Source: Bacillota bacterium (GTDB lineage: Bacteria > Bacillota > Clostridia > Peptostreptococcales > Anaerovoracaceae). From it: a stretch of 64,000 bases of DNA. The translations under genes and the position numbers were made by a program. Shown in pieces: positions 1-64,000 of the stretch; the stretch's first letter is position 1, and every line of letters begins with the position of its first letter. Below the pieces are notes generated by a model. It had not been told where the DNA came from. It saw only the letters and a program-made list of their open reading frames with translations, and made no database searches. The DNA lies in the NCBI GenBank assembly GCA_022769485.1, contig JALEJU010000018.1, forward strand, positions 1 through 64,000. Direction: 5' to 3'.

Positions 1-473
1 GCCACGGACTGGGGGATGGTCAGCAGCGCCACATCCACCCGGTGCTCCGCCAGGAAGCTCTCCAGCTCGTCCATGGAGCAGACGGGCACGCCGCAGATGG
101 TGGTGCCCACCACATCGGGATTCACGTCGAAGGCGGCGTCCACGGCGAAGCCGTTCTGAGAGAAGGGGAAGTTGCGCAGGATGGCGTGGCCCAGATTGCC
201 GACGCCGATGATGATGAGGTGATGGTCGTTGTCCACGCCCAGAATGTGGCCAATCTCCGAGCGCAGCTCCTCCACGTTGTAGCCGTAGCCCTGCTGGCCG
301 AATTCGCCGAAGCAGCTGAAATCCTGCCGGATCTGGGAGGCGGTGATATTCATTTCCTTGCCCAGGTTGCTGGAGGAGATGCGGACCACGCCGCGGTTGT
401 AGAGGTCAGTGAGCTGCCGGTAGTAGCGGGGCAGCCGGCGGACCACCGCGTCAGAAATATTTTCTTTTTTCAC
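1..473 (-). CDS. rex: Redox-sensing transcriptional repressor Rex (3' end outside window)
   Basis: Rex senses the NADH/NAD+ ratio and represses fermentation and respiration genes when NAD+ dominates. The reading frame starts at GTG 473 (KKENISDAVV...), seven bases after a perfect AGGAGGT. The first ~80 residues hold the winged-helix DNA-binding domain (LPRYYRQLTDLYNRGV, ITASQIRQDFSCFGEFGQQGYGY). The Rossmann NAD(H) motif follows (IIIGVGNLGHAI), then FDVNPDVVG. About 157 codons are present of a family length near 210, so the C-terminal dimerisation part lies beyond base 1. Base composition is visibly GC-richer than the genes after 1700. The promoter and a candidate Rex operator lie just upstream, so autoregulation is likely. 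The family call is secure. Confidence 0.95.
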   Translation of the reverse strand, partial: MKKENISDAVVRRLPRYYRQLTDLYNRGVVRISSSNLGKEMNITASQIRQDFSCFGEFGQQGYGYNVEELRSEIGHILGVDNDHHLIIIGVGNLGHAILRNFPFSQNGFAVDAAFDVNPDVVGTTICGVPVCSMDELESFLAEHRVDVALLTIPQSV

Positions 474-549
474 AAGGATACCTCCTGTGCTGAATCGAAT
501 CTTGCCAGCGGGCGAAAGCGCGCCCGCAGCCTGATGCCTATTTATCTGA

Positions 550-578
550 ATTCTATCCCAAAACAGTAAAGTTGTCAA
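550..578 (-). promoter_or_regulatory. rex promoter
   Basis: Read on the minus strand: -35 TTGACA (578-573), a 17-base spacer and -10 TAGAAT (555-550), about 75 bases before the rex start codon. The -35 box lies inside the inverted repeat at 572-590. Confidence 0.75.
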
Positions 579-590
579 ACTTTTTAACAA
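572..590. promoter_or_regulatory. Putative Rex operator
   Basis: An inverted repeat, TTGTCAA - 5 bases - TTAACAA, closely matches the Rex consensus TTGTTAA-N4-TTAACAA with one extra centre base and one mismatch. It covers the -35 box of the rex promoter, as expected for negative autoregulation by NADH-free Rex. It is also only ~37 bases upstream of the tRNA-Arg -35 box, but an effect there is speculative. Confidence 0.65.
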
Positions 591-626
591 TCTTTTCGAA
601 AGTTTTGGATTTTTTTCAATTTCCCC

Positions 627-655
627 TTTACAGAACGGAAAGGATTTGCTATAAT
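627..655 (+). promoter_or_regulatory. Promoter of tRNA-Arg
   Basis: TTTACA (627-632), 17 bases, TATAAT (650-655). The mature tRNA begins 34 bases after the -10 box. Confidence 0.75.
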
Positions 656-688
656 ACCACTCGATCTGTCGGACCGGCAGGTCGTTAC

Positions 689-765
689 GCGCCCGTAGCT
701 CAGTTGGATAGAGTGACAGACTCCGACTCTGTAGGCCACTGGTTCGAATCCAGCCGGGCGTACCA
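689..765 (+). tRNA. tRNA-Arg (anticodon CCG)
   Basis: The acceptor arm GCGCCCG pairs with CGGGCGU (one G-U pair), followed by A73 and an encoded CCA. D arm GCUC..GAGU. Anticodon stem ACAGA/UCUGU closes the loop CUCCGAC, giving anticodon CCG, which reads the Arg codon CGG. The T loop is UUCGAAU. A strong promoter lies upstream and an intrinsic terminator follows immediately, so it is a single-gene transcript. Confidence 0.95.
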
Positions 766-803
766 AAAACCACCTTAAACTTATTGTTTAAGGTGGTTTT
801 TTA
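766..803 (+). terminator. Terminator of tRNA-Arg
   Basis: A 15-base perfect stem (766-780 with 786-800) with a 5-base loop, ending in a run of T. Confidence 0.9.
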
Positions 804-1075
804 TTTGTATTTTGAGAAAACCACGCGCCGGACGAGCGGTTCCAAAGAAGCCGAATGGCGGTCATGCAGACAAGGGAACGCCCGCCGCTTTCAAGCGGAA
901 ACGCAGCCGGCGGACCGTATTTGCGTGACGTGACGCGGGAGCCGGTCATCCAGGGTTTTACCCGTTTATGAAGCACCTCCCGGCAAAGCCGGGGGGGTGC
1001 GTCATCGTTCAGAAGATCTGGGTTTGCCCTGTACCCGGACGGCTGATGATCCGGCCGATGGTCATGGCCTGCCGG
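804..1075. other. Gene-poor GC-rich spacer with hairpin
   Basis: No convincing gene on either strand. A GC-rich hairpin (973-984 with 988-1000, loop AAA) lies downstream of the LuxR fragment but has no T run, so it is not a typical terminator. The spacer may be degraded sequence belonging to the gene remnants at 1076-1619. Confidence 0.5.
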
Positions 1076-1492
1076 TCAGTTCTCCCTGTTGGGTGCTGAA
1101 ATGCTTCTGTAGCGGGACTCCAACTGCTTACGCGAGGTCACGCCCAGCTTTCCGTAAAGATTTCTGCTGTGGAATTTCAGGGTGTTCTCCGTAATGTTCA
1201 TGGCGGCCATGATACCCTTCGTTGATTCACCGGCCATGTAGGCGTCGAACAGCGCCCGCTCCTTCGGAGTCAGGTCCGCAAGGGCGTTCAGGAGCGTTTC
1301 GGCGTCATCGCCGTCCGCGTCCGCCGGCGCGCTGTGCTCCGGCTGAACCCCGCATGAAGGCACGGCTTGCTCCGGCTGCTTTGCGTGCTCTTTCAGCTGC
1401 TGGTTTTCCTGGATGACCAGGTGAACGCTCAAAAGGAACAGCTCACTGATGATATAGGAAATGGACAGCATCTCAAACTCAATGCTTACCAT
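1076..1492 (-). pseudogene. LuxR-type regulator, 5'-truncated remnant
   Basis: The C-terminal ~65 residues are a clear LuxR/FixJ-type helix-turn-helix (LTPKERALFDAYMAGESTKG, then ITENTLKFHSRNLYGKLG). Upstream are one hydrophobic segment (EMLSISYIISELFLLSVHLV) and a linker rich in Q, E, A and P. This fits the last membrane helix plus linker and HTH of a membrane-bound LuxR regulator whose other helices are missing. The open frame continues to 1648, but 1500-1619 is the antisense of an SLH-protein tail on the other strand. The true sequence therefore breaks near 1490-1500. The start given is the first Met after that break. It is probably not a functional regulator as it stands. Confidence 0.65.
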
Positions 1493-1499
1493 CAACAGC

Positions 1500-1619
1500 G
1501 CAGTCCTGTGGGCTGTGGAGAACGGTATCACCACCGGTACTACCGCTGCCACCTTCAGCCCCAATAACGACTGCACCCGCGCGCAGATCGTGACATTCCT
1601 GTATCGCTGCATGAAGTAA
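1500..1619 (+). pseudogene. C-terminal remnant of an SLH-domain protein
   Basis: This frame encodes 39 residues typical of the last part of an SLH repeat (AVLWAVENGITTG, then TFSPNNDCTRAQIVTFLYR), ending CMK-stop. An intact terminator follows at 1652. Everything upstream of residue AVLW is absent, replaced by the LuxR fragment on the opposite strand. It looks like the leftover 3' end of a secreted, S-layer-anchored protein after a deletion or rearrangement. Confidence 0.75.
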
Positions 1620-1651
1620 AGAAAAGGGATCTGAATAAGATTACACACCTG

Positions 1652-1688
1652 AAAACGGTGGAAGGAACGGTTCCTTCCACCGTTTTTT
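1652..1688 (+). terminator. Terminator after SLH remnant
   Basis: A near-perfect palindrome (AAAACGGTGGAAGGAA with its complement, loop of about 3 bases) followed by six T. It also separates the remnants from the T-box promoter at 1732. Confidence 0.85.
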
Positions 1689-1731
1689 CACTTAAGGGTG
1701 AAAAGATTGTGCCCAAATTTATAAAAAAGTG

Positions 1732-1760
1732 TTGATGTTTATGTTAAATTATGATACAAT
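1732..1760 (+). promoter_or_regulatory. Promoter of T-box/acyl-CoA synthetase unit
   Basis: TTGATG (1732-1737), 17 bases, TACAAT (1755-1760). The expected transcript start is near 1767, at the 5' end of the T-box leader. Confidence 0.75.
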
Positions 1761-1766
1761 GCCAAA

Positions 1767-2041
1767 AATGGTAAAAGCGATGACGAAGAGTGCGCAGATA
1801 CTGATTTCCACAGAGAAGCGATGGTTGGTGCGAATCGCCGAAAGACAGTCTGTTAGCTGTAGCTTCTGAGCCGAAAGGAAGAAAGCCTCGTGTGAGTAGA
1901 ACCTTTCCGTGATTGCTGCGTGAATGCATAAGGGTTGTCAGACCTTGAGAGAGGTAGTCTTGATCGACTGCAATTTGAGTGGTACCGCGGGTTTACAGCA
2001 AACTCGTCTCAAAGGAATTATATCTTTGGGACGAGTTTTTT
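1767..2041 (+). promoter_or_regulatory. T-box riboswitch, probable valine specifier
   Basis: The stem I apical module (AGAGAAGCGATGGTTGGTG) is at about 1812-1830. The T-box core GAGTGGTACCGCGGG is at 1977-1991 and an intrinsic terminator at 2000-2040 (AAACTCGTC...GACGAGTTT, T run). The bulge UGGU would pair with a tRNA 3' end ACCA, i.e. A73. In the specifier strand, GAAG on the 5' side pairs with CUUC on the 3' side. The triplet just before G-CUUC is GUA (1859-1861), in the same place as GUU in the valS T-box of this window. Valine fits A73; CUG (Leu), one frame away, is the main alternative. Uncharged tRNA would stabilise the antiterminator and switch on the gene at 2070. Confidence 0.9.
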
Positions 2042-2069
2042 ATTTGTCCCGGAAACGGAGGAATTTACA

Positions 2070-4355
2070 TTGCAAACTATGATGGAAATTGACAACAAAA
2101 TTAAGGAAATTTCGGAACGTATTCGTGAGCTGCGTGAAATCGAGAAACTGACCACGGCGCAGATGGCGTTGAAAACCGATGTCAGTGAGGCTGAATACAT
2201 CCAATGCGAGAATGGCTGTTGTGATTTGAATTTCGCATTTATTTACAGATGTGCATTAGCTTTTAATGTAGATGTAACCGATATTATCGAAGGGCGCAGC
2301 CCGACTTTGAAGTCGTATACTTTGACGAGAAACGGGGAAGGGCAGAAGATCGACGATGCTCACGGCATGACATATTTCAGCCTTGCCTCTGCGTTCAGAA
2401 ACAGAATCGCCGAACCTCTTTATGTATGCAGCAAATACAGCGAAGAGGCGCAGCATAAAAAACTGGAATTGACCACGCATGCCGGTCAGGAATGCGATAT
2501 TGTCATTGAAGGGCACCTTAAAGTGCAGATCGGCGAGCATTCGGAGATTTTAGGCCCCGGGGACAGCATTTATTACGACAGCTCCTCCCCTCACGGTATG
2601 ATAGCGGTGGACGGAGCAGATTGCCTTTTCTACGCTATCGTTCTCAATCCCACCGGAGAACCGATTCCCGAACTGCAGAAGTCGGAAAAACTGGCGGCTA
2701 AGATCGGGGAACGGGATACGAAGCGGCGTGTTTACAAAGAGTTCGTGGATACCGTGGAGGATGAAAACGGAACACCTACGTCCATCACATTTAAAAATAC
2801 GGAAAAATTCAATTTCGCTTATGATATTGTTGATAAAATCGCGAAAAAACAGCCGGAGAAAGTTGCCCTTGTGCATATTTCCGAAAAGAAAGAAAAACGC
2901 ACCTTTACATTTAATGATATGAAGCGGGCTTCCGGCAGAGCGGCCAATTACTTTAAGTCCCTCGGCATTAAAAAAGGCGACCGGGTTATGCTTGTGTTGG
3001 GAAGACATTACCAGTTCTGGTACGCAATGCTGGGGCTGCATAAGTTGGGAGCAATTGCCATTCCTGCTATGAATCAGCTTTTGGAGCATGACTTTGAGTA
3101 CCGGTTTAACGCTGCGGGAGTGAGTACGATCCTCTGTACTGAAAAAGGGGATGTAGCCAATCAGGTTGATTTGGCTGCAGAGAAATGCCCGCAGCTTGTC
3201 AATAAAATTATGGTCGGCGGCTCCCGGGAAGGCTGGAGAAATTTCGACGAAGAATACAAGCTGTTCAGCACGCATTTTGACAGAAATGAAGATACAGCCT
3301 GCGGCGACGATATTATGCTCATGTACTTTACTTCCGGCACAACGGGATACCCGAAGATTGCGGCGCACAGCTTTAAATATGCGCTTGGGCATTTCCATAC
3401 GGCCAAGTATTGGCATAACGTTGACCCCAACGGCCTGCATTTTACCATTTCCGATACCGGTTGGGCGAAGGCCATGTGGGGCAAATTCTACGGACAGTGG
3501 ATTTGCGAAGCGGCGATTTTCGTATATGACTTTGAACGGTTTAATGCGGCGGATATCCTTCCTATGTTTGCGGAGCATCATATTACGACCTTCTGTGCGC
3601 CTCCGACCATGCTCCGGATGCTGGTAAAAGAAGATATTTCAAAGTACGATCTGTCTTCCGTAAAACATATGACTACTGCCGGAGAGGCTTTAAACCCGGA
3701 GGTTTACAGGCAATTTGAAAAAGCTACAGGATTGCAGATTCTCGAAGGTTTCGGACAGTCCGAGAGCACGATGATGATCGGAAATCTTACCGGGGCACCG
3801 CATAAAATAGGGGCTATGGGTAAGCCTGCGCCGATCTATGACATCGATCTGCTGGATTCCGTCGGAAACCGTGTAAAAGCAGGTGAACCCGGTGAAATTG
3901 TTGTAAATGTAAGTGAAACGTATCCTAACGGTCTATTCAGAGGGTATTACAACGATGAAGAAAAAACAGCCGAAGTACTGCATGACGGATACTACCATAC
4001 CGGCGATGTGGCCTGGTGCGATGAGGACGGATTTTACTGGTATGTGGGCAGAGTTGACGATGTAATTAAATCTTCGGGCTATCGAATCGGACCCTTTGAA
4101 ATCGAAAGCGTTATTATGGAGCTTCCCTATGTTCTGGAATGCGGCGTTTCGGCAGCGCCCGATGAGGTAAGAGGACAGGTTGTAAAAGCCAGCATCGTTC
4201 TTACGGCCGGAACGGAACCCACGGAAGAGCTGAAAAAGGAAATTCAGAATTATGTTAAGCAACATACGGCTCCGTATAAATATCCCAGAATCGTTGTATT
4301 CAGAGACGAGCTGCCCAAGACAAGCAGCGGAAAAATACAGCGCAGCAAGCTGTAA
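2070..4355 (+). CDS. HTH-cupin-acyl-CoA synthetase (AMP-forming) fusion
   Basis: 761 residues. It starts at TTG 2070, eight bases after GGAGG; ATG 2079 is too far from that site. Residues ~10-70 form an XRE-type helix-turn-helix (IRELREIEKLTTAQMALKTD) and ~95-190 a cupin barrel (HAGQECDIVIEGHLKVQIG, GPGDSIYYDSSSPHG). The rest is an acyl-adenylate-forming ligase: MYFTSGTTGYPK (P-loop), FGQSEST, YHTGDVAWCDEDGFYWYVGR, and the catalytic-lysine end PKTSSGKIQRSKL. The ligase part resembles medium-chain/benzoate-type acyl-CoA synthetases, giving acyl-CoA + AMP + PPi. The substrate is not readable from sequence. Control by a T-box, probably valine-type, suggests a branched-chain acid such as isobutyrate (inference). 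Confidence 0.88.
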   Translation: MQTMMEIDNKIKEISERIRELREIEKLTTAQMALKTDVSEAEYIQCENGCCDLNFAFIYRCALAFNVDVTDIIEGRSPTLKSYTLTRNGEGQKIDDAHGMTYFSLASAFRNRIAEPLYVCSKYSEEAQHKKLELTTHAGQECDIVIEGHLKVQIGEHSEILGPGDSIYYDSSSPHGMIAVDGADCLFYAIVLNPTGEPIPELQKSEKLAAKIGERDTKRRVYKEFVDTVEDENGTPTSITFKNTEKFNFAYDIVDKIAKKQPEKVALVHISEKKEKRTFTFNDMKRASGRAANYFKSLGIKKGDRVMLVLGRHYQFWYAMLGLHKLGAIAIPAMNQLLEHDFEYRFNAAGVSTILCTEKGDVANQVDLAAEKCPQLVNKIMVGGSREGWRNFDEEYKLFSTHFDRNEDTACGDDIMLMYFTSGTTGYPKIAAHSFKYALGHFHTAKYWHNVDPNGLHFTISDTGWAKAMWGKFYGQWICEAAIFVYDFERFNAADILPMFAEHHITTFCAPPTMLRMLVKEDISKYDLSSVKHMTTAGEALNPEVYRQFEKATGLQILEGFGQSESTMMIGNLTGAPHKIGAMGKPAPIYDIDLLDSVGNRVKAGEPGEIVVNVSETYPNGLFRGYYNDEEKTAEVLHDGYYHTGDVAWCDEDGFYWYVGRVDDVIKSSGYRIGPFEIESVIMELPYVLECGVSAAPDEVRGQVVKASIVLTAGTEPTEELKKEIQNYVKQHTAPYKYPRIVVFRDELPKTSSGKIQRSKL

Positions 4356-4476
4356 GCCGGAAAAAAGACTGACGCAGCGGTTAAAAAAATAACATCCGGT
4401 TGTTTCAATGTGAACCGATTTTTACTTCTGCACATATACTGTCTTATCATGTATTATCCGAGGGGGAGTATTTGTT

Positions 4477-5394
4477 ATGGACAGGACACAGGGGTATGTT
4501 GTTAATTCTCTGGAGCTGCATCTGTTTTTTGTGCGTATTATGAAAGAGCACGCATTCTTTTTAAAGGTGGGCTTTCTTCTTCCCAACGCAAACCTTGCCG
4601 GAGAGGGTGAGCACTTCATGAGGAAGTTTGAGGCTTTGCTGGCTCGTGCCATTGCGTTGAGCGACTGTGTTGTCTGCCGCTGTGTGCTGGACTCCGGAGA
4701 AGTTTTCACCGAATTTACCGATTGCGCCGAACGTCAGACCCAGAGGCTTACCGGCACATGTATCAACCGTGAATTGACAGCCTGTGCGATGCAGCTGAAA
4801 GGCCGTGACAGTAACGACGATCTGTGCGTTTCTCAGGATCTTGTGAATCAGGTGTGCCGATTAAACCGGGATGGGCTGGCGCTGGTAGAGTATTTTATAA
4901 ATTATAAGGAACGGATCCTGCGCAGCATCCAATCCTGTAATCTGTTCACCGTAAATTATCCGCTGCTCATCGAGCATATCCTTCGGGAGGCTCGTCTCTA
5001 CCGGGCTTATCTGATGCGATTGGAAGGTCTGAGCGATTGCAGCGATCAGGAACTTCGTGACAGTGAGCTGTTCTGGAATCAGATTATGATGGAACATGCG
5101 CTGTTTATTCGGGGGCTGTTGGATCCGAGCGAAGATAAACTCATCGACACCGCCGACGACTTTGCCGCAGATTACAAGTACCTGCTGGAGGCTTCCGCTG
5201 CGGCAAATGATAAGATTTTGTGCGGGGACAACGCACTTGCATTGACCCGGAAATTCCGGGATTTCAAGCATGCGGGCGTTGAGGGGATCGAAGGATGTGA
5301 AATCCGGTCGATTATTCTTCCGCTGCTTGCCGACCATGTTCTGCGAGAAGCGAATCACTATATCCGCCTGTTGGAAAATCAGGCGCAGAGGTAA
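4477..5394 (+). CDS. DUF2935 family protein
   Basis: 305 residues with two repeats of an all-helical module. Each holds E/H-rich helices (FFVRIMKEHAFFLKVGF and FWNQIMMEHALFIRGLLDPS; YPLLIEHILREARLYR and LPLLADHVLREANHYIRL). This is the DUF2935 signature, with ferritin-like four-helix folds and probable metal-binding Glu/His. The biochemical function is unknown. GGGGGAG sits eight bases before ATG. It lies 121 bases after the acyl-CoA synthetase on the same strand with no obvious terminator between, so co-transcription is possible. A strong terminator follows at 5440. Confidence 0.85.
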   Translation: MDRTQGYVVNSLELHLFFVRIMKEHAFFLKVGFLLPNANLAGEGEHFMRKFEALLARAIALSDCVVCRCVLDSGEVFTEFTDCAERQTQRLTGTCINRELTACAMQLKGRDSNDDLCVSQDLVNQVCRLNRDGLALVEYFINYKERILRSIQSCNLFTVNYPLLIEHILREARLYRAYLMRLEGLSDCSDQELRDSELFWNQIMMEHALFIRGLLDPSEDKLIDTADDFAADYKYLLEASAAANDKILCGDNALALTRKFRDFKHAGVEGIEGCEIRSIILPLLADHVLREANHYIRLLENQAQR

Positions 5395-5439
5395 GCGTCT
5401 TGTTTTTTCAGGCCTTGTTACTTATATTTTGATCGTTTA

Positions 5440-5498
5440 AAAACGGCTGTTTGCAAATTCCAACCCTTACGGTTGGGACAGCAGCAGCCGTTTTCTGT
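5440..5498 (+). terminator. Terminator after DUF2935 gene
   Basis: Stem AAAACGGCTG (5440-5449) with CAGCCGTTTT (5485-5494), and an inner hairpin CCAACCC..GGTTGGG. Confidence 0.8.
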
Positions 5499-5773
5499 TT
5501 TTCCGGGCTATACAGGGCTTTGCGTCAGAGATATTTATTTCAAATAAGTACAAAATCCCGGAGCTCTGTATCCCTTTCTTGCATACAGCCGACAACCGTT
5601 ATAAGATAGTGATAACAGTATCCGTTGCTTTTTTGAATTTTTCGGAACGGCATTTTGTTCTGTACAATTTTTTCGGTTTCGGCAAAATTGAGATAAATTC
5701 TGTAAAAATTTTTGGTTTTCTGCAACCTTTTCATCTTCTGCAGACTGTTATTAGTACAGGGAGGTTTTAAGAA
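5499..5773 (+). promoter_or_regulatory. AT-rich control region of the ECF sigma operon
   Basis: No gene is seen here. At 5721-5727 TGCAACC followed by TTTT, with ACTGTTA at 5744-5750, resembles ECF-type promoters (-35 with AAC, -10 about 16 bases on), suggesting autoregulation by the sigma factor. A similar TGTAAAAATTTT sits at 5701. This is a pattern resemblance only. Confidence 0.4.
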
Positions 5774-6265
5774 ATGCCGAAAACGGACTGCGCAGACGTT
5801 TTTAAGCATGAAATAATCCGAAAATACTTTGACACTGTGTATAGACTTGCTTTGTCACGTACAAATAACAAAGACTGGGCAGAGGATGTTTTACAAGACG
5901 TATTTTTGAAATACATAGAATCAAACAAGGTGTTTCAAGACGAGGAGCACATAAAAGCCTGGCTCATAACGGTAACGGTAAATTGTACAAAAAGACTTTT
6001 TCGAGCTCCGTGGAATGTGCGGCATGTTCCTATTACCGAGGATATCGTATTTGAAACTCCCGAAAGGAATGATGTGTATTCCGCGGTTGCGAAACTCCCA
6101 GCGAAGTACAGAACGGTTATCCATCTGTTTTATTACGAGGACATGTCCATAAAGCAAATTGCCCAGTGTCTCGGGATGAAGGAAAACACTGTAAAATCTA
6201 ATCTGCACAGAGCGCGGAGCATGCTTAAACCCCTTCTTGGAGGACGGGAGGACTATGAATTTTAA
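5774..6265 (+). CDS. ECF RNA polymerase sigma factor
   Basis: 163 residues, the normal ECF length. Region 2 is at ~15-80 (KYFDTVYRLALSRTNNKDWA, AEDVLQDVFLKYI) and region 4 at ~105-158 (LPAKYRTVIHLFYYEDMSIK, QCLGMKENTVKSNLHRAR). ATG follows GGGAGG at nine bases. The stop overlaps the start of the anti-sigma gene by 11 bases, so the two are translationally coupled. It would direct polymerase to its own operon and an unknown regulon when released by the membrane anti-sigma factor. Confidence 0.93.
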   Translation: MPKTDCADVFKHEIIRKYFDTVYRLALSRTNNKDWAEDVLQDVFLKYIESNKVFQDEEHIKAWLITVTVNCTKRLFRAPWNVRHVPITEDIVFETPERNDVYSAVAKLPAKYRTVIHLFYYEDMSIKQIAQCLGMKENTVKSNLHRARSMLKPLLGGREDYEF

Positions 6266-7322
6266 AGATATATACAGCAGAGCCAATGAAGAACTGCATG
6301 GCGATACAAAGATTCTTGAGGAGCTGCTTAAAACTGAAAGAACGAAAAAACGGCGGTTTGTCCCGTATATTATGCCTGCCGTGGCAGCGGCGGCAGCCGC
6401 AGCAATTATGCTGCTGAATCCGGCAGTTACCGATGACGGTCTGCAGAACGGAAATCCGTATTCTGGCCATACGCAAATCGTGTCCGGCGTTTCGGTCGGC
6501 GGCGAATCGTATGCTGCGGAAACAGAATATCAAAATGATCCGCACAGCACGCAGATTCAGCATTTCCGGGAAGGGGAAAAACCTCAAAGCGGGGATAAGC
6601 TTCGGCAGAACGAATACTGCGGCGCCTCGGGTATTACTCCTTCCGGCATGTTGGTTTCGGATCATAAGGCCGCTTTACGCAACGTAACGGATGCTGAAAA
6701 TGGAGGAACGTCTCAAGGCATCGCAAGGATTTCCGACGAGATTCCCACAGCGGATACAGTACTGTATATTAATCGCGTTGAACGATTGGGCGGGGCGGCG
6801 CCTTCGCCGGCGGCGGTATCTGCGGAAAGACGCCGTGTGATGACGAACGGAGAATATGCTGCGTATATCGGAGTTGATATTGCTTCCGCGGCCATACTGC
6901 CTGGGGATATGGTCATGGAGAGCCCGGGTTTTGTAACGGCGGAGGTTGATGGGGAAAACGACCGGATTTTGAAGGAACGGGGCGTCTATCTTGCGCATTC
7001 GGAAAATTTTCAGCGGTTCGTGGAAATAACCGTTTCTCGGACAGAGAATATCGTTATCCCGGAAAAGGGATTAAAAAAATCGGAGGTGAACGGGAACAGC
7101 GTTCTCGTCCTATCGGACGGCACGGATTTTAGCGCTTCGTTTACGAAAAACGATGTACAGTATCTTATAAAAACCGGAGGAATAAGGCAGGAAGAATTAA
7201 CCGAGTTATTAAAATCATTGAATGGAGGAATTGAAAATGAAGAAAAAAGCAATGGCGGTGGCGCTGACAGCGCTGATGACGATGACATCCGCAGTGGGAC
7301 TGGCATCGGCGGCGGACAATGA
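6255..7322 (+). CDS. Membrane anti-sigma factor (DUF4367-like C-terminus)
   Basis: 355 residues from ATG 6255, after GGAGGACGGGAGG; an in-frame ATG at 6237 lies before the site. The layout is a short cytoplasmic N-terminus (SRANEELHGDTKILEELL), one membrane helix at ~37-56 (YIMPAVAAAAAAAIMLL), then a large external region. The last conserved part (VQYLIKTGGIRQEELTELLK) resembles the end of DUF4367-type anti-sigma domains. The role, holding the adjacent ECF factor inactive, is inferred from position and topology; no zinc-finger anti-sigma motif is seen. The final ~30 codons (Gly/Asp/Ser-rich) overlap the start and signal peptide of the next gene in another frame by 86 bases, so the true ancestral stop may have been near 7225. 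Confidence 0.75.
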   Translation: MNFKDIYSRANEELHGDTKILEELLKTERTKKRRFVPYIMPAVAAAAAAAIMLLNPAVTDDGLQNGNPYSGHTQIVSGVSVGGESYAAETEYQNDPHSTQIQHFREGEKPQSGDKLRQNEYCGASGITPSGMLVSDHKAALRNVTDAENGGTSQGIARISDEIPTADTVLYINRVERLGGAAPSPAAVSAERRRVMTNGEYAAYIGVDIASAAILPGDMVMESPGFVTAEVDGENDRILKERGVYLAHSENFQRFVEITVSRTENIVIPEKGLKKSEVNGNSVLVLSDGTDFSASFTKNDVQYLIKTGGIRQEELTELLKSLNGGIENEEKSNGGGADSADDDDIRSGTGIGGGQ

Positions 7323-8166
7323 GCTTGATGTGTTTGTAGACCAAACTCAGATAGGGGTCAAAGCGTTTGAAGAAAACGGCAAAATCATGGTGCCTGTAAG
7401 AGCGGTGTGCGAGGCGCTTGATATGGAAGTTTTCTGGAACGGTCAAGCCCGGCGGGTTGAGATTACAAAACTTCCCATTCAGGTAACGTTTTCTCCGGAA
7501 AAAGACGGCTATACCTTTGCTAAAACAGCGCCCATGAAGCTGGGCACGGCTCCTCAGCTCTTGGGTGCGGGCATTACCTATGTTCCGTCTGAATTTTTCG
7601 GTGAAATAATTCCTGTAAAATGCGAGGTCAGAGAAAACCGTGTTAACATCATTGCAGGTGAACAGCCCGCAAAGGATGATTCCAGAAAGATGCTGGTTAC
7701 GGAAAGCCGTGACAAACAAATATCCGTTTACGATCCGCTTCTGGGCGAAGTGATTGTGAACATTACGGATGAGACTGAAATTTCCGCAGAAAACGGGGAG
7801 CCGGCAGAGAAAGACATGCTCATTCCCGGAACTTTGATTGAAGCGGAATATTCTCCGGTTATGACGGCAAGCCTGCCTCCCATTACAAGTGCGAAGTCCA
7901 TTACGATTTTAGAAGGACAGTATGAGTTGATGGAAACAACCGTTCGGGAGGTTAGAGAGGATAGAATCTTAGTAGGCGGCAGCGATAAAATTACAGAACA
8001 GACCCTTCTTGTGAAAACCGATGATTTCTTTGCCCTTGACAAGGACGGCAATGTAATCGAAAACGTGAAGAATAACAGCAAAATAACCGCTGTTGTTTCC
8101 ATGGTTTCTACAAGGAGCATTCCGCCTCAGAGAAATGTATGCTTTATAAGAGAGTGCGCGGAATAA
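7237..8166 (+). CDS. Secreted copper-amine-oxidase-type stalk-domain protein
   Basis: 309 residues. GGAGG sits eight bases before ATG 7237. A signal peptide (KKKAMAVALTALMTMTSAVG, cleavage near ASA-A) is followed by a stalk domain at ~30-130 (VFVDQTQIGVKAFEENGKI, MVPVRAVCEALDMEVFWNG). The C-terminal ~150 residues are beta-rich and unrecognised. Stalk domains are common on Bacillota surface proteins and are thought to bind or organise the cell wall; no enzyme motif is visible. As third gene of a sigma/anti-sigma operon it may be a sensor partner or an effector of envelope stress (inference). Confidence 0.8.
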   Translation: MKKKAMAVALTALMTMTSAVGLASAADNELDVFVDQTQIGVKAFEENGKIMVPVRAVCEALDMEVFWNGQARRVEITKLPIQVTFSPEKDGYTFAKTAPMKLGTAPQLLGAGITYVPSEFFGEIIPVKCEVRENRVNIIAGEQPAKDDSRKMLVTESRDKQISVYDPLLGEVIVNITDETEISAENGEPAEKDMLIPGTLIEAEYSPVMTASLPPITSAKSITILEGQYELMETTVREVREDRILVGGSDKITEQTLLVKTDDFFALDKDGNVIENVKNNSKITAVVSMVSTRSIPPQRNVCFIRECAE

Positions 8167-8234
8167 GAATAGGGAAAGCTGCGGCGCAAATCCCATATTG
8201 CACAGAGAAAAAGCGGCCGTGAAGCCTTTGACGC

Positions 8235-8263
8235 TTGACAGACAGGGGAAAATAAAGTAACAT
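8235..8263 (+). promoter_or_regulatory. Promoter of SCIFF locus
   Basis: TTGACA (8235-8240), 17 bases, TAACAT (8258-8263). This gives a leader of about 75 bases before the scfA start. Confidence 0.8.
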
Positions 8264-8343
8264 AAACAGGTAAACGCACTTTAGCGTGCAGTGTAAAGAC
8301 CAGAGGCAAAGGCCTTGCAGATAACAGAAAAGGAGAAGGAATC

Positions 8344-8493
8344 GTGGAAAGAATTCAGACCATCGAAACCCGTGAATTGACACAGAGCTTGAAAGACGGC
8401 GGCTGCGGCGAATGCCAGACTTCCTGCCAGTCTGCTTGCAAAACCTCCTGCGGTGTTGCAAATCAGCAGTGTGAAAAGTGCCTGGAAAAATAA
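8344..8493 (+). CDS. scfA: SCIFF peptide precursor (six-cysteine RiPP)
   Basis: 49 residues, GTG start after AGGAGAAGG. The leader part (ERIQTIETRELTQSLKDG) precedes the family core CQTSCQSACKTSCGVANQQC. Cys positions are 21, 24, 28, 32, 36, 43 and 46. SCIFF (six cysteines in forty-five residues) is almost universal in Clostridia, and its partner radical SAM enzyme forms Cys-to-alpha-carbon thioether links. This copy has a seventh Cys (46) near the end. Its biological role is still unknown in the family. A terminator separates it from the maturase gene. Confidence 0.95.
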   Translation: MERIQTIETRELTQSLKDGGCGECQTSCQSACKTSCGVANQQCEKCLEK

Positions 8494-8513
8494 GCACAAA
8501 TAATTGATGGGCT

Positions 8514-8550
8514 GCCGTTTTATTCCTCAGGGAGTAAAACGGCTTTTTTT
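8514..8550 (+). terminator. Terminator between scfA and its maturase gene
   Basis: A nine-base perfect stem (8514-8522 with 8535-8543), 12-base loop and seven T. It ends 13 bases before the maturase start codon, so the maturase depends on read-through. This would give much more peptide than enzyme. Confidence 0.85.
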
Positions 8551-8563
8551 AGGAGCAAGCGAT

Positions 8564-9991
8564 ATGATACATCAATATAAATTAAACGGATATAACATTG
8601 TTTTGGATATTTACAGCGGTTCTATCCATTGCGTGGATGAACCGGCGTATGATGCCATCGGCTTATATGAAGCGGCTGTGCGGAATACAGGGGGAGATCT
8701 GAGCCGGGAGGGACGGGAGAATATAAAGCAGCTTTTGCTGAATCGGTATAAGGACCGGGCGGATATTGACGAAGAAGCTGCGGAGCAGATTTTGAAAGAC
8801 ATCGAGGAACTGAAAGCAGCGGGGAAGCTGTTTGCTCCCGATATATATGAAGAAAAAGCGTTTGATTTTAAAAACCGGAATACGGTAATAAAGGCTTTAT
8901 GCCTTCATGTGGCGCATACCTGCAATTTGACCTGTGAATACTGCTTTGCCAGTCAAGGTAAGTATCACGGAGAGCGGGCGCTTATGTCGGCGGAGGTAGG
9001 AAAACGGGCGTTGGATTTTTTAATTGAGAATTCCGGCACCAGGAGAAATTTAGAGGTAGACTTTTTCGGCGGTGAACCTCTGATGAACTGGGATGTGGTC
9101 AAAGAGATCGTGGCGTACGGCCGGGAACAGGAAAAAAAGCATGACAAGAATTTTCGCTTTACATTAACTACCAACGGCGTTTTGGTGGATGACGAGGTAA
9201 TCGAGTATTCCAACAGGGAAATGCACAATGTGGTTTTGAGCCTGGACGGCCGCAGGGAAATTCATGATGCTCACCGGAGAACTATCAGCGGCGCAGGAAG
9301 CTATGATCTGGTTGTGCCGAAGTTTTTGAAATTCGCAGAGGCCAGAGGCGGAAAAGGATATTATGTGCGGGGAACATTTACCCACAGCAATACGGATTTT
9401 ACAAAGGACATTTTCCAAATGGCGGATCTGGGCTTTCGGGAGCTGTCTATGGAGCCTGTAGTTTGTTCGCCGGAGGAGCCCTATGCGCTGACGGAAGAGG
9501 ATCTGCCGGTTTTGTACGAGCAGTATGAAATTCTGGCAAAGGAGATGCTGCGCCGGGAAAAAGAGGGCAGAGGATTTGAATTTTATCATTACATGATCGA
9601 TCTTACGGGAGGCCCCTGTGTATATAAGCGGATTTCCGGCTGCGGATCCGGCACGGAATATTTAGCGGTTACACCTGCGGGAGAACTGTATCCCTGTCAT
9701 CAATTCGTGGGCGAGGAAGCCTATTGCATGGGTAATGTATGGGACGGCATAACAAAGACTGACTTGCGGGATGAATTTAAGCTCTGCAATGTTTACGCAA
9801 GGCCGGACTGCAGGGATTGCTGGGCGCGTCTGTATTGCAGCGGAGGGTGCCCGGCCAATGCATACCATGCCACCGGCGACATTAAAGGCATTTACGAGTA
9901 CGGCTGCAAGCTGTTTCGTAAACGTATAGAATGTGCTATTATGATGAAAGTGGCTGTGGCTTTAGGCGATGCGCATAAAAAAAGCGAATGA
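8564..9991 (+). CDS. scfB: SCIFF maturase, radical SAM thioether synthase
   Basis: 475 residues from ATG 8564 (AGGAG eight bases upstream); an earlier in-frame ATG at 8504 would run through the terminator hairpin. The first ~100 residues are the peptide-recognition region. The radical SAM motif is C120-x3-C124-x2-C127 (HTCNLTCEYCFA), followed by FFGGEPLMNW. The SPASM-type C-terminus carries auxiliary cluster cysteines (SGCGSGTEYLAV, LYPCHQF, PDCRDCWARLYCSGGCPANA, YGCKLF). It reductively cleaves SAM and crosslinks the ScfA cysteines. The family assignment is firm because the cognate precursor is directly upstream. Confidence 0.95.
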   Translation: MIHQYKLNGYNIVLDIYSGSIHCVDEPAYDAIGLYEAAVRNTGGDLSREGRENIKQLLLNRYKDRADIDEEAAEQILKDIEELKAAGKLFAPDIYEEKAFDFKNRNTVIKALCLHVAHTCNLTCEYCFASQGKYHGERALMSAEVGKRALDFLIENSGTRRNLEVDFFGGEPLMNWDVVKEIVAYGREQEKKHDKNFRFTLTTNGVLVDDEVIEYSNREMHNVVLSLDGRREIHDAHRRTISGAGSYDLVVPKFLKFAEARGGKGYYVRGTFTHSNTDFTKDIFQMADLGFRELSMEPVVCSPEEPYALTEEDLPVLYEQYEILAKEMLRREKEGRGFEFYHYMIDLTGGPCVYKRISGCGSGTEYLAVTPAGELYPCHQFVGEEAYCMGNVWDGITKTDLRDEFKLCNVYARPDCRDCWARLYCSGGCPANAYHATGDIKGIYEYGCKLFRKRIECAIMMKVAVALGDAHKKSE

Positions 9992-10100
9992 ATTCGTTGT
10001 AATATAGATGAATATTCGGAAAATGACGTCATTTCGGCGGAGTTTGAATGAAAAATGGGGAAATCATTCGCCTTTATGCAGAAAAAATACATGTACAGGA

Positions 10101-10129
10101 TTGACAAGAGCGCTTTTCTCTGGTAAAGT
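10101..10129 (+). promoter_or_regulatory. Promoter of amino-acid ABC operon
   Basis: TTGACA (10101-10106), 17 bases, TAAAGT (10124-10129). It lies about 265 bases before the start codon. Confidence 0.8.
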
Positions 10130-10135
10130 AGCAAT

Positions 10136-10394
10136 TGTGAAAACGTAAAGAATTTTATGTGACTGAATGGAGAAAGCAATGTGTATCGGTTTTCGTTTCG
10201 TTTTCGGCAAAAAATGCGGTAAGCGGATGCGCCGCCGGTGATTGTAAAGATCGAATCTGGGCAGGCGATATTTGTTCTACCCATGAGCGAAAACAAATTT
10301 GTTTTAAAGCGTCTTTTGGGGGAGCGTCCGAAAGACGTTTTTTTATTCATTTATGCAAACGTTATTTTACGACGAAAGAAGAAAGGAAAGAAAA
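10136..10394 (+). promoter_or_regulatory. Long structured leader with terminator, class unknown
   Basis: A ~260-base untranslated leader lies between a good promoter and the ABC operon. It contains GC-rich elements (GCGCCGCCGG near 10228, CTGGGCAG..CTACCCA near 10257-10283). It ends in an intrinsic terminator: 10306-10316 pairs with 10331-10341, T run 10338-10344. This is the layout of a terminating riboswitch or attenuator. I compared it by eye with lysine, SAM, glycine, purine, TPP, cobalamin, glutamine and T-box signatures and found no match. Small ORFs inside it show no protein likeness. Confidence 0.6.
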
Positions 10395-11246
10395 ATGAGT
10401 TTGATGAAGAAATTTGGAATTTTAGTAATGATTCTGGCTTTGTCCGCTATGGTATTCACTGCCTGCGGAAACGGTGGGGAAGAGGAAACAGACGGAGCTG
10501 CTCCCCTGAAGGTGGCTATGGAATGCGGCTATGCTCCCTATAACTGGACGCAGCCTACCGATGAAAACGGTGCGGTTCCTATTTCCGGCGGTTCTGATTA
10601 TGCTTACGGTTATGACGTTATGATGGCGCAGTACATTGCAAAAGAACTGGGTCGCGATCTGGAAATCGTTAAGCTGGATTGGGATTCTCTGGTACCTGCT
10701 GTACAGTCCGGACAGGTGGACTGCGTAATTGCAGGACAGTCCATTACAGCAGAACGTATGGAAATGGTTGATTTTTCCGAACCGTATTATTACGCTTCCA
10801 TCGTAACTCTGGCAAAGAAGGACGGCAAATACGCCAATGCGGCTTCTGTTGCAGATCTGGAGGGCGCAACCTGTACTTCTCAGCTGAATACCGTATGGTA
10901 TGATGTCTGCCTGCCCCAGATCCCGAAAGCAAAAATCCTGCCCGCGCAGGAAAGCGCTCCCGCGATGCTGGTTTCCCTGAACTCCGGCACCTGTGATCTG
11001 GTCGTGACCGATATGCCTACGGCTATGGCTGCCTGTGTTGCATATCCTGACTTTGTTTTGCTTGACTTCAGCAATACGGAAGGTGCGTTTGAAGTTTCCG
11101 ACGAAGAAATCAACATCGGCATCTCTATGAAGAAGGGCAATACCGAACTGAAAGACGCAATCAACGCGGCATTGGCTAAGCTTACTGTTGAAGACTATGA
11201 AAAGATGATGCAGGACGCAATCGCCGTACAGCCCCTGTCTGAATAA
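10395..11246 (+). CDS. Amino-acid ABC transporter, substrate-binding lipoprotein
   Basis: 283 residues, ATG 10395 after GGAAAG. Lipoprotein signal with lipobox FTAC (Cys ~20). It belongs to the extracellular solute-binding family 3 for polar amino acids: APYNW, GYDVMMAQYIAKELG, WDSLVPAVQSGQVDCVIAG, SITAERMEMVDFSEPYY. The ligand cannot be read from sequence. First gene of a three-gene operon with its permease (38 bases downstream) and ATPase. Transcription is probably controlled by the leader at 10136. Confidence 0.93.
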   Translation: MSLMKKFGILVMILALSAMVFTACGNGGEEETDGAAPLKVAMECGYAPYNWTQPTDENGAVPISGGSDYAYGYDVMMAQYIAKELGRDLEIVKLDWDSLVPAVQSGQVDCVIAGQSITAERMEMVDFSEPYYYASIVTLAKKDGKYANAASVADLEGATCTSQLNTVWYDVCLPQIPKAKILPAQESAPAMLVSLNSGTCDLVVTDMPTAMAACVAYPDFVLLDFSNTEGAFEVSDEEINIGISMKKGNTELKDAINAALAKLTVEDYEKMMQDAIAVQPLSE

Positions 11247-11284
11247 GCATGGATTTATTGACTCGCTGAGGAAAGGAGCTATCA

Positions 11285-12082
11285 ATGCCTGGGACATTCT
11301 GGGGAAGAATACAGTACATTTTAGAAGAGTATGGCTGGTCGTTTGTAAGCGGCGCCGGGTACACGCTGATCATTGCCGTGGTCAGTACGATAATCGGCTG
11401 TCTGATCGGTTTTATTGTGGGGATCATACAGACGATTCCCCTGACAAAGCACTCGCCCATGCCGAAAAAGATTGTTTTGCGGATTGTTTGGTTTATTCTG
11501 AACGCTTATGTGGAAGTGTTCAGAGGTACGCCGATGATGGTACAGGCCATGTTTATCTACTTCGGCGCGGCGCAGCTGTTTAATTTCCATATGTCTACAT
11601 GGTTCGCGGCGTTTTTTATCGTATCCATCAACACCGGCGCTTATATGGCGGAAACCGTTCGGGGCGGTGTCCTTTCCGTGGACAACGGTCAGACCGAAGG
11701 AGCGAAAGCCATCGGTATGACTCATGTGCAGACTATGATTCATGTAGTTCTGCCGCAGGCTCTGCGGAATATCATGCCGCAGATCGGCAACAACCTGATC
11801 ATCAACATTAAGGATACCTGTGTTCTTTCGGTAATCGGCGTAGTGGAACTCTTCTATACGACAAAAGGCGTTGCCGGTGCGTATTATACCTACTTTGAAG
11901 CGTTTACAATCACTATGATTATTTACTTTATCCTGACGTATACCTGTTCCCGCATCCTGCGTTATTTTGAAGGAAAGATGGACGGTTCGGACAGCTACGA
12001 TCTGGCTACTACAGACACCCTGACCTTTACCAGCGGTCTGTATCGTTATCCGGATAAGAAGAAGGAGGACGATGACGAATGA
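11285..12082 (+). CDS. Amino-acid ABC transporter permease
   Basis: 265 residues, HisMQ/GlnP family. Hydrophobic segments begin at ~24 ([20 protein letters not shown]). The EAA loop linking to the ATPase is [35 protein letters not shown] precedes it, and a charged tail ([10 protein letters not shown]) ends the protein. AAGGAG sits six bases before ATG. Its stop overlaps the ATPase start by four bases (ATGA), so translation is coupled. Only one permease gene is present, so it probably works as a homodimer. Confidence 0.93.
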
Positions 12083-12822
12083 TCGGCGAAGAAATTATCC
12101 GCATAGACCATTTAAGCAAAACATTCGGAACCAATTCCGTACTGAAGGACATTCATTTTTCCGTGAACAAGGGAGATGTGGCCTGCATTATCGGTGCGTC
12201 CGGGTCCGGAAAGTCCACTTTGATCCGCTGTATTAACCGATTAGAGGTTCCTACGACGGGGAATATTTATTTTCACGGCGAGGATATCACGTCCCAAAAG
12301 GGCGGAGTTGCGGATTACCGGGCAAAGGTGGGAATGGTGTTTCAAAGCTTTAATCTGTTCAATAACATGACGGTTTTGGAAAACTGTATGGCAGGGCAGA
12401 CCATTGTCAAGAAGATTCCCAAAGAAGAAGCCAAACAGAATGCGTTCTTCTATTTGGAAAAGGTAGGAATGCTGCCCTATATCAAAGCTAAGCCCAAACA
12501 GCTTTCGGGCGGTCAGAAACAGCGGGTCGCTATTGCGCGGGCTTTGGCTATGGAGCCGGAAGTGCTGCTGTTTGACGAGCCTACTTCCGCCTTGGATCCC
12601 CAGATGGTGGGAGAGGTTCTTACCGTTATGCGCAAGCTGGCGGAGGAAGGGTTGACCATGATCGTTGTTACCCATGAGATGGCTTTTGCCCGGGATGTTT
12701 CCAATCGGGTGATATACATGGCCAACGGCGTCATTGAAGAAGAAGGCTCTCCCTCGCAGATCTTCGAAAATCCTCGGAGAGCAAGTACAAAGGAATTCCT
12801 GGATCGCTTTATTCAAGGATAA
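12079..12822 (+). CDS. Amino-acid ABC transporter ATP-binding protein
   Basis: 247 residues, GlnQ/HisP family. Walker [11 protein letters not shown]-loop VFQSFNLF, signature LSGGQKQR, Walker [14 protein letters not shown]-loop VTHEM. It energises import with the membrane subunit encoded just upstream (ATGA overlap). A terminator follows at 12847, closing the operon. Confidence 0.95.
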
Positions 12823-12846
12823 CTGAATAGGAGCTCAGAAAAGAAT

Positions 12847-12897
12847 AAAAGAGGCATGGTGCAGTCCATTCAAAGCATCGTGCTTCTTTGTTTTTTT
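12847..12897 (+). terminator. Terminator of amino-acid ABC operon
   Basis: An imperfect stem (AAAGAGGCATGGTGC with GCATCGTGCTTCTTT, including G-U pairs), then G and seven T. Confidence 0.75.
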
Positions 12898-13044
12898 GCA
12901 CCGGGCAGCTGATACCGCCATATATTAACATGAGTAATAAAAAGCTCTTTAATGGTGAGAGACGGCTTTTCCTGCGGGAAAAGGCAGAGTCAAATAGATC
13001 AACCGCAGCGGAAACGTGCAGGCTGTGGAGAAAGAGGCAACAGT

Positions 13045-13368
13045 ATGGAATATTACTTATGTGATTTAAAATCCGGCCAGCGGGCCAGAATTGCAGGGGT
13101 GTGTCGGCAGGATGATCCCATGGGGCGCCGTCTTCAGGATCTGGGATTTGTGGAAGGGACAGAGGTCTGCTGCCTGCAGGAGAGCCCTTTAGGAGACCCT
13201 ACTGCATTTCGGGTAAGAGGCACGGTTATCGCTCTGAGGGGAAACGATGCGGCTCGAATACGGGTCGAGTCTGTTTGTCAGACGCAGGAAAGAGAAGAAA
13301 AGGTATGCAAAAATGAAGAGGAATCCTGTTTAAAGCCGCAGGAGGGAACGCTATGGGAATTGAGGTAA
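13045..13368 (+). CDS. feoA: FeoA-domain ferrous iron transport protein
   Basis: 107 residues. The SH3-like FeoA fold covers ~1-78 (LCDLKSGQRARIAG, MGRRLQDLGFVEGTEV, RGTVIALRGNDAARI). It is followed by a ~30-residue polar tail with two Cys (VCKNEEESC) not typical of the ~75-residue family. ATG 13045 has an AAAGAGG site seven bases upstream. It overlaps feoB by 16 bases. FeoA assists the FeoB Fe(II) channel. A near-palindrome ATTAACATGAGTAAT (~12926-12940) upstream could be a metal-regulator site, but matches no consensus I know. Confidence 0.92.
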   Translation: MEYYLCDLKSGQRARIAGVCRQDDPMGRRLQDLGFVEGTEVCCLQESPLGDPTAFRVRGTVIALRGNDAARIRVESVCQTQEREEKVCKNEEESCLKPQEGTLWELR

Positions 13369-15221
13369 AAGCTGTTCCGAAAATCATCGCTTTCGTGGGC
13401 AATCCCAACGTAGGGAAGAGTACGATTTTTAACGGATTGACGGGTCTGCGGCAGCATACGGGCAACTGGCCGGGAAAGACGGTGAGCAACGCGCAGGGCT
13501 CCTGTCTTTATAACGGAAAAGAATTTGAATTTATCGATCTGCCGGGCTGCTATTCTCTGTATCCCCATTCTGCTGAGGAGGAGGTCACGGGAGAATTTTT
13601 GAAGTCGGGAAAGGCTGATCTGGTGATGGTTGTCTGCGATGCAGGATGTTTGGAACGAAATCTGAATCTGCTTTTGCAGGTTTTAGAAATCACAGATCGG
13701 GCGGTCGTCTGCGTCAATTTGATGGATGAAGCCGAAAAAAAAGGCATTTCCGTGGATTTAAACAAGCTTTCGGCGGAACTGGGGGTGCCGGTGGTGGGCA
13801 CCAGCGCAAGCCGCGGAATCGGGCTTGATCGGCTTTTGAAAGTGCTGGATGAAATGACCGAGAACATGGAGGGCGGCAGCATAAAGGGTTCTTTGGGGCC
13901 GCCCTCGGAGGAACGAATTCGCGGGCGGATTGACCGGGCGGAAGAAATCAGCCGAAAGGTTGTGCGTTTTTCGCGCCCGGATTATGATCGGAGGGACAGA
14001 AAGCTGGATCGGATTTTTACCAGCAAATTGACAGGATTTCCTATTATGTTCCTGCTGCTGGCATTGATCTTTTGGATTACCATACAAGGCGCAAATGTAC
14101 CCTCACAGTTTTTAAGCGAGAAGTTTCATTCTCTGGAAATTGTTTTAAACAGGATTCTGATTGAAAAAGGAGCGCCTGTATGGCTGCAGGGTGCCTTGAT
14201 CGACGGAATTTACCGGGTAGCCACATGGGTAATCGCAGTTATGCTTCCGCCTATGGCCATTTTTTTTCCGCTGTTTACCTTGCTGGAGGATTTTGGGTAT
14301 CTGCCGCGGATAGCTTTTAACTTAGACCGCTGTTTTCAAAGATGCCGGGCGTGCGGAAAGCAGGCGCTTACCACATGTATGGGCTTTGGGTGCAATGCGG
14401 TAGGAGTAACGGGATGCAGGATCATCGATTCTCCCCGGGAACGGCTGATCGCCATGCTGACTAATTCCTTTATTCCCTGCAACGGAAGGTTTCCTGCTTT
14501 AATTGCGTTGCTGCTTCTGCTTTTCGCTGTGCGGTCGGAAGGCGGCGGGGCAGCATCAATTGCCGCGGTGTTTGCTCTCTGCGGCTTGATCGCTCTGAGC
14601 GTGCTGATGAGTTTACTGGCTTCTCGGTTTTTATCGGAGACCATATTAAAAGGAGAACCTTCCTCTTTTGCTTTGGAGCTTCCCCCTTACCGCAAACCAC
14701 AGATAGGCAAGGTCATCGTTCGTTCTCTTCTGGATCGTACGCTGTTCGTATTAGGGCGGGCTGTGGTCGTAGCCGCGCCTGCGGGGCTGCTGATATGGAT
14801 TTTTGCCAACGTTCCGGTGGGCGGTGTTTCGCTGCTGACCGTATTTACAGAATTTCTGGATCCATTTGCCCGAATCATCGGCTTGGACGGAGTTATTTTA
14901 GGCGCTTTTATCTTAGGTCTTCCGGCCAACGAAATTGTCCTGCCTATTATTATGATGACGTATCTGGCGCAGGGAACTCTGATAGAAGCAGGAGATCTTC
15001 AGGCTATGGGGATGATTTTCGAAGCCAATGGCTGGACTTGGGTTACGGTTCTCTGCACCATGGTCTTTTATCTCATGCACTGGCCTTGTGCAACGACCCT
15101 TTTAACCATACGAAGGGAGAGCGGGAGCTGGCGCTGGGTGGGCGTTTCCATTTTGATCCCGGCAATGTTCGGTATGGGGCTTTGTTTTTTAATCAATTTG
15201 ATCGGAACTGCGGTAATGTAG
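13353..15221 (+). CDS. feoB: Ferrous iron transporter FeoB
   Basis: 622 residues, on the short side for FeoB. The cytoplasmic G domain spans ~1-170: G1 GNPNVGKST, G3 DLPGCYSL, G4 NLMDEA, G5 SAS, with GNWPGKTV in switch I. The membrane part has the two Gate cores (FLPRIAFNLDRCFQ-like YLPRIAFNLDRCFQR, CMGFGCNAVGVTGC) and many helices to the end. It imports Fe(II) across the cytoplasmic membrane. AGGAGG sits seven bases before ATG. Translational coupling with FeoA is implied by the overlap. A GC-rich terminator follows directly. Confidence 0.96.
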   Translation: MGIEVKAVPKIIAFVGNPNVGKSTIFNGLTGLRQHTGNWPGKTVSNAQGSCLYNGKEFEFIDLPGCYSLYPHSAEEEVTGEFLKSGKADLVMVVCDAGCLERNLNLLLQVLEITDRAVVCVNLMDEAEKKGISVDLNKLSAELGVPVVGTSASRGIGLDRLLKVLDEMTENMEGGSIKGSLGPPSEERIRGRIDRAEEISRKVVRFSRPDYDRRDRKLDRIFTSKLTGFPIMFLLLALIFWITIQGANVPSQFLSEKFHSLEIVLNRILIEKGAPVWLQGALIDGIYRVATWVIAVMLPPMAIFFPLFTLLEDFGYLPRIAFNLDRCFQRCRACGKQALTTCMGFGCNAVGVTGCRIIDSPRERLIAMLTNSFIPCNGRFPALIALLLLLFAVRSEGGGAASIAAVFALCGLIALSVLMSLLASRFLSETILKGEPSSFALELPPYRKPQIGKVIVRSLLDRTLFVLGRAVVVAAPAGLLIWIFANVPVGGVSLLTVFTEFLDPFARIIGLDGVILGAFILGLPANEIVLPIIMMTYLAQGTLIEAGDLQAMGMIFEANGWTWVTVLCTMVFYLMHWPCATTLLTIRRESGSWRWVGVSILIPAMFGMGLCFLINLIGTAVM

Positions 15222-15225
15222 AAAA

Positions 15226-15272
15226 TGGGCCGGCAAAAGCCGGCCCACAGGAAAAACGATTGCGTTTTTTCG
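15226..15272 (+). terminator. Terminator after feoB (probably bidirectional)
   Basis: TGGGCCGGC - AAAA - GCCGGCCCA (15226-15247), followed by AAAAACG..CGTTTTTT (to ~15271). It lies between convergent feoB and the minus-strand gene. Confidence 0.75.
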
Positions 15273-15288
15273 ATGGGATACACAATGT

Positions 15289-15774
15289 TTATACGTCAAA
15301 GGACGTGCCCATATTCTGCTTGCCCTTGAGTTCCTCTACGTCGATGCAGAGAAGGGCGGTTTTGCCGATGGCGCCGTTCAGGAACTTCATTCCTCCTTCG
15401 ATAAAATCCGGAGTCAATTTATAGATGAACTGCTCCAAATGCGCTCTTTTTTCCGTTTCGTCTTCGATTAAGCGGATTTTTCCGGTTGCCACTACGCTCT
15501 GGTAAGCTGCGGTGACCATTTTCTGTTCTATTCTCGTATTCAAAATCGCGGTAAAACAAACTTTGTCATTCTTTTGAATGGCATCGATTTTATAGCCGTA
15601 TTTTGCGGAGTGGATGTAGATTTTTCCGTTTTCATAAACATAGTTTACGGGCACAGCGTAGGGATAACCGTTGTCTCCGTTTACAGCCAGTATGCCGTGG
15701 TTGCCCTGAGCAAAGAGCTTTTCCGCTTCTTCCCGGTTCATCTGTCTGTCTTTTTTGTACATTTCTCTATCCAT
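15289..15774 (-). CDS. Pyridoxamine-phosphate-oxidase-like flavin-binding protein
   Basis: 161 residues, split-barrel FMN-binding family related to nitroimidazole-resistance (Nim) proteins: GNHGILAVNGDNGYPYAVPV, then YVYENGKIYIHSAKYGYKID and KVCFTAILNTRIE. Such proteins bind FMN or a related cofactor and reduce small molecules; the substrate here is unknown. A perfect AGGAGG lies seven bases before ATG 15774, with its own promoter at 15848-15876. Single-gene unit. Confidence 0.88.
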   Translation of the reverse strand: MDREMYKKDRQMNREEAEKLFAQGNHGILAVNGDNGYPYAVPVNYVYENGKIYIHSAKYGYKIDAIQKNDKVCFTAILNTRIEQKMVTAAYQSVVATGKIRLIEDETEKRAHLEQFIYKLTPDFIEGGMKFLNGAIGKTALLCIDVEELKGKQNMGTSFDV

Positions 15775-16096
15775 AATAAAACCTCCTGATATGATCGTCG
15801 TATTCGGCGGACAGCCGCACTCCCTTTGATCGTATTTTTATATCAGCATTATATACAGCCATCGAAAAAAATACAAGCTCAGCGGAAAAATCAATGCGAT
15901 TCGGACTTTGGATTTTTTAAACGCTTTTGCCCGGCGCAAAGCTGCCGTATGTAAAAAACAAAAGCCGGCCGGACAAGAAAGTCGATTTCCGGTTTGACGG
16001 AACTGTTGTTTCCGCAAAGCGGATTCTTTTGCATGAATTGATTGAAAATGACAAAAGATAAAAGAAATAAAATTTAAACGGAGGGGCGAAAGATTT
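15775..16096. other. Divergent intergenic region
   Basis: 322 bases without a gene. It holds the minus-strand promoter at 15848-15876. On the plus side only GGAGGGG before 16097 is clear; the AT-rich stretch 16040-16080 has no convincing -35/-10 pair. No T-box or known riboswitch core is seen. Confidence 0.6.
15848..15876 (-). promoter_or_regulatory. Promoter of the flavin-binding protein gene
   Basis: Minus strand: -35 TTGTAT (15876-15871), 17 bases, -10 TATAAT (15853-15848). Confidence 0.75.
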
Positions 16097-18136
16097 ATGA
16101 AAAAGCGAATCAGCTTCTTATTTTTGTGCTGCTTTTTACTTTGCGCTGCTCCGGTTTACGGGGCAGAGAAAACCGTTTCTTTCTCTTATTTGAGCACATA
16201 TGAGGGAGAGGAGGGGCAGGCTGTGGATGCAAAATGGCATTGCGTGTACAGCGATTCCTATTTTTCCGAAAGCGCATTTAAGTATAGGCAGGATTTAGCC
16301 CTGGCTTCGCTTTGCCTGTCCATGGCTGCATTCAACAGTGCGGAAGGGGAACAGCAGGATTATACGCAGAAAGGGAAAAACGCGGAAGCGCTGCTGTCTC
16401 AATTGGGGTTTTCCGATATAGAACTGTTCTCTTATGAAAAAAAACCGTCTATGAATTCTGTGGGAGCGGCATTCGGACAGAAAGAAATTATTTTGGGAGA
16501 AAAGCCCTGCACATTGATTGCCGTTGCCATTCGCGGCAACGGATACGAATCGGAATGGGTGGGGAACTTTCGCGTAGGATCGGGAACAGCTCATAAAGGG
16601 TTTCAAAGAGCGGCGGATCAGGTGCTGAAAGAATTGGGTGCTTATTTAGATGCCCATCAGGAAGTTTTGCAGCCGAATTTAAAACTATGGATATGCGGTT
16701 ACAGCCGGGGGGCGGCCGCGGCCAATCTGGCAGGTGCAAAGCTGGATCAGGGAAAAGGGCTGACGGAAAAAGGAATTTCTTTAGAGCCGGAGGACATTTA
16801 TATTTATGGTTTTGAAGTTCCCAGAACCACAAAGGACAGCCGGTATAAAGAGGCATGTTACGGAAACATTTTCAGCATCGTCAATGGGGGAGATTTTGTA
16901 GGGGAAATGCCCCTGCGCAGCTGGGGTTATCAACGGTATGGGATAACAAAATTTCTTCCGGCGGCGCAGACAGCAGCCGGGTACGGAGGTATGGAAGACG
17001 CCAGAACCGACATTTACAAAGAAATCACAGGCGGAAAGAAATGTCGGATGGAAGACAGCTGGAGCGTAGTGATGACGGAGCTGATTAAATCGTTGGGAAG
17101 CTGCTTTCCCACGGTAGACCGGTATTCCGAATTTTTGATACGGCTTTTGCTGGACGGGCAGACGCGGAATGAGGAGGGTCTGGATTGGACCTATGTGTTG
17201 GAATCGGTTTTTGCCGGGGGGCAGAAAGAGGAATTGGACGAAGCGTTGACCGCTTTGGGCGTAGATGATAAAAAGAGAGAGAAGCGGGACAGGCTTCTGA
17301 TCTCACAAATTAAAAGGGCGCATTATCCGGAACTTTGTCTTTCCTGGATGGAGGCCGTCAGCTCAGGGAAAGCAGAATTTCCCTCGTCGGAATACTTTGT
17401 TTTAAAGACCAGGGATAAAGCGGATATTTGGATCTATGACAGCAATCGTGAGCTGAAGGCGGCAGTGGAAAACGGAAAAATCCGACCTCTTACGGAAAGC
17501 CGCTTGGTGCATTTTGTAAAATCTGACGGCATGAAAATTTTTTATCTGCCGGCGGACGAAACGTATCTGGTACGATATCGGCAGGCGGACGGAAAGAAAC
17601 GTTTGATGGGAGGGCTGAGCAAGTCTGATTTGTCCGGCGATTCACAGGAACTCATATCTTCCTGTGACACCATTGCTTTTGAGGCCGTACCGGAAGCGGA
17701 CAGCGGGAAAAATCTGCTGCGAATCCAGTTCCTTACGGCTTTATTCTATCTGGAACAGGAGACAGTTGATTTTGAAGAAGTTTTAACAAAATCTTTCGAA
17801 AAACCAAACAAAAAAGCGGTAGAATGGGCGAAAAAACAGGGTATACTAAAAGGGTACGGAGATGGAACTTTCAGGCTGGACGGCTGTTTGAGCAGGCAGG
17901 AGATGGTAACGCTGCTCTGCCGTTTCACGGAGCAGGATGAAGCGGAAGAACAGAAGAAAACTGTTCTTTCCCGTTTTCCGGATACGGGGGAGCTTGCATC
18001 CTATGCTTCCGGGGCAATGGGGTGGGCAGTGTCATCCGGGTTGATCCGGGGCAAAGGCGAATTGCTTGCGCCGGAGGAAACTGCAACCAGGGCTGAGGCC
18101 GAAGCGCTTCTTATGCGCTGGAAGGCTTCAAAATAA
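16097..18136 (+). CDS. Secreted lipase-like hydrolase with C-terminal SLH domains
   Basis: 679 residues. Signal peptide (FLFLCCFLLCAAPVYG-A). The alpha/beta-hydrolase region has the nucleophile elbow G-Y-S203-R-G (LWICGYSRGAAAANL) after RGNGYESEW, resembling class-3 lipase-type enzymes of Clostridia. FEVPRTT and NGGDFVGEMPLRSWGYQRYG follow; the Asp and His of the triad cannot be assigned safely. Residues ~565-679 form two SLH repeats (AVEWAKKQGILKGYGDGTFR, SRQEMVTLLCRF; ASGAMGWAVSSGLIRG, TRAEAEALLMRW) that bind pyruvylated cell-wall polymer. It would act outside the cell, held on the wall. The substrate is unknown. Confidence 0.8.
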   Translation: MKKRISFLFLCCFLLCAAPVYGAEKTVSFSYLSTYEGEEGQAVDAKWHCVYSDSYFSESAFKYRQDLALASLCLSMAAFNSAEGEQQDYTQKGKNAEALLSQLGFSDIELFSYEKKPSMNSVGAAFGQKEIILGEKPCTLIAVAIRGNGYESEWVGNFRVGSGTAHKGFQRAADQVLKELGAYLDAHQEVLQPNLKLWICGYSRGAAAANLAGAKLDQGKGLTEKGISLEPEDIYIYGFEVPRTTKDSRYKEACYGNIFSIVNGGDFVGEMPLRSWGYQRYGITKFLPAAQTAAGYGGMEDARTDIYKEITGGKKCRMEDSWSVVMTELIKSLGSCFPTVDRYSEFLIRLLLDGQTRNEEGLDWTYVLESVFAGGQKEELDEALTALGVDDKKREKRDRLLISQIKRAHYPELCLSWMEAVSSGKAEFPSSEYFVLKTRDKADIWIYDSNRELKAAVENGKIRPLTESRLVHFVKSDGMKIFYLPADETYLVRYRQADGKKRLMGGLSKSDLSGDSQELISSCDTIAFEAVPEADSGKNLLRIQFLTALFYLEQETVDFEEVLTKSFEKPNKKAVEWAKKQGILKGYGDGTFRLDGCLSRQEMVTLLCRFTEQDEAEEQKKTVLSRFPDTGELASYASGAMGWAVSSGLIRGKGELLAPEETATRAEAEALLMRWKASK

Positions 18137-18163
18137 TGTATGGAGGAAACAGGAGGAATGAAA

Positions 18164-18697
18164 ATGGAATTAAAAGGTTCGAGAACCGAGGCAAATTTGA
18201 CGGCGGCTTTTGCAGGAGAATCTCAGGCTCGAAATAAGTACGATTTTTTCGCATCCAAGGCGAGAAAAGAAGGATATGAGCAGATTGCAAAGCTGTTTGA
18301 AGAGACGGCGAAAAATGAGAAAGCGCATGCGAAGATTTGGCTGCAGCATTTAAACGCTATAAGCACCACGGAGGTAAATTTGCTGTCTGCGGCGGAAGGC
18401 GAGCATTTTGAGTGGTCGAAGATGTATGACGATTTTGCTCGGGAGGCCAGAGAGGAAGGCTTCGAAGATATTGCAAAGCAATTTGAAAATGTAGGCAGAA
18501 TTGAAAAGGAGCATGAGGAACGGTACCGGAGATTATTGGAAAATGTAAAAAACAACCGGGTGTTCCGAAAGGACGGCGAGGTTGTTTGGATTTGCTCTAA
18601 CTGCGGGCATATTCATGTGGGTACGGAAGCGCCGGAGGTCTGCCCGGTTTGCTCCCATCCCCGGGCGTATTTTGAAGTGAGAAATAATAATTATTAA
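18164..18697 (+). CDS. rbr: Rubrerythrin
   Basis: 177 residues. ATG 18164 is seven bases after AGGAGG; the in-frame ATG at 18158 is too close. The ferritin-like diiron domain (~1-135) has EANLTAAFAGESQARNKY, EETAKNEKAHAKIW and EGEHFEWSKMYDDFAREARE. The C-terminal rubredoxin-like domain has ICSNCGHIHVG and VCPVCSHP. It reduces hydrogen peroxide and protects anaerobes from oxidative stress, taking electrons from rubredoxin or NADH-dependent donors. The gene is 27 bases after the lipase stop and may be co-transcribed. Confidence 0.96.
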   Translation: MELKGSRTEANLTAAFAGESQARNKYDFFASKARKEGYEQIAKLFEETAKNEKAHAKIWLQHLNAISTTEVNLLSAAEGEHFEWSKMYDDFAREAREEGFEDIAKQFENVGRIEKEHEERYRRLLENVKNNRVFRKDGEVVWICSNCGHIHVGTEAPEVCPVCSHPRAYFEVRNNNY

Positions 18698-18767
18698 AGC
18701 CTGCATATAATTGGAATTGTCTTTCCGAAACCAAAAATTACAGATAACAGATAAAGGGGGAATTTTA

Positions 18768-20210
18768 ATGAGAAAAACGAAAGTGGTCTGTACTGTCGGG
18801 CCGGCTTGCGACGAAGTAGAAATTTTAATGCAGATGATAGAAGCGGGAATGGATGTAGCGCGGTTCAATATGTCCCACGGTGCAGGAAACGCATTAAAGG
18901 AACGGATACAGAAGGTTAAAGAAGCGGCCGAAAGATGCGGAAAAACCGTAGCGCTGCTGATCGATACGAAAGGTCCGGAGGTTCGGGTGGGAACATTCGA
19001 AGGAGGATCTGTTGTTTTGGAAAACAACCAGCTGTTTCGGCTGCACCGGGAAGCAGGAAAGGGCGACGAAACCGGAACCAGTTTGTCCTATCCGCGTTTG
19101 ATTGATTATCTGAAAGCGCTGCCGGAGGATCGTTCCCGGGGTATGCAGATTCTTTTGGATGACGGAAAAATCCTGGCGGAAATCACAAACGTAGAAGATG
19201 ATTTTATCGAATGCGTGGTTAAACAGGGAGGTCGGCTGTCCAGTCGAAAGAGCATTAACCTTCCCGATTTTAATATTCCCATGCCGTATATCAGCTCTGC
19301 GGATCGGGAAGATATTGAATTTGGTCTGAAGCAGGGTGTGGATTATATTGCGGCGTCTTTTGTACGCTCGCCCGACGATGTGATAAAGCTGCGTGATTTT
19401 GTGGACAGCTTGGGGTACGAAGATGTGGAAATCATCTCCAAGATTGAAAATCAGCAGGGTGTGGATCATATTGATCAAATCATCGATGTCAGCGACGGCA
19501 TTATGGTCGCAAGAGGGGATATGGGTGTGGAAATTCCTTTCATCCAGCTTCCCGCCATTCAGAAATCCATTATTCGGAAATGTGTGTCCAAAGGGAAATA
19601 TGTGATTACCGCTACACAGATGCTGGAAAGCATGACGGCTTCCCCCCGCCCCACACGGGCGGAAATCAGCGACGTGGCAAATGCTGTTTTTGACGGAACC
19701 AGCGCAGTTATGCTTTCAGGCGAATCTGCGGCGGGAAAATTTCCTGTGGAAAGCGTGCGGGCAATTGCTTCGATTTGCGAGGAAGCGGAGGCAAATCAGG
19801 AATATCTGGATCTGCAGGAATTTGTCACCGCTTCGGCTTCCAGAGCCGGCTCCATCAGGGAAACCTTGTGTCAGGCGGCCAAAACCGCGGCGGAGAACGT
19901 GGGCGCTTCCGCCATCATTGTGGAAAGCATGACGGGGCGTTCTGCAAGAATTATGACGCATTACCGCCCCAATATCCCCATTATTGCGGTGGTAATCGAC
20001 GAGAAGGTTTGCAGGAAGCTGTCCCTGAATTGGGGAATTCGCGCGATTTTAGGGGAAGAAAAAGAACCGGGAAGCGAAGTGACCAAACAGGCCATTGAAA
20101 AGGCGTTGGAGACAGGAATCGTAAAAAAGGGAGATTATGTAGTAATTTTATCTTCCAACTATGTTCTTCCTACTTCCAATACCGATACTTTAAACATTCG
20201 CATTGTATAA
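18768..20210 (+). CDS. pyk: Pyruvate kinase
   Basis: 480 residues. ATG 18768 follows AAAGGGGG. The barrel starts KTKVVCTVGPACDEVE, with MDVARFNMSHG, LLIDTKGPEVRVG, DYIAASFVRSPDDV, IISKIENQQGVDHIDQII, and the active-site ARGDMGVEIPF and TATQMLESM. It makes pyruvate and ATP from PEP and ADP. The length is that of the short form, without the extra PEP-utiliser domain found in some Bacillus enzymes. A terminator follows at 20230. Confidence 0.97.
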   Translation: MRKTKVVCTVGPACDEVEILMQMIEAGMDVARFNMSHGAGNALKERIQKVKEAAERCGKTVALLIDTKGPEVRVGTFEGGSVVLENNQLFRLHREAGKGDETGTSLSYPRLIDYLKALPEDRSRGMQILLDDGKILAEITNVEDDFIECVVKQGGRLSSRKSINLPDFNIPMPYISSADREDIEFGLKQGVDYIAASFVRSPDDVIKLRDFVDSLGYEDVEIISKIENQQGVDHIDQIIDVSDGIMVARGDMGVEIPFIQLPAIQKSIIRKCVSKGKYVITATQMLESMTASPRPTRAEISDVANAVFDGTSAVMLSGESAAGKFPVESVRAIASICEEAEANQEYLDLQEFVTASASRAGSIRETLCQAAKTAAENVGASAIIVESMTGRSARIMTHYRPNIPIIAVVIDEKVCRKLSLNWGIRAILGEEKEPGSEVTKQAIEKALETGIVKKGDYVVILSSNYVLPTSNTDTLNIRIV

Positions 20211-20229
20211 AAACCCACTTGTATGAGCG

Positions 20230-20262
20230 GCGCGGGAAAATAAAAATTCCGCGCTTTTTTAT
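20230..20262 (+). terminator. Terminator after pyk
   Basis: GCGCGGGA pairs with TTCCGCGC (one G-U pair) followed by six T. Confidence 0.85.
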
Positions 20263-20302
20263 TTACATGCGGGGGGAGACGAATTTTCAAAACACAGATT
20301 TC

Positions 20303-20331
20303 TTGACTACCCGTTCCGAATACGGTAAATT
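20303..20331 (+). promoter_or_regulatory. Promoter of flavodoxin-fold gene
   Basis: TTGACT (20303-20308), 17 bases, TAAATT (20326-20331). The spacer contains CCGT-N7-ACGG, which could be a repressor site (weak). Confidence 0.65.
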
Positions 20332-20386
20332 AGAAGGGTAAAAATTTACGCGCTGCATAAAATCACCAACGGAGGATTTGGATAGA

Positions 20387-21433
20387 TTGAATATTGAAAA
20401 TATGAACAGCGATATGGGATTGTTGCTCATTATCCGCAATTACTATTCTTCTCAATATGATTTGAGACGCTACATCAGCGAAAATCAGGCCAAACTGGAA
20501 GCGGCCGGTTATATTATTGAATTTGCGGATATGGCAGGTCCCCTGGAGGAATTTGGAACGTTTGAAGACCATAATCGATCGGAAGACGGGGAATACAGGA
20601 GGTTGTTGGACGATATGGCAGACGCCATCGGTACTACCTACCGTGATTTGCACCTGGCCCTGCGCCGCTTGTTCTATCGGGACGCCCGGTACCATAACAA
20701 GATTCTCCAGCTTCGCCCTTATGATTTTTATGCGTTCCTACGGAACAACAGCCGTCTGCTGGTGCGGGATATCAAAGCGGCTATTGCTGCTTACAATGCT
20801 TCGCCGGAAGGCGGAAAGGCAGACCAAGCGCCTTTTGCGAAAAAAACAGCACTGGTGAAAGAAGTTCTTTACGTTGATTGCTGTCTGCGGGGAACTGAGT
20901 CCAGAACGGCGGTGCTGGCAGAACGGTTTCTTGAAAAGCTGGATTCCGGGTTTCGCGTCACACGTTTAGTTTTGGAAGAAGAAAATCTCGTGCCTTTGAA
21001 GCGTGATCCGGCGGAAAAACGGCAGCAGATGGAAGATGCCGGGGATTACTCGCATCCCATATTTGATTACGCGAAACAATTTGCGAAGGCGGATAAAATT
21101 GTAATAGCTGCGCCGTATTGGGATTTATCGTTTCCGGCCTTGCTGCGTACATATATTGAGAGGGTCTGCGCAGGCGGAATTACATTTCAGTATACGGAGA
21201 AAGGGAATGTCGGCTTGTGCAGGGCGGACAAGCTTCTGTTTATCAGCACTGCCGGCGGGCCGCTTATAAACGGAAATCTGGGGGCTGTATATTTGAAAGA
21301 TCTTTGCGGTATGTTGGGCATAGATCAGTTTGATGCGATCTGTGCGGACGGTCTGGATATTGCGGGCGTCGATGTGGATGGAATTCTGGATTCCAAGAAT
21401 GCGGAAATCACGGAAAAAGCGGCGGCGTTCTGA
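20387..21433 (+). CDS. Two-domain protein with C-terminal flavodoxin-like reductase
   Basis: About 348 residues. Residues ~175-345 match the flavodoxin-like NAD(P)H dehydrogenase/azoreductase fold: VLYVDCCLRGTESRTAVLAE, AKADKIVIAAPYWDLSFPAL, TYIERVCAGGITFQYTEKGN, ISTAGGP. This suggests an FMN-dependent reductase. The first ~155 residues (LLLIIRNYYSSQYDLRRYIS, DLHLALRRLFYRDARYHN) are not recognised and contain no catalytic motif I know. The start is uncertain: TTG 20387 is 11 bases from GGAGG, TTG 20378 is too near, and ATG 20402 is possible. Confidence 0.7.
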   Translation: MNIENMNSDMGLLLIIRNYYSSQYDLRRYISENQAKLEAAGYIIEFADMAGPLEEFGTFEDHNRSEDGEYRRLLDDMADAIGTTYRDLHLALRRLFYRDARYHNKILQLRPYDFYAFLRNNSRLLVRDIKAAIAAYNASPEGGKADQAPFAKKTALVKEVLYVDCCLRGTESRTAVLAERFLEKLDSGFRVTRLVLEEENLVPLKRDPAEKRQQMEDAGDYSHPIFDYAKQFAKADKIVIAAPYWDLSFPALLRTYIERVCAGGITFQYTEKGNVGLCRADKLLFISTAGGPLINGNLGAVYLKDLCGMLGIDQFDAICADGLDIAGVDVDGILDSKNAEITEKAAAF

Positions 21434-21553
21434 AGAAAATCGCGGCGTGGAACCAATGACACAGGAATGGGAAGCCGAGCAGCTGTCTGCCTGCCGGATT
21501 TATGAAATTTACAGCTTTGGAAAGGACGATCACGGTTCCGAATAAAAAGAAGG

Positions 21554-21573
21554 GGCGGATGCTTGCATCCGCC
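21554..21573 (+). repeat. Intergenic hairpin before hisD
   Basis: GGCGGATGC - TT - GCATCCGCC, a perfect stem. No T run follows, so it is a weak or non-terminating structure between the reductase gene and hisD. Confidence 0.5.
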
Positions 21574-21611
21574 TGTATGGTTTAAGGGTTTTGAATATGC
21601 GGAGGTAAAAT

Positions 21612-22886
21612 ATGAAAGTGCTGAAAGCGGCAAAGATGAGAATGGAAGCGGGAGACGCGTCGTTGAGGGATACGGTGGCCGTATTGATTGACCGGGTCAG
21701 AAAAGAGGGCGACGAAGCCTTAAAGGAATTCGGGCGCAGATTTGACGGCTGTGAACGGGAAACGTTTCGGGTATCTCCGGCGGAAATTCAGGAAGCTTAC
21801 GACGCATTGACTCCGGAAGAAATCGCCGATCTGCGCGCAGCGGCGGCGAATATTGAAGCATTTGCAAAAGCGCAGAAGGGTTCGCTCTGCGAATTAAAGG
21901 ATTTTTCTCCTGCTCCGGGAATCTTTTTAGGGCATAGAATTATACCGGTAGACTCTTGCTGCTGTTATGTCCCGGGAGGCGGATATCCCCTGTATTCTAC
22001 CGCTTTGATGCTGGGAATTCCGGCAAAAGCGGCGGGGGTGAAAAGAGTTGCGGCTTGTTCGCCTGTTATGAAAGGGACCGACCGGATTCATCCGAAAACT
22101 CTGGTTGCCATGGATATTGCCGGTGTTGATGAAATTTACGCGGTAGGCGGTGCGCAGGCCGTGGCGGCTTTTTCTTACGGTACGGAACAGATTGAACCGG
22201 TGTGCTTGATCGTGGGCCCCGGAAATGCCTATGTGACTGAAGCGAAGCGGCAGTGCTACGGCAAGGTTGGGATCGATTTTGTAGCGGGTCCCAGCGAGGT
22301 TCTGGTTATTGCGGATAAAGGCGCCGACCCGGAAATTATTGCGGCAGATCTGCTGGCGCAGTCGGAACATGATCTTTTGGCAAAAGGAATTGTGCTGACC
22401 ACGGATGAAACCCTGGGAAACAGAATTGCAGAAGCGGTTGAGGAACAGCTGAAAACTTTGGAAACAGCAGAAAAAGCCGCGAAATCCTGGGAAGACTTCG
22501 GCGAAATCCTGGTAATGGATACACTGAAAGAAGCAGCAGCATATGCCAATGCCTATGCGCCGGAACATTTGGAGCTTAACGTGGAAGAGAGCGACGCGGC
22601 CTGGATGATCGAAGAACTGATCAACTACGGTTCCCTGTTTATCGGCGAAAATACAGCGGAGGTTTTCGGGGATTATGCTTCCGGAACAAATCATACTCTG
22701 CCCACATTAAGCGCGGCAAAATACACCGGCGGCGTCTGGGTAGGAACTTTTCTGAAAGTATGTACAAATCAGAGACTGACTCCGGCTGCGGCGCAGAATA
22801 TGGCACCTCTGGTTTCCCGCCTGGCTCGGGGGGAGGGCTTGATCGCCCATGCGCAGGCGGCCGAAAAGCGGAAAGAAAAGAAATAA
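21612..22886 (+). CDS. hisD: Histidinol dehydrogenase family protein
   Basis: 424 residues, usual family length. YVPGGGYPLYSTALMLGIPA, YAVGGAQAVAAFSYGT, LIVGPGNAYVTEAKR, IDFVAGPSEVLVIAD, LLAQSEHD (zinc and catalytic His/Glu region), YAPEHLEL and GDYASGTNHTLPT. In histidine synthesis it oxidises histidinol to histidine with 2 NAD+. No other his gene is in the window, and the neighbour is a cysteine-synthase-like enzyme. HisD paralogues acting on other alcohols (for example sulfonate dehydrogenases) are known, so the substrate should stay open. GGAGG sits seven bases before ATG. Confidence 0.85.
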   Translation: MKVLKAAKMRMEAGDASLRDTVAVLIDRVRKEGDEALKEFGRRFDGCERETFRVSPAEIQEAYDALTPEEIADLRAAAANIEAFAKAQKGSLCELKDFSPAPGIFLGHRIIPVDSCCCYVPGGGYPLYSTALMLGIPAKAAGVKRVAACSPVMKGTDRIHPKTLVAMDIAGVDEIYAVGGAQAVAAFSYGTEQIEPVCLIVGPGNAYVTEAKRQCYGKVGIDFVAGPSEVLVIADKGADPEIIAADLLAQSEHDLLAKGIVLTTDETLGNRIAEAVEEQLKTLETAEKAAKSWEDFGEILVMDTLKEAAAYANAYAPEHLELNVEESDAAWMIEELINYGSLFIGENTAEVFGDYASGTNHTLPTLSAAKYTGGVWVGTFLKVCTNQRLTPAAAQNMAPLVSRLARGEGLIAHAQAAEKRKEKK

Positions 22887-22982
22887 TAAAAAGCGTTTGA
22901 GTTTTAAACAACCGATTTTTTGGGTAGAAACAACAACGCTAAGTGTTTTTAGAATAAAATCCACAGAAAGACGGTGACAAGA

Positions 22983-23915
22983 ATGATTTATGACACAGTG
23001 CTGGACGCTATGGGGCAGACTCCTATGATTCGTTTGCAGAGGATGGTCTCCCCGGGCTGCGCGGATGTGCTTGTAAAATACGAAGGATTAAACGTAGGCG
23101 GTTCTATTAAAACAAGAACCGCCTACAACATGCTTCTGGATGCAGAACAGAAGGGGTTGATCGATAAGGATTCTATTATTGTGGAACCCACCAGCGGGAA
23201 TCAAGGCATCGGCCTGGCGCTGATCGGAGCGGTAAAAGGATACAAGACGATTATTATCATGCCGGATTCCGTAAGTGAAGAACGGCGGAAGCTGGTTCGG
23301 CATTACGGGGCGGAAGTGGTTTTGGTTCACGATGCGGGAAACATCGGCGCGGCCATTGACGAATGCTTACAGACAGCCATTCGCATGTCGAAAGAGAATC
23401 CCAAGGTTTTTGTTCCCCAGCAGTTTGAAAATCCGGCTAACCCTATGGTGCACAGACATCATACTGCCCTGGAAATTATGGAGCAGGTTGCGGGTCCCAT
23501 CCACGGATTCTGTTCCGGCATCGGTACCGGCGGTACGATTACCGGCATCGGCGAAGTTTTGAAAAAGCAGTATCCGGATTTGGTTATCTGGGCTGTGGAA
23601 CCGGAAAATGCCGCAATTCTTTCCGGCGGTTCCATCGGTACGCATTTGCAGATGGGGATCGGCGACGGACTGATTCCGCCCATTCTCAACCAGAAAATCT
23701 ACGACGATGTTTATATTGTAACGGACAGCGAAGCCCTGCAGACCGCAAAAGATTTGGCTCGTCTGGAAGGATTGATGTGCGGAATTTCCAGCGGCACCAA
23801 CGTAGCCGCGGCTTTGAAGCTGGCGGAAAAACTGGGGCCGGGGAAAACGGTGGTAACCGTATTGCCGGATACGGCGGAGCGGTATTTCTCTACGCCGCTA
23901 TTTGAAAATGAATAG
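22983..23915 (+). CDS. Cysteine synthase family PLP enzyme
   Basis: 310 residues from ATG 22983 (GGTGA nearby; GTG 22974 is also possible). Fold-type II PLP enzyme: lysine motif in GLNVGGSIKTRTA, TSGNQGIGLALIGAVKGYK, PQQFENPANPMVHRHHTALE, the phosphate loop GIGTGGTITGIG, and GISSGTNVAAAL. The PLP-lysine context GGSIKTR differs from the usual GSVKDR of O-acetylserine sulfhydrylase. The exact reaction (cysteine synthesis or another beta-replacement) is therefore not certain. It follows hisD by 96 bases on the same strand, and a terminator ends the unit. Confidence 0.85.
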   Translation: MIYDTVLDAMGQTPMIRLQRMVSPGCADVLVKYEGLNVGGSIKTRTAYNMLLDAEQKGLIDKDSIIVEPTSGNQGIGLALIGAVKGYKTIIIMPDSVSEERRKLVRHYGAEVVLVHDAGNIGAAIDECLQTAIRMSKENPKVFVPQQFENPANPMVHRHHTALEIMEQVAGPIHGFCSGIGTGGTITGIGEVLKKQYPDLVIWAVEPENAAILSGGSIGTHLQMGIGDGLIPPILNQKIYDDVYIVTDSEALQTAKDLARLEGLMCGISSGTNVAAALKLAEKLGPGKTVVTVLPDTAERYFSTPLFENE

Positions 23916-23937
23916 AGAATAGAAGGATAACGGATAT

Positions 23938-23978
23938 AAACACTGCCCCGTAATTTTTTGACGGGGCAGTTTGTTTTG
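23938..23978 (+). terminator. Terminator after cysteine-synthase-like gene
   Basis: AAACACTGCCCCGT pairs with ACGGGGCAGTTTG, then TTTTG. Also usable by the convergent minus-strand gene. Confidence 0.85.
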
Positions 23979-24013
23979 TGCTCGAAGGAGAACGGTTTGT
24001 ATCAAAATGATTT

Positions 24014-24718
24014 TTAGAGATAGAAGTTAGAGTCCTCACGGGATTGCTTTCGGATGAATCCTACCGTTACGATGTACATGATAATGACAAAGAGGAAGAA
24101 CAGCAGGCTGGTAAAGGATGTGTTCAGGAATAGGCAGAAGTCGTAAAAGCCGTGCAGGATCACGGCAACCAGCAGTGCGGCGGCCAGGTTTCTTCTCGAT
24201 TTTGCCCGTTTTCCCCGAATGGCGGCCAGACGAGCCTGGCCGTAAAAGGCACCCATGTATACTGCAAAGCCCATGTGAGCGGGAACAGCCAGAACCATCC
24301 GGGGCAGAGCCGCAGTCAAACCGTAGCCGTATACATAGAAAATATTTTCAAAAGCGGCAAAGCCTAAAGAGATGAATACGGCGTAGACGATTCCGTCAAA
24401 CCGGTAATTGAAATCCCAGGAGCGCCAGGTAAGCTGCTTTAGAAAAAGGAATTTTAAACCTTCTTCGATCAATGCTACGACGGCAAACGCATTGATGAGA
24501 TGATATTCCAAAGAATCAGGCGGGAGGGCATTGTCCAGCATTCTGCCGAAGGTCTGTTCGAGAGTGGCTGCCGGAATGCAGGCCAATACGCCGAAGAGGA
24601 AGAGCCGCAGCAGGAGCATGGGCGGCTCCTTTTCAATCGTATCTTTTCGGTAAATGTAGCGAAGTAAAAGCGCGGCGGGCAGTAAAGCCGCAAATAATAA
24701 AATGGAATCCGGCCGCAT
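24014..24718 (-). CDS. PrsW-type intramembrane glutamic protease
   Basis: 234 residues, about seven membrane helices. Family motifs: ALIEEGLKFLFL (EExxK), FAAFENIFYVYGYG (the second conserved Glu), VPAHMGFAVYMGAFYG and ILHGFYDFCLF. In Bacillus PrsW cuts the anti-sigma factor RsiW at site 1. Here an ECF/anti-sigma pair lies 17 kb away in the same window, but a link is only a guess. ATG 24718 has AGAGGA nine bases upstream. Minus-strand single gene. Confidence 0.87.
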   Translation of the reverse strand: MRPDSILLFAALLPAALLLRYIYRKDTIEKEPPMLLLRLFLFGVLACIPAATLEQTFGRMLDNALPPDSLEYHLINAFAVVALIEEGLKFLFLKQLTWRSWDFNYRFDGIVYAVFISLGFAAFENIFYVYGYGLTAALPRMVLAVPAHMGFAVYMGAFYGQARLAAIRGKRAKSRRNLAAALLVAVILHGFYDFCLFLNTSFTSLLFFLFVIIMYIVTVGFIRKQSREDSNFYL

Positions 24719-24973
24719 AAAAAAATATCCTCTTTCTTTGATTTTAAGCAGCTGAACTGATATACTGGTAAGGCAGTCCGCCTATGGAGTTCCGGCAAGT
24801 GCAGTGAATGCGGAATCGGGAACATACGGCGAAATAACAGCTGCAGGTCTTATCGTATAAGTATAGTATTTCCTTAAAAACTCTGTATATAGTAACATGA
24901 ATACATAAAATCTACAAACAGTTCTGTAAAAAACAAAAAACGGAAAATTCCAATAGAGGGGAAGTGTGAGAAA

Positions 24974-25774
24974 ATGAAAATCGGTTTTATCGGAGTCGGA
25001 AATATGGGGAGCGCTATATTAAAAGGATATTTAGCGGCAAATCCCGGATGTGAAACGAATATAAAGGCATTTGACGCCGATTCGAAGAAAACGGAGGCAT
25101 TGGCGGAAGAATTCGGCATTACGGCAGTGTCTTCCGTTAAAGACGCGGTGTCAGGCGCGGATCTGGTGCTCTTGGCGGTAAAACCAAACTGCATGGAGGC
25201 GGTTCTGCCGGAGGCGGCAGAGAGCAGAGAAAAAAACTGCCTGGTGGTTTCTATTGCGGCAGGTATTTCTCTGGCATATCTGGAACGATTCCTGGGAAGC
25301 GACGCGAAACTTATTCGGGTTATGCCAAACACACCGGCGTTGGTCGGGGAAAGCATGAGTGCCCTGTGTGGGAACAGGAACGTGACAGACGAAGATTTCG
25401 CATGCGCGAAGGCAGTTTTTGATGCTGTCGGCAGGACGGAAGAGGTGCAGGAAAGTCTGATAGACAGTGTAATCGGCGTAAGCGGCAGCAGCCCCGCTTA
25501 TGTGTACATGTTTATCGAAGCGCTGGCAGACGGCGCGGTGGCTGAGGGCATGGCGCGGGATAAAGCTTATGTGTTCGCGGCACAGGCCGTTCTGGGTTCT
25601 GCGAAAATGGTTCTGGAAACAGGACTTCATCCGGGAGCGCTGAAAGATGCGGTTTGCTCTCCCGGCGGAACTACGATCGAATCGGTTTGCGCGTTGGAAG
25701 AAAGCGGATTTCGAGCTTCTGTAATGCAGGCAGTGCGGGCAGCGGCGGAAAAATCCAGAGAAATGGGGAAATAG
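24974..25774 (+). CDS. proC: Pyrroline-5-carboxylate reductase
   Basis: 266 residues. N-terminal NAD(P) fold (KIGFIGVGNMGSAILKGYL), VLLAVKPNCMEAVLP, VSIAAGISLAYLE, IRVMPNTPALVGESM, and the C-terminal signature SGSSPAYVYMFIEALADGAV with SPGGTTIESV. It reduces P5C to proline, the last step of proline synthesis. GGGGAAG lies before ATG. The 255-base upstream region is AT-rich with possible hairpins but no recognised riboswitch. The Nudix gene starts one base after its stop. Confidence 0.96.
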   Translation: MKIGFIGVGNMGSAILKGYLAANPGCETNIKAFDADSKKTEALAEEFGITAVSSVKDAVSGADLVLLAVKPNCMEAVLPEAAESREKNCLVVSIAAGISLAYLERFLGSDAKLIRVMPNTPALVGESMSALCGNRNVTDEDFACAKAVFDAVGRTEEVQESLIDSVIGVSGSSPAYVYMFIEALADGAVAEGMARDKAYVFAAQAVLGSAKMVLETGLHPGALKDAVCSPGGTTIESVCALEESGFRASVMQAVRAAAEKSREMGK

Positions 25775-25775
25775 A

Positions 25776-26312
25776 ATGATAGTAGAAGAAAAAACGATTT
25801 CTACGGAACGCATTTATGAAGGCAAAATTTTAAACTTGCGGCGGGATCTGGTTACGGTTCGGGGAAATAAAACCGCTTACCGGGAGATTATCGAGCATAA
25901 CGGCGCGGTAGCGGTGGCGGCGCTGAAAGAGGACGGCAAAATGATAATGGTGCGTCAATTCCGAAAGGTCGCGGAAAAGGCGGTTCTGGAGATTCCCGCA
26001 GGCAAGATCGAAAAGGGGGAAGATCCTTACGAGGCCGCTGTTCGGGAGCTGCAGGAGGAAACCGGGTATACGGCGGGGAAGATGGAACTTTTAGCCTCTT
26101 TCTACTCCTCTATCGGTTATTCTACGGAAAAAATCTGTTTGTATCTGGCTGCGGATCTGACTCCCGGTGACACTGACTTCGATGAAAGCGAAGCCATTGA
26201 TATTGAAGAATACGATCTGAAAGATTTAAAGGAGATGGTTTTGCAGGGGAAGATCGAAGACGCAAAAAGCATTTCTGCCGTATTGATGGCCTGCATGAAG
26301 CTGGATGTGTAA
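25776..26312 (+). CDS. Nudix hydrolase, ADP-ribose pyrophosphatase type
   Basis: 178 residues. Nudix box GKIEKGEDPYEAAVRELQEE-TGY (G-x5-E-x7-REL-x2-EE), preceded by MVRQFRKVAEKAVLEIPAG, which is typical of ADP-ribose pyrophosphatases (NudF). It would hydrolyse ADP-ribose to AMP and ribose 5-phosphate in the cytoplasm. It begins one base after the proC stop, so the two are coupled. Confidence 0.92.
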   Translation: MIVEEKTISTERIYEGKILNLRRDLVTVRGNKTAYREIIEHNGAVAVAALKEDGKMIMVRQFRKVAEKAVLEIPAGKIEKGEDPYEAAVRELQEETGYTAGKMELLASFYSSIGYSTEKICLYLAADLTPGDTDFDESEAIDIEEYDLKDLKEMVLQGKIEDAKSISAVLMACMKLDV

Positions 26313-26356
26313 GGCGGTGCGTTTTATGCACGCAGGATTACGATAAAAAATCTTTA

Positions 26357-26385
26357 TTGTCAACGAAAAAAAAACGGGGTATACT
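26357..26385 (+). promoter_or_regulatory. Promoter of the recombinase gene
   Basis: TTGTCA (26357-26362), 17 bases, TATACT (26380-26385), 46 bases before the start codon. Confidence 0.8.
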
Positions 26386-26431
26386 GTCGAAGGACAGGAT
26401 ATCTTGTTTTTTATTTTGACAGGAGGAGTTT

Positions 26432-27322
26432 ATGGAGCGGCATATCGGCGAATTTGAAAACTATTTGAAAGCGGAACGGAAGATGGCGGGGAATTCCCTG
26501 CTGGCATACAGAAGGGACGCGGAAGAATTCTGCCGGTTTGCGGAAGAACGGAATCTGAATGAACTCAGCCAGGTAGGCAGCACCGATGTGGTGGCGTATC
26601 TGCTGCATTTGAAAAATGAAGGACGATCCGGAGCCACCTTAAATCGAAAGCTGGCTTCCATTCGGGCATATTTCAATTATCTGATGCTGCGCTCTGTTTG
26701 CAGGGAAAATCCTGCGCTGAACATAAAAGCTCCGAAAATCGAAAGAAAAGAGATTGAATACCTGACGGTAGAGGAGGTGGAATTGCTGCTTTCTCAGCCG
26801 GATGATTCTGTTCGGGGACTCAGGGACAGGGCGCTGTTAGAGCTTATGTATGCCGCAGGCCTGCGGGTCAGCGAAGTAGTAGGAGCAGAGCTGGGCGATT
26901 TGAATCTGCGTATTGGATTTATCACATGCAGAGGGGAATTCGGCAAAGCCAGGATCGTGCCTTTGGGCAGACCTTCCAGAGCAGCGCTGGAGGCGTATAT
27001 TTACGACGCCAGACCCAAAATCCCCGGGATGGAAAAATCGGATACACAGGCCTTATTTGTAAATTACAACGGCGGGAGGCTGACCAGGCAGGGAATCTGG
27101 AAGCTTTTGAAATCCTACGCGCAGCAGGCGGGAATAAGGCAGAAGCTGACGCCCCAGACTTTGCGAAATTCGTTTGCGGTTCATATGATTCAAAATGGAG
27201 CGGATCTGAAGTCTCTTCAGGAATTGCTGGGACACGAAGATCTGGCGGCGACTCAGATTTACCTGAGCGTAGCGAAGAACCGTATTAAAGACGTATATGA
27301 TCGCACGCATCCGCGTGCTTAA
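26432..27322 (+). CDS. XerC/D-like tyrosine recombinase with altered active site
   Basis: 296 residues, full length for Xer. N-terminal SAM-like core-binding domain (~1-105), then the catalytic domain. Catalytic positions by alignment to XerD: Arg145 (AAGLRVSE), Lys172 (GEFGKARIVPL), Gln242 where HxxR normally has His (TPQTLRNSFAVH), Arg245, His268 (LLGHEDL) and Tyr277 (TQIYLSV). The ending TQIY...YDRTHPRA is Xer-like, so it probably resolves chromosome dimers or acts as a paralogue. The His-to-Gln change may weaken or modify catalysis. AGGAGG precedes ATG at six bases and it has its own promoter. Confidence 0.9.
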   Translation: MERHIGEFENYLKAERKMAGNSLLAYRRDAEEFCRFAEERNLNELSQVGSTDVVAYLLHLKNEGRSGATLNRKLASIRAYFNYLMLRSVCRENPALNIKAPKIERKEIEYLTVEEVELLLSQPDDSVRGLRDRALLELMYAAGLRVSEVVGAELGDLNLRIGFITCRGEFGKARIVPLGRPSRAALEAYIYDARPKIPGMEKSDTQALFVNYNGGRLTRQGIWKLLKSYAQQAGIRQKLTPQTLRNSFAVHMIQNGADLKSLQELLGHEDLAATQIYLSVAKNRIKDVYDRTHPRA

Positions 27323-27379
27323 GGAGTAAGTGAAAAGACGGCGTCGGCGTTGTCTTTTGCGGAAAGAAAGGGTTAAGGG

Positions 27380-28798
27380 ATGAAACGAAACAGTTGGAAA
27401 CGGGCGGTACAGCCTCTGCTGCTGTTGCTGCTTTGTTCGGTTTGTCTGCTGACCGGCTGTTCAAACGAAGAACGGGAACAGTCGGGAGAATCGGAGGGAT
27501 TGCCTGAGCAGCAGGCTTTTTTGGTTGATTTGGCAGCTTCGCTGGATTTTAACTTTGCGGAAGGCCGTTTTTCATACGAACTTCCCAAGAAACCTTCCGG
27601 CTTTGATTATGCGGTAGAAAGCTTTGTTGAGAAGAAATCTTCCGGGGAGGATGCAAATTTCCCTGCGGGGCAGACGCAGATTGGAAATCAGTGGATTTTT
27701 GATATGGGCCCCTGGGAAGAAACGCAGGACTGCCATTTAACGTTTCGTCTTTCGCCTATGGGAGCGGCTGACAATCCGGAGTTGCAAAAGAAGAGTTATG
27801 ATATCAAAATGCGGGTCAGCGGGTTTTATTACACGGAATTCCCGTATTATAAGGACGGCGGAACGGAAGCAGCGCCTAAGCGGTACAGTGACTGGAGATG
27901 CGCGTATAAGGATCTGATCGAAGCCATGTGCGCGGACGGCAGAGATATAAACCAGTATGTGCTTTATGATGTGGATAAAGATAAGGCGCCGGAATTGTTT
28001 TTAGGTAACGGAGCGAAGTCCTATGTGTTTACCTTTGACAGCGGACGAATTTTTTACTTAGGAGATACGGAAGGCGCTCTTTATGAAGCTAAGGGAGAAG
28101 AAGAAAACGATTTTTATGTTTACGGAGCGCATCCGGCAGAAGGCGAAGGGGAAAACGTTCTGTGCTATCGGGCGGATTACTACCGCATGAACGGCGGTTT
28201 TGTCTGCCGCTGCGATGATCATCTCTACGCGGAAGGAATTACCAACGAAAAAGGTACAAAATTAAAATCTTTTCGAATCAACGGTAAGAATGTGGACAAG
28301 GCGGATTATGAAACCGCTCTGAAGGAGCGGTTCAAGCTGAACAATCCGGTTGCTGTTCACAGTTTGCTTGAAGACGGTGTGGAAAATCTGGCTCTTGATT
28401 TAGCCGGCGCTACGCCCACGGGGAGAATTACCTTATCGGTAGCAGAACGTCGGGCAAAAGCGTATGCGGATCGATACGGGGCAGCGGCTGAAGCTGTGGC
28501 TCTTGAAGAGAATACGAAGCTTTACGGCGATTTGCCCTGGGCGGATTTTCGGGGGTATACACTGGTAAATTACAGCCTTTTTGCTGCGGATGACTACCAT
28601 GCGGAAATTTTTTACACTCTGTGGGACGGGAACTCGTCTTATTATGTAATGGAAGAAGCATTGACTTTTGAAAATACCGGCCAGACGTGGATTCAGGAGG
28701 ATTGGCGGGTTTGTCAGTGGCAGCAGTCGTCTGTCGTGGTTTTGGATGAAGAGGGAAACTACAAGGAACAATTGCTTCCGGAGGAGGGAGAGAAGTAA
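27380..28798 (+). CDS. Lipoprotein of unknown function
   Basis: 472 residues. Lipoprotein signal (LLLLLLCSVCLLTGC, Cys 27) and a low-complexity Glu-rich linker, then no family I recognise. One stretch, LYDVDKDKAPELFLGNGA, resembles a calcium-binding D-x-D-x-D loop of the VCBS/FG-GAP kind. The rest is rich in aromatic residues and acidic turns, suggesting beta structure. It would sit on the outer face of the membrane. The gene starts 57 bases after the recombinase stop, and the next unit has its own promoter. Confidence 0.75.
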   Translation: MKRNSWKRAVQPLLLLLLCSVCLLTGCSNEEREQSGESEGLPEQQAFLVDLAASLDFNFAEGRFSYELPKKPSGFDYAVESFVEKKSSGEDANFPAGQTQIGNQWIFDMGPWEETQDCHLTFRLSPMGAADNPELQKKSYDIKMRVSGFYYTEFPYYKDGGTEAAPKRYSDWRCAYKDLIEAMCADGRDINQYVLYDVDKDKAPELFLGNGAKSYVFTFDSGRIFYLGDTEGALYEAKGEEENDFYVYGAHPAEGEGENVLCYRADYYRMNGGFVCRCDDHLYAEGITNEKGTKLKSFRINGKNVDKADYETALKERFKLNNPVAVHSLLEDGVENLALDLAGATPTGRITLSVAERRAKAYADRYGAAAEAVALEENTKLYGDLPWADFRGYTLVNYSLFAADDYHAEIFYTLWDGNSSYYVMEEALTFENTGQTWIQEDWRVCQWQQSSVVVLDEEGNYKEQLLPEEGEK

Positions 28799-28820
28799 GG
28801 AATTCCTTTGAAAATATTGC

Positions 28821-28849
28821 TTGCCACGGAAAAAGAAAGATGATAAAAT
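28821..28849 (+). promoter_or_regulatory. Promoter of rplS
   Basis: TTGCCA (28821-28826), 17 bases, TAAAAT (28844-28849). Confidence 0.8.
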
Positions 28850-28855
28850 ATACCA

Positions 28856-28948
28856 CGGTGTATTACGGACGGTCCGCTGGATAAAGTGCGGGAAAGCCTG
28901 CGCGTTAGGATACCAAGAACGTCTGATTTGAGAGGAGGAGTACACACG
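28856..28948 (+). ncRNA. L19 ribosomal-protein leader
   Basis: A ~93-base leader directly upstream of rplS, containing paired GC blocks (GGACGGTCCGC, GCGGGAAAGCCTGCGC). Position and size match the L19 autoregulatory leader of Bacillota. The fold was not computed, so the call rests on context. Confidence 0.5.
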
Positions 28949-29296
28949 ATGAACGTTATTCAGATGATCGAACAGGATTATGTGAAGTCTGATATCCCCG
29001 CTTTTAATGTAGGCGATACCGTAAGAGTTCACATTAAGATTAAGGAAGGTTCGAGAGAAAGAATCCAGGTTTTTGAGGGGTTTGTTCTGAAAAGACAGAA
29101 CGGCGGTCTGGGTGAAACCTTTACCGTTAGAAGAATCGCTTCCGGCGTAGGCGTGGAAAAGACATTCCCTATCCATTCGCCCCGGATCGATAAAATCGAA
29201 GTCGTAAGATTGGGTGACGTAAGAAGAGCGAAGCTGAACTACATGCGTCAGAGAACCGGTAAATCTGCGAAAATCAAGAGCAAGGATCAGCAATAA
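28949..29296 (+). CDS. rplS: Large ribosomal subunit protein bL19
   Basis: 115 residues. ATG 28949 follows [77 protein letters not shown], and [19 protein letters not shown] are the family hallmarks. It sits at the 30S/50S interface. A promoter and leader lie upstream and a terminator downstream. The usual trmD/rimM partners are not upstream here. Confidence 0.98.
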
Positions 29297-29300
29297 CGAA

Positions 29301-29329
29301 AAAAGGGGCCTGTGGAGGGCCCTTTTTCA
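29301..29329 (+). terminator. Terminator after rplS
   Basis: AAAAGGGGCC with GGGCCCTTTTT, one bulge, 6-base loop. Confidence 0.85.
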
Positions 29330-29477
29330 TTCACTCAGTAAAACTGCGGGAAGAACGATTCGGCGGGATATGCGTGTTCAGCGGCGGTATTTCGTGAGCC
29401 TCTCCTGCGCGGAACCCGGGAGCCGTGCTCTTCCTGCTGCTTTTCAATATTATTAAAATAATGAAATGGTATGAAAT

Positions 29478-30320
29478 ATGATAGAAAACATTAACTGGTA
29501 TCCGGGGCATATGAAAAAAACCCGGGAATTGATTCAGGAAAATTTAAAATTAGTGGATGCGGTGATCGAGGTGGTTGATGCCCGGATTCCTTCCTCCAGC
29601 CGAAATCCTATTATCGGTGAACTGGTGCAGGGAAAGCTGCGGATTATCGCGTTTAACAAAAACGACCTGGCTAACGGCGCGGCAACGGAGGGGTGGCTGG
29701 CGCATTACCGGGAAGAGGGAATTTATGCGGTTCCCGTGAACTCCATGAGCGGAGCGGGGATTTCCAATCTGTTTCACCTGCTTTCCAAATTAGAAGAGGA
29801 AATCAACAGGGAAAGAAGCCGGAAGAAGCCGCTGCGGATGATGATCGTAGGTGTTCCCAATGTGGGGAAATCTTCCTTAATCAACCGGATGACCGGACGC
29901 AAGAGTGCGAAGACCGGAGACCGCCCGGGGGTTACGAAGGGAAAACAGTGGCTGTCTTTGGAAAACGGCATGCAGCTTTTAGATACGCCCGGGATTCTGT
30001 GGCCTAAATTTGAAGACCCGAAGGTGGGATTGAATCTGGCTTTTTGCGGCTCCATAAAAGACGAGATTTTAGATACGGCGGATTTGGCGCTGGAGCTGAT
30101 TCGCGTTTTGGAACGCGACCATGCGGATTTGCTGGTTTACCGGTATAAAATAGACGGAATCGGCGAAACGCCGCTGGAGACTATGGAGGCTATCGCTGTA
30201 AAGCGAGGCTTTATCCTGCCCGGCAAGCGCATTGACTATGAACGAACCGCCCGGACGATTCTGGATGAGTTCCGTTCGGCTGCTATCGGACGGATTACTT
30301 TAGAACGGCCGGAGGTTTAG
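29478..30320 (+). CDS. rbgA: Ribosome biogenesis GTPase RbgA (YlqF)
   Basis: 280 residues. Circularly permuted GTPase order: G4 FNKNDLA (~55), G5 NSMSGAG, then G1 GVPNVGKSSLINRM (~125) and G3 DTPGILWPKFEDPKVG. The N-terminus IENINWYPGHMKKTRE is characteristic. It is required late in 50S subunit assembly. Position next to rplS is typical. The ribosome-binding site is weak (GGTATGAAAT before ATG). Confidence 0.95.
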   Translation: MIENINWYPGHMKKTRELIQENLKLVDAVIEVVDARIPSSSRNPIIGELVQGKLRIIAFNKNDLANGAATEGWLAHYREEGIYAVPVNSMSGAGISNLFHLLSKLEEEINRERSRKKPLRMMIVGVPNVGKSSLINRMTGRKSAKTGDRPGVTKGKQWLSLENGMQLLDTPGILWPKFEDPKVGLNLAFCGSIKDEILDTADLALELIRVLERDHADLLVYRYKIDGIGETPLETMEAIAVKRGFILPGKRIDYERTARTILDEFRSAAIGRITLERPEV

Positions 30321-30322
30321 TC

Positions 30323-30350
30323 TTGACATTTTTTCGGGAAATGATATAAT
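30323..30350 (+). promoter_or_regulatory. Promoter of nickel/peptide-type ABC operon
   Basis: TTGACA (30323-30328), 16 bases, TATAAT (30345-30350): near-consensus and strong. Confidence 0.88.
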
Positions 30351-30356
30351 GATCGA

Positions 30357-30489
30357 CGGTTCATCTTAAGAAAAGATGTTTGTTCTCAGAAGAGAAACCT
30401 TGAAAGCAAAACGAATCAAGAAGATTGTAATTTGCAATGTTCCGGATTCGTTTTTTTGTTTTGCAGGCCGCGGCGAGAGGAGGAAAAGG
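30357..30489 (+). promoter_or_regulatory. Leader with attenuator terminator, class unknown
   Basis: A ~130-base leader of the ABC/nickel operon. It has hairpin arms CATCTTAAGAAAAGATG (30362-30378) and GTTCTC..GAGAAAC (~30382-30398). It ends in an intrinsic terminator: AAAACGAATC (30408-30417) with GATTCGTTTT (30445-30454), inner ATTG..CAAT and seven T. The terminator ends ~30 bases before the first start codon, so expression must need antitermination. It does not show the GGCA/GCAG modules of the known NiCo riboswitch. Signal unknown. Confidence 0.65.
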
Positions 30490-31515
30490 ATGAACAGGAA
30501 AACCTGGGTTTATATCTGCAAAAAATTTGCACAGCTGGTACTTACGCTGCTGGTGCTTTCTCTCGTCGTATTTCTTGTTTCGCGGCTGGCGCCCGGCGAC
30601 CCGCTGCGCTCTTTTTACGGAGACGCAGTGGAGCGCATGAGCACGGAGCAGCAGGAAGCGGCCAGGGAACGCCTGGGTTTAAACGAAGGGTTGCTTCAGC
30701 AGTATATAAACTGGATTTCCGGTGCTGTACAGGGAGATTTCGGCATTTCTTTTAAATATAAGCAGGATGTGCTGGATGTGATCGGACAGGTTTGGGGAAA
30801 TACGTTTATACTGACTGTCATCTGTCTGGTACTGATTCTTTTGCTGGGTATGGCGCTGGCGGTTTTCTGCGTCAGTCATGAAGGGGAGCTGATTGACCGG
30901 GCAATCTGCAAAATCGGCGTTGCCGTGAGCAGTATTCCGGAATTTTTTGCGGCTCTGGTGCTGGTATTGATTTTTTCCGTCAATTTGGGGATTCTGCCTT
31001 CCGGTGGGGTGTATTCCATCGGCGGGGGAAGTCTTTCTGACCGGGCAGTCCATTTAATTCTTCCGGTGAGCGCTATCGTGATTACCCATCTGTGGTACTG
31101 CGCTTATCTTATGCGAAACAAGCTGTCGGAGGAAGTGCGGAAGGAATACGTTCTGCTGTACCGGGTAAAAGGCGTGTCCCGGAGGCGGATTCTCTGGGTG
31201 CATTGTATGAAAAACAGTATGCCGGCCATTGTCAGCATGATGGCGATTTTTCTGCCGCACCTGCTGGGAGGCGCGTATATCATAGAGATGGTATTCTCCT
31301 ATCCGGGACTGGGGCGGCTTGGTTTTGAAAGCGCAAAGTACCATGATTATAATCTGCTGATGGTAATCTCCCTTTTGACAGGGGCGGCGGTTATTTTAGC
31401 CAACATGGCAGCGCAGATTATCAACGAGAAGCTGGACGCCCGCATGGAATATGACCGCACGGAGCATGCGGAGGAAAATAGAAATTCCTGCCCGGGAGGT
31501 GGTTCTTTTGAATAG
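30490..31515 (+). CDS. Nickel/oligopeptide ABC transporter permease (NikB/OppB type)
   Basis: 341 residues, ATG 30490 after GAGGAGG. One N-terminal membrane helix (LVLTLLVLSLVVFLVSRLAP-GDP), then the permease core of five further helices. Family features are RLAPGDPLRSFYGD, FGISFKYKQDVLDVI, the ATPase-contact loop YRVKGVSRRRILWVHCMKNS, and VFSYPGLGRLGFESA. It forms the pore with the permease encoded downstream. Its stop overlaps that gene by eight bases. Because lar genes follow, nickel is a likely cargo (inference); a peptide role cannot be excluded. Confidence 0.92.
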   Translation: MNRKTWVYICKKFAQLVLTLLVLSLVVFLVSRLAPGDPLRSFYGDAVERMSTEQQEAARERLGLNEGLLQQYINWISGAVQGDFGISFKYKQDVLDVIGQVWGNTFILTVICLVLILLLGMALAVFCVSHEGELIDRAICKIGVAVSSIPEFFAALVLVLIFSVNLGILPSGGVYSIGGGSLSDRAVHLILPVSAIVITHLWYCAYLMRNKLSEEVRKEYVLLYRVKGVSRRRILWVHCMKNSMPAIVSMMAIFLPHLLGGAYIIEMVFSYPGLGRLGFESAKYHDYNLLMVISLLTGAAVILANMAAQIINEKLDARMEYDRTEHAEENRNSCPGGGSFE

Positions 31516-32320
31516 AAAACGGCCTTATTTTACGATTGCTTTGTTAGGCGTAATTGTTTTAGGATGCCTGTTCGCTGAGGTTATAATGCCCTGCGATCCG
31601 ACGAAAATGAATCTGGCGGAAGTCAATCAGGCTCCTTCTGCCGCGCATCTTTTCGGTACGGATACTATGGGGCGGGACATTTTTTCCATGATCTGGTACG
31701 GCGGGCGTATTTCCCTGTTTATCGGCTGTCTGGCGACTTTGATTTCCACCGGTATCGCTATGGTATACGGTTGTTTAGCGGGACTGGCGGGAGAATGGGC
31801 TGATGATCTCCTGATGCGCTTTACGGACATTCTGATGAGCGTACCTCAGATTTTGCCGGTGATCTTTATTCAAGCTGTATTCGGCGAGCCTACCGCGTTT
31901 TCTATGGCCGCGGTCATCGGAATTACCGGCTGGATGGCGGTATCCAAAATGGTGCGCAGCGAGGTGCGGCAGATGCGCCGGTCGGAATACGTTCTGGCGG
32001 CTCGTATGATGGGCGGAGGCTTTTTCTATATTTTGCGGACGCACTTAGCACCGAATTTTCTGCCTTCCATTTTATTTATGGTAGTTACCAATCTGGGAAG
32101 TGCCATCGCCATGGAAGCCACCCTCAGTTATCTGGGAATCGGGCTGCCTGCGAATATTATTTCCTGGGGAAGCCTTATGGCACTGTCTCAGAAAGTGCTG
32201 CTGACCGGTTCCTGGTGGCTGCTGCTTATGCCCGGCCTGTTTCTGGCGGCGACTTTGATCTGTTTTACGGAGCTGGGTGAATGGAAGCGGATGAATGGCC
32301 GCAGAGAGCGGCTGATCTAA
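31508..32320 (+). CDS. Nickel/oligopeptide ABC transporter permease (NikC/OppC type)
   Basis: 270 residues. TTG 31508 is chosen because GGGAGGT lies seven bases upstream; an in-frame ATG at 31451 would overlap the previous gene by 65 bases and add a charged, unlikely extension. HLFGTDTMGRDIFSMIWYGG is the NikC/OppC signature. GWMAVSKMVRSEVRQMR and EYVLAARMMGGGFFYILRTH (ATPase loop) follow, then LSYLGIGLPANIISWGSLM near the end. Second membrane subunit of the importer. Confidence 0.92.
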   Translation: MNRKRPYFTIALLGVIVLGCLFAEVIMPCDPTKMNLAEVNQAPSAAHLFGTDTMGRDIFSMIWYGGRISLFIGCLATLISTGIAMVYGCLAGLAGEWADDLLMRFTDILMSVPQILPVIFIQAVFGEPTAFSMAAVIGITGWMAVSKMVRSEVRQMRRSEYVLAARMMGGGFFYILRTHLAPNFLPSILFMVVTNLGSAIAMEATLSYLGIGLPANIISWGSLMALSQKVLLTGSWWLLLMPGLFLAATLICFTELGEWKRMNGRRERLI

Positions 32321-32404
32321 AAATAACGTGATTGCTTTTCATGAAAACGGTTGTGCAGGAAGCACTTCCCGAAATAGAAAGAGTAGGGGGAGAGGAATTT
32401 GAAA

Positions 32405-33940
32405 ATGAAAAAAATACTGTCTGCTGTATTGATATTGAGTATGGTTCTCTGTTTTGCTGCCTGCGGCGCGGATGAGGCGAAAACCCAAGGGAGTACGCTG
32501 GTATATGGCAGTACGGATTACACTGCCATCAACCCGGCTCTATACGAACACGGTGAGATCAATTTGCTGCTGTTCTTAGGGCTGACTGCTCACGACGGAG
32601 AAAATAATATTGTGCCCGCGGCGGCGGAATCGTGGAAATGGGATGGAGCTGCCAACACTTATACCTTTACCCTGCGGGACGGCTTAGTTTTCCACGATGG
32701 CGAGCCTTTGACCGCAAAAGATGTGAAGTATACGATTGAAGCTATTAAAAATCCGGATAACGGTTCGGAAAACGCATCTAATTTTGAAGATGTAGTAGGC
32801 GTAACCGTTTTGGACGATCTGCATGTGGCAATTGAACTGGAAGCCCCCAATGTGGCTATGCTGGATTACTTGACAATCGGTATTTTACCGGCGCATCTGC
32901 TGGAAGGAAAGGATCTGGTCACGGATGATTTTAACCGGAACCCCGTGGGAGCGGGGCCGTACAAGCTGGTATCCTGGGATATGGGACAGAGTATTATCTT
33001 GGAGAAGTTTGACGATTTCTATCTGGGTGCGCCTGAAATTGATAATGTGATCTTTAAAATCGTAGATGATTCCGATACAAGAGCCTTGCAGCTGGAAAGC
33101 GGCGAGCTGGATTTCGCCCAGATTACGCCTAAGGCCATGGGTAAATTCGAGAAACTGGACGGGTATCGGGTTTACAAAATGGACACAGCGGATTATCGGG
33201 GCATCATGTATAATTTTAACAGCGATTTCTTCAGCAAGTATCCGGAGCTTCCGGGCATTTTGAGTTACGGTGTGGACAGAGAAGCTATCGTGGACAGTGT
33301 TCTTTTGGGACACGGCCAGACGGCCTATTCCCCTTTGCAGAAAGGTCCCTACAACAATCCGGAAATCGAAAAATTTGAATATAATCCGGATCTCTGCCGA
33401 ACGCTTTTGGAAGAAGACGGATGGGAAAAAGGAGAAGACGGTTATTATTACAAGAACGGCGATCAATTGGCTTTTAAGATCTGCAACGGACAGGCGGATC
33501 AGGTTCGCATCGATATGTCCAACATCTGTGCGCAGAATTTCCGGGAAATCGGCATCAATGCGGTTGTTGATATTGTTGCGGAAACCGACTGGGAAAAGCA
33601 GGATGCATATTTAATCGGCTGGGGGAGCCCCTTCGATCCCGATGACCACACCTATAAAGTGTTCGGTACAGGGCAGGGAGCAAACTACAATTACTATTCC
33701 AATGAAAAAGTGGATTCTCTTTTGAAGCAGGCCAGAGAGCTGGAAACGTATGAAGAAAGGCTTCCCCTGTATCAGGAATTTCAGGAAGAACTGACGAAGG
33801 ATCTGCCGTATACATTTATTGCATATATTGATGCGATTTACGCAGGAAAAGATACCATTCACGGCATTACGGAGGATACCGTTTTAGGGCATCACGGCGT
33901 GGGCATCTTCTGGAATATTTACGACTGGACTATAGAATAG
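32405..33940 (+). CDS. Nickel/peptide-type solute-binding lipoprotein
   Basis: 511 residues, ATG 32405; TTG 32399 just upstream is also close to GGGGAGAGG. Lipobox FAAC (Cys ~20). Solute-binding family 5: RDGLVFHDGEPLTAKDVKYT, NPVGAGPYKLVSWD, ILSYGVDREAIVDSVLLGHG, WEKQDAYLIGWGSPFDPDDH. Family 5 includes NikA/CntA nickel binders and peptide binders; the pocket cannot be judged by eye. It delivers substrate to the two permeases encoded upstream. Confidence 0.92.
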   Translation: MKKILSAVLILSMVLCFAACGADEAKTQGSTLVYGSTDYTAINPALYEHGEINLLLFLGLTAHDGENNIVPAAAESWKWDGAANTYTFTLRDGLVFHDGEPLTAKDVKYTIEAIKNPDNGSENASNFEDVVGVTVLDDLHVAIELEAPNVAMLDYLTIGILPAHLLEGKDLVTDDFNRNPVGAGPYKLVSWDMGQSIILEKFDDFYLGAPEIDNVIFKIVDDSDTRALQLESGELDFAQITPKAMGKFEKLDGYRVYKMDTADYRGIMYNFNSDFFSKYPELPGILSYGVDREAIVDSVLLGHGQTAYSPLQKGPYNNPEIEKFEYNPDLCRTLLEEDGWEKGEDGYYYKNGDQLAFKICNGQADQVRIDMSNICAQNFREIGINAVVDIVAETDWEKQDAYLIGWGSPFDPDDHTYKVFGTGQGANYNYYSNEKVDSLLKQARELETYEERLPLYQEFQEELTKDLPYTFIAYIDAIYAGKDTIHGITEDTVLGHHGVGIFWNIYDWTIE

Positions 33941-33979
33941 CCGGAAACCCGGCTGACGGGGAGCGGCTGTAAAGAGAAA

Positions 33980-34031
33980 TGCCGGGACGGTGAGCATCCG
34001 GGAGATGGAAGTCAGGATGCGGGGCCCGGCA
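33980..34031 (+). repeat. Nested intercistronic hairpin
   Basis: TGCCGGG (33980-33986) pairs with CCCGGCA (34025-34031), and inside it GCATCC (33994-33999) pairs with GGATGC (34015-34020). No T run, so it is not a standard terminator. It could stabilise the 3' end of the binding-protein message and lower ATPase expression. Confidence 0.55.
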
Positions 34032-34068
34032 GCTCAGTGAAAACGAGATAAAATGGCGGGTGAAAAAT

Positions 34069-35682
34069 ATGGAACCTTTGCTGAAAATTGAAGATTTGCA
34101 TGTTTCTTTTGAAACGCCGGGTCATGAACAGCCGGTTCTTCGGGGAGTGGATTTGTCTATGGATCGAGGGGAAATTGTGGCTCTTGTGGGAGAATCCGGC
34201 TGCGGGAAAACCGTACTTTGTAAAACTTTGCTGCAAATTTTATGCTCTAAGGGGCGCATCCGGCAGGGACGGATTTTTTTAGACGGAGAGGATCTGCTTC
34301 TGCGTTCGGAATCGGAGATGGAACAGCGCAGAGGGCAGGAGATTTCCATGGTATTTCAAGATCCTTTTACTTCTCTGGATCCGGTCGTTTCGGTAGGAAA
34401 TCAAATTGCGGAAGTGCTGCGGCTGCAAGGCGGACTGAGCCGCAAAGCGGCAAAAGAAAAGGCCGTCAGGCTGATGGGACAGGTGGGAATTGACCGGGCG
34501 GAGCAGCGTTATTATCAGATGCCCCATCATTTTTCCGGAGGTATGCGGCAGCGCGCAGGCATCGCCATTGCTTTGGCCGGAGATCCGAAGCTGCTGCTGG
34601 CGGATGAGCCTACCACCTCCTTAGATCCGGAGATCCAAAAGCAGATTCTGCATCTGCTGCAGGAAATTCGAAAGGAGCTGCGGCTTTCCATTCTGTTTAT
34701 CACCCACGACTTAAGCTTGGTGGAGGGATTTGCCGACCGGGTGGCTATTATGGAGGCCGGCCGGATTGTAGAGATGGGACTTGTGGAGGAGGTGTTCCGG
34801 CGACCCCGACAGGAATATACAAAGCGGCTGCTCCGTTACCTGGACTACGGAAAAGGCCGGGGGCATACCCACGGAGATATCCATTTTCACGACGGGAAAG
34901 CCCACAGTCACAGGCATGGACCCGGGCATGCGCAGGAACACATTCACAGTCTTAAGCAGGATTGCGAATCGGCGGGGTGCCGGGATTCCTGTCCGGACAG
35001 CGGGCGGGTTTTCCCTGTGGAACCGGGCTTTTCGCAAGGTCGGGAAAAATGGATTGAAGTTCGGGGATTGTGCAAGGACTTTAAGCTGCACGGAAAGACG
35101 GCAGTTCGGGTATTGGATCATCTGGATTTGGATATTTACCGGGGCGAGGTTCTGGGAATTATAGGACCATCCGGTCGGGGAAAGTCAACCTTGGCCAAAT
35201 GCCTGATGGGACTGGAGCAGCCTGCTGCGGGGGAAATCAGGTATTTGGGGGAGAACTTGAAAGGAAACGGCAGAATCCGGCGGCAGATGATTTTTCAGGA
35301 TTCCGCCGCGGCTTTTAACCCCAGAAAAACCCTCGGGGAATCCATCGGCGAGCCGCTGCGTATTCTGCGGGGCAGAAAGCCGGAAAGACAGGAGATTTTT
35401 GAACTTATGGATCAAGCGGAGCTGTCCCGGCAGCTGGCGGATAAATATCCGTACGAAGTATCGGGAGGACAGCGGCAGAGAGCGGCCATTGCCAGGGCGA
35501 TTTCCACCGATCCGGAGCTGTTGATTGCGGACGAGCCTATTTCGTCTTTGGATGTCAGCATTCAGGCGCAGATTATCCATCTGTTTAAAAAATTGCAGCG
35601 GGAGCGGGGGCTGACGCTGGTGCTGATCGCGCATGACCTGCCTATGGTGCAGCATATCAGCGACCGCATTATAGAGTTGTAA
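34069..35682 (+). CDS. Fused dual ABC ATPase with His/Cys-rich linker
   Basis: 537 residues. Two complete ATPase domains in one chain, equivalent to NikD+NikE or OppD+OppF. Domain 1 (~1-260): GESGCGKT, HHFSGGMRQR, LLADEPTTSLDP, FITHD. Domain 2 (~328-537): GPSGRGKST, VSGGQRQR, LIADEPISSLD, IAHD. The joining linker (~266-308) has ten His in about 30 residues (GHTHGDIHFHDGKAHSHRHG, then GHAQEHIH), then Cys 299, 304 and 308. Such a cluster suits Ni(II) or Zn(II) storage or sensing. Start ATG 34069 follows GCGGGTGA. A terminator closes the transporter unit. Confidence 0.92.
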   Translation: MEPLLKIEDLHVSFETPGHEQPVLRGVDLSMDRGEIVALVGESGCGKTVLCKTLLQILCSKGRIRQGRIFLDGEDLLLRSESEMEQRRGQEISMVFQDPFTSLDPVVSVGNQIAEVLRLQGGLSRKAAKEKAVRLMGQVGIDRAEQRYYQMPHHFSGGMRQRAGIAIALAGDPKLLLADEPTTSLDPEIQKQILHLLQEIRKELRLSILFITHDLSLVEGFADRVAIMEAGRIVEMGLVEEVFRRPRQEYTKRLLRYLDYGKGRGHTHGDIHFHDGKAHSHRHGPGHAQEHIHSLKQDCESAGCRDSCPDSGRVFPVEPGFSQGREKWIEVRGLCKDFKLHGKTAVRVLDHLDLDIYRGEVLGIIGPSGRGKSTLAKCLMGLEQPAAGEIRYLGENLKGNGRIRRQMIFQDSAAAFNPRKTLGESIGEPLRILRGRKPERQEIFELMDQAELSRQLADKYPYEVSGGQRQRAAIARAISTDPELLIADEPISSLDVSIQAQIIHLFKKLQRERGLTLVLIAHDLPMVQHISDRIIEL

Positions 35683-35708
35683 AAAGCAGGCGCGAAAAGC
35701 GCAGAACC

Positions 35709-35742
35709 GGGCGGATATGAAATCCGCCCCTACTTTATTTTT
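35709..35742 (+). terminator. Terminator after ABC transporter operon
   Basis: GGGCGGAT with ATCCGCCC, followed by CTACTTTATTTTT. The -10-like TATAAT at 35757-35762 then probably starts the rnhB-lar unit. Confidence 0.75.
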
Positions 35743-35785
35743 GCGGAGAGATAATGTATAATGAGGTCACGAAAGGACGGGCACT

Positions 35786-36472
35786 ATGAAAAAGGAAGAG
35801 CGTGAACTGCTTCTGCGGGAGCGGCTGGAAGAGATGAAGACGTACGAACGGGCCTTTTACGGGAAGGACGTTTTTTATGTGGCCGGTATGGACGAGGCAG
35901 GACGAGGGCCGCTGGCCGGCCCGGTGGTAGCTGCCGCTGTAATTCTGCCGCCGGATTTCGACTTGCTTGGGGTGGATGATTCTAAAAAATTGACAGAAAA
36001 GAAGAGGGAAGCCCTTTTTGAGCCTATTAAAGAGCAGGCTGTGGCTTACGGAATGGGTATGGCGGATCATCGGACAATAGATGAAATCAACATTTTAGAA
36101 GCCACAAAACTGGCGATGAAACGGGCCGTAGAGGCGCTGGAGGTAAGGCTGGCAGAAAAACGGCCGGGAGGTGCGGTTCAGCATCTTTTGATCGATGCGC
36201 TGACTCTGAAGGATGTGCCCATTCCCCAAACGGGGATTGTAAAAGGAGATTCCAAAAGTGTTTCCATTGCGGCGGCTTCTATTTTGGCAAAGGTGACCAG
36301 AGACCGGATGATGGTGGAGTACGACATCCGTTATCCCGGCTACGGGTTTGCATCCAACAAAGGGTATGGGACAAAGGCACATTACGCAGGAATTGAGACA
36401 CAGGGGATTTGCCCCATCCATCGAAAGACGTTTTTAAAATCGGTTTTGCAGGGGAAGCTTTATGAGAAATGA
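35786..36472 (+). CDS. rnhB: Ribonuclease HII
   Basis: 228 residues. [20 protein letters not shown] holds the catalytic DE, then [20 protein letters not shown] (Asp), [21 protein letters not shown] and [10 protein letters not shown]. It cleaves RNA in RNA/DNA hybrids and single ribonucleotides in DNA. A ~35-residue N-terminal helical extension is common in Bacillota. TATAAT at 35757 suggests its own promoter. Its end overlaps larE by 11 bases, so it leads the lar unit. Confidence 0.96.
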
Positions 36473-37289
36473 AAAATACGATGCGCTGGGAAAGCTGCTT
36501 TTAGGGTACGGCAGTGCGGCGGTGGCTTTCTCCGGCGGTGTGGACAGCACCTTTCTGCTTACGGCAGCGCGGGAGGTTCTGGGGGAAAACGCATTTGCGA
36601 TTTTTGCCGACAGCCCTGTGGTTATGGAGCAGGAACGGCAGGAATGCCTGGCATTTTGCCGGGAAAAGGGGATACGGCTGATTCGGCTGACAGTTACAGC
36701 CGAAGAGATGGAGACATCCTGGGAAAACAGCCCGGAGCGCTGCTATTATTGTAAACGGCTGTTATTTTTTAAAATGAAAGAAGCGGCGGGGGATGCGGTT
36801 CTCGCGGAGGGAACCAATGTTGATGACCTGTCGGATTACCGGCCGGGAATCCGGGCGTTGAGGGAGCTTGGAATCCAAAGTCCTCTGCTGGCTGCAGGAT
36901 ACACAAAAGAGGAAATCCGCCGGGAGCTGCGGGAAAGAAATCTAAAAGTCTGGGAAAAGCCCGCTTATGCCTGCCTGGCTTCGCGGATTCCTTACGGCGA
37001 GATGATTACGGAGGATAAACTGCGAAAAATCGACCGGGCGGAACAGGGGCTTCGGAGTCTGGGGTTTCGCCAGCTTCGGGTTCGCTGTCTGGAAAGAGGG
37101 ACGAAAGGACTTGAAGCCCGGGTTGAGGTTCTGCCGGAGGCTGTGGAACGGCTGCGGGAAGCCGCCTGCTTTTCGGAAGCGGAAAAAATCGTGCGGGAGG
37201 CAGGGTTTTCCGCGCTGTCCGTTGACCCTAAGGGTTACCGGAGAGGAAGCTTAAACCGGGGACTGGAAACCATACGGACGGCAGATTGA
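36462..37289 (+). CDS. larE: LarE, sulfur transferase for nickel-pincer cofactor
   Basis: 275 residues. PP-loop ATPase motif [12 protein letters not shown] adenylates the pincer precursor carboxylates before thiolation. The protein has a CxxC pair (Cys94, Cys97 in [11 protein letters not shown]) and Cys171 ([12 protein letters not shown]). The latter corresponds to the sacrificial Cys176 of Lactobacillus LarE. Three-Cys LarE proteins in other organisms are reported to carry a [4Fe-4S] cluster and act catalytically, so this one may be of that kind. It overlaps rnhB by 11 bases; larB follows after 83 bases. Confidence 0.93.
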
Positions 37290-37372
37290 GAAGAGAAGAA
37301 ACGGGAAGCGGGGCTGCGGAAGACGATCCGCACCTTCGGCTTAAATCCCGAAAGGATATAAAGGAGTGAATC

Positions 37373-38116
37373 GTGAATCAGGCGGATATTCAGCATTTAT
37401 TGGAGCAGGTGGCTTCGGGGGCGGTTTTGCCTTCGGAGGCTCTGGAGCAATTAAAGACTTTGCCGTTTCGGGAGCTGAGCTGCGCAAACGTGGACGGACA
37501 CCGGGCGCTTCGAACCGGAAGAAACGAAGTGATCTTTGCCCAAGGCAAAACGCCGGAACAGACGGCGGAAATCGCGGGTGCCCTTTGGGAGCAGAATCAT
37601 GCGGTTATGGCGACCAGAGCAAAGCGCGCGCATTTCGAGGCGGTTCTGCAGGTGGTTCCGGAGGCAGTATATCATGCGGAAGCACAGGTTATAACCGCCG
37701 GAAAAGAGTCCTCCGAAGCACCGGGCCGTGTGGCGGTGGTTACGGCGGGGACGTCGGATATTCCGGCAGCGGAAGAAGCCTGCGCGGTTTTGGAATTTCA
37801 GGGGCACAATACAGACCGGATCTACGATGTGGGTGTTTCGGGAATTCACCGCCTCTTTGAGAAACTGGATCGGATTCGCGGGGCGGACGCGGTCATTGTG
37901 GCGGCAGGCATGGAAGGAGCGTTGGCGTCCGTTATAGGAGGATTAACAGAACGGCCTGTGATTGCCCTGCCCACAGGGGTGGGCTACGGTGCCAGCTTCG
38001 GAGGACTTGCGGCGCTGCTGGCAATGTTGAACAGCTGCGCCAATGGTATCGCCGTGGTGAATATTGACAACGGTTACGGCGCCGCCTGTCTTGCGGATAA
38101 AATCCTGAGACGATAG
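37373..38116 (+). CDS. larB: LarB, pincer cofactor carboxylase/hydrolase
   Basis: 247 residues, GTG start seven bases after AAGGAG. The PurE-like C-terminal half has VAVVTAGTSDIPAAEEA, YDVGVSGIHRL, VIVAAGMEGALASVIGG, PVIALPTGVGYGASFGG and NIDNGYGAA. LarB carboxylates nicotinic acid adenine dinucleotide and cleaves it to the biscarboxylate mononucleotide, the first step of the nickel-pincer pathway. The downstream gap to larC holds two short hairpins. Confidence 0.94.
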   Translation: MNQADIQHLLEQVASGAVLPSEALEQLKTLPFRELSCANVDGHRALRTGRNEVIFAQGKTPEQTAEIAGALWEQNHAVMATRAKRAHFEAVLQVVPEAVYHAEAQVITAGKESSEAPGRVAVVTAGTSDIPAAEEACAVLEFQGHNTDRIYDVGVSGIHRLFEKLDRIRGADAVIVAAGMEGALASVIGGLTERPVIALPTGVGYGASFGGLAALLAMLNSCANGIAVVNIDNGYGAACLADKILRR

Positions 38117-38199
38117 TGGTAGAAGCAGGTATTTGTGCTTTTATGCCGCTGCGCCGGTCGGTTTGTATCTGCTGTATCATTTCCTGTTGAAAACAGAAA

Positions 38200-38238
38200 G
38201 GCCGGAAACAAACGGCCTGTCGGCATGAGGAGCCGACA
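38200..38238 (+). repeat. Twin hairpins between larB and larC
   Basis: GGCCG..CGGCC (38200-38217) directly followed by TGTCGGC..GCCGACA (38218-38238). No T run; probably RNA stability or translation elements. Confidence 0.5.
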
Positions 38239-38275
38239 GAACCGTATTTTAGATTTTAAAGGGAACGGAATATTC

Positions 38276-39130
38276 ATGGGTAAGATTTTGTATTTTGATT
38301 GTTATGCGGGCATCAGCGGAGATTTGACCTTAGGCGCTTTTGTAGATCTGGGAGTGAAGCCGGAGTATTTGCAGGCACAGTTGGATCTGCTTGGAATTTC
38401 GGATGAATTTGAACTGACGGCAGAGCCTAAAAAGGTACGGGAAATCTGCGGAACTCAGGTGGGTGTGCATATTACCGGCCGGCATCATCACGACCACAGT
38501 CATGCCTGCAATCACAGCTGCGGGGCAGAATCTCCTCATGTTCACGAAAGCCGAAGCGGCCATGTGCACGGCCGGTCGCTGGCGGATATTTTGGATTTGA
38601 TCCGGCGTTCCGGCTTAAATGAAAACACCAAGCGGTTAGCCGGGCGGATTTTTCGCGTCATCGGCGAAGCGGAAGCGAAGGTTCATGCAGTTCCTCTTCA
38701 GGATGTGCATTTTCACGAGGTAGGAGCGGTGGATTCCATCGTGGATGTGATCGGCGCCGCCGTCTGTATTGATCTGCTGAAGCCGGACGCGATTTACTGC
38801 TCTCCTGTTCACGACGGAAGCGGTTTTATTGAATGCGCCCACGGAACGATTCCGGTTCCGGTTCCTGCAGTGGTGGAACTTTTAAAAAACAGCGGTATTG
38901 CCATCGTGTCCGATGATGTACCTACGGAGATGGTGACCCCTACCGGAATGGGTATTTTAAAAGGTGCGGGGGCTGTCTGCCGCCGCATTCCCCCTATGGT
39001 GGTAGAAGCCTCCGGAACCGGTTACGGCACCCGTGATACGGGAAAAGCTTCCGGGCTGCGGATTCTCTTTGGCACGGATCGGAAAGATTTGCTTGACAAA
39101 CCCGAAGACTCCGATAAAATAAAAGAATAG
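38276..39130 (+). CDS. larC: LarC1-only nickel insertion protein (no LarC2 half)
   Basis: 284 residues from ATG 38276. YFDCYAGISGDLTLGAFVDL, a His-rich insert at ~70-99 (HHHDHSHACNHSC, PHVHESRSGHVHG), VHFHEVGAVDSIVDVIGAA, GTIPVPVPAVVELL, ELVTPTG-like EMVTPTGMG, and GYGTRDT. These are the LarC1 domain. Full LarC proteins continue with a LarC2 domain (CTP-dependent cyclometallase part), in some species reached by a ribosomal frameshift. No LarC2 coding is found in any frame after 39060. The last codons coincide with the valS promoter (39093-39120). It may work with a LarC2 encoded elsewhere or be inactive. Confidence 0.88.
   Translation: MGKILYFDCYAGISGDLTLGAFVDLGVKPEYLQAQLDLLGISDEFELTAEPKKVREICGTQVGVHITGRHHHDHSHACNHSCGAESPHVHESRSGHVHGRSLADILDLIRRSGLNENTKRLAGRIFRVIGEAEAKVHAVPLQDVHFHEVGAVDSIVDVIGAAVCIDLLKPDAIYCSPVHDGSGFIECAHGTIPVPVPAVVELLKNSGIAIVSDDVPTEMVTPTGMGILKGAGAVCRRIPPMVVEASGTGYGTRDTGKASGLRILFGTDRKDLLDKPEDSDKIKE
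39093..39120 (+). promoter_or_regulatory. valS promoter inside the larC 3' end
   Basis: TTGACA (39093-39098), 16 bases, TAAAAT (39115-39120). Transcription would start near 39127, at the 5' end of the T-box. Confidence 0.8.
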
Positions 39131-39384
39131 CGGGTTTAATGCCCGGACAATTTGATAGAATGGATAGAGCGCGAGGAACCGGAGGAGTAATTTCGATACA
39201 GCTTTTTCAGAGAGGGAATCCGAACTCCGAAAGGAGGGGGCTGTGAGATTCCGAAGCATGACGGAATGAAGGTTGCCGGGGAGCGCCGGATAAAAAGAGA
39301 GCCGCCGCGAAGCCGGCGGAATTAAGGTGGTACCGCGGAATTTCCGTCCTTATGCAGACTGCACGAGGGCGGTATTTTTTTACG
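39127..39384 (+). promoter_or_regulatory. T-box riboswitch of valS (specifier GUU)
   Basis: Stem I with AGTAATTTCG on the 5' side, and GAA-G-GTT-G-CCGG on the 3' side. The specifier GTT (Val) is at 39272-39274. T-box core AAGGTGGTACCGCGG is at 39325-39339, with bulge UGGU for tRNA with A73. The terminator arm CCGTCCT pairs with AGGGCGG, then seven T (39344-39381). It gives read-through of valS when tRNA-Val is uncharged. Confidence 0.93.
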
Positions 39385-39429
39385 AGAACAGATTCCTTTG
39401 AACGGGATATATGCAGAAGAGGAGAAACT

Positions 39430-42102
39430 ATGGAAAAAAATCTGGCAAAAACCTACAATCCGAAAGATTTTGAGGATCGGATTTATGAGAGCTGGGAGAA
39501 GAACGGCTGCTTCCGCCCCAGCGGCGATAAGTCGAAAGAAACCTTTACTATCGTAATGCCGCCCCCGAACATTACGGGGCAGCTGCACATGGGGCATGCC
39601 CTTGACCATACCCTGCAGGATGTGCTGACGCGCTGGAAAAGAATGCAGGGCTTCGATACGCTGTGGCTGCCCGGCAGCGACCATGCCAGCATTGCTACGG
39701 AGGTTAAGGTCGTAGATAAGATACGTAAAGAAGAAGGAAAAACAAAAGAAGAACTGGGTCGGGAAGAATTCCTGAAAAGAGCCTGGGATTGGAAAAGGGA
39801 ATACGGCGGAAAGATCACACAGCAGTGCAGAAAGCTGGGAGACTCCTGCGATTGGGAGAGAGAACGCTTTACCATGGACGAGGGCTGCAGCAAGGCGGTC
39901 AACGAAACTTTCGTGCGGCTGTATGAAAAAGGATTGATCTACAAGGGGCACAGAATTATTAACTGGTGTCCCTGCTGCGGCACTTCCCTGTCCGACGCGG
40001 AAGTGGAGCATGAGGATAAAAACGGCAAGTACTACTATGTTCGCTACGACGGTGAAGACGGCGGAGAAGGCATCGTAGTCGCAACCTCCCGCCCCGAAAC
40101 CATGTTCGGCGACGTGGCTATCGCAGTCAGCCCGGAGGATGAGCGGTATAAAGATATGGTGGGCAAAAATGTAATTCTGCCCCTGGTTGGGAAAGCAATT
40201 CCTATTATTACAGACCCTTATCCGGACCCGGAAAAAGGAACCGGCGCTGTAAAAATCACTCCGGCTCACGACCCCAACGACTTTGAAGTGGGCAAGCGCC
40301 ACGGTCTGGACGATCCTTGCTGTATCAACAGCGATGCGACTATGAATGAACTGGCCGGAAAGTACGCAGGCATGGATCGTTATGAGTGCCGGAAGGCATG
40401 GCTGGCGGATCTGGAAGCGGCAGGCCACCTGGTCAAGGTAGAAGATATGGTCATTCCCGTAGGTGAATGCTACCGCTGCGGCACTGTTGTGGAACCCATG
40501 ATCTCCGACCAATGGTTTGTAAAGATGGAGGAGTTGGCGAAGCCCGCCATCGAAGTGGAACAGAGCGGTCAGCTTCAGCTGGTTCCTGACCGGTTTGAAA
40601 AGATTTATCTTCACTGGCTGGAAGAAATCCGCGATTGGTGCATTTCCCGCCAGCTTTGGTGGGGGCACAGGATACCGGCGTACTATTGCCGGGATTGCGG
40701 AGAGATGATGGTTTGTAGGGAAGCGCCTCATACTTGCAGCAAATGCGGAAGCACGAACCTCAAACAGGATGAAGACGTACTGGACACTTGGTTCAGCTCC
40801 GCACTCTGGCCTTTCTCCACATTGGGATGGCCGGAAGAGACTGAAGACTTGAAACGCTACTATCCCACCAGCGTGCTGGTAACCGGTTACGATATTATTT
40901 TCTTCTGGATTATCCGCATGGTCTTTTCGGGTATGGAATTGATGGGCGAACGTCCCTTTGATTATGTATATGTTCACGGCCTTGTCCGGGATGCGGAAGG
41001 CCGTAAGATGAGCAAGTCTCTGGGTAACGGCATCGACCCGTTGGAAATTATCGATCAGTACGGAGCCGACGCGCTGCGGTTTATGCTGGCAACAGGTATC
41101 ACGCCGGGAAACGATATGCGGTTTAAAATGGATCGTCTGGAATCCTGCCGGAATTTTGCCAACAAGCTTTGGAATGCGTCCCGTTTCGTAATTATGAATT
41201 TGACGGATGAGGAGGGAAACTTCCTGCCCATGGCGGAGGGGAATCCGGCGTCTATGAACCTGCAGGATGAAGATAAGTGGATTCTGACTCAGGTAAACGA
41301 GGCGGTAAAAGAAATCAGCGGCAATATGGATAAATTCGAACTGGCGCTGGCGGGGCAGAAGGTTTGCGACCTGATCTGGAACAGCTACTGCGACTGGTAT
41401 ATCGAGCTGGTCAAGAACCGTCTCTACCAGGGCAGCGAAGAAGATAAGGAAGTTGCTCGTTTTGTTTTGGTAAAAGCCTTAAAAGATATGCTGGCATTGC
41501 TGCATCCTTTTATGCCGTTCATTACGGAAGAAATCTGGAGTTTCCTCCCCGGCGACGGCGGATTTTTAATCAACGCGCCTCTGCCGGTATATAAAGAGGG
41601 CGGGTCTTATCCTTCGGAAGCGAAACGAATGGAGATGGCTATGGAAATCATCCGTTCCGTTCGTTCTATCCGGGCGGAAGCCGGCGCGGTTCCTTCCAGA
41701 AAGCTGCGGGCATATATTTACGCGGAAGGAGAAGAACGCGCGGCGGCGGAAGGCGGCGAAAGCTATATTAAGAACCTTGCCAACGTTACGGAATTGATTT
41801 TTGCGGATGAGAAATCGCAGATCCCCGAAGATGTTATGTCTGCGGTTATCACCGGCGCGGAAATCTTTGTTCCGCTGGATGACTTGCTGGATTACAATGC
41901 GGAATTCGAGAGATTGAAGAAGGAGCAGGAACGCTTGCAGAATGAGGTAAAGAGAACCTCCGGCAAGCTGTCCAACGAAGGTTTTACGGCAAAAGCGCCG
42001 GAAGCGGTTGTGGCTGCGGAACGGGAAAAGCTGACTAATTATCAGGATATGCTTTCCAAGGTAGAGGAACGATTGGCTCTGGTAGAACAGAAATTAAAGT
42101 AA
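39430..42102 (+). CDS. valS: Valyl-tRNA synthetase
   Basis: 890 residues, ATG 39430 seven bases after GAGGAG. Class I signatures: PPPNITGQLHMGHALDHT (HIGH box) and GRKMSKSLGNGIDP (KMSKS). The editing domain has TSRPETMFGDVA, and the tail after ~810 is the ValRS coiled coil (EFERLKKEQERLQNEV). It charges tRNA-Val and hydrolyses mischarged Thr-tRNA. Controlled by the valine T-box upstream. Confidence 0.98.
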   Translation: MEKNLAKTYNPKDFEDRIYESWEKNGCFRPSGDKSKETFTIVMPPPNITGQLHMGHALDHTLQDVLTRWKRMQGFDTLWLPGSDHASIATEVKVVDKIRKEEGKTKEELGREEFLKRAWDWKREYGGKITQQCRKLGDSCDWERERFTMDEGCSKAVNETFVRLYEKGLIYKGHRIINWCPCCGTSLSDAEVEHEDKNGKYYYVRYDGEDGGEGIVVATSRPETMFGDVAIAVSPEDERYKDMVGKNVILPLVGKAIPIITDPYPDPEKGTGAVKITPAHDPNDFEVGKRHGLDDPCCINSDATMNELAGKYAGMDRYECRKAWLADLEAAGHLVKVEDMVIPVGECYRCGTVVEPMISDQWFVKMEELAKPAIEVEQSGQLQLVPDRFEKIYLHWLEEIRDWCISRQLWWGHRIPAYYCRDCGEMMVCREAPHTCSKCGSTNLKQDEDVLDTWFSSALWPFSTLGWPEETEDLKRYYPTSVLVTGYDIIFFWIIRMVFSGMELMGERPFDYVYVHGLVRDAEGRKMSKSLGNGIDPLEIIDQYGADALRFMLATGITPGNDMRFKMDRLESCRNFANKLWNASRFVIMNLTDEEGNFLPMAEGNPASMNLQDEDKWILTQVNEAVKEISGNMDKFELALAGQKVCDLIWNSYCDWYIELVKNRLYQGSEEDKEVARFVLVKALKDMLALLHPFMPFITEEIWSFLPGDGGFLINAPLPVYKEGGSYPSEAKRMEMAMEIIRSVRSIRAEAGAVPSRKLRAYIYAEGEERAAAEGGESYIKNLANVTELIFADEKSQIPEDVMSAVITGAEIFVPLDDLLDYNAEFERLKKEQERLQNEVKRTSGKLSNEGFTAKAPEAVVAAEREKLTNYQDMLSKVEERLALVEQKLK

Positions 42103-42114
42103 AAAAATATAGAC

Positions 42115-42140
42115 GGAAAGGGGGCTACGGCTCCTTTTTC
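42115..42140 (+). terminator. Terminator after valS
   Basis: GAAAGGGGGC - TACG - GCTCCTTTTTC, short stem with T run. Confidence 0.65.
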
Positions 42141-42328
42141 GTTTCTTCTGCAGAGCCGGTATTCCCTTTTGGATTGATATTTTTGTCCGCCCTTTATTTT
42201 TTTAGGATTTGAAGGGTGACTTTTTATTCAAAATAAGGTATAATAATTCATATCTGAAAAACATGGAAAGACAGCGCTGAAGATGAGAAGAAACGCAGAC
42301 AAAAAGACAGAAAGAGGAGGGGAACAAG

Positions 42329-43492
42329 ATGGATGTAAAACAGATGGATCGGGAGTATGTGGCGAATACTTACGCACGCTTCCCTCTGCAGATTACAAAA
42401 GGAAAAGGCTCTGTGGCGGAGGACGAGACGGGGAAGAAATATATTGATCTCTGCTCCGGAATCGCCGTGAACAGCTTTGGATTCGCAGATGATATATGGC
42501 AGAATGCCGTTGCGGCGCAGGCGGCGAAGCTGCAGCATGTCTCAAATTTATACTATACGGAGCCCTGTGCAAAGCTGGCGGAAATGCTTTGCCGGCGCAC
42601 CGGTATGAAAAAAGTTTTCTTTTCCAACTCGGGCACAGAGGCCAATGAATGCGCCATCAAGGCGGCCAGAAAATACGCTGCGGAAAAGAAAGGAAAAGAA
42701 TATTATACGATTTTAACCTTGAAAAACAGTTTTCACGGAAGAACGTACGCCGCTCTTTCCGCTACCGGACAAGATGCTCTGCATAAGGATTTTCAGCCCC
42801 TGGTTCCGGGATTTGTCTATGCGGAGGCCAATAACATTGAGGATTTAAGGGCGAAAGCGGAAGAAAATAAACTGGCCGGTATTCTCTTTGAGTGCGTACA
42901 GGGAGAAGGCGGAGTCAACGTGCTGGAACAGGCCTTTGTGGATGAAATTGCACGCCTCGGGAAAGAACGGGATATTTTGATAATGGCAGATGAGGTACAG
43001 ATTGGAAACGGCCGAAGCGGCAAGCTGTACGGGTATATGAACTACGGAATAGAGCCCGATATCGTGTCAACGGCCAAAGGGCTGGGAGGCGGACTGCCCA
43101 TCGGCGCTACGCTTTTCGGCGGGAAAGCGGAGTTTGTTTTAAAGCCGGGGGATCACGGTTCCACCTTCGGAGGCAATCCCATTTGCTGCGCAGGCGCCAT
43201 CAGCATTTTGGAACGTCTGACACCGGAGTTTCTGGATGAAGTGCAGAGAAAATCAAGATTAATTTTTCAAAAATTGCAAGGAAAAAAAGGAATTCGTTGT
43301 CTAACGGGCGTAGGCTTATTGATAGGAATCGAAACGGAAAGGCCGGCGGCAGATATTATAAATGCCTGTATGGAGCAAGGTGTTCTTACGCTGGGCGCAC
43401 ACGGGAAAATAAGACTTCTGCCGGCGCTGAACATTCCGGACACATTATTGGAAGAGGCGTTGGATGTTATTATAGCAGTTTGCGGGGAGTAG
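42329..43492 (+). CDS. argD: Acetylornithine aminotransferase family protein
   Basis: 387 residues, class III PLP aminotransferase. FFSNSGTEANECAIKAARKY, FHGRTYAALSATGQ, GILFECVQGEGGVN, IMADEVQIGNGRSGKLYGY, and the PLP lysine in STAKGLGGGLPIGA. Best match is acetylornithine/succinylornithine transaminase. No other arg gene is in the window, so use in another ornithine or lysine route remains possible. GAGGAGGGG lies before ATG. A -10-like TATAAT is at ~42239. A terminator follows. Confidence 0.9.
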   Translation: MDVKQMDREYVANTYARFPLQITKGKGSVAEDETGKKYIDLCSGIAVNSFGFADDIWQNAVAAQAAKLQHVSNLYYTEPCAKLAEMLCRRTGMKKVFFSNSGTEANECAIKAARKYAAEKKGKEYYTILTLKNSFHGRTYAALSATGQDALHKDFQPLVPGFVYAEANNIEDLRAKAEENKLAGILFECVQGEGGVNVLEQAFVDEIARLGKERDILIMADEVQIGNGRSGKLYGYMNYGIEPDIVSTAKGLGGGLPIGATLFGGKAEFVLKPGDHGSTFGGNPICCAGAISILERLTPEFLDEVQRKSRLIFQKLQGKKGIRCLTGVGLLIGIETERPAADIINACMEQGVLTLGAHGKIRLLPALNIPDTLLEEALDVIIAVCGE

Positions 43493-43510
43493 CATTGATT
43501 CTTACGGGCG

Positions 43511-43569
43511 GTTCGTGTAAAATGGTACATATTGTATTTGTATCATTTATACGAACTGCTTATTTTTTT
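43511..43569 (+). terminator. Terminator after argD
   Basis: A long imperfect inverted repeat (GTTCGTGTAAAATGGTAC with GTATCATTTATACGAAC), then TGCTTA and seven T. It ends 17 bases before the folC start. Confidence 0.8.
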
Positions 43570-43585
43570 GAAGAAAAAGGATTGT

Positions 43586-44941
43586 ATGACTTACGAAGAA
43601 ACACTGGAAAAAATACATAGTTTTTTACGCTTCGGGAGCAGATTGGGTTTACACCGAATGAAGGAGCTTCTGCGCCGTTTAGGAAACCCCGAAAGAGATC
43701 TGAACGTGATCCATGTGGCGGGAACCAACGGGAAAGGTTCCGTGAGCCGGTATCTGTACTGTGTTTTAGAAGACTGCGGATATAAAACGGGGCTGTATGC
43801 ATCGCCCTTCCTGGAGCGATTTACCGAACGGATAGAATTTCACGGAAAAGAGATTTCCCATGCAGATCTGTCTGCCTGCGGGGAATCCGTTTTTGCAGCG
43901 GTAGAAGAGATGACTGCTGACGGAAACGAATCTCCTACAGAATTTGAAGTGGTTACTGCCATCGCATTCGTTTACTTTAAGAGAAAGAAAACGGACTATG
44001 TGATTTTAGAGGTAGGACTTGGGGGAAACGGCGATTCTACCAACGTAATCGAAAAGCCCATGGCTTCCGTGATTACGTCTGTTTCTTTCGATCATATGGC
44101 GCAGCTGGGAAGCACTTTGGAAGCCATTGCCGGGGAAAAGGCAGGAATTATCAAGGTGGGATGCCCTGTAGTGTCCGGCGTTTCGGGAGATGGAGAAAAG
44201 GTATTGAAAACACGGGCAGCCGGGTTAAATGCGGATTTTGTGCGGGCGGCTGAATTGAAAATTGAGACTGTGCATTCCTCGCTGAAAGGAAGCACATTTG
44301 ATCTGGTTTGGGATACGGAGAAAGAAGGACAAAAACCGTCCATATGCGGCTTGGAAATCGGTATGGCGGGTATATATCAAATTGAGAATGCCCGCTGTGC
44401 GTACCGTACGCTTCTGCTGCTTGCGGAGCGGGGAAAGGTGCAGATTTCGGAAACGGCGCTGCGAAGCGGCTTCCTGAGAGCAAGGCAGCCGGGACGTATG
44501 GAGCTTTTATGGGACAATCCGATAATTCTTATTGACGGAGCCCATAATACGGCGGGAGCGCAGGCTCTTGCGGATTCTCTCAGGTATTATTTTCCGAAAG
44601 CGGACAAGCAGGAGAAACCATTGCGTATGCTTCTGGTTTTGGGAATGCTGGCAGATAAAGAAGTGGATAAGATGCTGGATATTTTTGCTGCGCTCCCCTG
44701 CGAGTTTGCGGCTGCAGAGCCGGACAATCCCAGAAAGCTGCCGTCTGCCCGGTTGGCTCAGAAAATGATGGAGAGACAGCCCGGGCGGAATTGCCCGGAT
44801 CTGGGAGACAGTCAGGCGGCGGCGGATTATATTTATGAGCATCGGGGAGAATATGATGTGATTATTGAAGCGGGGTCTTTGTATTTGATCGGTGCATTAA
44901 GGGGGAAAATGAACGATGGAAAAGAATGCAGAAGGGAATAA
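43586..44941 (+). CDS. folC: Folylpolyglutamate/dihydrofolate synthase
   Basis: 451 residues from ATG 43586; an in-frame ATG at 43532 lies within the argD terminator. LRFGSRLGLHRMKELL, P-loop VAGTNGKGSVSRYL, YASPFLERFTERIEF, VGLGGNGDSTNVI, SFDHMAQLGSTLEAIAGEKA (metal-binding His), and DGAHNTAGAQAL. It adds glutamate to dihydropteroate and folates. AAGG lies seven bases before ATG. It overlaps the next gene by 26 bases. Confidence 0.95.
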   Translation: MTYEETLEKIHSFLRFGSRLGLHRMKELLRRLGNPERDLNVIHVAGTNGKGSVSRYLYCVLEDCGYKTGLYASPFLERFTERIEFHGKEISHADLSACGESVFAAVEEMTADGNESPTEFEVVTAIAFVYFKRKKTDYVILEVGLGGNGDSTNVIEKPMASVITSVSFDHMAQLGSTLEAIAGEKAGIIKVGCPVVSGVSGDGEKVLKTRAAGLNADFVRAAELKIETVHSSLKGSTFDLVWDTEKEGQKPSICGLEIGMAGIYQIENARCAYRTLLLLAERGKVQISETALRSGFLRARQPGRMELLWDNPIILIDGAHNTAGAQALADSLRYYFPKADKQEKPLRMLLVLGMLADKEVDKMLDIFAALPCEFAAAEPDNPRKLPSARLAQKMMERQPGRNCPDLGDSQAAADYIYEHRGEYDVIIEAGSLYLIGALRGKMNDGKECRRE

Positions 44942-45884
44942 AGTATTATTGATTTACAATCCGCGCGCAGGAAGCGGTATGTTTCCTGCGAATCTGGATA
45001 AAATTATCGAAGCGTTTCAGTCCTGCGGTCAGTTTGTGCACCCGGTTCGGGGAGGGACGCCGGAACTGCTGGACGAAGTATTTGGGAGGATTAATCCGGA
45101 TGACTACTGCAAAGTGATTGCGGCAGGCGGCGATGGTACTTTGAATTTGGTGGTCAACGCTATGATCCGAAACGGGATCAACCTGCCTATGGGGATTTTT
45201 CCGGCGGGAACGGCTAACGACTACGCATATTATTTTGATATTCCCCGCGAGATTAACGGAATGCTGGAAATTGCCACGGGGAACCATACTACAGATGCGG
45301 ATGTATGTATGGTAAACGGAGAAAAGTATTACATCAACGTGCTGGCGCTGGGAAATCTGGTGGACGTGAGCCAGAAAACCGACCCGAATCTGAAGAACAC
45401 GCTGGGGTTGGTAGCGTATTACCTGCGGGCTTTGGCGGAATTGACCAAAATTGAACCGTTTCCCGTTACAATCGAAAGCGAGGAATTCAGCGGGACGGAA
45501 AGCATTTATTTTATGATCGCTATGAACGGGCGGTCTGCAGGCGGGTTTCGGCGGATTGCCGAGGAAGCAGCGATCAACGATGGACTGGTGGATGTGATTT
45601 TATTTAAAGAACTGCCCAGTCTCGTGGAACTTCCGCAGCTGCTTTTAAATTTGATGCAGGGCAACTATATTGAAAATAAGAATGTGCTCTTTTTCCAGAC
45701 GGCGAAAGTGCGTTTGTCGTCCGATCGTCCTATTGTAACGGACACGGATGGAGAACAGGGGCCGAATCTTCCTATCGTGCTGGAAGTGCTGGAAAAAAAG
45801 CTGAAAATATTAACCAGAGAGGACGATATGGAGGGTGCAGTAAGTTCTCATGTGCTTCCCGGAATTATTTGGAAGGATAAATAG
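44916..45884 (+). CDS. Diacylglycerol/lipid kinase family protein
   Basis: 322 residues. VLLIYNPRAGSGMFPANLDK, IAAGGDGTLNLVVNAM (the GGDGT nucleotide motif), MGIFPAGTANDYA, and NDGLVDVILFKELP are the YegS/DgkB-like lipid kinase family marks. It likely phosphorylates diacylglycerol or a related lipid, recycling it to phosphatidate. Its start lies inside the folC end (26-base overlap), implying coupled translation. Confidence 0.9.
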   Translation: MEKNAEGNKVLLIYNPRAGSGMFPANLDKIIEAFQSCGQFVHPVRGGTPELLDEVFGRINPDDYCKVIAAGGDGTLNLVVNAMIRNGINLPMGIFPAGTANDYAYYFDIPREINGMLEIATGNHTTDADVCMVNGEKYYINVLALGNLVDVSQKTDPNLKNTLGLVAYYLRALAELTKIEPFPVTIESEEFSGTESIYFMIAMNGRSAGGFRRIAEEAAINDGLVDVILFKELPSLVELPQLLLNLMQGNYIENKNVLFFQTAKVRLSSDRPIVTDTDGEQGPNLPIVLEVLEKKLKILTREDDMEGAVSSHVLPGIIWKDK

Positions 45885-45900
45885 GAAAGGAATTGAGTTG

Positions 45901-46830
45901 ATGTATGATGTAATAATCATCGGCGGCGGCCCCGCCGGGTTATCGGCAGGTTTATATGCGGGAAGAGCTGCGTTGAAAACTCTCCTGATTGAAAAATCCG
46001 CCGTAGGAGGCCAGATACTTCAGACAGCCGAAATCGATAATTATCCCGGCTCCCCGGAAGAAGAGTCCGGGAGCAGCTTGATCGGACGCATGAAGGAGCA
46101 GGCGCAGCGCTTCGGGATTGAAACGGTATTTGATGAGGTTACGGATGTTGAACCGGAAGGCGCGGTTAAGAAGGTTATCGGCCGAAAGGGTGTTTATGAA
46201 GGAAAAACCGTAATCATAGCCGGCGGAGCTTCGCCGGCTAAACTGGGATGCCCGGGGGAAGCGGAGCTTACCGGTCAGGGGGTTTCTTATTGCGCTACCT
46301 GTGACGGTGCGTTTTTCAGCGGCCTGGAGGTTTATGTAGTGGGCGGCGGCGATGCGGCTGTAGAAGAGGCAATTTATTTGACCCGTTTCGCTCGAAAGGT
46401 TACCGTTATCCATCGCCGGGATGCTCTGCGGGCAGCGAAAACCATACAGGAAAAGGCGTTCGCCAATGAAAAAATTCATTTTTTATGGGATTCGGTTGTA
46501 ACCGGGCTGGAAGGCCAGGGGATGCTGGAGGCGATCACGGTAAAGAATGTAAAGAGCGGAGAAGAGACCCGGATAGAGGCGGATCCAAACGACGGCCTTT
46601 TCGGTTTGTTTGTATTCATCGGGTTTATTCCCAAGTCAGAGCTTTATAAAGGAAAGCTGAAAATGGAAGATGGCTATATTCTTACGGATGAAAATATGCA
46701 GACCAGCGTGCCGGGAGTTTTTGCAGCCGGCGACATTCGCAGGAAGAGTCTTCGGCAGGTGGTTACCGCAGCCGCGGACGGTGCGATTGCGGCGGTTCAA
46801 GCAGGAAAGTATATCGAAGAGGCAGAATAA
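45901..46830 (+). CDS. trxB: Thioredoxin reductase
   Basis: 309 residues from ATG 45901. FAD site IIIGGGPAGLSAGLYAGRA, redox pair C-A-T-C in SYCATCDGAFF, NAD(P) site VVGGGDAAVEEAIYL, and GVFAAGDIRRKSLRQVVTA at the C-terminus. It passes electrons from NAD(P)H to thioredoxin. GGAAAGGA lies ~10 bases upstream. Only 16 bases separate it from the lipid kinase gene, so folC, kinase and trxB probably form one transcript. A bidirectional terminator follows. Confidence 0.95.
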   Translation: MYDVIIIGGGPAGLSAGLYAGRAALKTLLIEKSAVGGQILQTAEIDNYPGSPEEESGSSLIGRMKEQAQRFGIETVFDEVTDVEPEGAVKKVIGRKGVYEGKTVIIAGGASPAKLGCPGEAELTGQGVSYCATCDGAFFSGLEVYVVGGGDAAVEEAIYLTRFARKVTVIHRRDALRAAKTIQEKAFANEKIHFLWDSVVTGLEGQGMLEAITVKNVKSGEETRIEADPNDGLFGLFVFIGFIPKSELYKGKLKMEDGYILTDENMQTSVPGVFAAGDIRRKSLRQVVTAAADGAIAAVQAGKYIEEAE

Positions 46831-46875
46831 AAAAGGAGCTTTTTGCAGAAATTTTTTCTGTAAAAAGCTCCTTTT
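46831..46875. terminator. Bidirectional terminator
   Basis: AAAAGGAGCTTTTTGCAGAA pairs with its complement ending AAAAAGCTCCTTTT, around CAGAAATTTTTTCTG. It lies between convergent trxB and the SSB-like gene and has T runs on both strands. Confidence 0.85.
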
Positions 46876-46960
46876 GTCCGTTTTTGGAGAATTCTTGAAA
46901 TTTGAACCGTGGGCGCATTTTCTACTTGATGTTCGCCATGCTGTGCATGGAATCCGGGTC

Positions 46961-47581
46961 TTACACGCACACGTCGATTTTCAAAAGGGAGACTTCGTAA
47001 GCGGTCTTAATGGTAATTTCCCCTTCTTCATCCCGCTTGCGGTATTCTCTGCTTTGGATGCGCCCCTGAATCAGAACCTTTGTGCCCACGTCCAGCGTTC
47101 CGGCATAACGGGCATTTCTTCCCCAGGCGATGCAGGGAATATAGTCGGATTTATTGTACATGCGGTTTACGGCCAGCATGAGATCGCAGATTTCCCTGCC
47201 CAGCGGGGAAACACGAACCATGGGAGGTTTGCAGAGGTATCCTTCCAGGAGAATGTGATTTTCATCCTCCTCTTCTGTTTCCGCAGGAAAAAATTCCTTG
47301 GCGAAGACCAGGATGTTCAGCTTGTTGCGCCCTTCCGCAAATTCGTTATAAGTCCGAATCTGCCCCTGTACGCATACCCGCTGGCCGGGGGTGGGGAATT
47401 CATCGCAGATCAGGTGATCCGAGATGAGAATTCGAATTTGATCCTGGTATCCGCTGCGCCGCTCAATTCCTAAAAGAAAAATGTAAAAGGATTCTCCATA
47501 GGATTTATGGCTGAATTCCGGCTGGCTGAGAACCAGCCCTGAGAGTTCTGCTTGATTTGTAATCTCCAGATGGTTTTCCAC
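46961..47581 (-). CDS. SSB-like protein with two OB folds
   Basis: 206 residues, GTG start nine bases after GGGAGG. Two halves each look like a single-stranded-DNA-binding OB domain: ~8-95 (ELSGLVLSQPEFSHKSYGES, VCVQGQIRTYNEF) and ~108-206 (LLEGYLCKPPMVRVSPLGRE, YIPCIAWGRNARYAGTLDVG, KVLIQGRIQSREYRKRD). There is no acidic C-terminal tip like that of housekeeping SSB, so it is a variant paralogue. The role in DNA metabolism is inferred. It follows the deacetylase gene by 17 bases, on the same strand. Confidence 0.75.
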   Translation of the reverse strand: MENHLEITNQAELSGLVLSQPEFSHKSYGESFYIFLLGIERRSGYQDQIRILISDHLICDEFPTPGQRVCVQGQIRTYNEFAEGRNKLNILVFAKEFFPAETEEEDENHILLEGYLCKPPMVRVSPLGREICDLMLAVNRMYNKSDYIPCIAWGRNARYAGTLDVGTKVLIQGRIQSREYRKRDEEGEITIKTAYEVSLLKIDVCV

Positions 47582-47598
47582 GATACTGTCCTCCCGTG

Positions 47599-48384
47599 TT
47601 AATGATTGGAAATTTGCTTTCCCGTATTGTCGATTTCATAATTATCTTTGTAAATCAGCTGCCCGATAGGTACGATTTCATATTCCTGCGCCTGCAGTTC
47701 TTTCAGGATCACAGGAAGATATTCTTCCACCCGTTCCGCGTTGTTGTGAAAGAGAATGATGGATCCGGGTTCGGCTTTTGATGTGACTCGCTGCACAATT
47801 TCTTCCGTGGAGAGATCCTTCCAGTCGAGGCTGTCTACGGACCACTGAATGACCTGATAACCGGAATCCCGGCAGGCTTCGATTACATGATTATCGTAGG
47901 CTCCGAAGGGCGGACGGAACAGAGTGGGAGCCGTTCCGGTAAGTTTTTCGATGCGTGAGCCGGCAGTGTTCAATTCTTTTTTGATTTGCTCCGAAGAAAG
48001 TTCTGTCATATTCGGATGTGTAGAAGAGTGATTTCCAAGCTCATGTCCCCGGGCATGAATTTCCTTTACGTCTTCCGGAAATTTTTCCGCCCAGAAGTCC
48101 ACCAGAAAAAAGGTAGTTTTGACCTTGTATTCATCCAGAATATCCAGAATCGGTTTTGTATGCTCATTGCCCCAGGCTGCATCAAAACTGATGGAGAGCT
48201 GCTTTTTTTGGGTATCAACGCAGTAGACAGGAAGCTTTCGCCCTTCGATGGCGGCGATCAGCGAGCTGGGGAGAAATCCCGTGTCTTCAGGCGGAATGCC
48301 CAAATCTGCCAGCAGGCTGCCGGCTACAGCGCTGATTAAGATGGCAAATACCAGGCAGGCGGTCAGCAGTTTTCTTTTCAGCAT
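47599..48384 (-). CDS. Polysaccharide deacetylase, PdaB-like
   Basis: 261 residues with an N-terminal signal/anchor (LLTACLVFAILISAVAGSLL). NodB-homology motifs: SFDAAWGNEHT (replacing TFDDG, as in sporulation deacetylases of this branch), HELGNHSSTHPNM (metal His), RPPFGAYDNHV, QWSVDSLDWKDLS, SIILFHN. It removes acetyl groups from peptidoglycan or another glycan outside the membrane. First gene of a two-gene minus-strand unit with the SSB-like protein. A spore-cortex role is possible but not shown. Confidence 0.88.
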   Translation of the reverse strand: MLKRKLLTACLVFAILISAVAGSLLADLGIPPEDTGFLPSSLIAAIEGRKLPVYCVDTQKKQLSISFDAAWGNEHTKPILDILDEYKVKTTFFLVDFWAEKFPEDVKEIHARGHELGNHSSTHPNMTELSSEQIKKELNTAGSRIEKLTGTAPTLFRPPFGAYDNHVIEACRDSGYQVIQWSVDSLDWKDLSTEEIVQRVTSKAEPGSIILFHNNAERVEEYLPVILKELQAQEYEIVPIGQLIYKDNYEIDNTGKQISNH

Positions 48385-48512
48385 AAATCTCAGTCCTTTC
48401 TTTCCGGGCCGCTTCCCGGACTGTTGCAGACCGGATGAAATCGGCCATATAATCCATTTCTATTCGCTCTTGTTTTTTCTTATGTCAACAGGAAGCCGTC
48501 GGGGAATAAAAA

Positions 48513-48541
48513 TTGCATTTGTTTTTTTCATGTGATAAAAT
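48513..48541 (+). promoter_or_regulatory. Promoter of plsX-rnc-smc-ftsY
   Basis: TTGCAT (48513-48518), 17 bases, TAAAAT (48536-48541). The ~135-base leader contains AACCCGCCGGGTT-like palindromic pieces and a T run near 48660. No FapR-type operator is seen. The rest of 48385-48683 holds nothing recognisable. Confidence 0.7.
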
Positions 48542-48683
48542 TAACCATTAAAATAAAAAGGAAAACGAGCATTTCGGGTTTTGCTTGAAACGTAAAGAAG
48601 GTTTGCTCATACCCGCCGGGTTTAAGTTTTTGTCTTTATAAACCAACCGCGGCAGGGGTTTTTTATAAAATGGAGGGAATGAC

Positions 48684-49697
48684 ATGCGGATAGCGGTAGA
48701 CGGCATGGGCGGCGATAACGCTCCTGCGGAAATTGTAAAAGGATGCGTGCAGGCAGCGGCGCTGATTAAAGACGACATTTATCTGGTAGGCAAATCCGGC
48801 TTGCTGGAGAAAGAATTGAAAAAATATAAATTCAACAGGGAGCAGATTCATATCGTTCATGCCCCGGACGTTATCGAAAACGAAGACGCGCCGGTACGGG
48901 CTGTTCGGACGAAGAAAGAGTCCTCTATGGTGGTGGGACTGAATATGGTAAAAAGCGGCGAGGCGGATCTTTTTATTTCCGCGGGAAATACGGGAGCGCT
49001 GATGGCGGGAAGCTTGTTTATTTTAGGACGGATCCAGGGCATTGACCGGCCGGCGATCGCAGCAACCTATCCCATTCTCGGGAAGGGAGTTTCCCTTCTG
49101 GTGGATTCCGGCGCCAACGCGGAGTGCAAACCTAACAATTTATTAGAATTTGCCACCATGGGCAGCATCTACATGGAAAAGGTACTGGGAATAAAAAACC
49201 CAAAAGTAGGGCTTGTTAATATCGGGGCGGAAGAGTCAAAAGGAACGACAGTTCTGAAAGCCGCATATGAACTGCTGTCCAAAAGCAACCTTAATTTCAG
49301 AGGAAATCTGGAAGCGAGGAATGTTCCAAAAGGGAATGCGGATGTAATCGTCTGCGACGGTTTTACGGGAAATGTAATTTTAAAGCTTACCGAGGGACTG
49401 GCCTGGAACATACTGAAGCTGATAAAAGGCAAATTCACCGCAGGGTTTATTCCCAAGATGGGTGCGGCGCTTTTAGCGGGCAAGCTGAAAGAACTCAAAA
49501 ATGAATTTGATTATTCGGAATACGGCGGAGCTCCGATTTTGGGCGTAAAGGGCGCTGTTGTAAAAATGCATGGTTCATCTATGGCTAACGGTGTAAAAAA
49601 TACGATTTTGAAAGGAATTCCGTTTGCAGAAAATAATGTGGTTCAAATCATCCAGAATTCTGTTCTGGAACTGGAGGAAATTGTAATAAGTGAATAG
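48684..49697 (+). CDS. plsX: Phosphate acyltransferase PlsX
   Basis: 337 residues. RIAVDGMGGDNAPAEIVKGC, FISAGNTGALMAGS, LVDSGANAECKP, NIGAEESKGTT, VCDGFTGNVILKLTEGL, EYGGAPILGVKGAVVKMHGS. It makes acyl-phosphate from acyl-ACP for phosphatidate synthesis. GGAGGG lies before ATG. Its stop overlaps rnc by eight bases. acpP, often found between the two in other Bacillota, is absent. Confidence 0.97.
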   Translation: MRIAVDGMGGDNAPAEIVKGCVQAAALIKDDIYLVGKSGLLEKELKKYKFNREQIHIVHAPDVIENEDAPVRAVRTKKESSMVVGLNMVKSGEADLFISAGNTGALMAGSLFILGRIQGIDRPAIAATYPILGKGVSLLVDSGANAECKPNNLLEFATMGSIYMEKVLGIKNPKVGLVNIGAEESKGTTVLKAAYELLSKSNLNFRGNLEARNVPKGNADVIVCDGFTGNVILKLTEGLAWNILKLIKGKFTAGFIPKMGAALLAGKLKELKNEFDYSEYGGAPILGVKGAVVKMHGSSMANGVKNTILKGIPFAENNVVQIIQNSVLELEEIVISE

Positions 49698-50370
49698 TGA
49701 AAAATTAAGTGAGCAAATCGGGTATACGTTTCAAAACCCGGAACTTTTGAGAAATGCGTTGACTCACAGTTCATACACAAATGAAAAAGGCCACAGCGGC
49801 TTTAAAGATAACGAGAGACTGGAATTTCTCGGGGATGCTGTTTTTGACGCGGTTATCAGCGAGTATCTGTATGAAAAGCTGGAGGATGTGGAAGAAGGAA
49901 AACTGACCAAGCTTCGTGCGCTTATCGTCTGCGAGCGTTCTTTGGCAGATCGGGCAGAGCGTTTTCGGATCGGAGACTACCTTTATTTGGGAAAGGGAGA
50001 AGAACATACCGGAGGTCGCAAGCGGGTTTCTATTATTGCAGATGCTACAGAGGCCTTAATCGGGGCGGTATTTCTGGATGGCGGATGGGATTCCGCTAAG
50101 GATATGGTGCTTCGAAACTTTATGCCTGTTATCGAGGATGCTCTGGCCGGAAAGCTGAGCAGAGACTATAAAACCGAACTCCAGGAGATGTACCAGCAGA
50201 GAGGCAGCATGGAGATTCGGTATGCTACGGTGCGGGAAGAAGGCCCTGATCATTGCAAAATTTTCACAATAGGGCTTTGGATGAACGGAGAAAAAGTAAG
50301 CGAGGGTTCCGGAAGAACGAAAAAAGAAGCGGAGCAGAATGCGGCAAAGGCCGCTTTGAAACGGGAGTAG
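49690..50370 (+). CDS. rnc: Ribonuclease III
   Basis: 226 residues, GTG start 11 bases after GGAGG inside the plsX end. RNase III signature DNERLEFLGDAVFDAVISEY, then IADATEALIGAVFLDGGW (second acidic site). C-terminal dsRNA-binding domain at ~150-226 (DYKTELQEMYQQRG, EGSGRTKKEAEQNAAKAAL). It processes rRNA and double-stranded RNA. Confidence 0.97.
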   Translation: MNSEKLSEQIGYTFQNPELLRNALTHSSYTNEKGHSGFKDNERLEFLGDAVFDAVISEYLYEKLEDVEEGKLTKLRALIVCERSLADRAERFRIGDYLYLGKGEEHTGGRKRVSIIADATEALIGAVFLDGGWDSAKDMVLRNFMPVIEDALAGKLSRDYKTELQEMYQQRGSMEIRYATVREEGPDHCKIFTIGLWMNGEKVSEGSGRTKKEAEQNAAKAALKRE

Positions 50371-50412
50371 TTCAGTATGCATTCTCGTATGTTCGCGTGC
50401 GAAAGATGAGGG

Positions 50413-53400
50413 ATGGATTTGTATTTTAAAAAAATAGAGCTGCAGGGATTCAAATCTTTCGCAGAGCCTGTGACAATCGAATTTCAGGATGGGATTACCT
50501 GTATCGTAGGTCCCAACGGAAGCGGTAAGAGCAATATTTCCGACGCCATTCGCTGGGTACTGGGGGAGCAGAGCCCGAAGATGCTGCGGGGCGGCAAAAT
50601 GGAAGAAGTTATTTTTGCCGGAACTGCCAGCCGGAAATCCAGAGGAATGGCGGAAGTTACTCTGACCATTGACAACAGCACGCATTTTCTTCCCATTGAC
50701 TACACGGAAGTAGCCATTACCCGGCGCATGTACCGCTCCGGAGAGAGCGAATACCTGATCAATAAAACCCCTTGTCGACTTCGGGATATAAGGGAACTTA
50801 TCATGGATACGGGAATCGGCGTGGATGGGTATTCCATTATCGGACAAGGTAAGATTGCGGATATTGTCAGCAATAAAACGGAGAGCCGAAGAGAGATCTT
50901 TGAGGAAGCGGCGGGAATCGTAAAGTATCGCAGCAAAAAAGCGGAATCGGAGCGAAAACTGGAATCCGGCCGGGTCAACCTGGAACGGGTAAACGATATT
51001 ATTTCGGAGATTGAATCCCGCCTGCACGGATTGGAGCAGGACAGCGAAAAGGCAAAGGAATATCTGGATTTGCGGGAACGTTATAAGGCGGTGGAAATCA
51101 ATGTTATATTGAAAAACATCGAGTCCATCGAACTGAAGAACGAATATCTGCGGGATGACATCGCCGAATCGGCGCTGCAGATACAGAATACAAACGAAGA
51201 GAAGGAATCTTTGGATCAGGAAGTATCGGCGGTTAAAAACCGAAATCAGGAACTGGAAACGCTGTCGGAGGAGAAGCGAACCCGCCTTATGGCTTGTGCG
51301 GCGGAGCGGAATGATCTGTTTGCTCTGCAGAGGGTGCGGGAAGAAAGGCTCCGTTCTATTGAGAAAGAAAGCCTGCGTTTAAGGGATGAGCTGGAGGAGC
51401 TTCTGGCCAAGCAGGAGAAGGAAAAGAACAACAGGGCAGAGCTGGAGCTTTCCAAAGCGGCCGCTGCACAGGAACTGCTGGATTTGAACGGAGAACTGCG
51501 CCGTCAGTCGGATGTTCATGAGGAACTTCAGCAGCGGCTTCGGAACGCGGCTGCTGATATAGAGGCCGGAAGAGATGAAATTTATCGGCTTAACAGCCTT
51601 GCTTCTGCCAAAAGGGGCGAAATCAGCAGTTTGAAAGGCATGGATGAAGCTTTGCAGCGGCGGAAGCAGCAGGTGAAAGAGGAGCAGGAGCGTTCTCGGA
51701 ATGCAGAGCAGGATTTGGAACAATCGTATAGGGATGCTGTTTCGAGAAGAGAGCTGCTGCGCGCTGAAATGGCGGAATTAGACGCAGAAAGAAACCGGAA
51801 ACAGAGAGCGCAGGCTGAAATTTTCATAAAGCAGAAGCAGTGTGCAGAGCAGCTGGAATCCATAAAACTGGAATCCGGCCGGTCGGAAGCGCGGCGAAAA
51901 GTGATTGATGAAATGGAACATGCCTATGAGGGATACAGCCGGGGCGTGCGGTTTATTATGCGTTCGGGGATTGCCGGGCTTTTAGGGACGGTAGCGGATT
52001 TGATTCAGGTGCCCGTCGGATATGAAACCGCAGTGGAAACAGCACTGGGCGCGATGGTGCAGAATATCGTCTGCAAAGATCAGCAGAGCGCGCAGGATGC
52101 CATTGCGGCATTGAAGCGGGAAAAAGCCGGACGATTGACGTTTCTGCCGGTGTCCGGTATTCGATCCGGGACGCTCCGGCGGGATGATACGCTGTCCGGG
52201 GAGACCGGGTTCCGGGGATACGGTGTGGACTGCATTACCTTCGATGAGAAGTACAGAAACGTGATGGAATATCTGTTGGGGCGGGTGATTATCGTAGATC
52301 GGCTGGATCATGCAATTCGCCTGTCAAAAAAGCGAAGCGGAAGCGGGCTGAGATTCGTTACTATAGAGGGAGAAGTAATCAATTCCGGCGGAGCGATTAC
52401 CGGAGGAGCTTCTAAAAACAATACTTCCGGCTTTTTGGAACGAAAGGCCGAAGCGGCGCGGCTGGAAGAGCAGATTGCGGCGCTGGAAGAACAATGGAAA
52501 CGGGTCAATAGGGAAATGACGTCCGTAAATCAGGAGCAGGAAAGCATAGCGGAGGACTTGGAAAAGCTTTTAAAACGGCACAGAGAAACGGAACTGAAAC
52601 TGCTTTCTGCGGAAAACGAGATTACGGTTTTGACATCGAAACAGGCTGAAACCGAAACGGAAAAAGAAAAGTATGAGCGTGAGCTGGCGCGCATTCATCA
52701 GGAGGGCGAATCTGCGGTCACTATGATCCGGAGTCTGCAGGAGGAATCCGAGGAAGCACAGAGAAGCGCCGCGGCGCTTGAGGAAGCGGCGGCAGAAAAG
52801 CTTTCGGCTTATGGGGCGCTGCAGGCGGAAACGGACAAAATCGGAAGCGCGGTGGCGGAACTGCGCTTGCAGGCGGGAGCCGCACAGGGAAAATTATCCG
52901 GTTTGGAGCAGCTTTTCGGTCGAATCGGCGATTATGTAAACGAGTTGAATCGTCAGCGGGAAGCAAAGCAGGAAACTTTGGAAACATTAAAATCACAGGA
53001 GAAAGAACTGACGGAAAGCGAGGCCGGGCTGCAGGAGCAGCTTGCAGAAAAAGACGAGGAACAGACAAAGCTGGAAGCGGAATTGCGGCTGGCGCAGGAT
53101 GAGCGGATTCGTCTGAATCGGGAACTGGAGGAGTTGGAAAAGCGAAAGGAAGAAACGGACAGCCTTTTGCTGGGATATCAAAATACACGGCATGAGTTGG
53201 AAATGAAGCTGGCAAAACAGGAGATGCAGGAGGAATCCTACAAAGCACGTCTTTGGGAGGATTTCGAAGTATCCTATGTGCAGGCGATTGCATATCAGAA
53301 AAGCGATTTCGTTATGGCGGAAGCGGTCAGGGAAAGCCGTGAACTGAAGAGTCGGCTCAAGGCACTGGGCGATGTGAATATCGGAGCAATCCAGGAATTC

Positions 53401-53970
53401 GAAACGGTAAAGGAACGTTATGATTTTCTGACAGAGCAGAGAGAAGATCTGAATCAAGGCATCGACGCTCTGGTTCATATTATCGAGGACATGGATCGAA
53501 GCATTCGCAGGAGCTTTAAAGAGAGCTTTGAGAAGATTGCGGATAATTTTCAATTTACATTTGAACAGCTGTTCGGCGGCGGCACGGCGGAGCTGCGGCT
53601 GGAGGACGAAAGCATGCCCTTGGAATGCGGCATCGAGATCGTAGCACAGCCGCCGGGGAAAAAGCTGCAGAATATCAATCTGCTGTCCGGCGGTGAAAAG
53701 ACCATGACGGCTATTGCGCTGATGTTTGCCGTTTTGCGGGCGAAGCCTACGCCGTTCTGCATTTTGGATGAGATTGAAGCAGCTTTGGACGAAGTCAATA
53801 TTGAACGTGTGGCGAAGTATCTGCGTGATTTTACCGATGTACAGTTTGCACTGATCACGCATCAAAAGGCGACGATGGAATATGCCAATGCGTTATACGG
53901 CGTCACCATGCCCGAACGGGGAATTTCGAAAGTTCTTTCCCTGCGGTTGGGCGATAATTTTGATTTGTAG
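50413..53970 (+). CDS. smc: Chromosome partition protein SMC
   Basis: 1185 residues, normal SMC length. Walker [17 protein letters not shown] near the start. Long coiled coils run at ~165-500 and ~670-1010. The hinge is at ~510-660 ([31 protein letters not shown]). C-terminal ABC signature [17 protein letters not shown] and Walker [16 protein letters not shown]. It compacts and segregates chromosomes with ScpAB. Gene order rnc-smc-ftsY is conserved in Bacillota. The gap to rnc is 42 bases and to ftsY 12 bases. Confidence 0.98.
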
Positions 53971-53982
53971 CGAGGATTAAAA

Positions 53983-54879
53983 ATGTTTGGAGAAAAAAAG
54001 AAAAAAGGTTTTTTCGGGCGCTTGCAGGAAAAGATTGAAGACGTTATTCTGCAGAGGCCGGAGATCGATGAAGAGATGATGGAGGAACTGGAAGAGGTCT
54101 TGATTACTTCCGATATCGGCATGGATACCACCGTTAAAATTATCGATCAGCTTCGGGAAGACATTAAGAAAAAAAATATCCGTACGCCGGAAGGTGTAAA
54201 AGAACGCATTAAAGAGATTGTTGCGGCGCTGATTGATAAAGGCGATCAGCACAGACTGTCGGAGAAGACGCCCCTGGTCATCTTGATGGTAGGGGTAAAC
54301 GGAGTAGGGAAAACAACCTCCATTGCTAAAATTGCCCATTATTGTCAGGAACAGGGGAAAAGCGTTCTGCTGGCAGCGGCGGATACGTTCCGTGCGGCAG
54401 CAGCGGAGCAGCTGGAAATATGGGGGCAGCGGCTTTCCGCAGGTGTGATCCGGCATCAGGAGGGCGCGGATCCTTCGGCTGTCATCTTTGATGCGGTGCA
54501 GGCGGCAAAAGCAAGAGGAATCGATGTGCTGATCTGCGATACGGCAGGCCGGCTTCAAACCAAGAAAAACCTTATGGCTGAATTGGAGAAAATGTATAAG
54601 GTCATTGATCGGGAATTTCCGGAGGCGGATAAAGAAGCACTTCTGGTTTTAGATGCGGCTACCGGAAAAAATGCCATTTCTCAGACGAAGGAGTTCGGGG
54701 AGATTACTCAGATTACGGGTATTGTTTTAACGAAACTGGACGGCACAGCCAAAGGCGGTATCGTAATTACCATCGGCGATGAATTTGCCATTCCGGTGAA
54801 ATTTATCGGCGTGGGGGAAGGAATGAACGATTTAAAGCCCTTTGATCCTAAGGAATTTGCCGATTCGTTATTTGAATAA
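53983..54879 (+). CDS. ftsY: Signal recognition particle receptor FtsY
   Basis: 298 residues. N-terminal helical domain starting FGEKKKKGFFGRLQEK, with EVLITSDIGMDTTVKII. G1 GVNGVGKTTSIAKIA, AAADTFRAAAAEQLEIW, G3 CDTAGRLQTKKNLM, G4 TKLDGTAKGGI, GEGMNDLKPFDP. It lacks the long acidic A domain of enterobacteria, as usual in Bacillota. It docks SRP-ribosome complexes at the membrane. It is normally followed by ylxM-ffh, but here an SLH peptidase gene comes next. Confidence 0.97.
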   Translation: MFGEKKKKGFFGRLQEKIEDVILQRPEIDEEMMEELEEVLITSDIGMDTTVKIIDQLREDIKKKNIRTPEGVKERIKEIVAALIDKGDQHRLSEKTPLVILMVGVNGVGKTTSIAKIAHYCQEQGKSVLLAAADTFRAAAAEQLEIWGQRLSAGVIRHQEGADPSAVIFDAVQAAKARGIDVLICDTAGRLQTKKNLMAELEKMYKVIDREFPEADKEALLVLDAATGKNAISQTKEFGEITQITGIVLTKLDGTAKGGIVITIGDEFAIPVKFIGVGEGMNDLKPFDPKEFADSLFE

Positions 54880-54960
54880 AGCTGTTTTGCGGTGTGTTTA
54901 TCCGTGCCTATTCGCACGGCAAATATTGAAACGCTAAGGTTTACAGGGAGGGAAGGCATT

Positions 54961-57312
54961 ATGAGCAAGAGGAAAAAAGCAGCGGCTCTTATGTTGTCGG
55001 CGGCATTGCTGACAGGTACTGCGCCCGTGGTCTTTGCTGCACCGTCGGACACTATGACCAGGGGACAGGCCGCGGATCTTTTATTGGAAGCCGCACAGGA
55101 TTATAATCCGGGCGTGCAGCGTTCGGATATTATAAAAGGATATGCTGACGGAAGCCTGAACGAGGACGGAGCGGTTACCCGTGTGCAGGCCATGATCATG
55201 CTGTCCCGGGCATTTGGCGGGTTGCCGGTGCCTGAGGGGGATAATGCGCGCAGCGGTTATAACTGCGGTAATTTTACGGATATTCCGGTCTGGGCAGAAA
55301 AGGAACTGCGGGATGTACTGCACTCCGGCATTGTGGCGGGAACCGGTTCCTCGACATTTTCGCCCGATATGCCTGTAACGGAACAGCAGATGGATTTGTT
55401 GATTCATCGGGTTTATGCCCTGGAAGGTTCCGATTTGAAAGATGATTTCTATGCTGCGGTGAATAAGGAAGCTTTGGACAGCAGCGAGATTCTGCCGGGA
55501 TATACCGGTACCGGAGGATTTACTGATCTTTCCATGCAGGTCAATAACGACGTAGCGGTTTTGATTCAGGAGGCTGCCGAGCAGCCGAAGACTGCGGGCG
55601 AGAAAAAAATCTCCGTGCTCTATAATAATATTTTAAATATGGAAGCGCGGAACGAAGAAGGTATTGCCCCCATTAAAAAGTATCTGGATGCCATTGATCG
55701 TGCGGCCACATTGAAAGAATTGATGGAAGCCCACAATCTCGTTTACGATGAACTGGGAGTTTCTTTATTGATGGGATTCGGCTTGACAATTGACGCGAAG
55801 GACAGCAATGTGTATGATTTGACTTTTGCGGGGGTATCGGCGTCCTTGGGAAAGAGCGGATACAGCGGAGCTTCAGCTGCGCAGAAAGACGCATATTTGA
55901 CGTACATAAAGACTGTGTTCGGGCTGATCGGGCAGGATTCCGGTTCAGCGGCGACCCAGGCACAACTGATATGGAATGCGGATGCAGCGCTGGCCGATGC
56001 TTCTCTGACCAATCAGGAACTGGGGGATGTGGATAAAACATATAATCTTTTTACCATGGCGCAGCTGCAGGCTATGTTTCCCAATGTGGATTTGAATGCC
56101 TTATTTGATCTTGCCGGGTATACTCAGACGGATAAGATCGTGGTCAGCGATGTAAATCTTCTGAAAGCCTGGAGCGCTTATTTTGATGAAACGCATCTGG
56201 ATACGCTGAAAGCGTATTGCAGGATGGGGCTGGTATCCGGTTTCGGCGCAACGTTGAATGAGGAATTCAGTCAGGCCGGTGAGACATTTAATCAAGCGTA
56301 TCTGGGTGTTTCCGGTTCGGTTCCTTTGGAAGATACAGCGGCACAGTATGTGCAGATGCTCATGAGTGATTATCTGGGCGAGGCTTATGTCAAGCGGCAT
56401 TTTTCCGCAAAGGCTAAGGCGGACGCGGAGAAAATGGTCAAAGATATTATTTCCGTTTACAAAGACCGGATTCAGCAGCTTCCCTGGATGAGCGACGCTA
56501 CGAAAGCGGAGGCTCTCCGAAAACTGGAAACCATGAAGCTGCATATCGGGTATCCGGACGTGTTTGGTGATAGTTTGGCGGGAGCAGAACTTCGCAGCGT
56601 GGCGGAAGGCGGAAGTTTCTTTGACAATATTGTGACCATGAACAAGGAATACAGGAAGCTTTATGTGGAAATGCAGAATGCCGGTGTAGACAAAACGGCA
56701 TGGGCTATGACGCCGGATACGGTAAATGCGTGCTATGACCCCACCGTGAACAGCATTACGTTCCCGGCCGCGATTCTGCAGCCTCCTTTTTACGATGTGA
56801 ATGCGCCCTATGAAGAGAATTTAGGGGGTATCGGGTATGTGATCGCCCATGAGATCACCCACGCATTCGACAACAACGGTGCGAAATATGATATCAACGG
56901 GAATGCAGCTGACTGGTGGACAGCGGAAGATTATGCGGCATTTCAGCAACTGTGCAGCCGGGTAGTGGAACTGTATGATGGACGGGAGGCGGCTCCCGGC
57001 ATTCGCTGCAACGGCGCTTTGACATTATCGGAAAACATTGCAGATTTGGGAGCGGTTGCATGTATTACTCAGCTGGAAGGGAAACAGGCTAAGCCGGATT
57101 ACGAAGCGCTTTACACAGCGGCGGCAAAAATCTGGTATTCCAGCTATACGAGAGAGATGAAAGCGTATTTGACCCAGGTGGATGTTCATGCGCCGGACAA
57201 GCTGAGAGGAAGTCTTACTATGCAGAATTTCAAAGAGTTTTACGAGACCTTTAACATTACAGAGAAGGACGGTATGTGGCTGCCGCCGGAAGAGCGGGTT
57301 GAGATTTGGTAG
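54961..57312 (+). CDS. Secreted M13 (neprilysin-like) metallopeptidase with N-terminal SLH repeats
   Basis: 783 residues, ATG 54961 seven bases after GGGAGGGAAG. Signal peptide (KKAAALMLSAALLTGTAPVV-FAA). About two SLH repeats follow at ~30-155 (KGYADGSLNEDGAVTRVQAM, LHSGIVAGTGSSTFSPDMPV). The M13 peptidase begins at LKDDFYAAVNKEAL. Zinc site HEITH (His ~630) and ENIADLG (Glu ~691), with NSITFPAAILQPPFYD upstream of it and a C-terminal DKLRGSLTMQNFKEFYETFN. A wall-anchored zinc endopeptidase acting on peptides outside the cell; the substrate is unknown. Confidence 0.93.
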   Translation: MSKRKKAAALMLSAALLTGTAPVVFAAPSDTMTRGQAADLLLEAAQDYNPGVQRSDIIKGYADGSLNEDGAVTRVQAMIMLSRAFGGLPVPEGDNARSGYNCGNFTDIPVWAEKELRDVLHSGIVAGTGSSTFSPDMPVTEQQMDLLIHRVYALEGSDLKDDFYAAVNKEALDSSEILPGYTGTGGFTDLSMQVNNDVAVLIQEAAEQPKTAGEKKISVLYNNILNMEARNEEGIAPIKKYLDAIDRAATLKELMEAHNLVYDELGVSLLMGFGLTIDAKDSNVYDLTFAGVSASLGKSGYSGASAAQKDAYLTYIKTVFGLIGQDSGSAATQAQLIWNADAALADASLTNQELGDVDKTYNLFTMAQLQAMFPNVDLNALFDLAGYTQTDKIVVSDVNLLKAWSAYFDETHLDTLKAYCRMGLVSGFGATLNEEFSQAGETFNQAYLGVSGSVPLEDTAAQYVQMLMSDYLGEAYVKRHFSAKAKADAEKMVKDIISVYKDRIQQLPWMSDATKAEALRKLETMKLHIGYPDVFGDSLAGAELRSVAEGGSFFDNIVTMNKEYRKLYVEMQNAGVDKTAWAMTPDTVNACYDPTVNSITFPAAILQPPFYDVNAPYEENLGGIGYVIAHEITHAFDNNGAKYDINGNAADWWTAEDYAAFQQLCSRVVELYDGREAAPGIRCNGALTLSENIADLGAVACITQLEGKQAKPDYEALYTAAAKIWYSSYTREMKAYLTQVDVHAPDKLRGSLTMQNFKEFYETFNITEKDGMWLPPEERVEIW

Positions 57313-57382
57313 AAAGACACATTCCGCAGCGGAAAAAGCAGATGGCGCAAAGTGAAATCCCGCAATGGAATAAAAGAATTAC

Positions 57383-57425
57383 AAACCCTGAAGATCGTTG
57401 AGACCTTCAGGGTTTGCTCATTTTT
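57383..57425 (+). terminator. Terminator after M13 peptidase gene
   Basis: AAACCCTGAAG pairs with CTTCAGGGTTT (11 bases perfect), then GCTCATTTTT. Confidence 0.85.
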
Positions 57426-57537
57426 GAGATATTTTTTAAAACGGGTCCGGGACACAGTGCATGGGAATTTTATGCTGTAGCCGAATAAAAAATCGTCTAT
57501 GGGCTCATTTGCGGAGCTTTTCTTTTAATGGATAAAA

Positions 57538-57566
57538 TTGACAAATAAAATATAAAATGGTAAAAT
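57538..57566 (+). promoter_or_regulatory. Promoter of yraN-comM-dprA unit
   Basis: TTGACA (57538-57543), 17 bases, TAAAAT (57561-57566), just before a GGGGGG ribosome site. Confidence 0.85.
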
Positions 57567-57586
57567 AAGAAAAAAGGGGGGCATAT

Positions 57587-57943
57587 ATGGATAGTATGTC
57601 TAAATATCTGGGGAAATGGGGCGAAACCGCAGCGGCTAAATATTTAGAACGGCAGGGACTTGTTATAGTGGAACGAAATTACCGGTGCCGCCTGGGTGAA
57701 ATTGACCTGATTGCAAAAGACGGTTCCGATTGGGTGTTTATAGAGGTGAAGACAAGGCGAAGCATGATTTACGGACATCCCTGCGAAGCGGTAACCGGGA
57801 AAAAACAGGGGCATGTTCGCTGCGCGGCGGAGCATTACGCGCTGACCCACGACCTTTTCGGAAAAAATCTGCGGATAGATGTAGTGGAAATTCTGAAAAC
57901 CAATGAAGGGTTGTGGCTGAACCACATTAAAAATGCTTTTTAA
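57587..57943 (+). CDS. yraN: UPF0102 endonuclease-like protein YraN
   Basis: 118 residues. GKWGETAAAKYLERQGLVIV, RCRLGEIDLIAKDG, WVFIEVKTRRS: the restriction-endonuclease-like core (GE-x-D and E-x-K) of UPF0102. Function not established; the position next to rnhB or comM/dprA is common in Bacillota. GGGGGG lies six bases before ATG. Confidence 0.93.
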   Translation: MDSMSKYLGKWGETAAAKYLERQGLVIVERNYRCRLGEIDLIAKDGSDWVFIEVKTRRSMIYGHPCEAVTGKKQGHVRCAAEHYALTHDLFGKNLRIDVVEILKTNEGLWLNHIKNAF

Positions 57944-57974
57944 AAGGTAAATTGTGCATAGGGGGATATGGGTA

Positions 57975-59531
57975 ATGTACGCGAAGATTTTTTCCGGCTC
58001 GTTGTTCGGACTGGAAGGCGAAATCATAAAGGTAGAGACGGATATCGCGCCGGGAATGCCGGTCTTTAATGTGGTAGGGCTGCCGGACACAGCTGTAAAA
58101 GAGGCGCGGGAGAGAATCCGAGCCGCCTTAATAAACAGCGGGTGTCGGTTTCCCATGCGGCGCATTACCGTGAATTTGTCGCCGGCGGATACCCGAAAGG
58201 AAGGAACGTATTTCGATCTTCCCATCGCATTGGGGCTGTTGGCAGCAGAAGGAGATTTAATCCTTGCGCCTTCGATGATGGAGGGATGTGCATTTATCGG
58301 GGAGCTTTCGTTAGAGGGAGATCTTGTATCTGTCCGGGGTGCACTTCCTCTTGCCATTGCCTTGCGGGAGAAAGGGATTCGCCGCTTGGTGCTTCCGAAA
58401 GATAATTTGGAAGAAGTTCAGATTTTGGAAGATATGAAGTTTTACCCTATTTCAGACTTAAAGGAAATTGTTGCTGTATTGGAAGATCGGAAATCTGTAA
58501 TTCCGTGGGTTACAGGTGCGAAAAACCACATTGGCAGAACATGTGCAGTATCCGTACCGGAATTGGACTTTTCCCAGGTTCGGGGGCAGGAACGGGCAAA
58601 ACGCGCTCTGCAGATCAGTGCTGCCGGAGGGCACAGTTTGCTTTTAATCGGCCCGCCCGGAGCGGGAAAGACCATGCTGGCCAGACGGCTCCCGGGAATT
58701 CTTCCGCCTATGAATTATGAAGAAATTTTAGAGGTGACGAAAATTTACAGCGCAGCGGGAGAACTGCCCGGGAACAGAGGTGTAATTGCACAGCGGCCTT
58801 TTCGGGCACCCCATCATACCATCAGTGCGGCCGCTTTGGCAGGCGGCGGTGCGAAACCAAAACCGGGAGAAATCTCTCTTGCCCACGGAGGTGTTTTATT
58901 TTTAGATGAAATTCCGGAATTTGGGCGGCGTTCTCTGGAGGTTTTGCGGCAGCCTTTGGAGGAGAAGCAGATTACAATTTCCAGAACGTCGGGAACAGCG
59001 GCATTTCCATCGGATTTTTTGCTGATTGCGGCCTGTAATCCTTGTCCCTGCGGGTTTTACGGAGACGGAACGGAACGATGTCAATGTTCCGCAGGTCAGA
59101 TCCATAGTTATATGGCTAAGTTATCCGGCCCCTTGATGGATCGGATTGACATGCACATTGAATTGAGCCGCATAGGGTGGGAAGAATTGAACCCCGCATG
59201 TGAAACGGAAGACATGAGCCTGGACTCTAAAACATTGAGGGAGGCTGTCTGCGCCGCCAGGGAACTTCAAAAGAGAAGGTATAGAGATACGGGGATCTCC
59301 TGCAATGCGCAGCTGCAGCAGAATGCAGTAAACCGGTATTGCCAGATCACTGCGGAAGCGGGTACGCTCATGCGGAATGCGTTTGCGCGGCTTCCTTTAT
59401 CTGCTCGTTCCTGTAAAAAAATTCTGCTGCTGGCAAGAACCATTGCGGATTTGGAAGGATCGGAAAAAATACAGGCGGAGCAGATTGCAGAAGCGATTCA
59501 GTATCGGAATCTGGACAGAATTCGGTTTTGA
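57975..59531 (+). CDS. comM: ComM/YifB family Mg-chelatase-like AAA+ ATPase
   Basis: 518 residues from ATG 57975; GTG 57954 is an unlikely alternative. N-terminal Lon-protease-like domain (LEGEIIKVETDIAPGMPVFN, SPADTRKEGTYFDLPIALGL). AAA+ core with Walker A LLIGPPGAGKTMLARRLPG, HHTISAAALAGGG, Walker B GVLFLDEIPEF, and AACNPCPCGFYG. A C-terminal helical lid follows. ComM homologues are helicases that help branch migration during natural transformation. dprA follows after 11 bases. Confidence 0.94.
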   Translation: MYAKIFSGSLFGLEGEIIKVETDIAPGMPVFNVVGLPDTAVKEARERIRAALINSGCRFPMRRITVNLSPADTRKEGTYFDLPIALGLLAAEGDLILAPSMMEGCAFIGELSLEGDLVSVRGALPLAIALREKGIRRLVLPKDNLEEVQILEDMKFYPISDLKEIVAVLEDRKSVIPWVTGAKNHIGRTCAVSVPELDFSQVRGQERAKRALQISAAGGHSLLLIGPPGAGKTMLARRLPGILPPMNYEEILEVTKIYSAAGELPGNRGVIAQRPFRAPHHTISAAALAGGGAKPKPGEISLAHGGVLFLDEIPEFGRRSLEVLRQPLEEKQITISRTSGTAAFPSDFLLIAACNPCPCGFYGDGTERCQCSAGQIHSYMAKLSGPLMDRIDMHIELSRIGWEELNPACETEDMSLDSKTLREAVCAARELQKRRYRDTGISCNAQLQQNAVNRYCQITAEAGTLMRNAFARLPLSARSCKKILLLARTIADLEGSEKIQAEQIAEAIQYRNLDRIRF

Positions 59532-59542
59532 CGGAGTGTTTT

Positions 59543-60436
59543 ATGCGCATAGAAAAAAGGAAAATAGAGAAAATCACTTATGAAGAAATAGGGTTTCCTT
59601 TAAGCCTGCTGGAAATCAGCGGCATGCCCAAAGAGCTGTATTATTACGGGGATTTAAGCATCTGCCGGAAACCCTGCGCGGCCATTGTGGGTTCGAGAAA
59701 ATCTACTACATATGGGAAATGGGCGGCTTCGGAATTGGCGGGCTGCGCTGCCGACGCGGGAATAACAGTAGTCAGCGGTATGGCTTGGGGAATTGATTCT
59801 GCCGCTCATCGCGGCGCTTTAGAGCGGGAGGGAAAGACGGTGGCCGTATTGGGAGGCGGTGTAGACGTTTGCTATCCTGCCCGCAATCGTCAGCTGTATG
59901 AGGAAATTGCAGAACATGGGCTCCTGCTGTCGGAACAGCCGCCGGGGCAGCGGCCTCTTCCGGGAATGTTTCCTGCGAGAAACCGCATTATCAGCGGGCT
60001 TTGCAGTCTGGTTGCCGTGGTGGAGGCGGGGCTGAATTCCGGGTCGTTGATTACGGCGGATTTTGCTTTAAAACAAAATAAAGAAGTTTGTGCGGTGCCG
60101 GGAAATATTAACTGCATTTCCAGCTTCGGGACAAATAAGCTGATTCAGGACGGAGCCGTTCCCATTATCGTGCCTGCAGATTTACCCCGCCTGATGGGTC
60201 TGAAGGACGTGTATACAGTCGGACGGATGGCGGAGAAAAAGGAGCGCGCAAAGGATTGTCTGGGGGCGGATGAAAAGACCGTATTGGCGGTTTTATCGGA
60301 TGGAAAAGAGAAAACCATGGATGAACTTTGTCAGAGAACAGGGATTTCTGCGGGACATATGAGCGCTGTAGTTACCGTTTTGGAAATGAAAGGTTTTGTT
60401 TGCACGGACCTGGGTAAAATTTATATTGCAAATTAA
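59543..60436 (+). CDS. dprA: DNA-processing protein DprA
   Basis: 297 residues, ATG 59543 eight bases after GGAG. Rossmann-like DprA core: CAAIVGSRKSTTYGKWAASE, ITVVSGMAWGIDSAAHRGAL, VAVLGGGVDVCYPARNR, FPARNRIISGLCSLVAVVEA, SGSLITADFAL, VPGNI. A C-terminal winged-helix part at ~235-297 (LAVLSDGKEKTMDELCQRTG). It loads RecA on incoming single-stranded DNA. The N-terminal SAM-like domain is short or absent. Confidence 0.95.
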   Translation: MRIEKRKIEKITYEEIGFPLSLLEISGMPKELYYYGDLSICRKPCAAIVGSRKSTTYGKWAASELAGCAADAGITVVSGMAWGIDSAAHRGALEREGKTVAVLGGGVDVCYPARNRQLYEEIAEHGLLLSEQPPGQRPLPGMFPARNRIISGLCSLVAVVEAGLNSGSLITADFALKQNKEVCAVPGNINCISSFGTNKLIQDGAVPIIVPADLPRLMGLKDVYTVGRMAEKKERAKDCLGADEKTVLAVLSDGKEKTMDELCQRTGISAGHMSAVVTVLEMKGFVCTDLGKIYIAN

Positions 60437-60547
60437 CAGGTTTCACCATATAATCATTTAATGTACAACTTGACTACATTATAATATAGTAAAATAAATT
60501 ATAAGACTGAGGCCTGCGGGCTTTGGCCGATAGATAGGAGGGCGTCT

Positions 60548-62623
60548 ATGGCCGCAAAATCTCCCGCTCATAAAACTCTGGTAATCGTGGAGTCTCCTTC
60601 GAAGGGGAAAACCATCGGCAAATTTTTGGGAAGTAAGTATAAAGTGGTTGCTTCGGTAGGGCATGTCCGGGATTTACCTAAGAGTAAGCTGGGTATTGAT
60701 ATTGAGAATAATTTTGAGCCGGAATATATTTCCATACGAGGAAAAGGGGACGTTATAAAGGAGATCAGAAAAGAAGCAAAAAGTGCGGATAAAGTTTATC
60801 TCGCTACCGACCCTGACCGTGAAGGAGAGGCAATTTCCTGGCATATTGCACATATTTTGGGAATTGACGAAAAGGAACCGTGCAGGATTGTATTTAATGA
60901 AGTAACGAAAAACGCAGTTCAAAATGCGGTAAAAAATCCAAGACCTATCGATACAAAGCTGGTGGATGCGCAGCAGGCAAGGCGCGTGTTGGATCGTTTG
61001 GTAGGGTATCAAATCAGTCCGCTTTTGTGGCGCAAAATCCGGCGGGGGCTTTCCGCGGGACGTGTACAGTCCGCTGCGCTGAAAATTATCTGTGATCGGG
61101 AAAAATTGATCCGGGCGTTTGTCCCGCAGGAATACTGGACTGTTACGGCAGTGCTTTCCAAAGAAAAGCAGAAGAAACAACTTCAGGCGCGGCTTTCAGA
61201 ATGCTGCGGCAAGAAAATAAAGCTGGAAAAAAAAGAAGAAACCGATGCTGTGCTTGCTGCGCTGAAGCAAGGACAATTTATCGTTTCCAAAGTAGAAGAA
61301 CGGGATCGCATGAAAAAACCGAACCCTCCTTTTACGACGAGCAGCCTGCAGCAAGAAGCTTCTAATAAATTGGGTTTCCATGCGAAAAAGACAATGCTTA
61401 TCGCGCAGCAGCTTTACGAGGGCGTTGAAATTAAAGGTCAGGGCACGGTGGGCTTGGTGACATATATCCGTACCGACTCTGTCCGCATTTCCGATGAAGC
61501 TCAGGCGGCGGTAACTGCATATATTAGGGAACATTATTCGGATGAATATTTGGGAAATTTCGTTTATACAAACAAGCGAAAAGATGTTCAGGATGCTCAT
61601 GAAGCGATTCGTCCCAGCAAAGTGGAGCTTGATCCGGAACAAATCAAAGACTCCCTCAGCAAGGACCAATATAATTTATATAAACTGATATGGTCACGCT
61701 TTGTGGCTAGCCGTATGGCTGCGGCTGTATTTGACAGCACCTCCGTTGAAATCGTCAACGGCGATTATCTGTTCCGCGCCAGCGGAAGCCGCCTGCGCTT
61801 TGACGGATACCTTCGTATCTACAACAATGCGGGCGAAGAAGATCAGGACAAAACGCTGCCTGAAATGAAAGCGGGAGAAGTGCTGAATCTCTGCGATTTA
61901 AAAGGCGAGCAGAATTTTACACAACCTCCTTCCAGGTACAGTGAAGCATCGCTGGTAAAAGAATTAGAGGAAAAGAATATCGGGCGTCCCAGCACTTATG
62001 CTCCTATTATCGCTACGCTGACGGATCGCGCTTATGTAAAGCGGGAAAAGAAAATGTTGGCTCCTACGGAATTGGGTTTTCTGGTAACGGAGCTGATGGA
62101 GCAATATTTTAAAGAAATTGTAGACGTAGGGTTTACAGCCGATATGGAAGACAAATTGGATGATGTGGAAATCAAAAACACGGACTGGAAAACCATCGTG
62201 GCGGATTTCTACGGCACGCTGAAAGAAGAACTGGAAGTAGCGGATAAAGAAATCCCGCAGATTAAAATGGAAGATGAGCTGACAGATGAGGTTTGTGAAC
62301 TCTGCGGACGGCCTATGGCGGTAAAACATGGACGGTTCGGAGAATTTCTGGCTTGCAGCGGTTATCCGGAATGCAAGAATACAAAGGCGCGGGTACAAAA
62401 AATAGAAGTAAAATGTCCAAGATGCGGAAAGGATATCGTAGCCCGAAAAAGTAAGACGGGAAAATTGTTCTATGGCTGCAGCGGCTATCCGGAATGCAAC
62501 CAGATGTATTGGAATAAACCGGTTCAAAAAGAGTGCCCGCAGTGCGGGTCTCTGTTGACAGAGAAGAAGACAAAGACCGGCAGCCTGGCATGCTCCAATC
62601 CGGAATGCGGGTATAAAGAATAA
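60548..62623 (+). CDS. topA: DNA topoisomerase I
   Basis: 691 residues, ATG after AGGAGGGCG. Toprim domain: [42 protein letters not shown]-gate signature [18 protein letters not shown] and [18 protein letters not shown]. Active-site Tyr in [14 protein letters not shown]. Three C-terminal zinc-ribbon repeats (CELCGRPM...[15 protein letters not shown]...[15 protein letters not shown]...CSNPEC). It relaxes negative supercoils. The AT-rich 60437-60547 region has TATAAT at 60480-60485 as a possible -10. Confidence 0.98.
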
Positions 62624-62642
62624 GAAAAACAGGAGGGGAAAA

Positions 62643-63182
62643 ATGGGCAATTTTCATGCGACTACCATCGTAGCGGTAAAACGTGCGGATGGCGATGTAT
62701 GCATCGGCGGAGACGGACAGGTGACCATGGGCGAAACAGCCATTATGAAACACTCCGCGAAGAAAGTCAGAAAGATTTATAAAAATACGGTACTTACAGG
62801 CTTTGCCGGTTCTGTGGCGGACGCGTTTACGCTGACGGAAAAATTTGAAAAGAAACTGGAAGAACACGGCGGGAATTTAAAGCGTGCGGCGGTGGCACTG
62901 GCGCAGACGTGGCGTTCCGACCAGGCTATGCGGAATTTGGAGGCCATGATGCTGGCCGCTGACAAAGAAAATATTTTGCTGATTTCCGGAAACGGCGAAG
63001 TAATCGAACCGGATGAAGATTTTATTGCCATCGGCTCCGGCGGGAACTATGCTTATTCGGCAGCCTGTGCGTTATTTCATCATACGGAATTATCTGCGGA
63101 GGAAATTGTGCGCGAATCTTTAAAAATCGCATCTTCCATCTGCGTTTACACAAACAGCAATATCTCTGTAGAAAAACTGTAA
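62643..63182 (+). CDS. hslV: ATP-dependent protease subunit HslV (ClpQ)
   Basis: 179 residues, ATG after [102 protein letters not shown]. The N-terminus carries five residues before Thr7-Thr8. E. coli HslV exposes Thr1 after Met removal, while Bacillus CodW uses Ser just after Met. Here residue 2 is Gly, so Thr7 after processing is the likely nucleophile. Partner ATPase gene hslU follows after 71 bases. Confidence 0.95.
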
Positions 63183-63253
63183 TCGCCGGGCGAGGTTCAG
63201 ATCAGAAATAAAAAAGGTTCCGCAGAGTACAGGCGGAAAAACAGGAGGGTAAA

Positions 63254-64000
63254 ATGGGGAAATTGTACCAAATGACTCCAAAAGAAATCGTAGGAGAACT
63301 GGATAAATATATTATCGGGCAGGATCAGGCGAAAAAATCCATGGCGATTGCGCTTCGCAACCGGTATCGCCGCGGTCTTCTGCCGGAGGAAATGAGGGAA
63401 GAGGTTACGCCGAAAAACATTTTAATGATGGGACCCACAGGCGTAGGCAAAACGGAAATTGCCCGCCGTCTGGCGCGGCTGATGGACGCTCCGTTTGTAA
63501 AAGTGGAAGCTACAAAATTTACAGAAGTGGGATATGTAGGCCGGGATGTGGATTCCATGGTTCGGGATCTGGTGGAAGCCGGCATTCGCATTACAAAGCA
63601 AAGCCGTCTGCAGGAAAAGTATTCTATAGCGGAAGAAATTGCGGAGGAGAAAATTATTGAAGCGATTATTCCGGGGAAGAAAAAGAATGCTCCGCAGAGC
63701 GGCGGCTTGAGGGGACCCTTTGATTTCATTATGGGAAATGCGTTTCAGCAGCAGTCTCAGAACGCTTCGGAATCGGAGGAGGGACAGACTTCGGATGTTG
63801 AACTGGCCAGGGATCAGGTGCGGCAGCAGCTGCATGACGGGCTTTTAGAGGAGCAGTTTATCGAAATCGAAGTGACAGAAAACCCGAAGGGCAATCAGCT
63901 GGATTTGGGAAACGAAGATATGACCATTGCCATCGGCAGTATTTTCGATAATGTGATGCCTAAAAAGACAAAGAAAAAGAACGTTCGGGTAAAAGATGCC
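63254..64000 (+). CDS. hslU: HslU (ClpY) ATPase subunit, 3' end outside window
   Basis: 249 codons are present of about 460. ATG 63254 follows [29 protein letters not shown], Walker [39 protein letters not shown]. The inserted I domain begins at ~110 ([34 protein letters not shown]). Walker B and the C-terminal domain lie beyond the window. The hexamer unfolds substrates for HslV. Confidence 0.97.

Follow-up and report, generated by a model that had tools for sequence, protein, structure and literature searches.

The lar gene locus and its neighbours

The window, by which we mean the whole 64-kb stretch of DNA analysed, encodes three proteins of the nickel-pincer nucleotide (Lar) pathway, LarE, LarB and LarC, between the genes of a Nik/Opp-type transporter and the valyl-tRNA synthetase gene valS. 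The features discussed below are:

30376-35682, forward strand: Nik/Opp-type ABC transporter (permease, permease, substrate-binding protein, and fused ATPase with a His-rich linker), from NCBIfam matches
35786-36472, forward strand: the neighbouring gene rnhB, ribonuclease HII (NF000594, 302 bits)
36462-37289, forward strand: larE, ATP-dependent sulfur transferase (TIGR00268, 268 bits, cut-off 150)
37373-38116, forward strand: larB, pyridinium carboxylase/hydrolase (NF033503, 276 bits, cut-off 175)
38276-39130, forward strand: larC, LarC1-only form (ATG start, 284 codons; TIGR00299 and PF01969 matches)
38474-38578, forward strand: linker of larC rich in His (near residues 67-101), where a stretch of some 37 residues has 10 His and 2 Cys (pLDDT about 40-50)
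39093-39120, forward strand: probable valS promoter, TTGACA-16-TAAAAT, in the last larC codons (11 of 12 positions match; rare in the window; same position in the relative G060)
39165-39354, forward strand: valS T-box leader (RF00230, 77.3 bits, E 4e-17 over the full model)
39358-39373, forward strand: terminator-like hairpin with a T run, closing the T-box leader
39431-42102, forward strand: valS, valyl-tRNA synthetase (likely ATG start near 39431; longest ORF from 39352)

In characterised systems, LarB and LarE together make P2TMN, into which LarC inserts nickel in a CTP-dependent manner via a cytidinylylated intermediate, and about 15% of surveyed genomes encode larB, larC and larE without larA (PMC11796402). 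Both partners of LarC are present here, larE and larB adjoining larC on its upstream side and scoring above their cut-offs. An inverted repeat, CTGTCGGC...GCCGACAG (38216-38240), lies between larB and larC and is possibly a weak terminator or processing site.

The transporter has its best NCBIfam matches to Opp2B/NikB, NikC-type, NikA-type and NikD/NikE families, of which NikD and NikE are the only ones to pass their cut-offs, and it is a probable nickel importer. A perfect TTGACA-16-TATAAT (30323-30350) occurs just upstream of its genes. The window genome also contains an ORF with a PF00374 match, to the N-terminal portion of the large subunits of NiFe hydrogenases, a pattern that would point to an Ech-type enzyme. 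Nickel therefore need not serve the Lar proteins alone, and this weakens the transporter as proof of a nickel supply for them, although it supports a nickel economy in the organism.

A LarC protein reduced to its first domain

The larC product matches positions 1-164 of the 165 in TIGR00299 (LarC1) with 201.5 bits, the NCBI equivalog cut-off being 90, and positions 1-235 of PF01969, whose 375 positions take in both LarC domains, with nothing matched beyond. The reading frame thus ends after LarC1, 18 residues past the end of that domain, and no LarC2-like stretch follows in any frame of the window, as an earlier note on this DNA had concluded. That note had also considered a LarC2 reached by frameshift or a split LarC2 encoded elsewhere. 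The first, like any hidden LarC2 downstream of larC, is ruled out since no LarC2-like frame, whether overlapping or adjoining larC, exists in the window. The second found no support in the whole genome to which the window belongs (1.49 Mb in 42 contigs, estimated 100% complete), in which PF01969 matches larC alone at E≤10 and nothing reaches that threshold against a LarC2 profile, built from the sequences of 16 relatives, that scores 1e-65 to 1e-67 in four positive-control genomes. Within the reach of the assembly and the profile search, LarC2 as a fused, frameshifted or separate gene is accordingly ruled out here.

Set beside full-length LarC (PF01969; TIGR00299; PDB 12bi), the window protein is alike in its complete LarC1 domain, conserved motifs, His-rich linker, and larB and larE neighbours, but it lacks LarC2, the domain solved in PDB 6bwo, 6bwq and 6bwr, carries lineage-specific residues, and has lost N259. 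Structural work on those three entries is reported to have LarC2 binding CTP. In split larC1/larC2 pairs with overlapping frames, of the frameshift type known from Lactobacillus, LarC1 stops at this same domain boundary, but there a LarC2 ORF overlaps or follows, whereas the window genome has none. A search confined to open-access literature, and a weak negative for that reason, yielded no description of a LarC without LarC2.

An AlphaFold2 model of the larC product (pLDDT 87, pTM 0.85) is confident for the domain and of low confidence for the His-rich linker and for the residues after about 269, which form the promoter-bearing tail. Fold searches of this model against the PDB (to April 2026) gave no match at E≤0.001 by Foldseek and a best VIA Z of 2.8, but full-length LarC 12bi, detectable by sequence, was itself absent from the fold lists, so that this result says nothing about the fold.

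The junction between larC and valS

The last 13 codons of larC, after LFGTDRKD, encode LLDKPEDSDKIKE followed by the stop. Within them the earlier note had read a probable valS promoter, and this reading holds: TTGACA (39093-39098) is separated by 16 nt from TAAAAT (39115-39120), 44 nt upstream of the T-box leader. Promoter-like sites with 11 or 12 of 12 matches number six in the 64 kb, both strands included, and the assignment is convincing because of its context, a valine T-box leader and then valS. The leader had gone unmentioned in the earlier reading of the window. Like other valS leaders of family RF00230, it has a Stem I specifier GUU (Val; 39272-39274, read by eye from the sequence), an antiterminator T-box sequence, GGTGGTACCGCGG (39326-39338), and a terminator-like hairpin, and it stands directly upstream of the aminoacyl-tRNA synthetase gene that its specifier matches; it differs in having its promoter inside the coding sequence of the upstream gene and in its score of 77 bits, below the Rfam gathering score of 93. 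The longest valS ORF resembles the ValS proteins of relatives from about residue 22-27 onwards.

The same arrangement occurs in G060, a member of another genus of the family, where TTGACA in the last larC1 codons is followed after 16 nt by TACAAT spanning the stop codon, then by a homologous T-box leader (90.7 bits) and valS; the TTGACA-bearing codons read CTTGACAAA in the window and CTTGACAAA in G060. The overlap of promoter and larC is therefore shared with a distant relative. It is a regulatory overlap, not a sign of gene damage, and valS is very probably transcribed, to judge from these sequences, from within the larC tail.

Gene order among relatives points to an old junction. The order larB-larC1-valS is kept in many genera: valS is the next gene after larC1 in seven genomes (G011, G029, G038, G054, G060, G074 and G077), and in two (G050 and G073) larC1 and the valS start share four bases. 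Since these layouts recur across relatives, the junction must be old. Full-length larC runs straight into valS in G065 and G079, and larC of G012 (L120:5208-6212) ends inside LarC2, matching positions 8-96 of the 158 in the profile (E 4e-10), and is followed by a TTGACA promoter and valS, which gives it the look of an intermediate in the loss of LarC2. Because full-length larC abuts valS in the first two genomes and LarC2 is cut short in the third, the simplest history is that LarC2 disappeared, probably at the point where larC meets valS, a loss that is ancient and shared. A deletion fusing larC1 to the valS control region, as the earlier note proposed, is thus upheld as regards the place of the loss but not as a local or recent event, the form being common to many genera.

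Short LarC proteins in the Anaerovoracaceae

Relatives from the family Anaerovoracaceae, sampled at one genome per genus, were searched for PF01969, LarA, LarB and LarE. LarC1-only genes turned up in 22 genomes besides that of the window, 23 in all, of which 22 (the window genome and 21 others) have no full LarC. The complete LarC1-only ORFs, 24 from the 23 genomes, all stop 1-23 aa past the end of the LarC1 domain. At E≤10 the LarC2 profile gave no match across the 22 genomes whose only LarC is short, save for one chance hit (E 0.26) in G058. Relatives carrying the same short LarC, which the earlier note would have counted against its own reading, therefore exist at the level of sequence. In one further relative, G039, LarC1 (L111:6887-7387) and LarC2 (L110:6174-7040) lie on different contigs as an apparently unlinked split LarC.

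In a tree of LarC1 domains, the window gene falls into a 28-row group (support 100/98) that holds nearly all LarC1-only genes of the family: 22 LarC1-only rows, four cut by contig ends, the intermediate G012 and one full-length protein, G061. A single LarC1-only origin excluding G061 is not rejected (AU p 0.125). Possible further origins are represented by G070, the second copy in G058, Pelosinus, Clostridium drakei and a Gastranaerophilales genome. The last (G150, L193:1822-3246), from outside Bacillota, has a larB-like gene paired with a LarC1-only gene, and a search of it for LarC2 and LarA found neither. Judged by this distribution, the LarC1-only form is ancient and common to many genera.

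Of the 40 positions conserved in full or split LarC, the window larC retains 38. Nearly fixed residues peculiar to the LarC1-only group are D180, T217, G230 and A233; N259, invariant in full and split LarC and located a few residues ahead of the domain end, has been lost by most of its members. One sub-lineage, including G060, G058 and G049, has lost D153 and D157 and is more divergent. A linker with at least four His is found in 15 of 24 LarC1-only proteins and in 29 of 30 full-length ones. According to hand counts from the profile-search tables, LarE is present in all 22 genomes with only a short LarC, and LarB scores above its cut-off in 21 of them, the exception being G038 (77% complete); among the 30 family genomes with no LarC match, LarE occurs in one (G013) and LarB in none. 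G013 (90% complete) has LarA and LarE, with LarB and LarC not detected. The retention of LarB and LarE beside LarC1 makes it likely that the short LarC is functional. The broken pathway that the earlier note had offered as one outcome fits poorly with frames that are intact across genera, with these conserved positions and with partners kept almost without exception; the LarC1-only proteins are probably an old, functional LarC subfamily devoid of LarC2.

Candidate clients of the cofactor

The window genome has no LarA (PF09861) match at E≤10, which rules out a divergent LarA as the client. Most LarC1-only genomes likewise have no LarA, but so do many full-LarC members of the family, and the absence is thus not specific to the short form. 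LarA with every invariant catalytic residue occurs in two LarC1-only draft genomes, G019 and G049 (90% and 97% complete).

Beyond these, Pelosinus propionicus (G149:C47, L217:5148-10481) carries in one direction a larA-like gene, two chromate-transporter-like genes, a LarC1-only gene, larE and larB. The divergent larA-like gene, about 1.5 kb from larC1, keeps the equivalents of the cofactor-binding Lys and His and has one catalytic His replaced by Asn. Clostridium drakei has a larC1-larE pair. G070 has a second Lar cluster (L098:1430-11513) that encodes DUF362, MFS, BKACE (beta-keto acid cleavage enzyme), LarB, cyclase, 3HCDH (3-hydroxyacyl-CoA dehydrogenase), LarC1-only and LarE proteins, with its full larC elsewhere. 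A full LarC is also present in Pelosinus and C. drakei, so that LarC2 may help in trans in these three cases but not in the window genome, G019 or G049 as assembled. DUF362, found too just upstream of a Pelosinus larC1-larE-larB set (L141:2750-3847), is a possible client family, although its absence from the window genome rules it out as a general client.

Proposed metal insertion without LarC2

We give an even chance to the explanation that larC belongs to a conserved, functional stand-alone LarC1 subfamily of the nickel-pincer cofactor insertion protein, whose LarC2 was lost in an ancestor within the Anaerovoracaceae and which would still insert metal. LarB would make the pyridinium biscarboxylate nucleotide, LarE would thiolate it, and LarC1 alone, dispensing with the CTP-binding LarC2 domain, would insert the metal by means of its His-rich linker and the conserved FHEVG / HDG / HG-PVPVPAV / TEM-TP core, and its nickel would probably come from the neighbouring Nik-type importer. 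The product would be the nickel-pincer nucleotide, the CTP activation step being bypassed. On an economical reading, the metal-insertion activity resides in LarC1, and LarC2 is dispensable in some lineages. Counting against it are the CTP requirement of characterised LarC, the lack of LarA in the window genome, the full LarC that accompanies the short one in Pelosinus, C. drakei and G070, the draft state of G019 and G049, and the divergence of the G060, G058 and G049 sub-lineage.

Alternatively, the short proteins might make a different product, either one with another metal or a pyridinium thiocarboxylate nucleotide processed in part, to serve a client other than LarA. The scarcity of LarA among LarC1-only genomes, the signature residues that differ in this group, and G070, in which a full LarC beside a separate LarC1-only cluster suggests two parallel systems, all speak for this. 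We nevertheless consider it unlikely, if deserving attention, given the intact LarA of G019 and G049, the cofactor-binding residues kept by the Pelosinus LarA homologue, and the many full-LarC genomes equally devoid of LarA. An unrelated protein such as a cytidylyltransferase could also have replaced LarC2 in the CTP-dependent activation of P2TMN. CTP activation belongs to the characterised mechanism and LarC2 is separable, frameshifted and split pairs being common and G039 having it on another contig, but such a replacement seems improbable: larC1 has no linked candidate partner in the window, and what the inspected loci share are housekeeping neighbours (folD, a cyclohydrolase-like gene, rnhB, rbgA and valS, named by eye). 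We find it hard to believe that larC1 is a remnant of a pathway broken by deletion, as the joint absence of LarC2 and LarA from the window genome and a junction consistent with LarC2 deletion might suggest, when the same form, with intact frames and conserved motifs, recurs in many genera together with LarB and LarE. Finally, a LarC2 gene that is missing from the 42-contig assembly, imaginable after the example of G039, is barely credible in a genome estimated complete and with LarC2 absent from all 22 short-LarC-only genomes.

Returning to the stand-alone LarC1, we propose more tentatively that a widespread LarC subfamily completes a nickel-pincer or related metal-pincer cofactor while dispensing with LarC2, and hence with the known chemistry of CTP activation, and that in some lineages the client is an enzyme other than LarA. 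In the accepted pathway, nickel insertion proceeds through the CTP-dependent cytidinylylated intermediate, and CTP is linked to the LarC2 domain. Because a conserved lineage has LarB, LarE and LarC1 but no LarC2, and in places an intact LarA as well, the necessity of LarC2 and CTP becomes directly testable, and likewise the question of which LarC domain houses the site of metal insertion. The same lineage bears on the question of what uses the nickel-pincer cofactor in genomes devoid of LarA, and the conservation of the LarC1-only form casts doubt on LarC2 being always needed.
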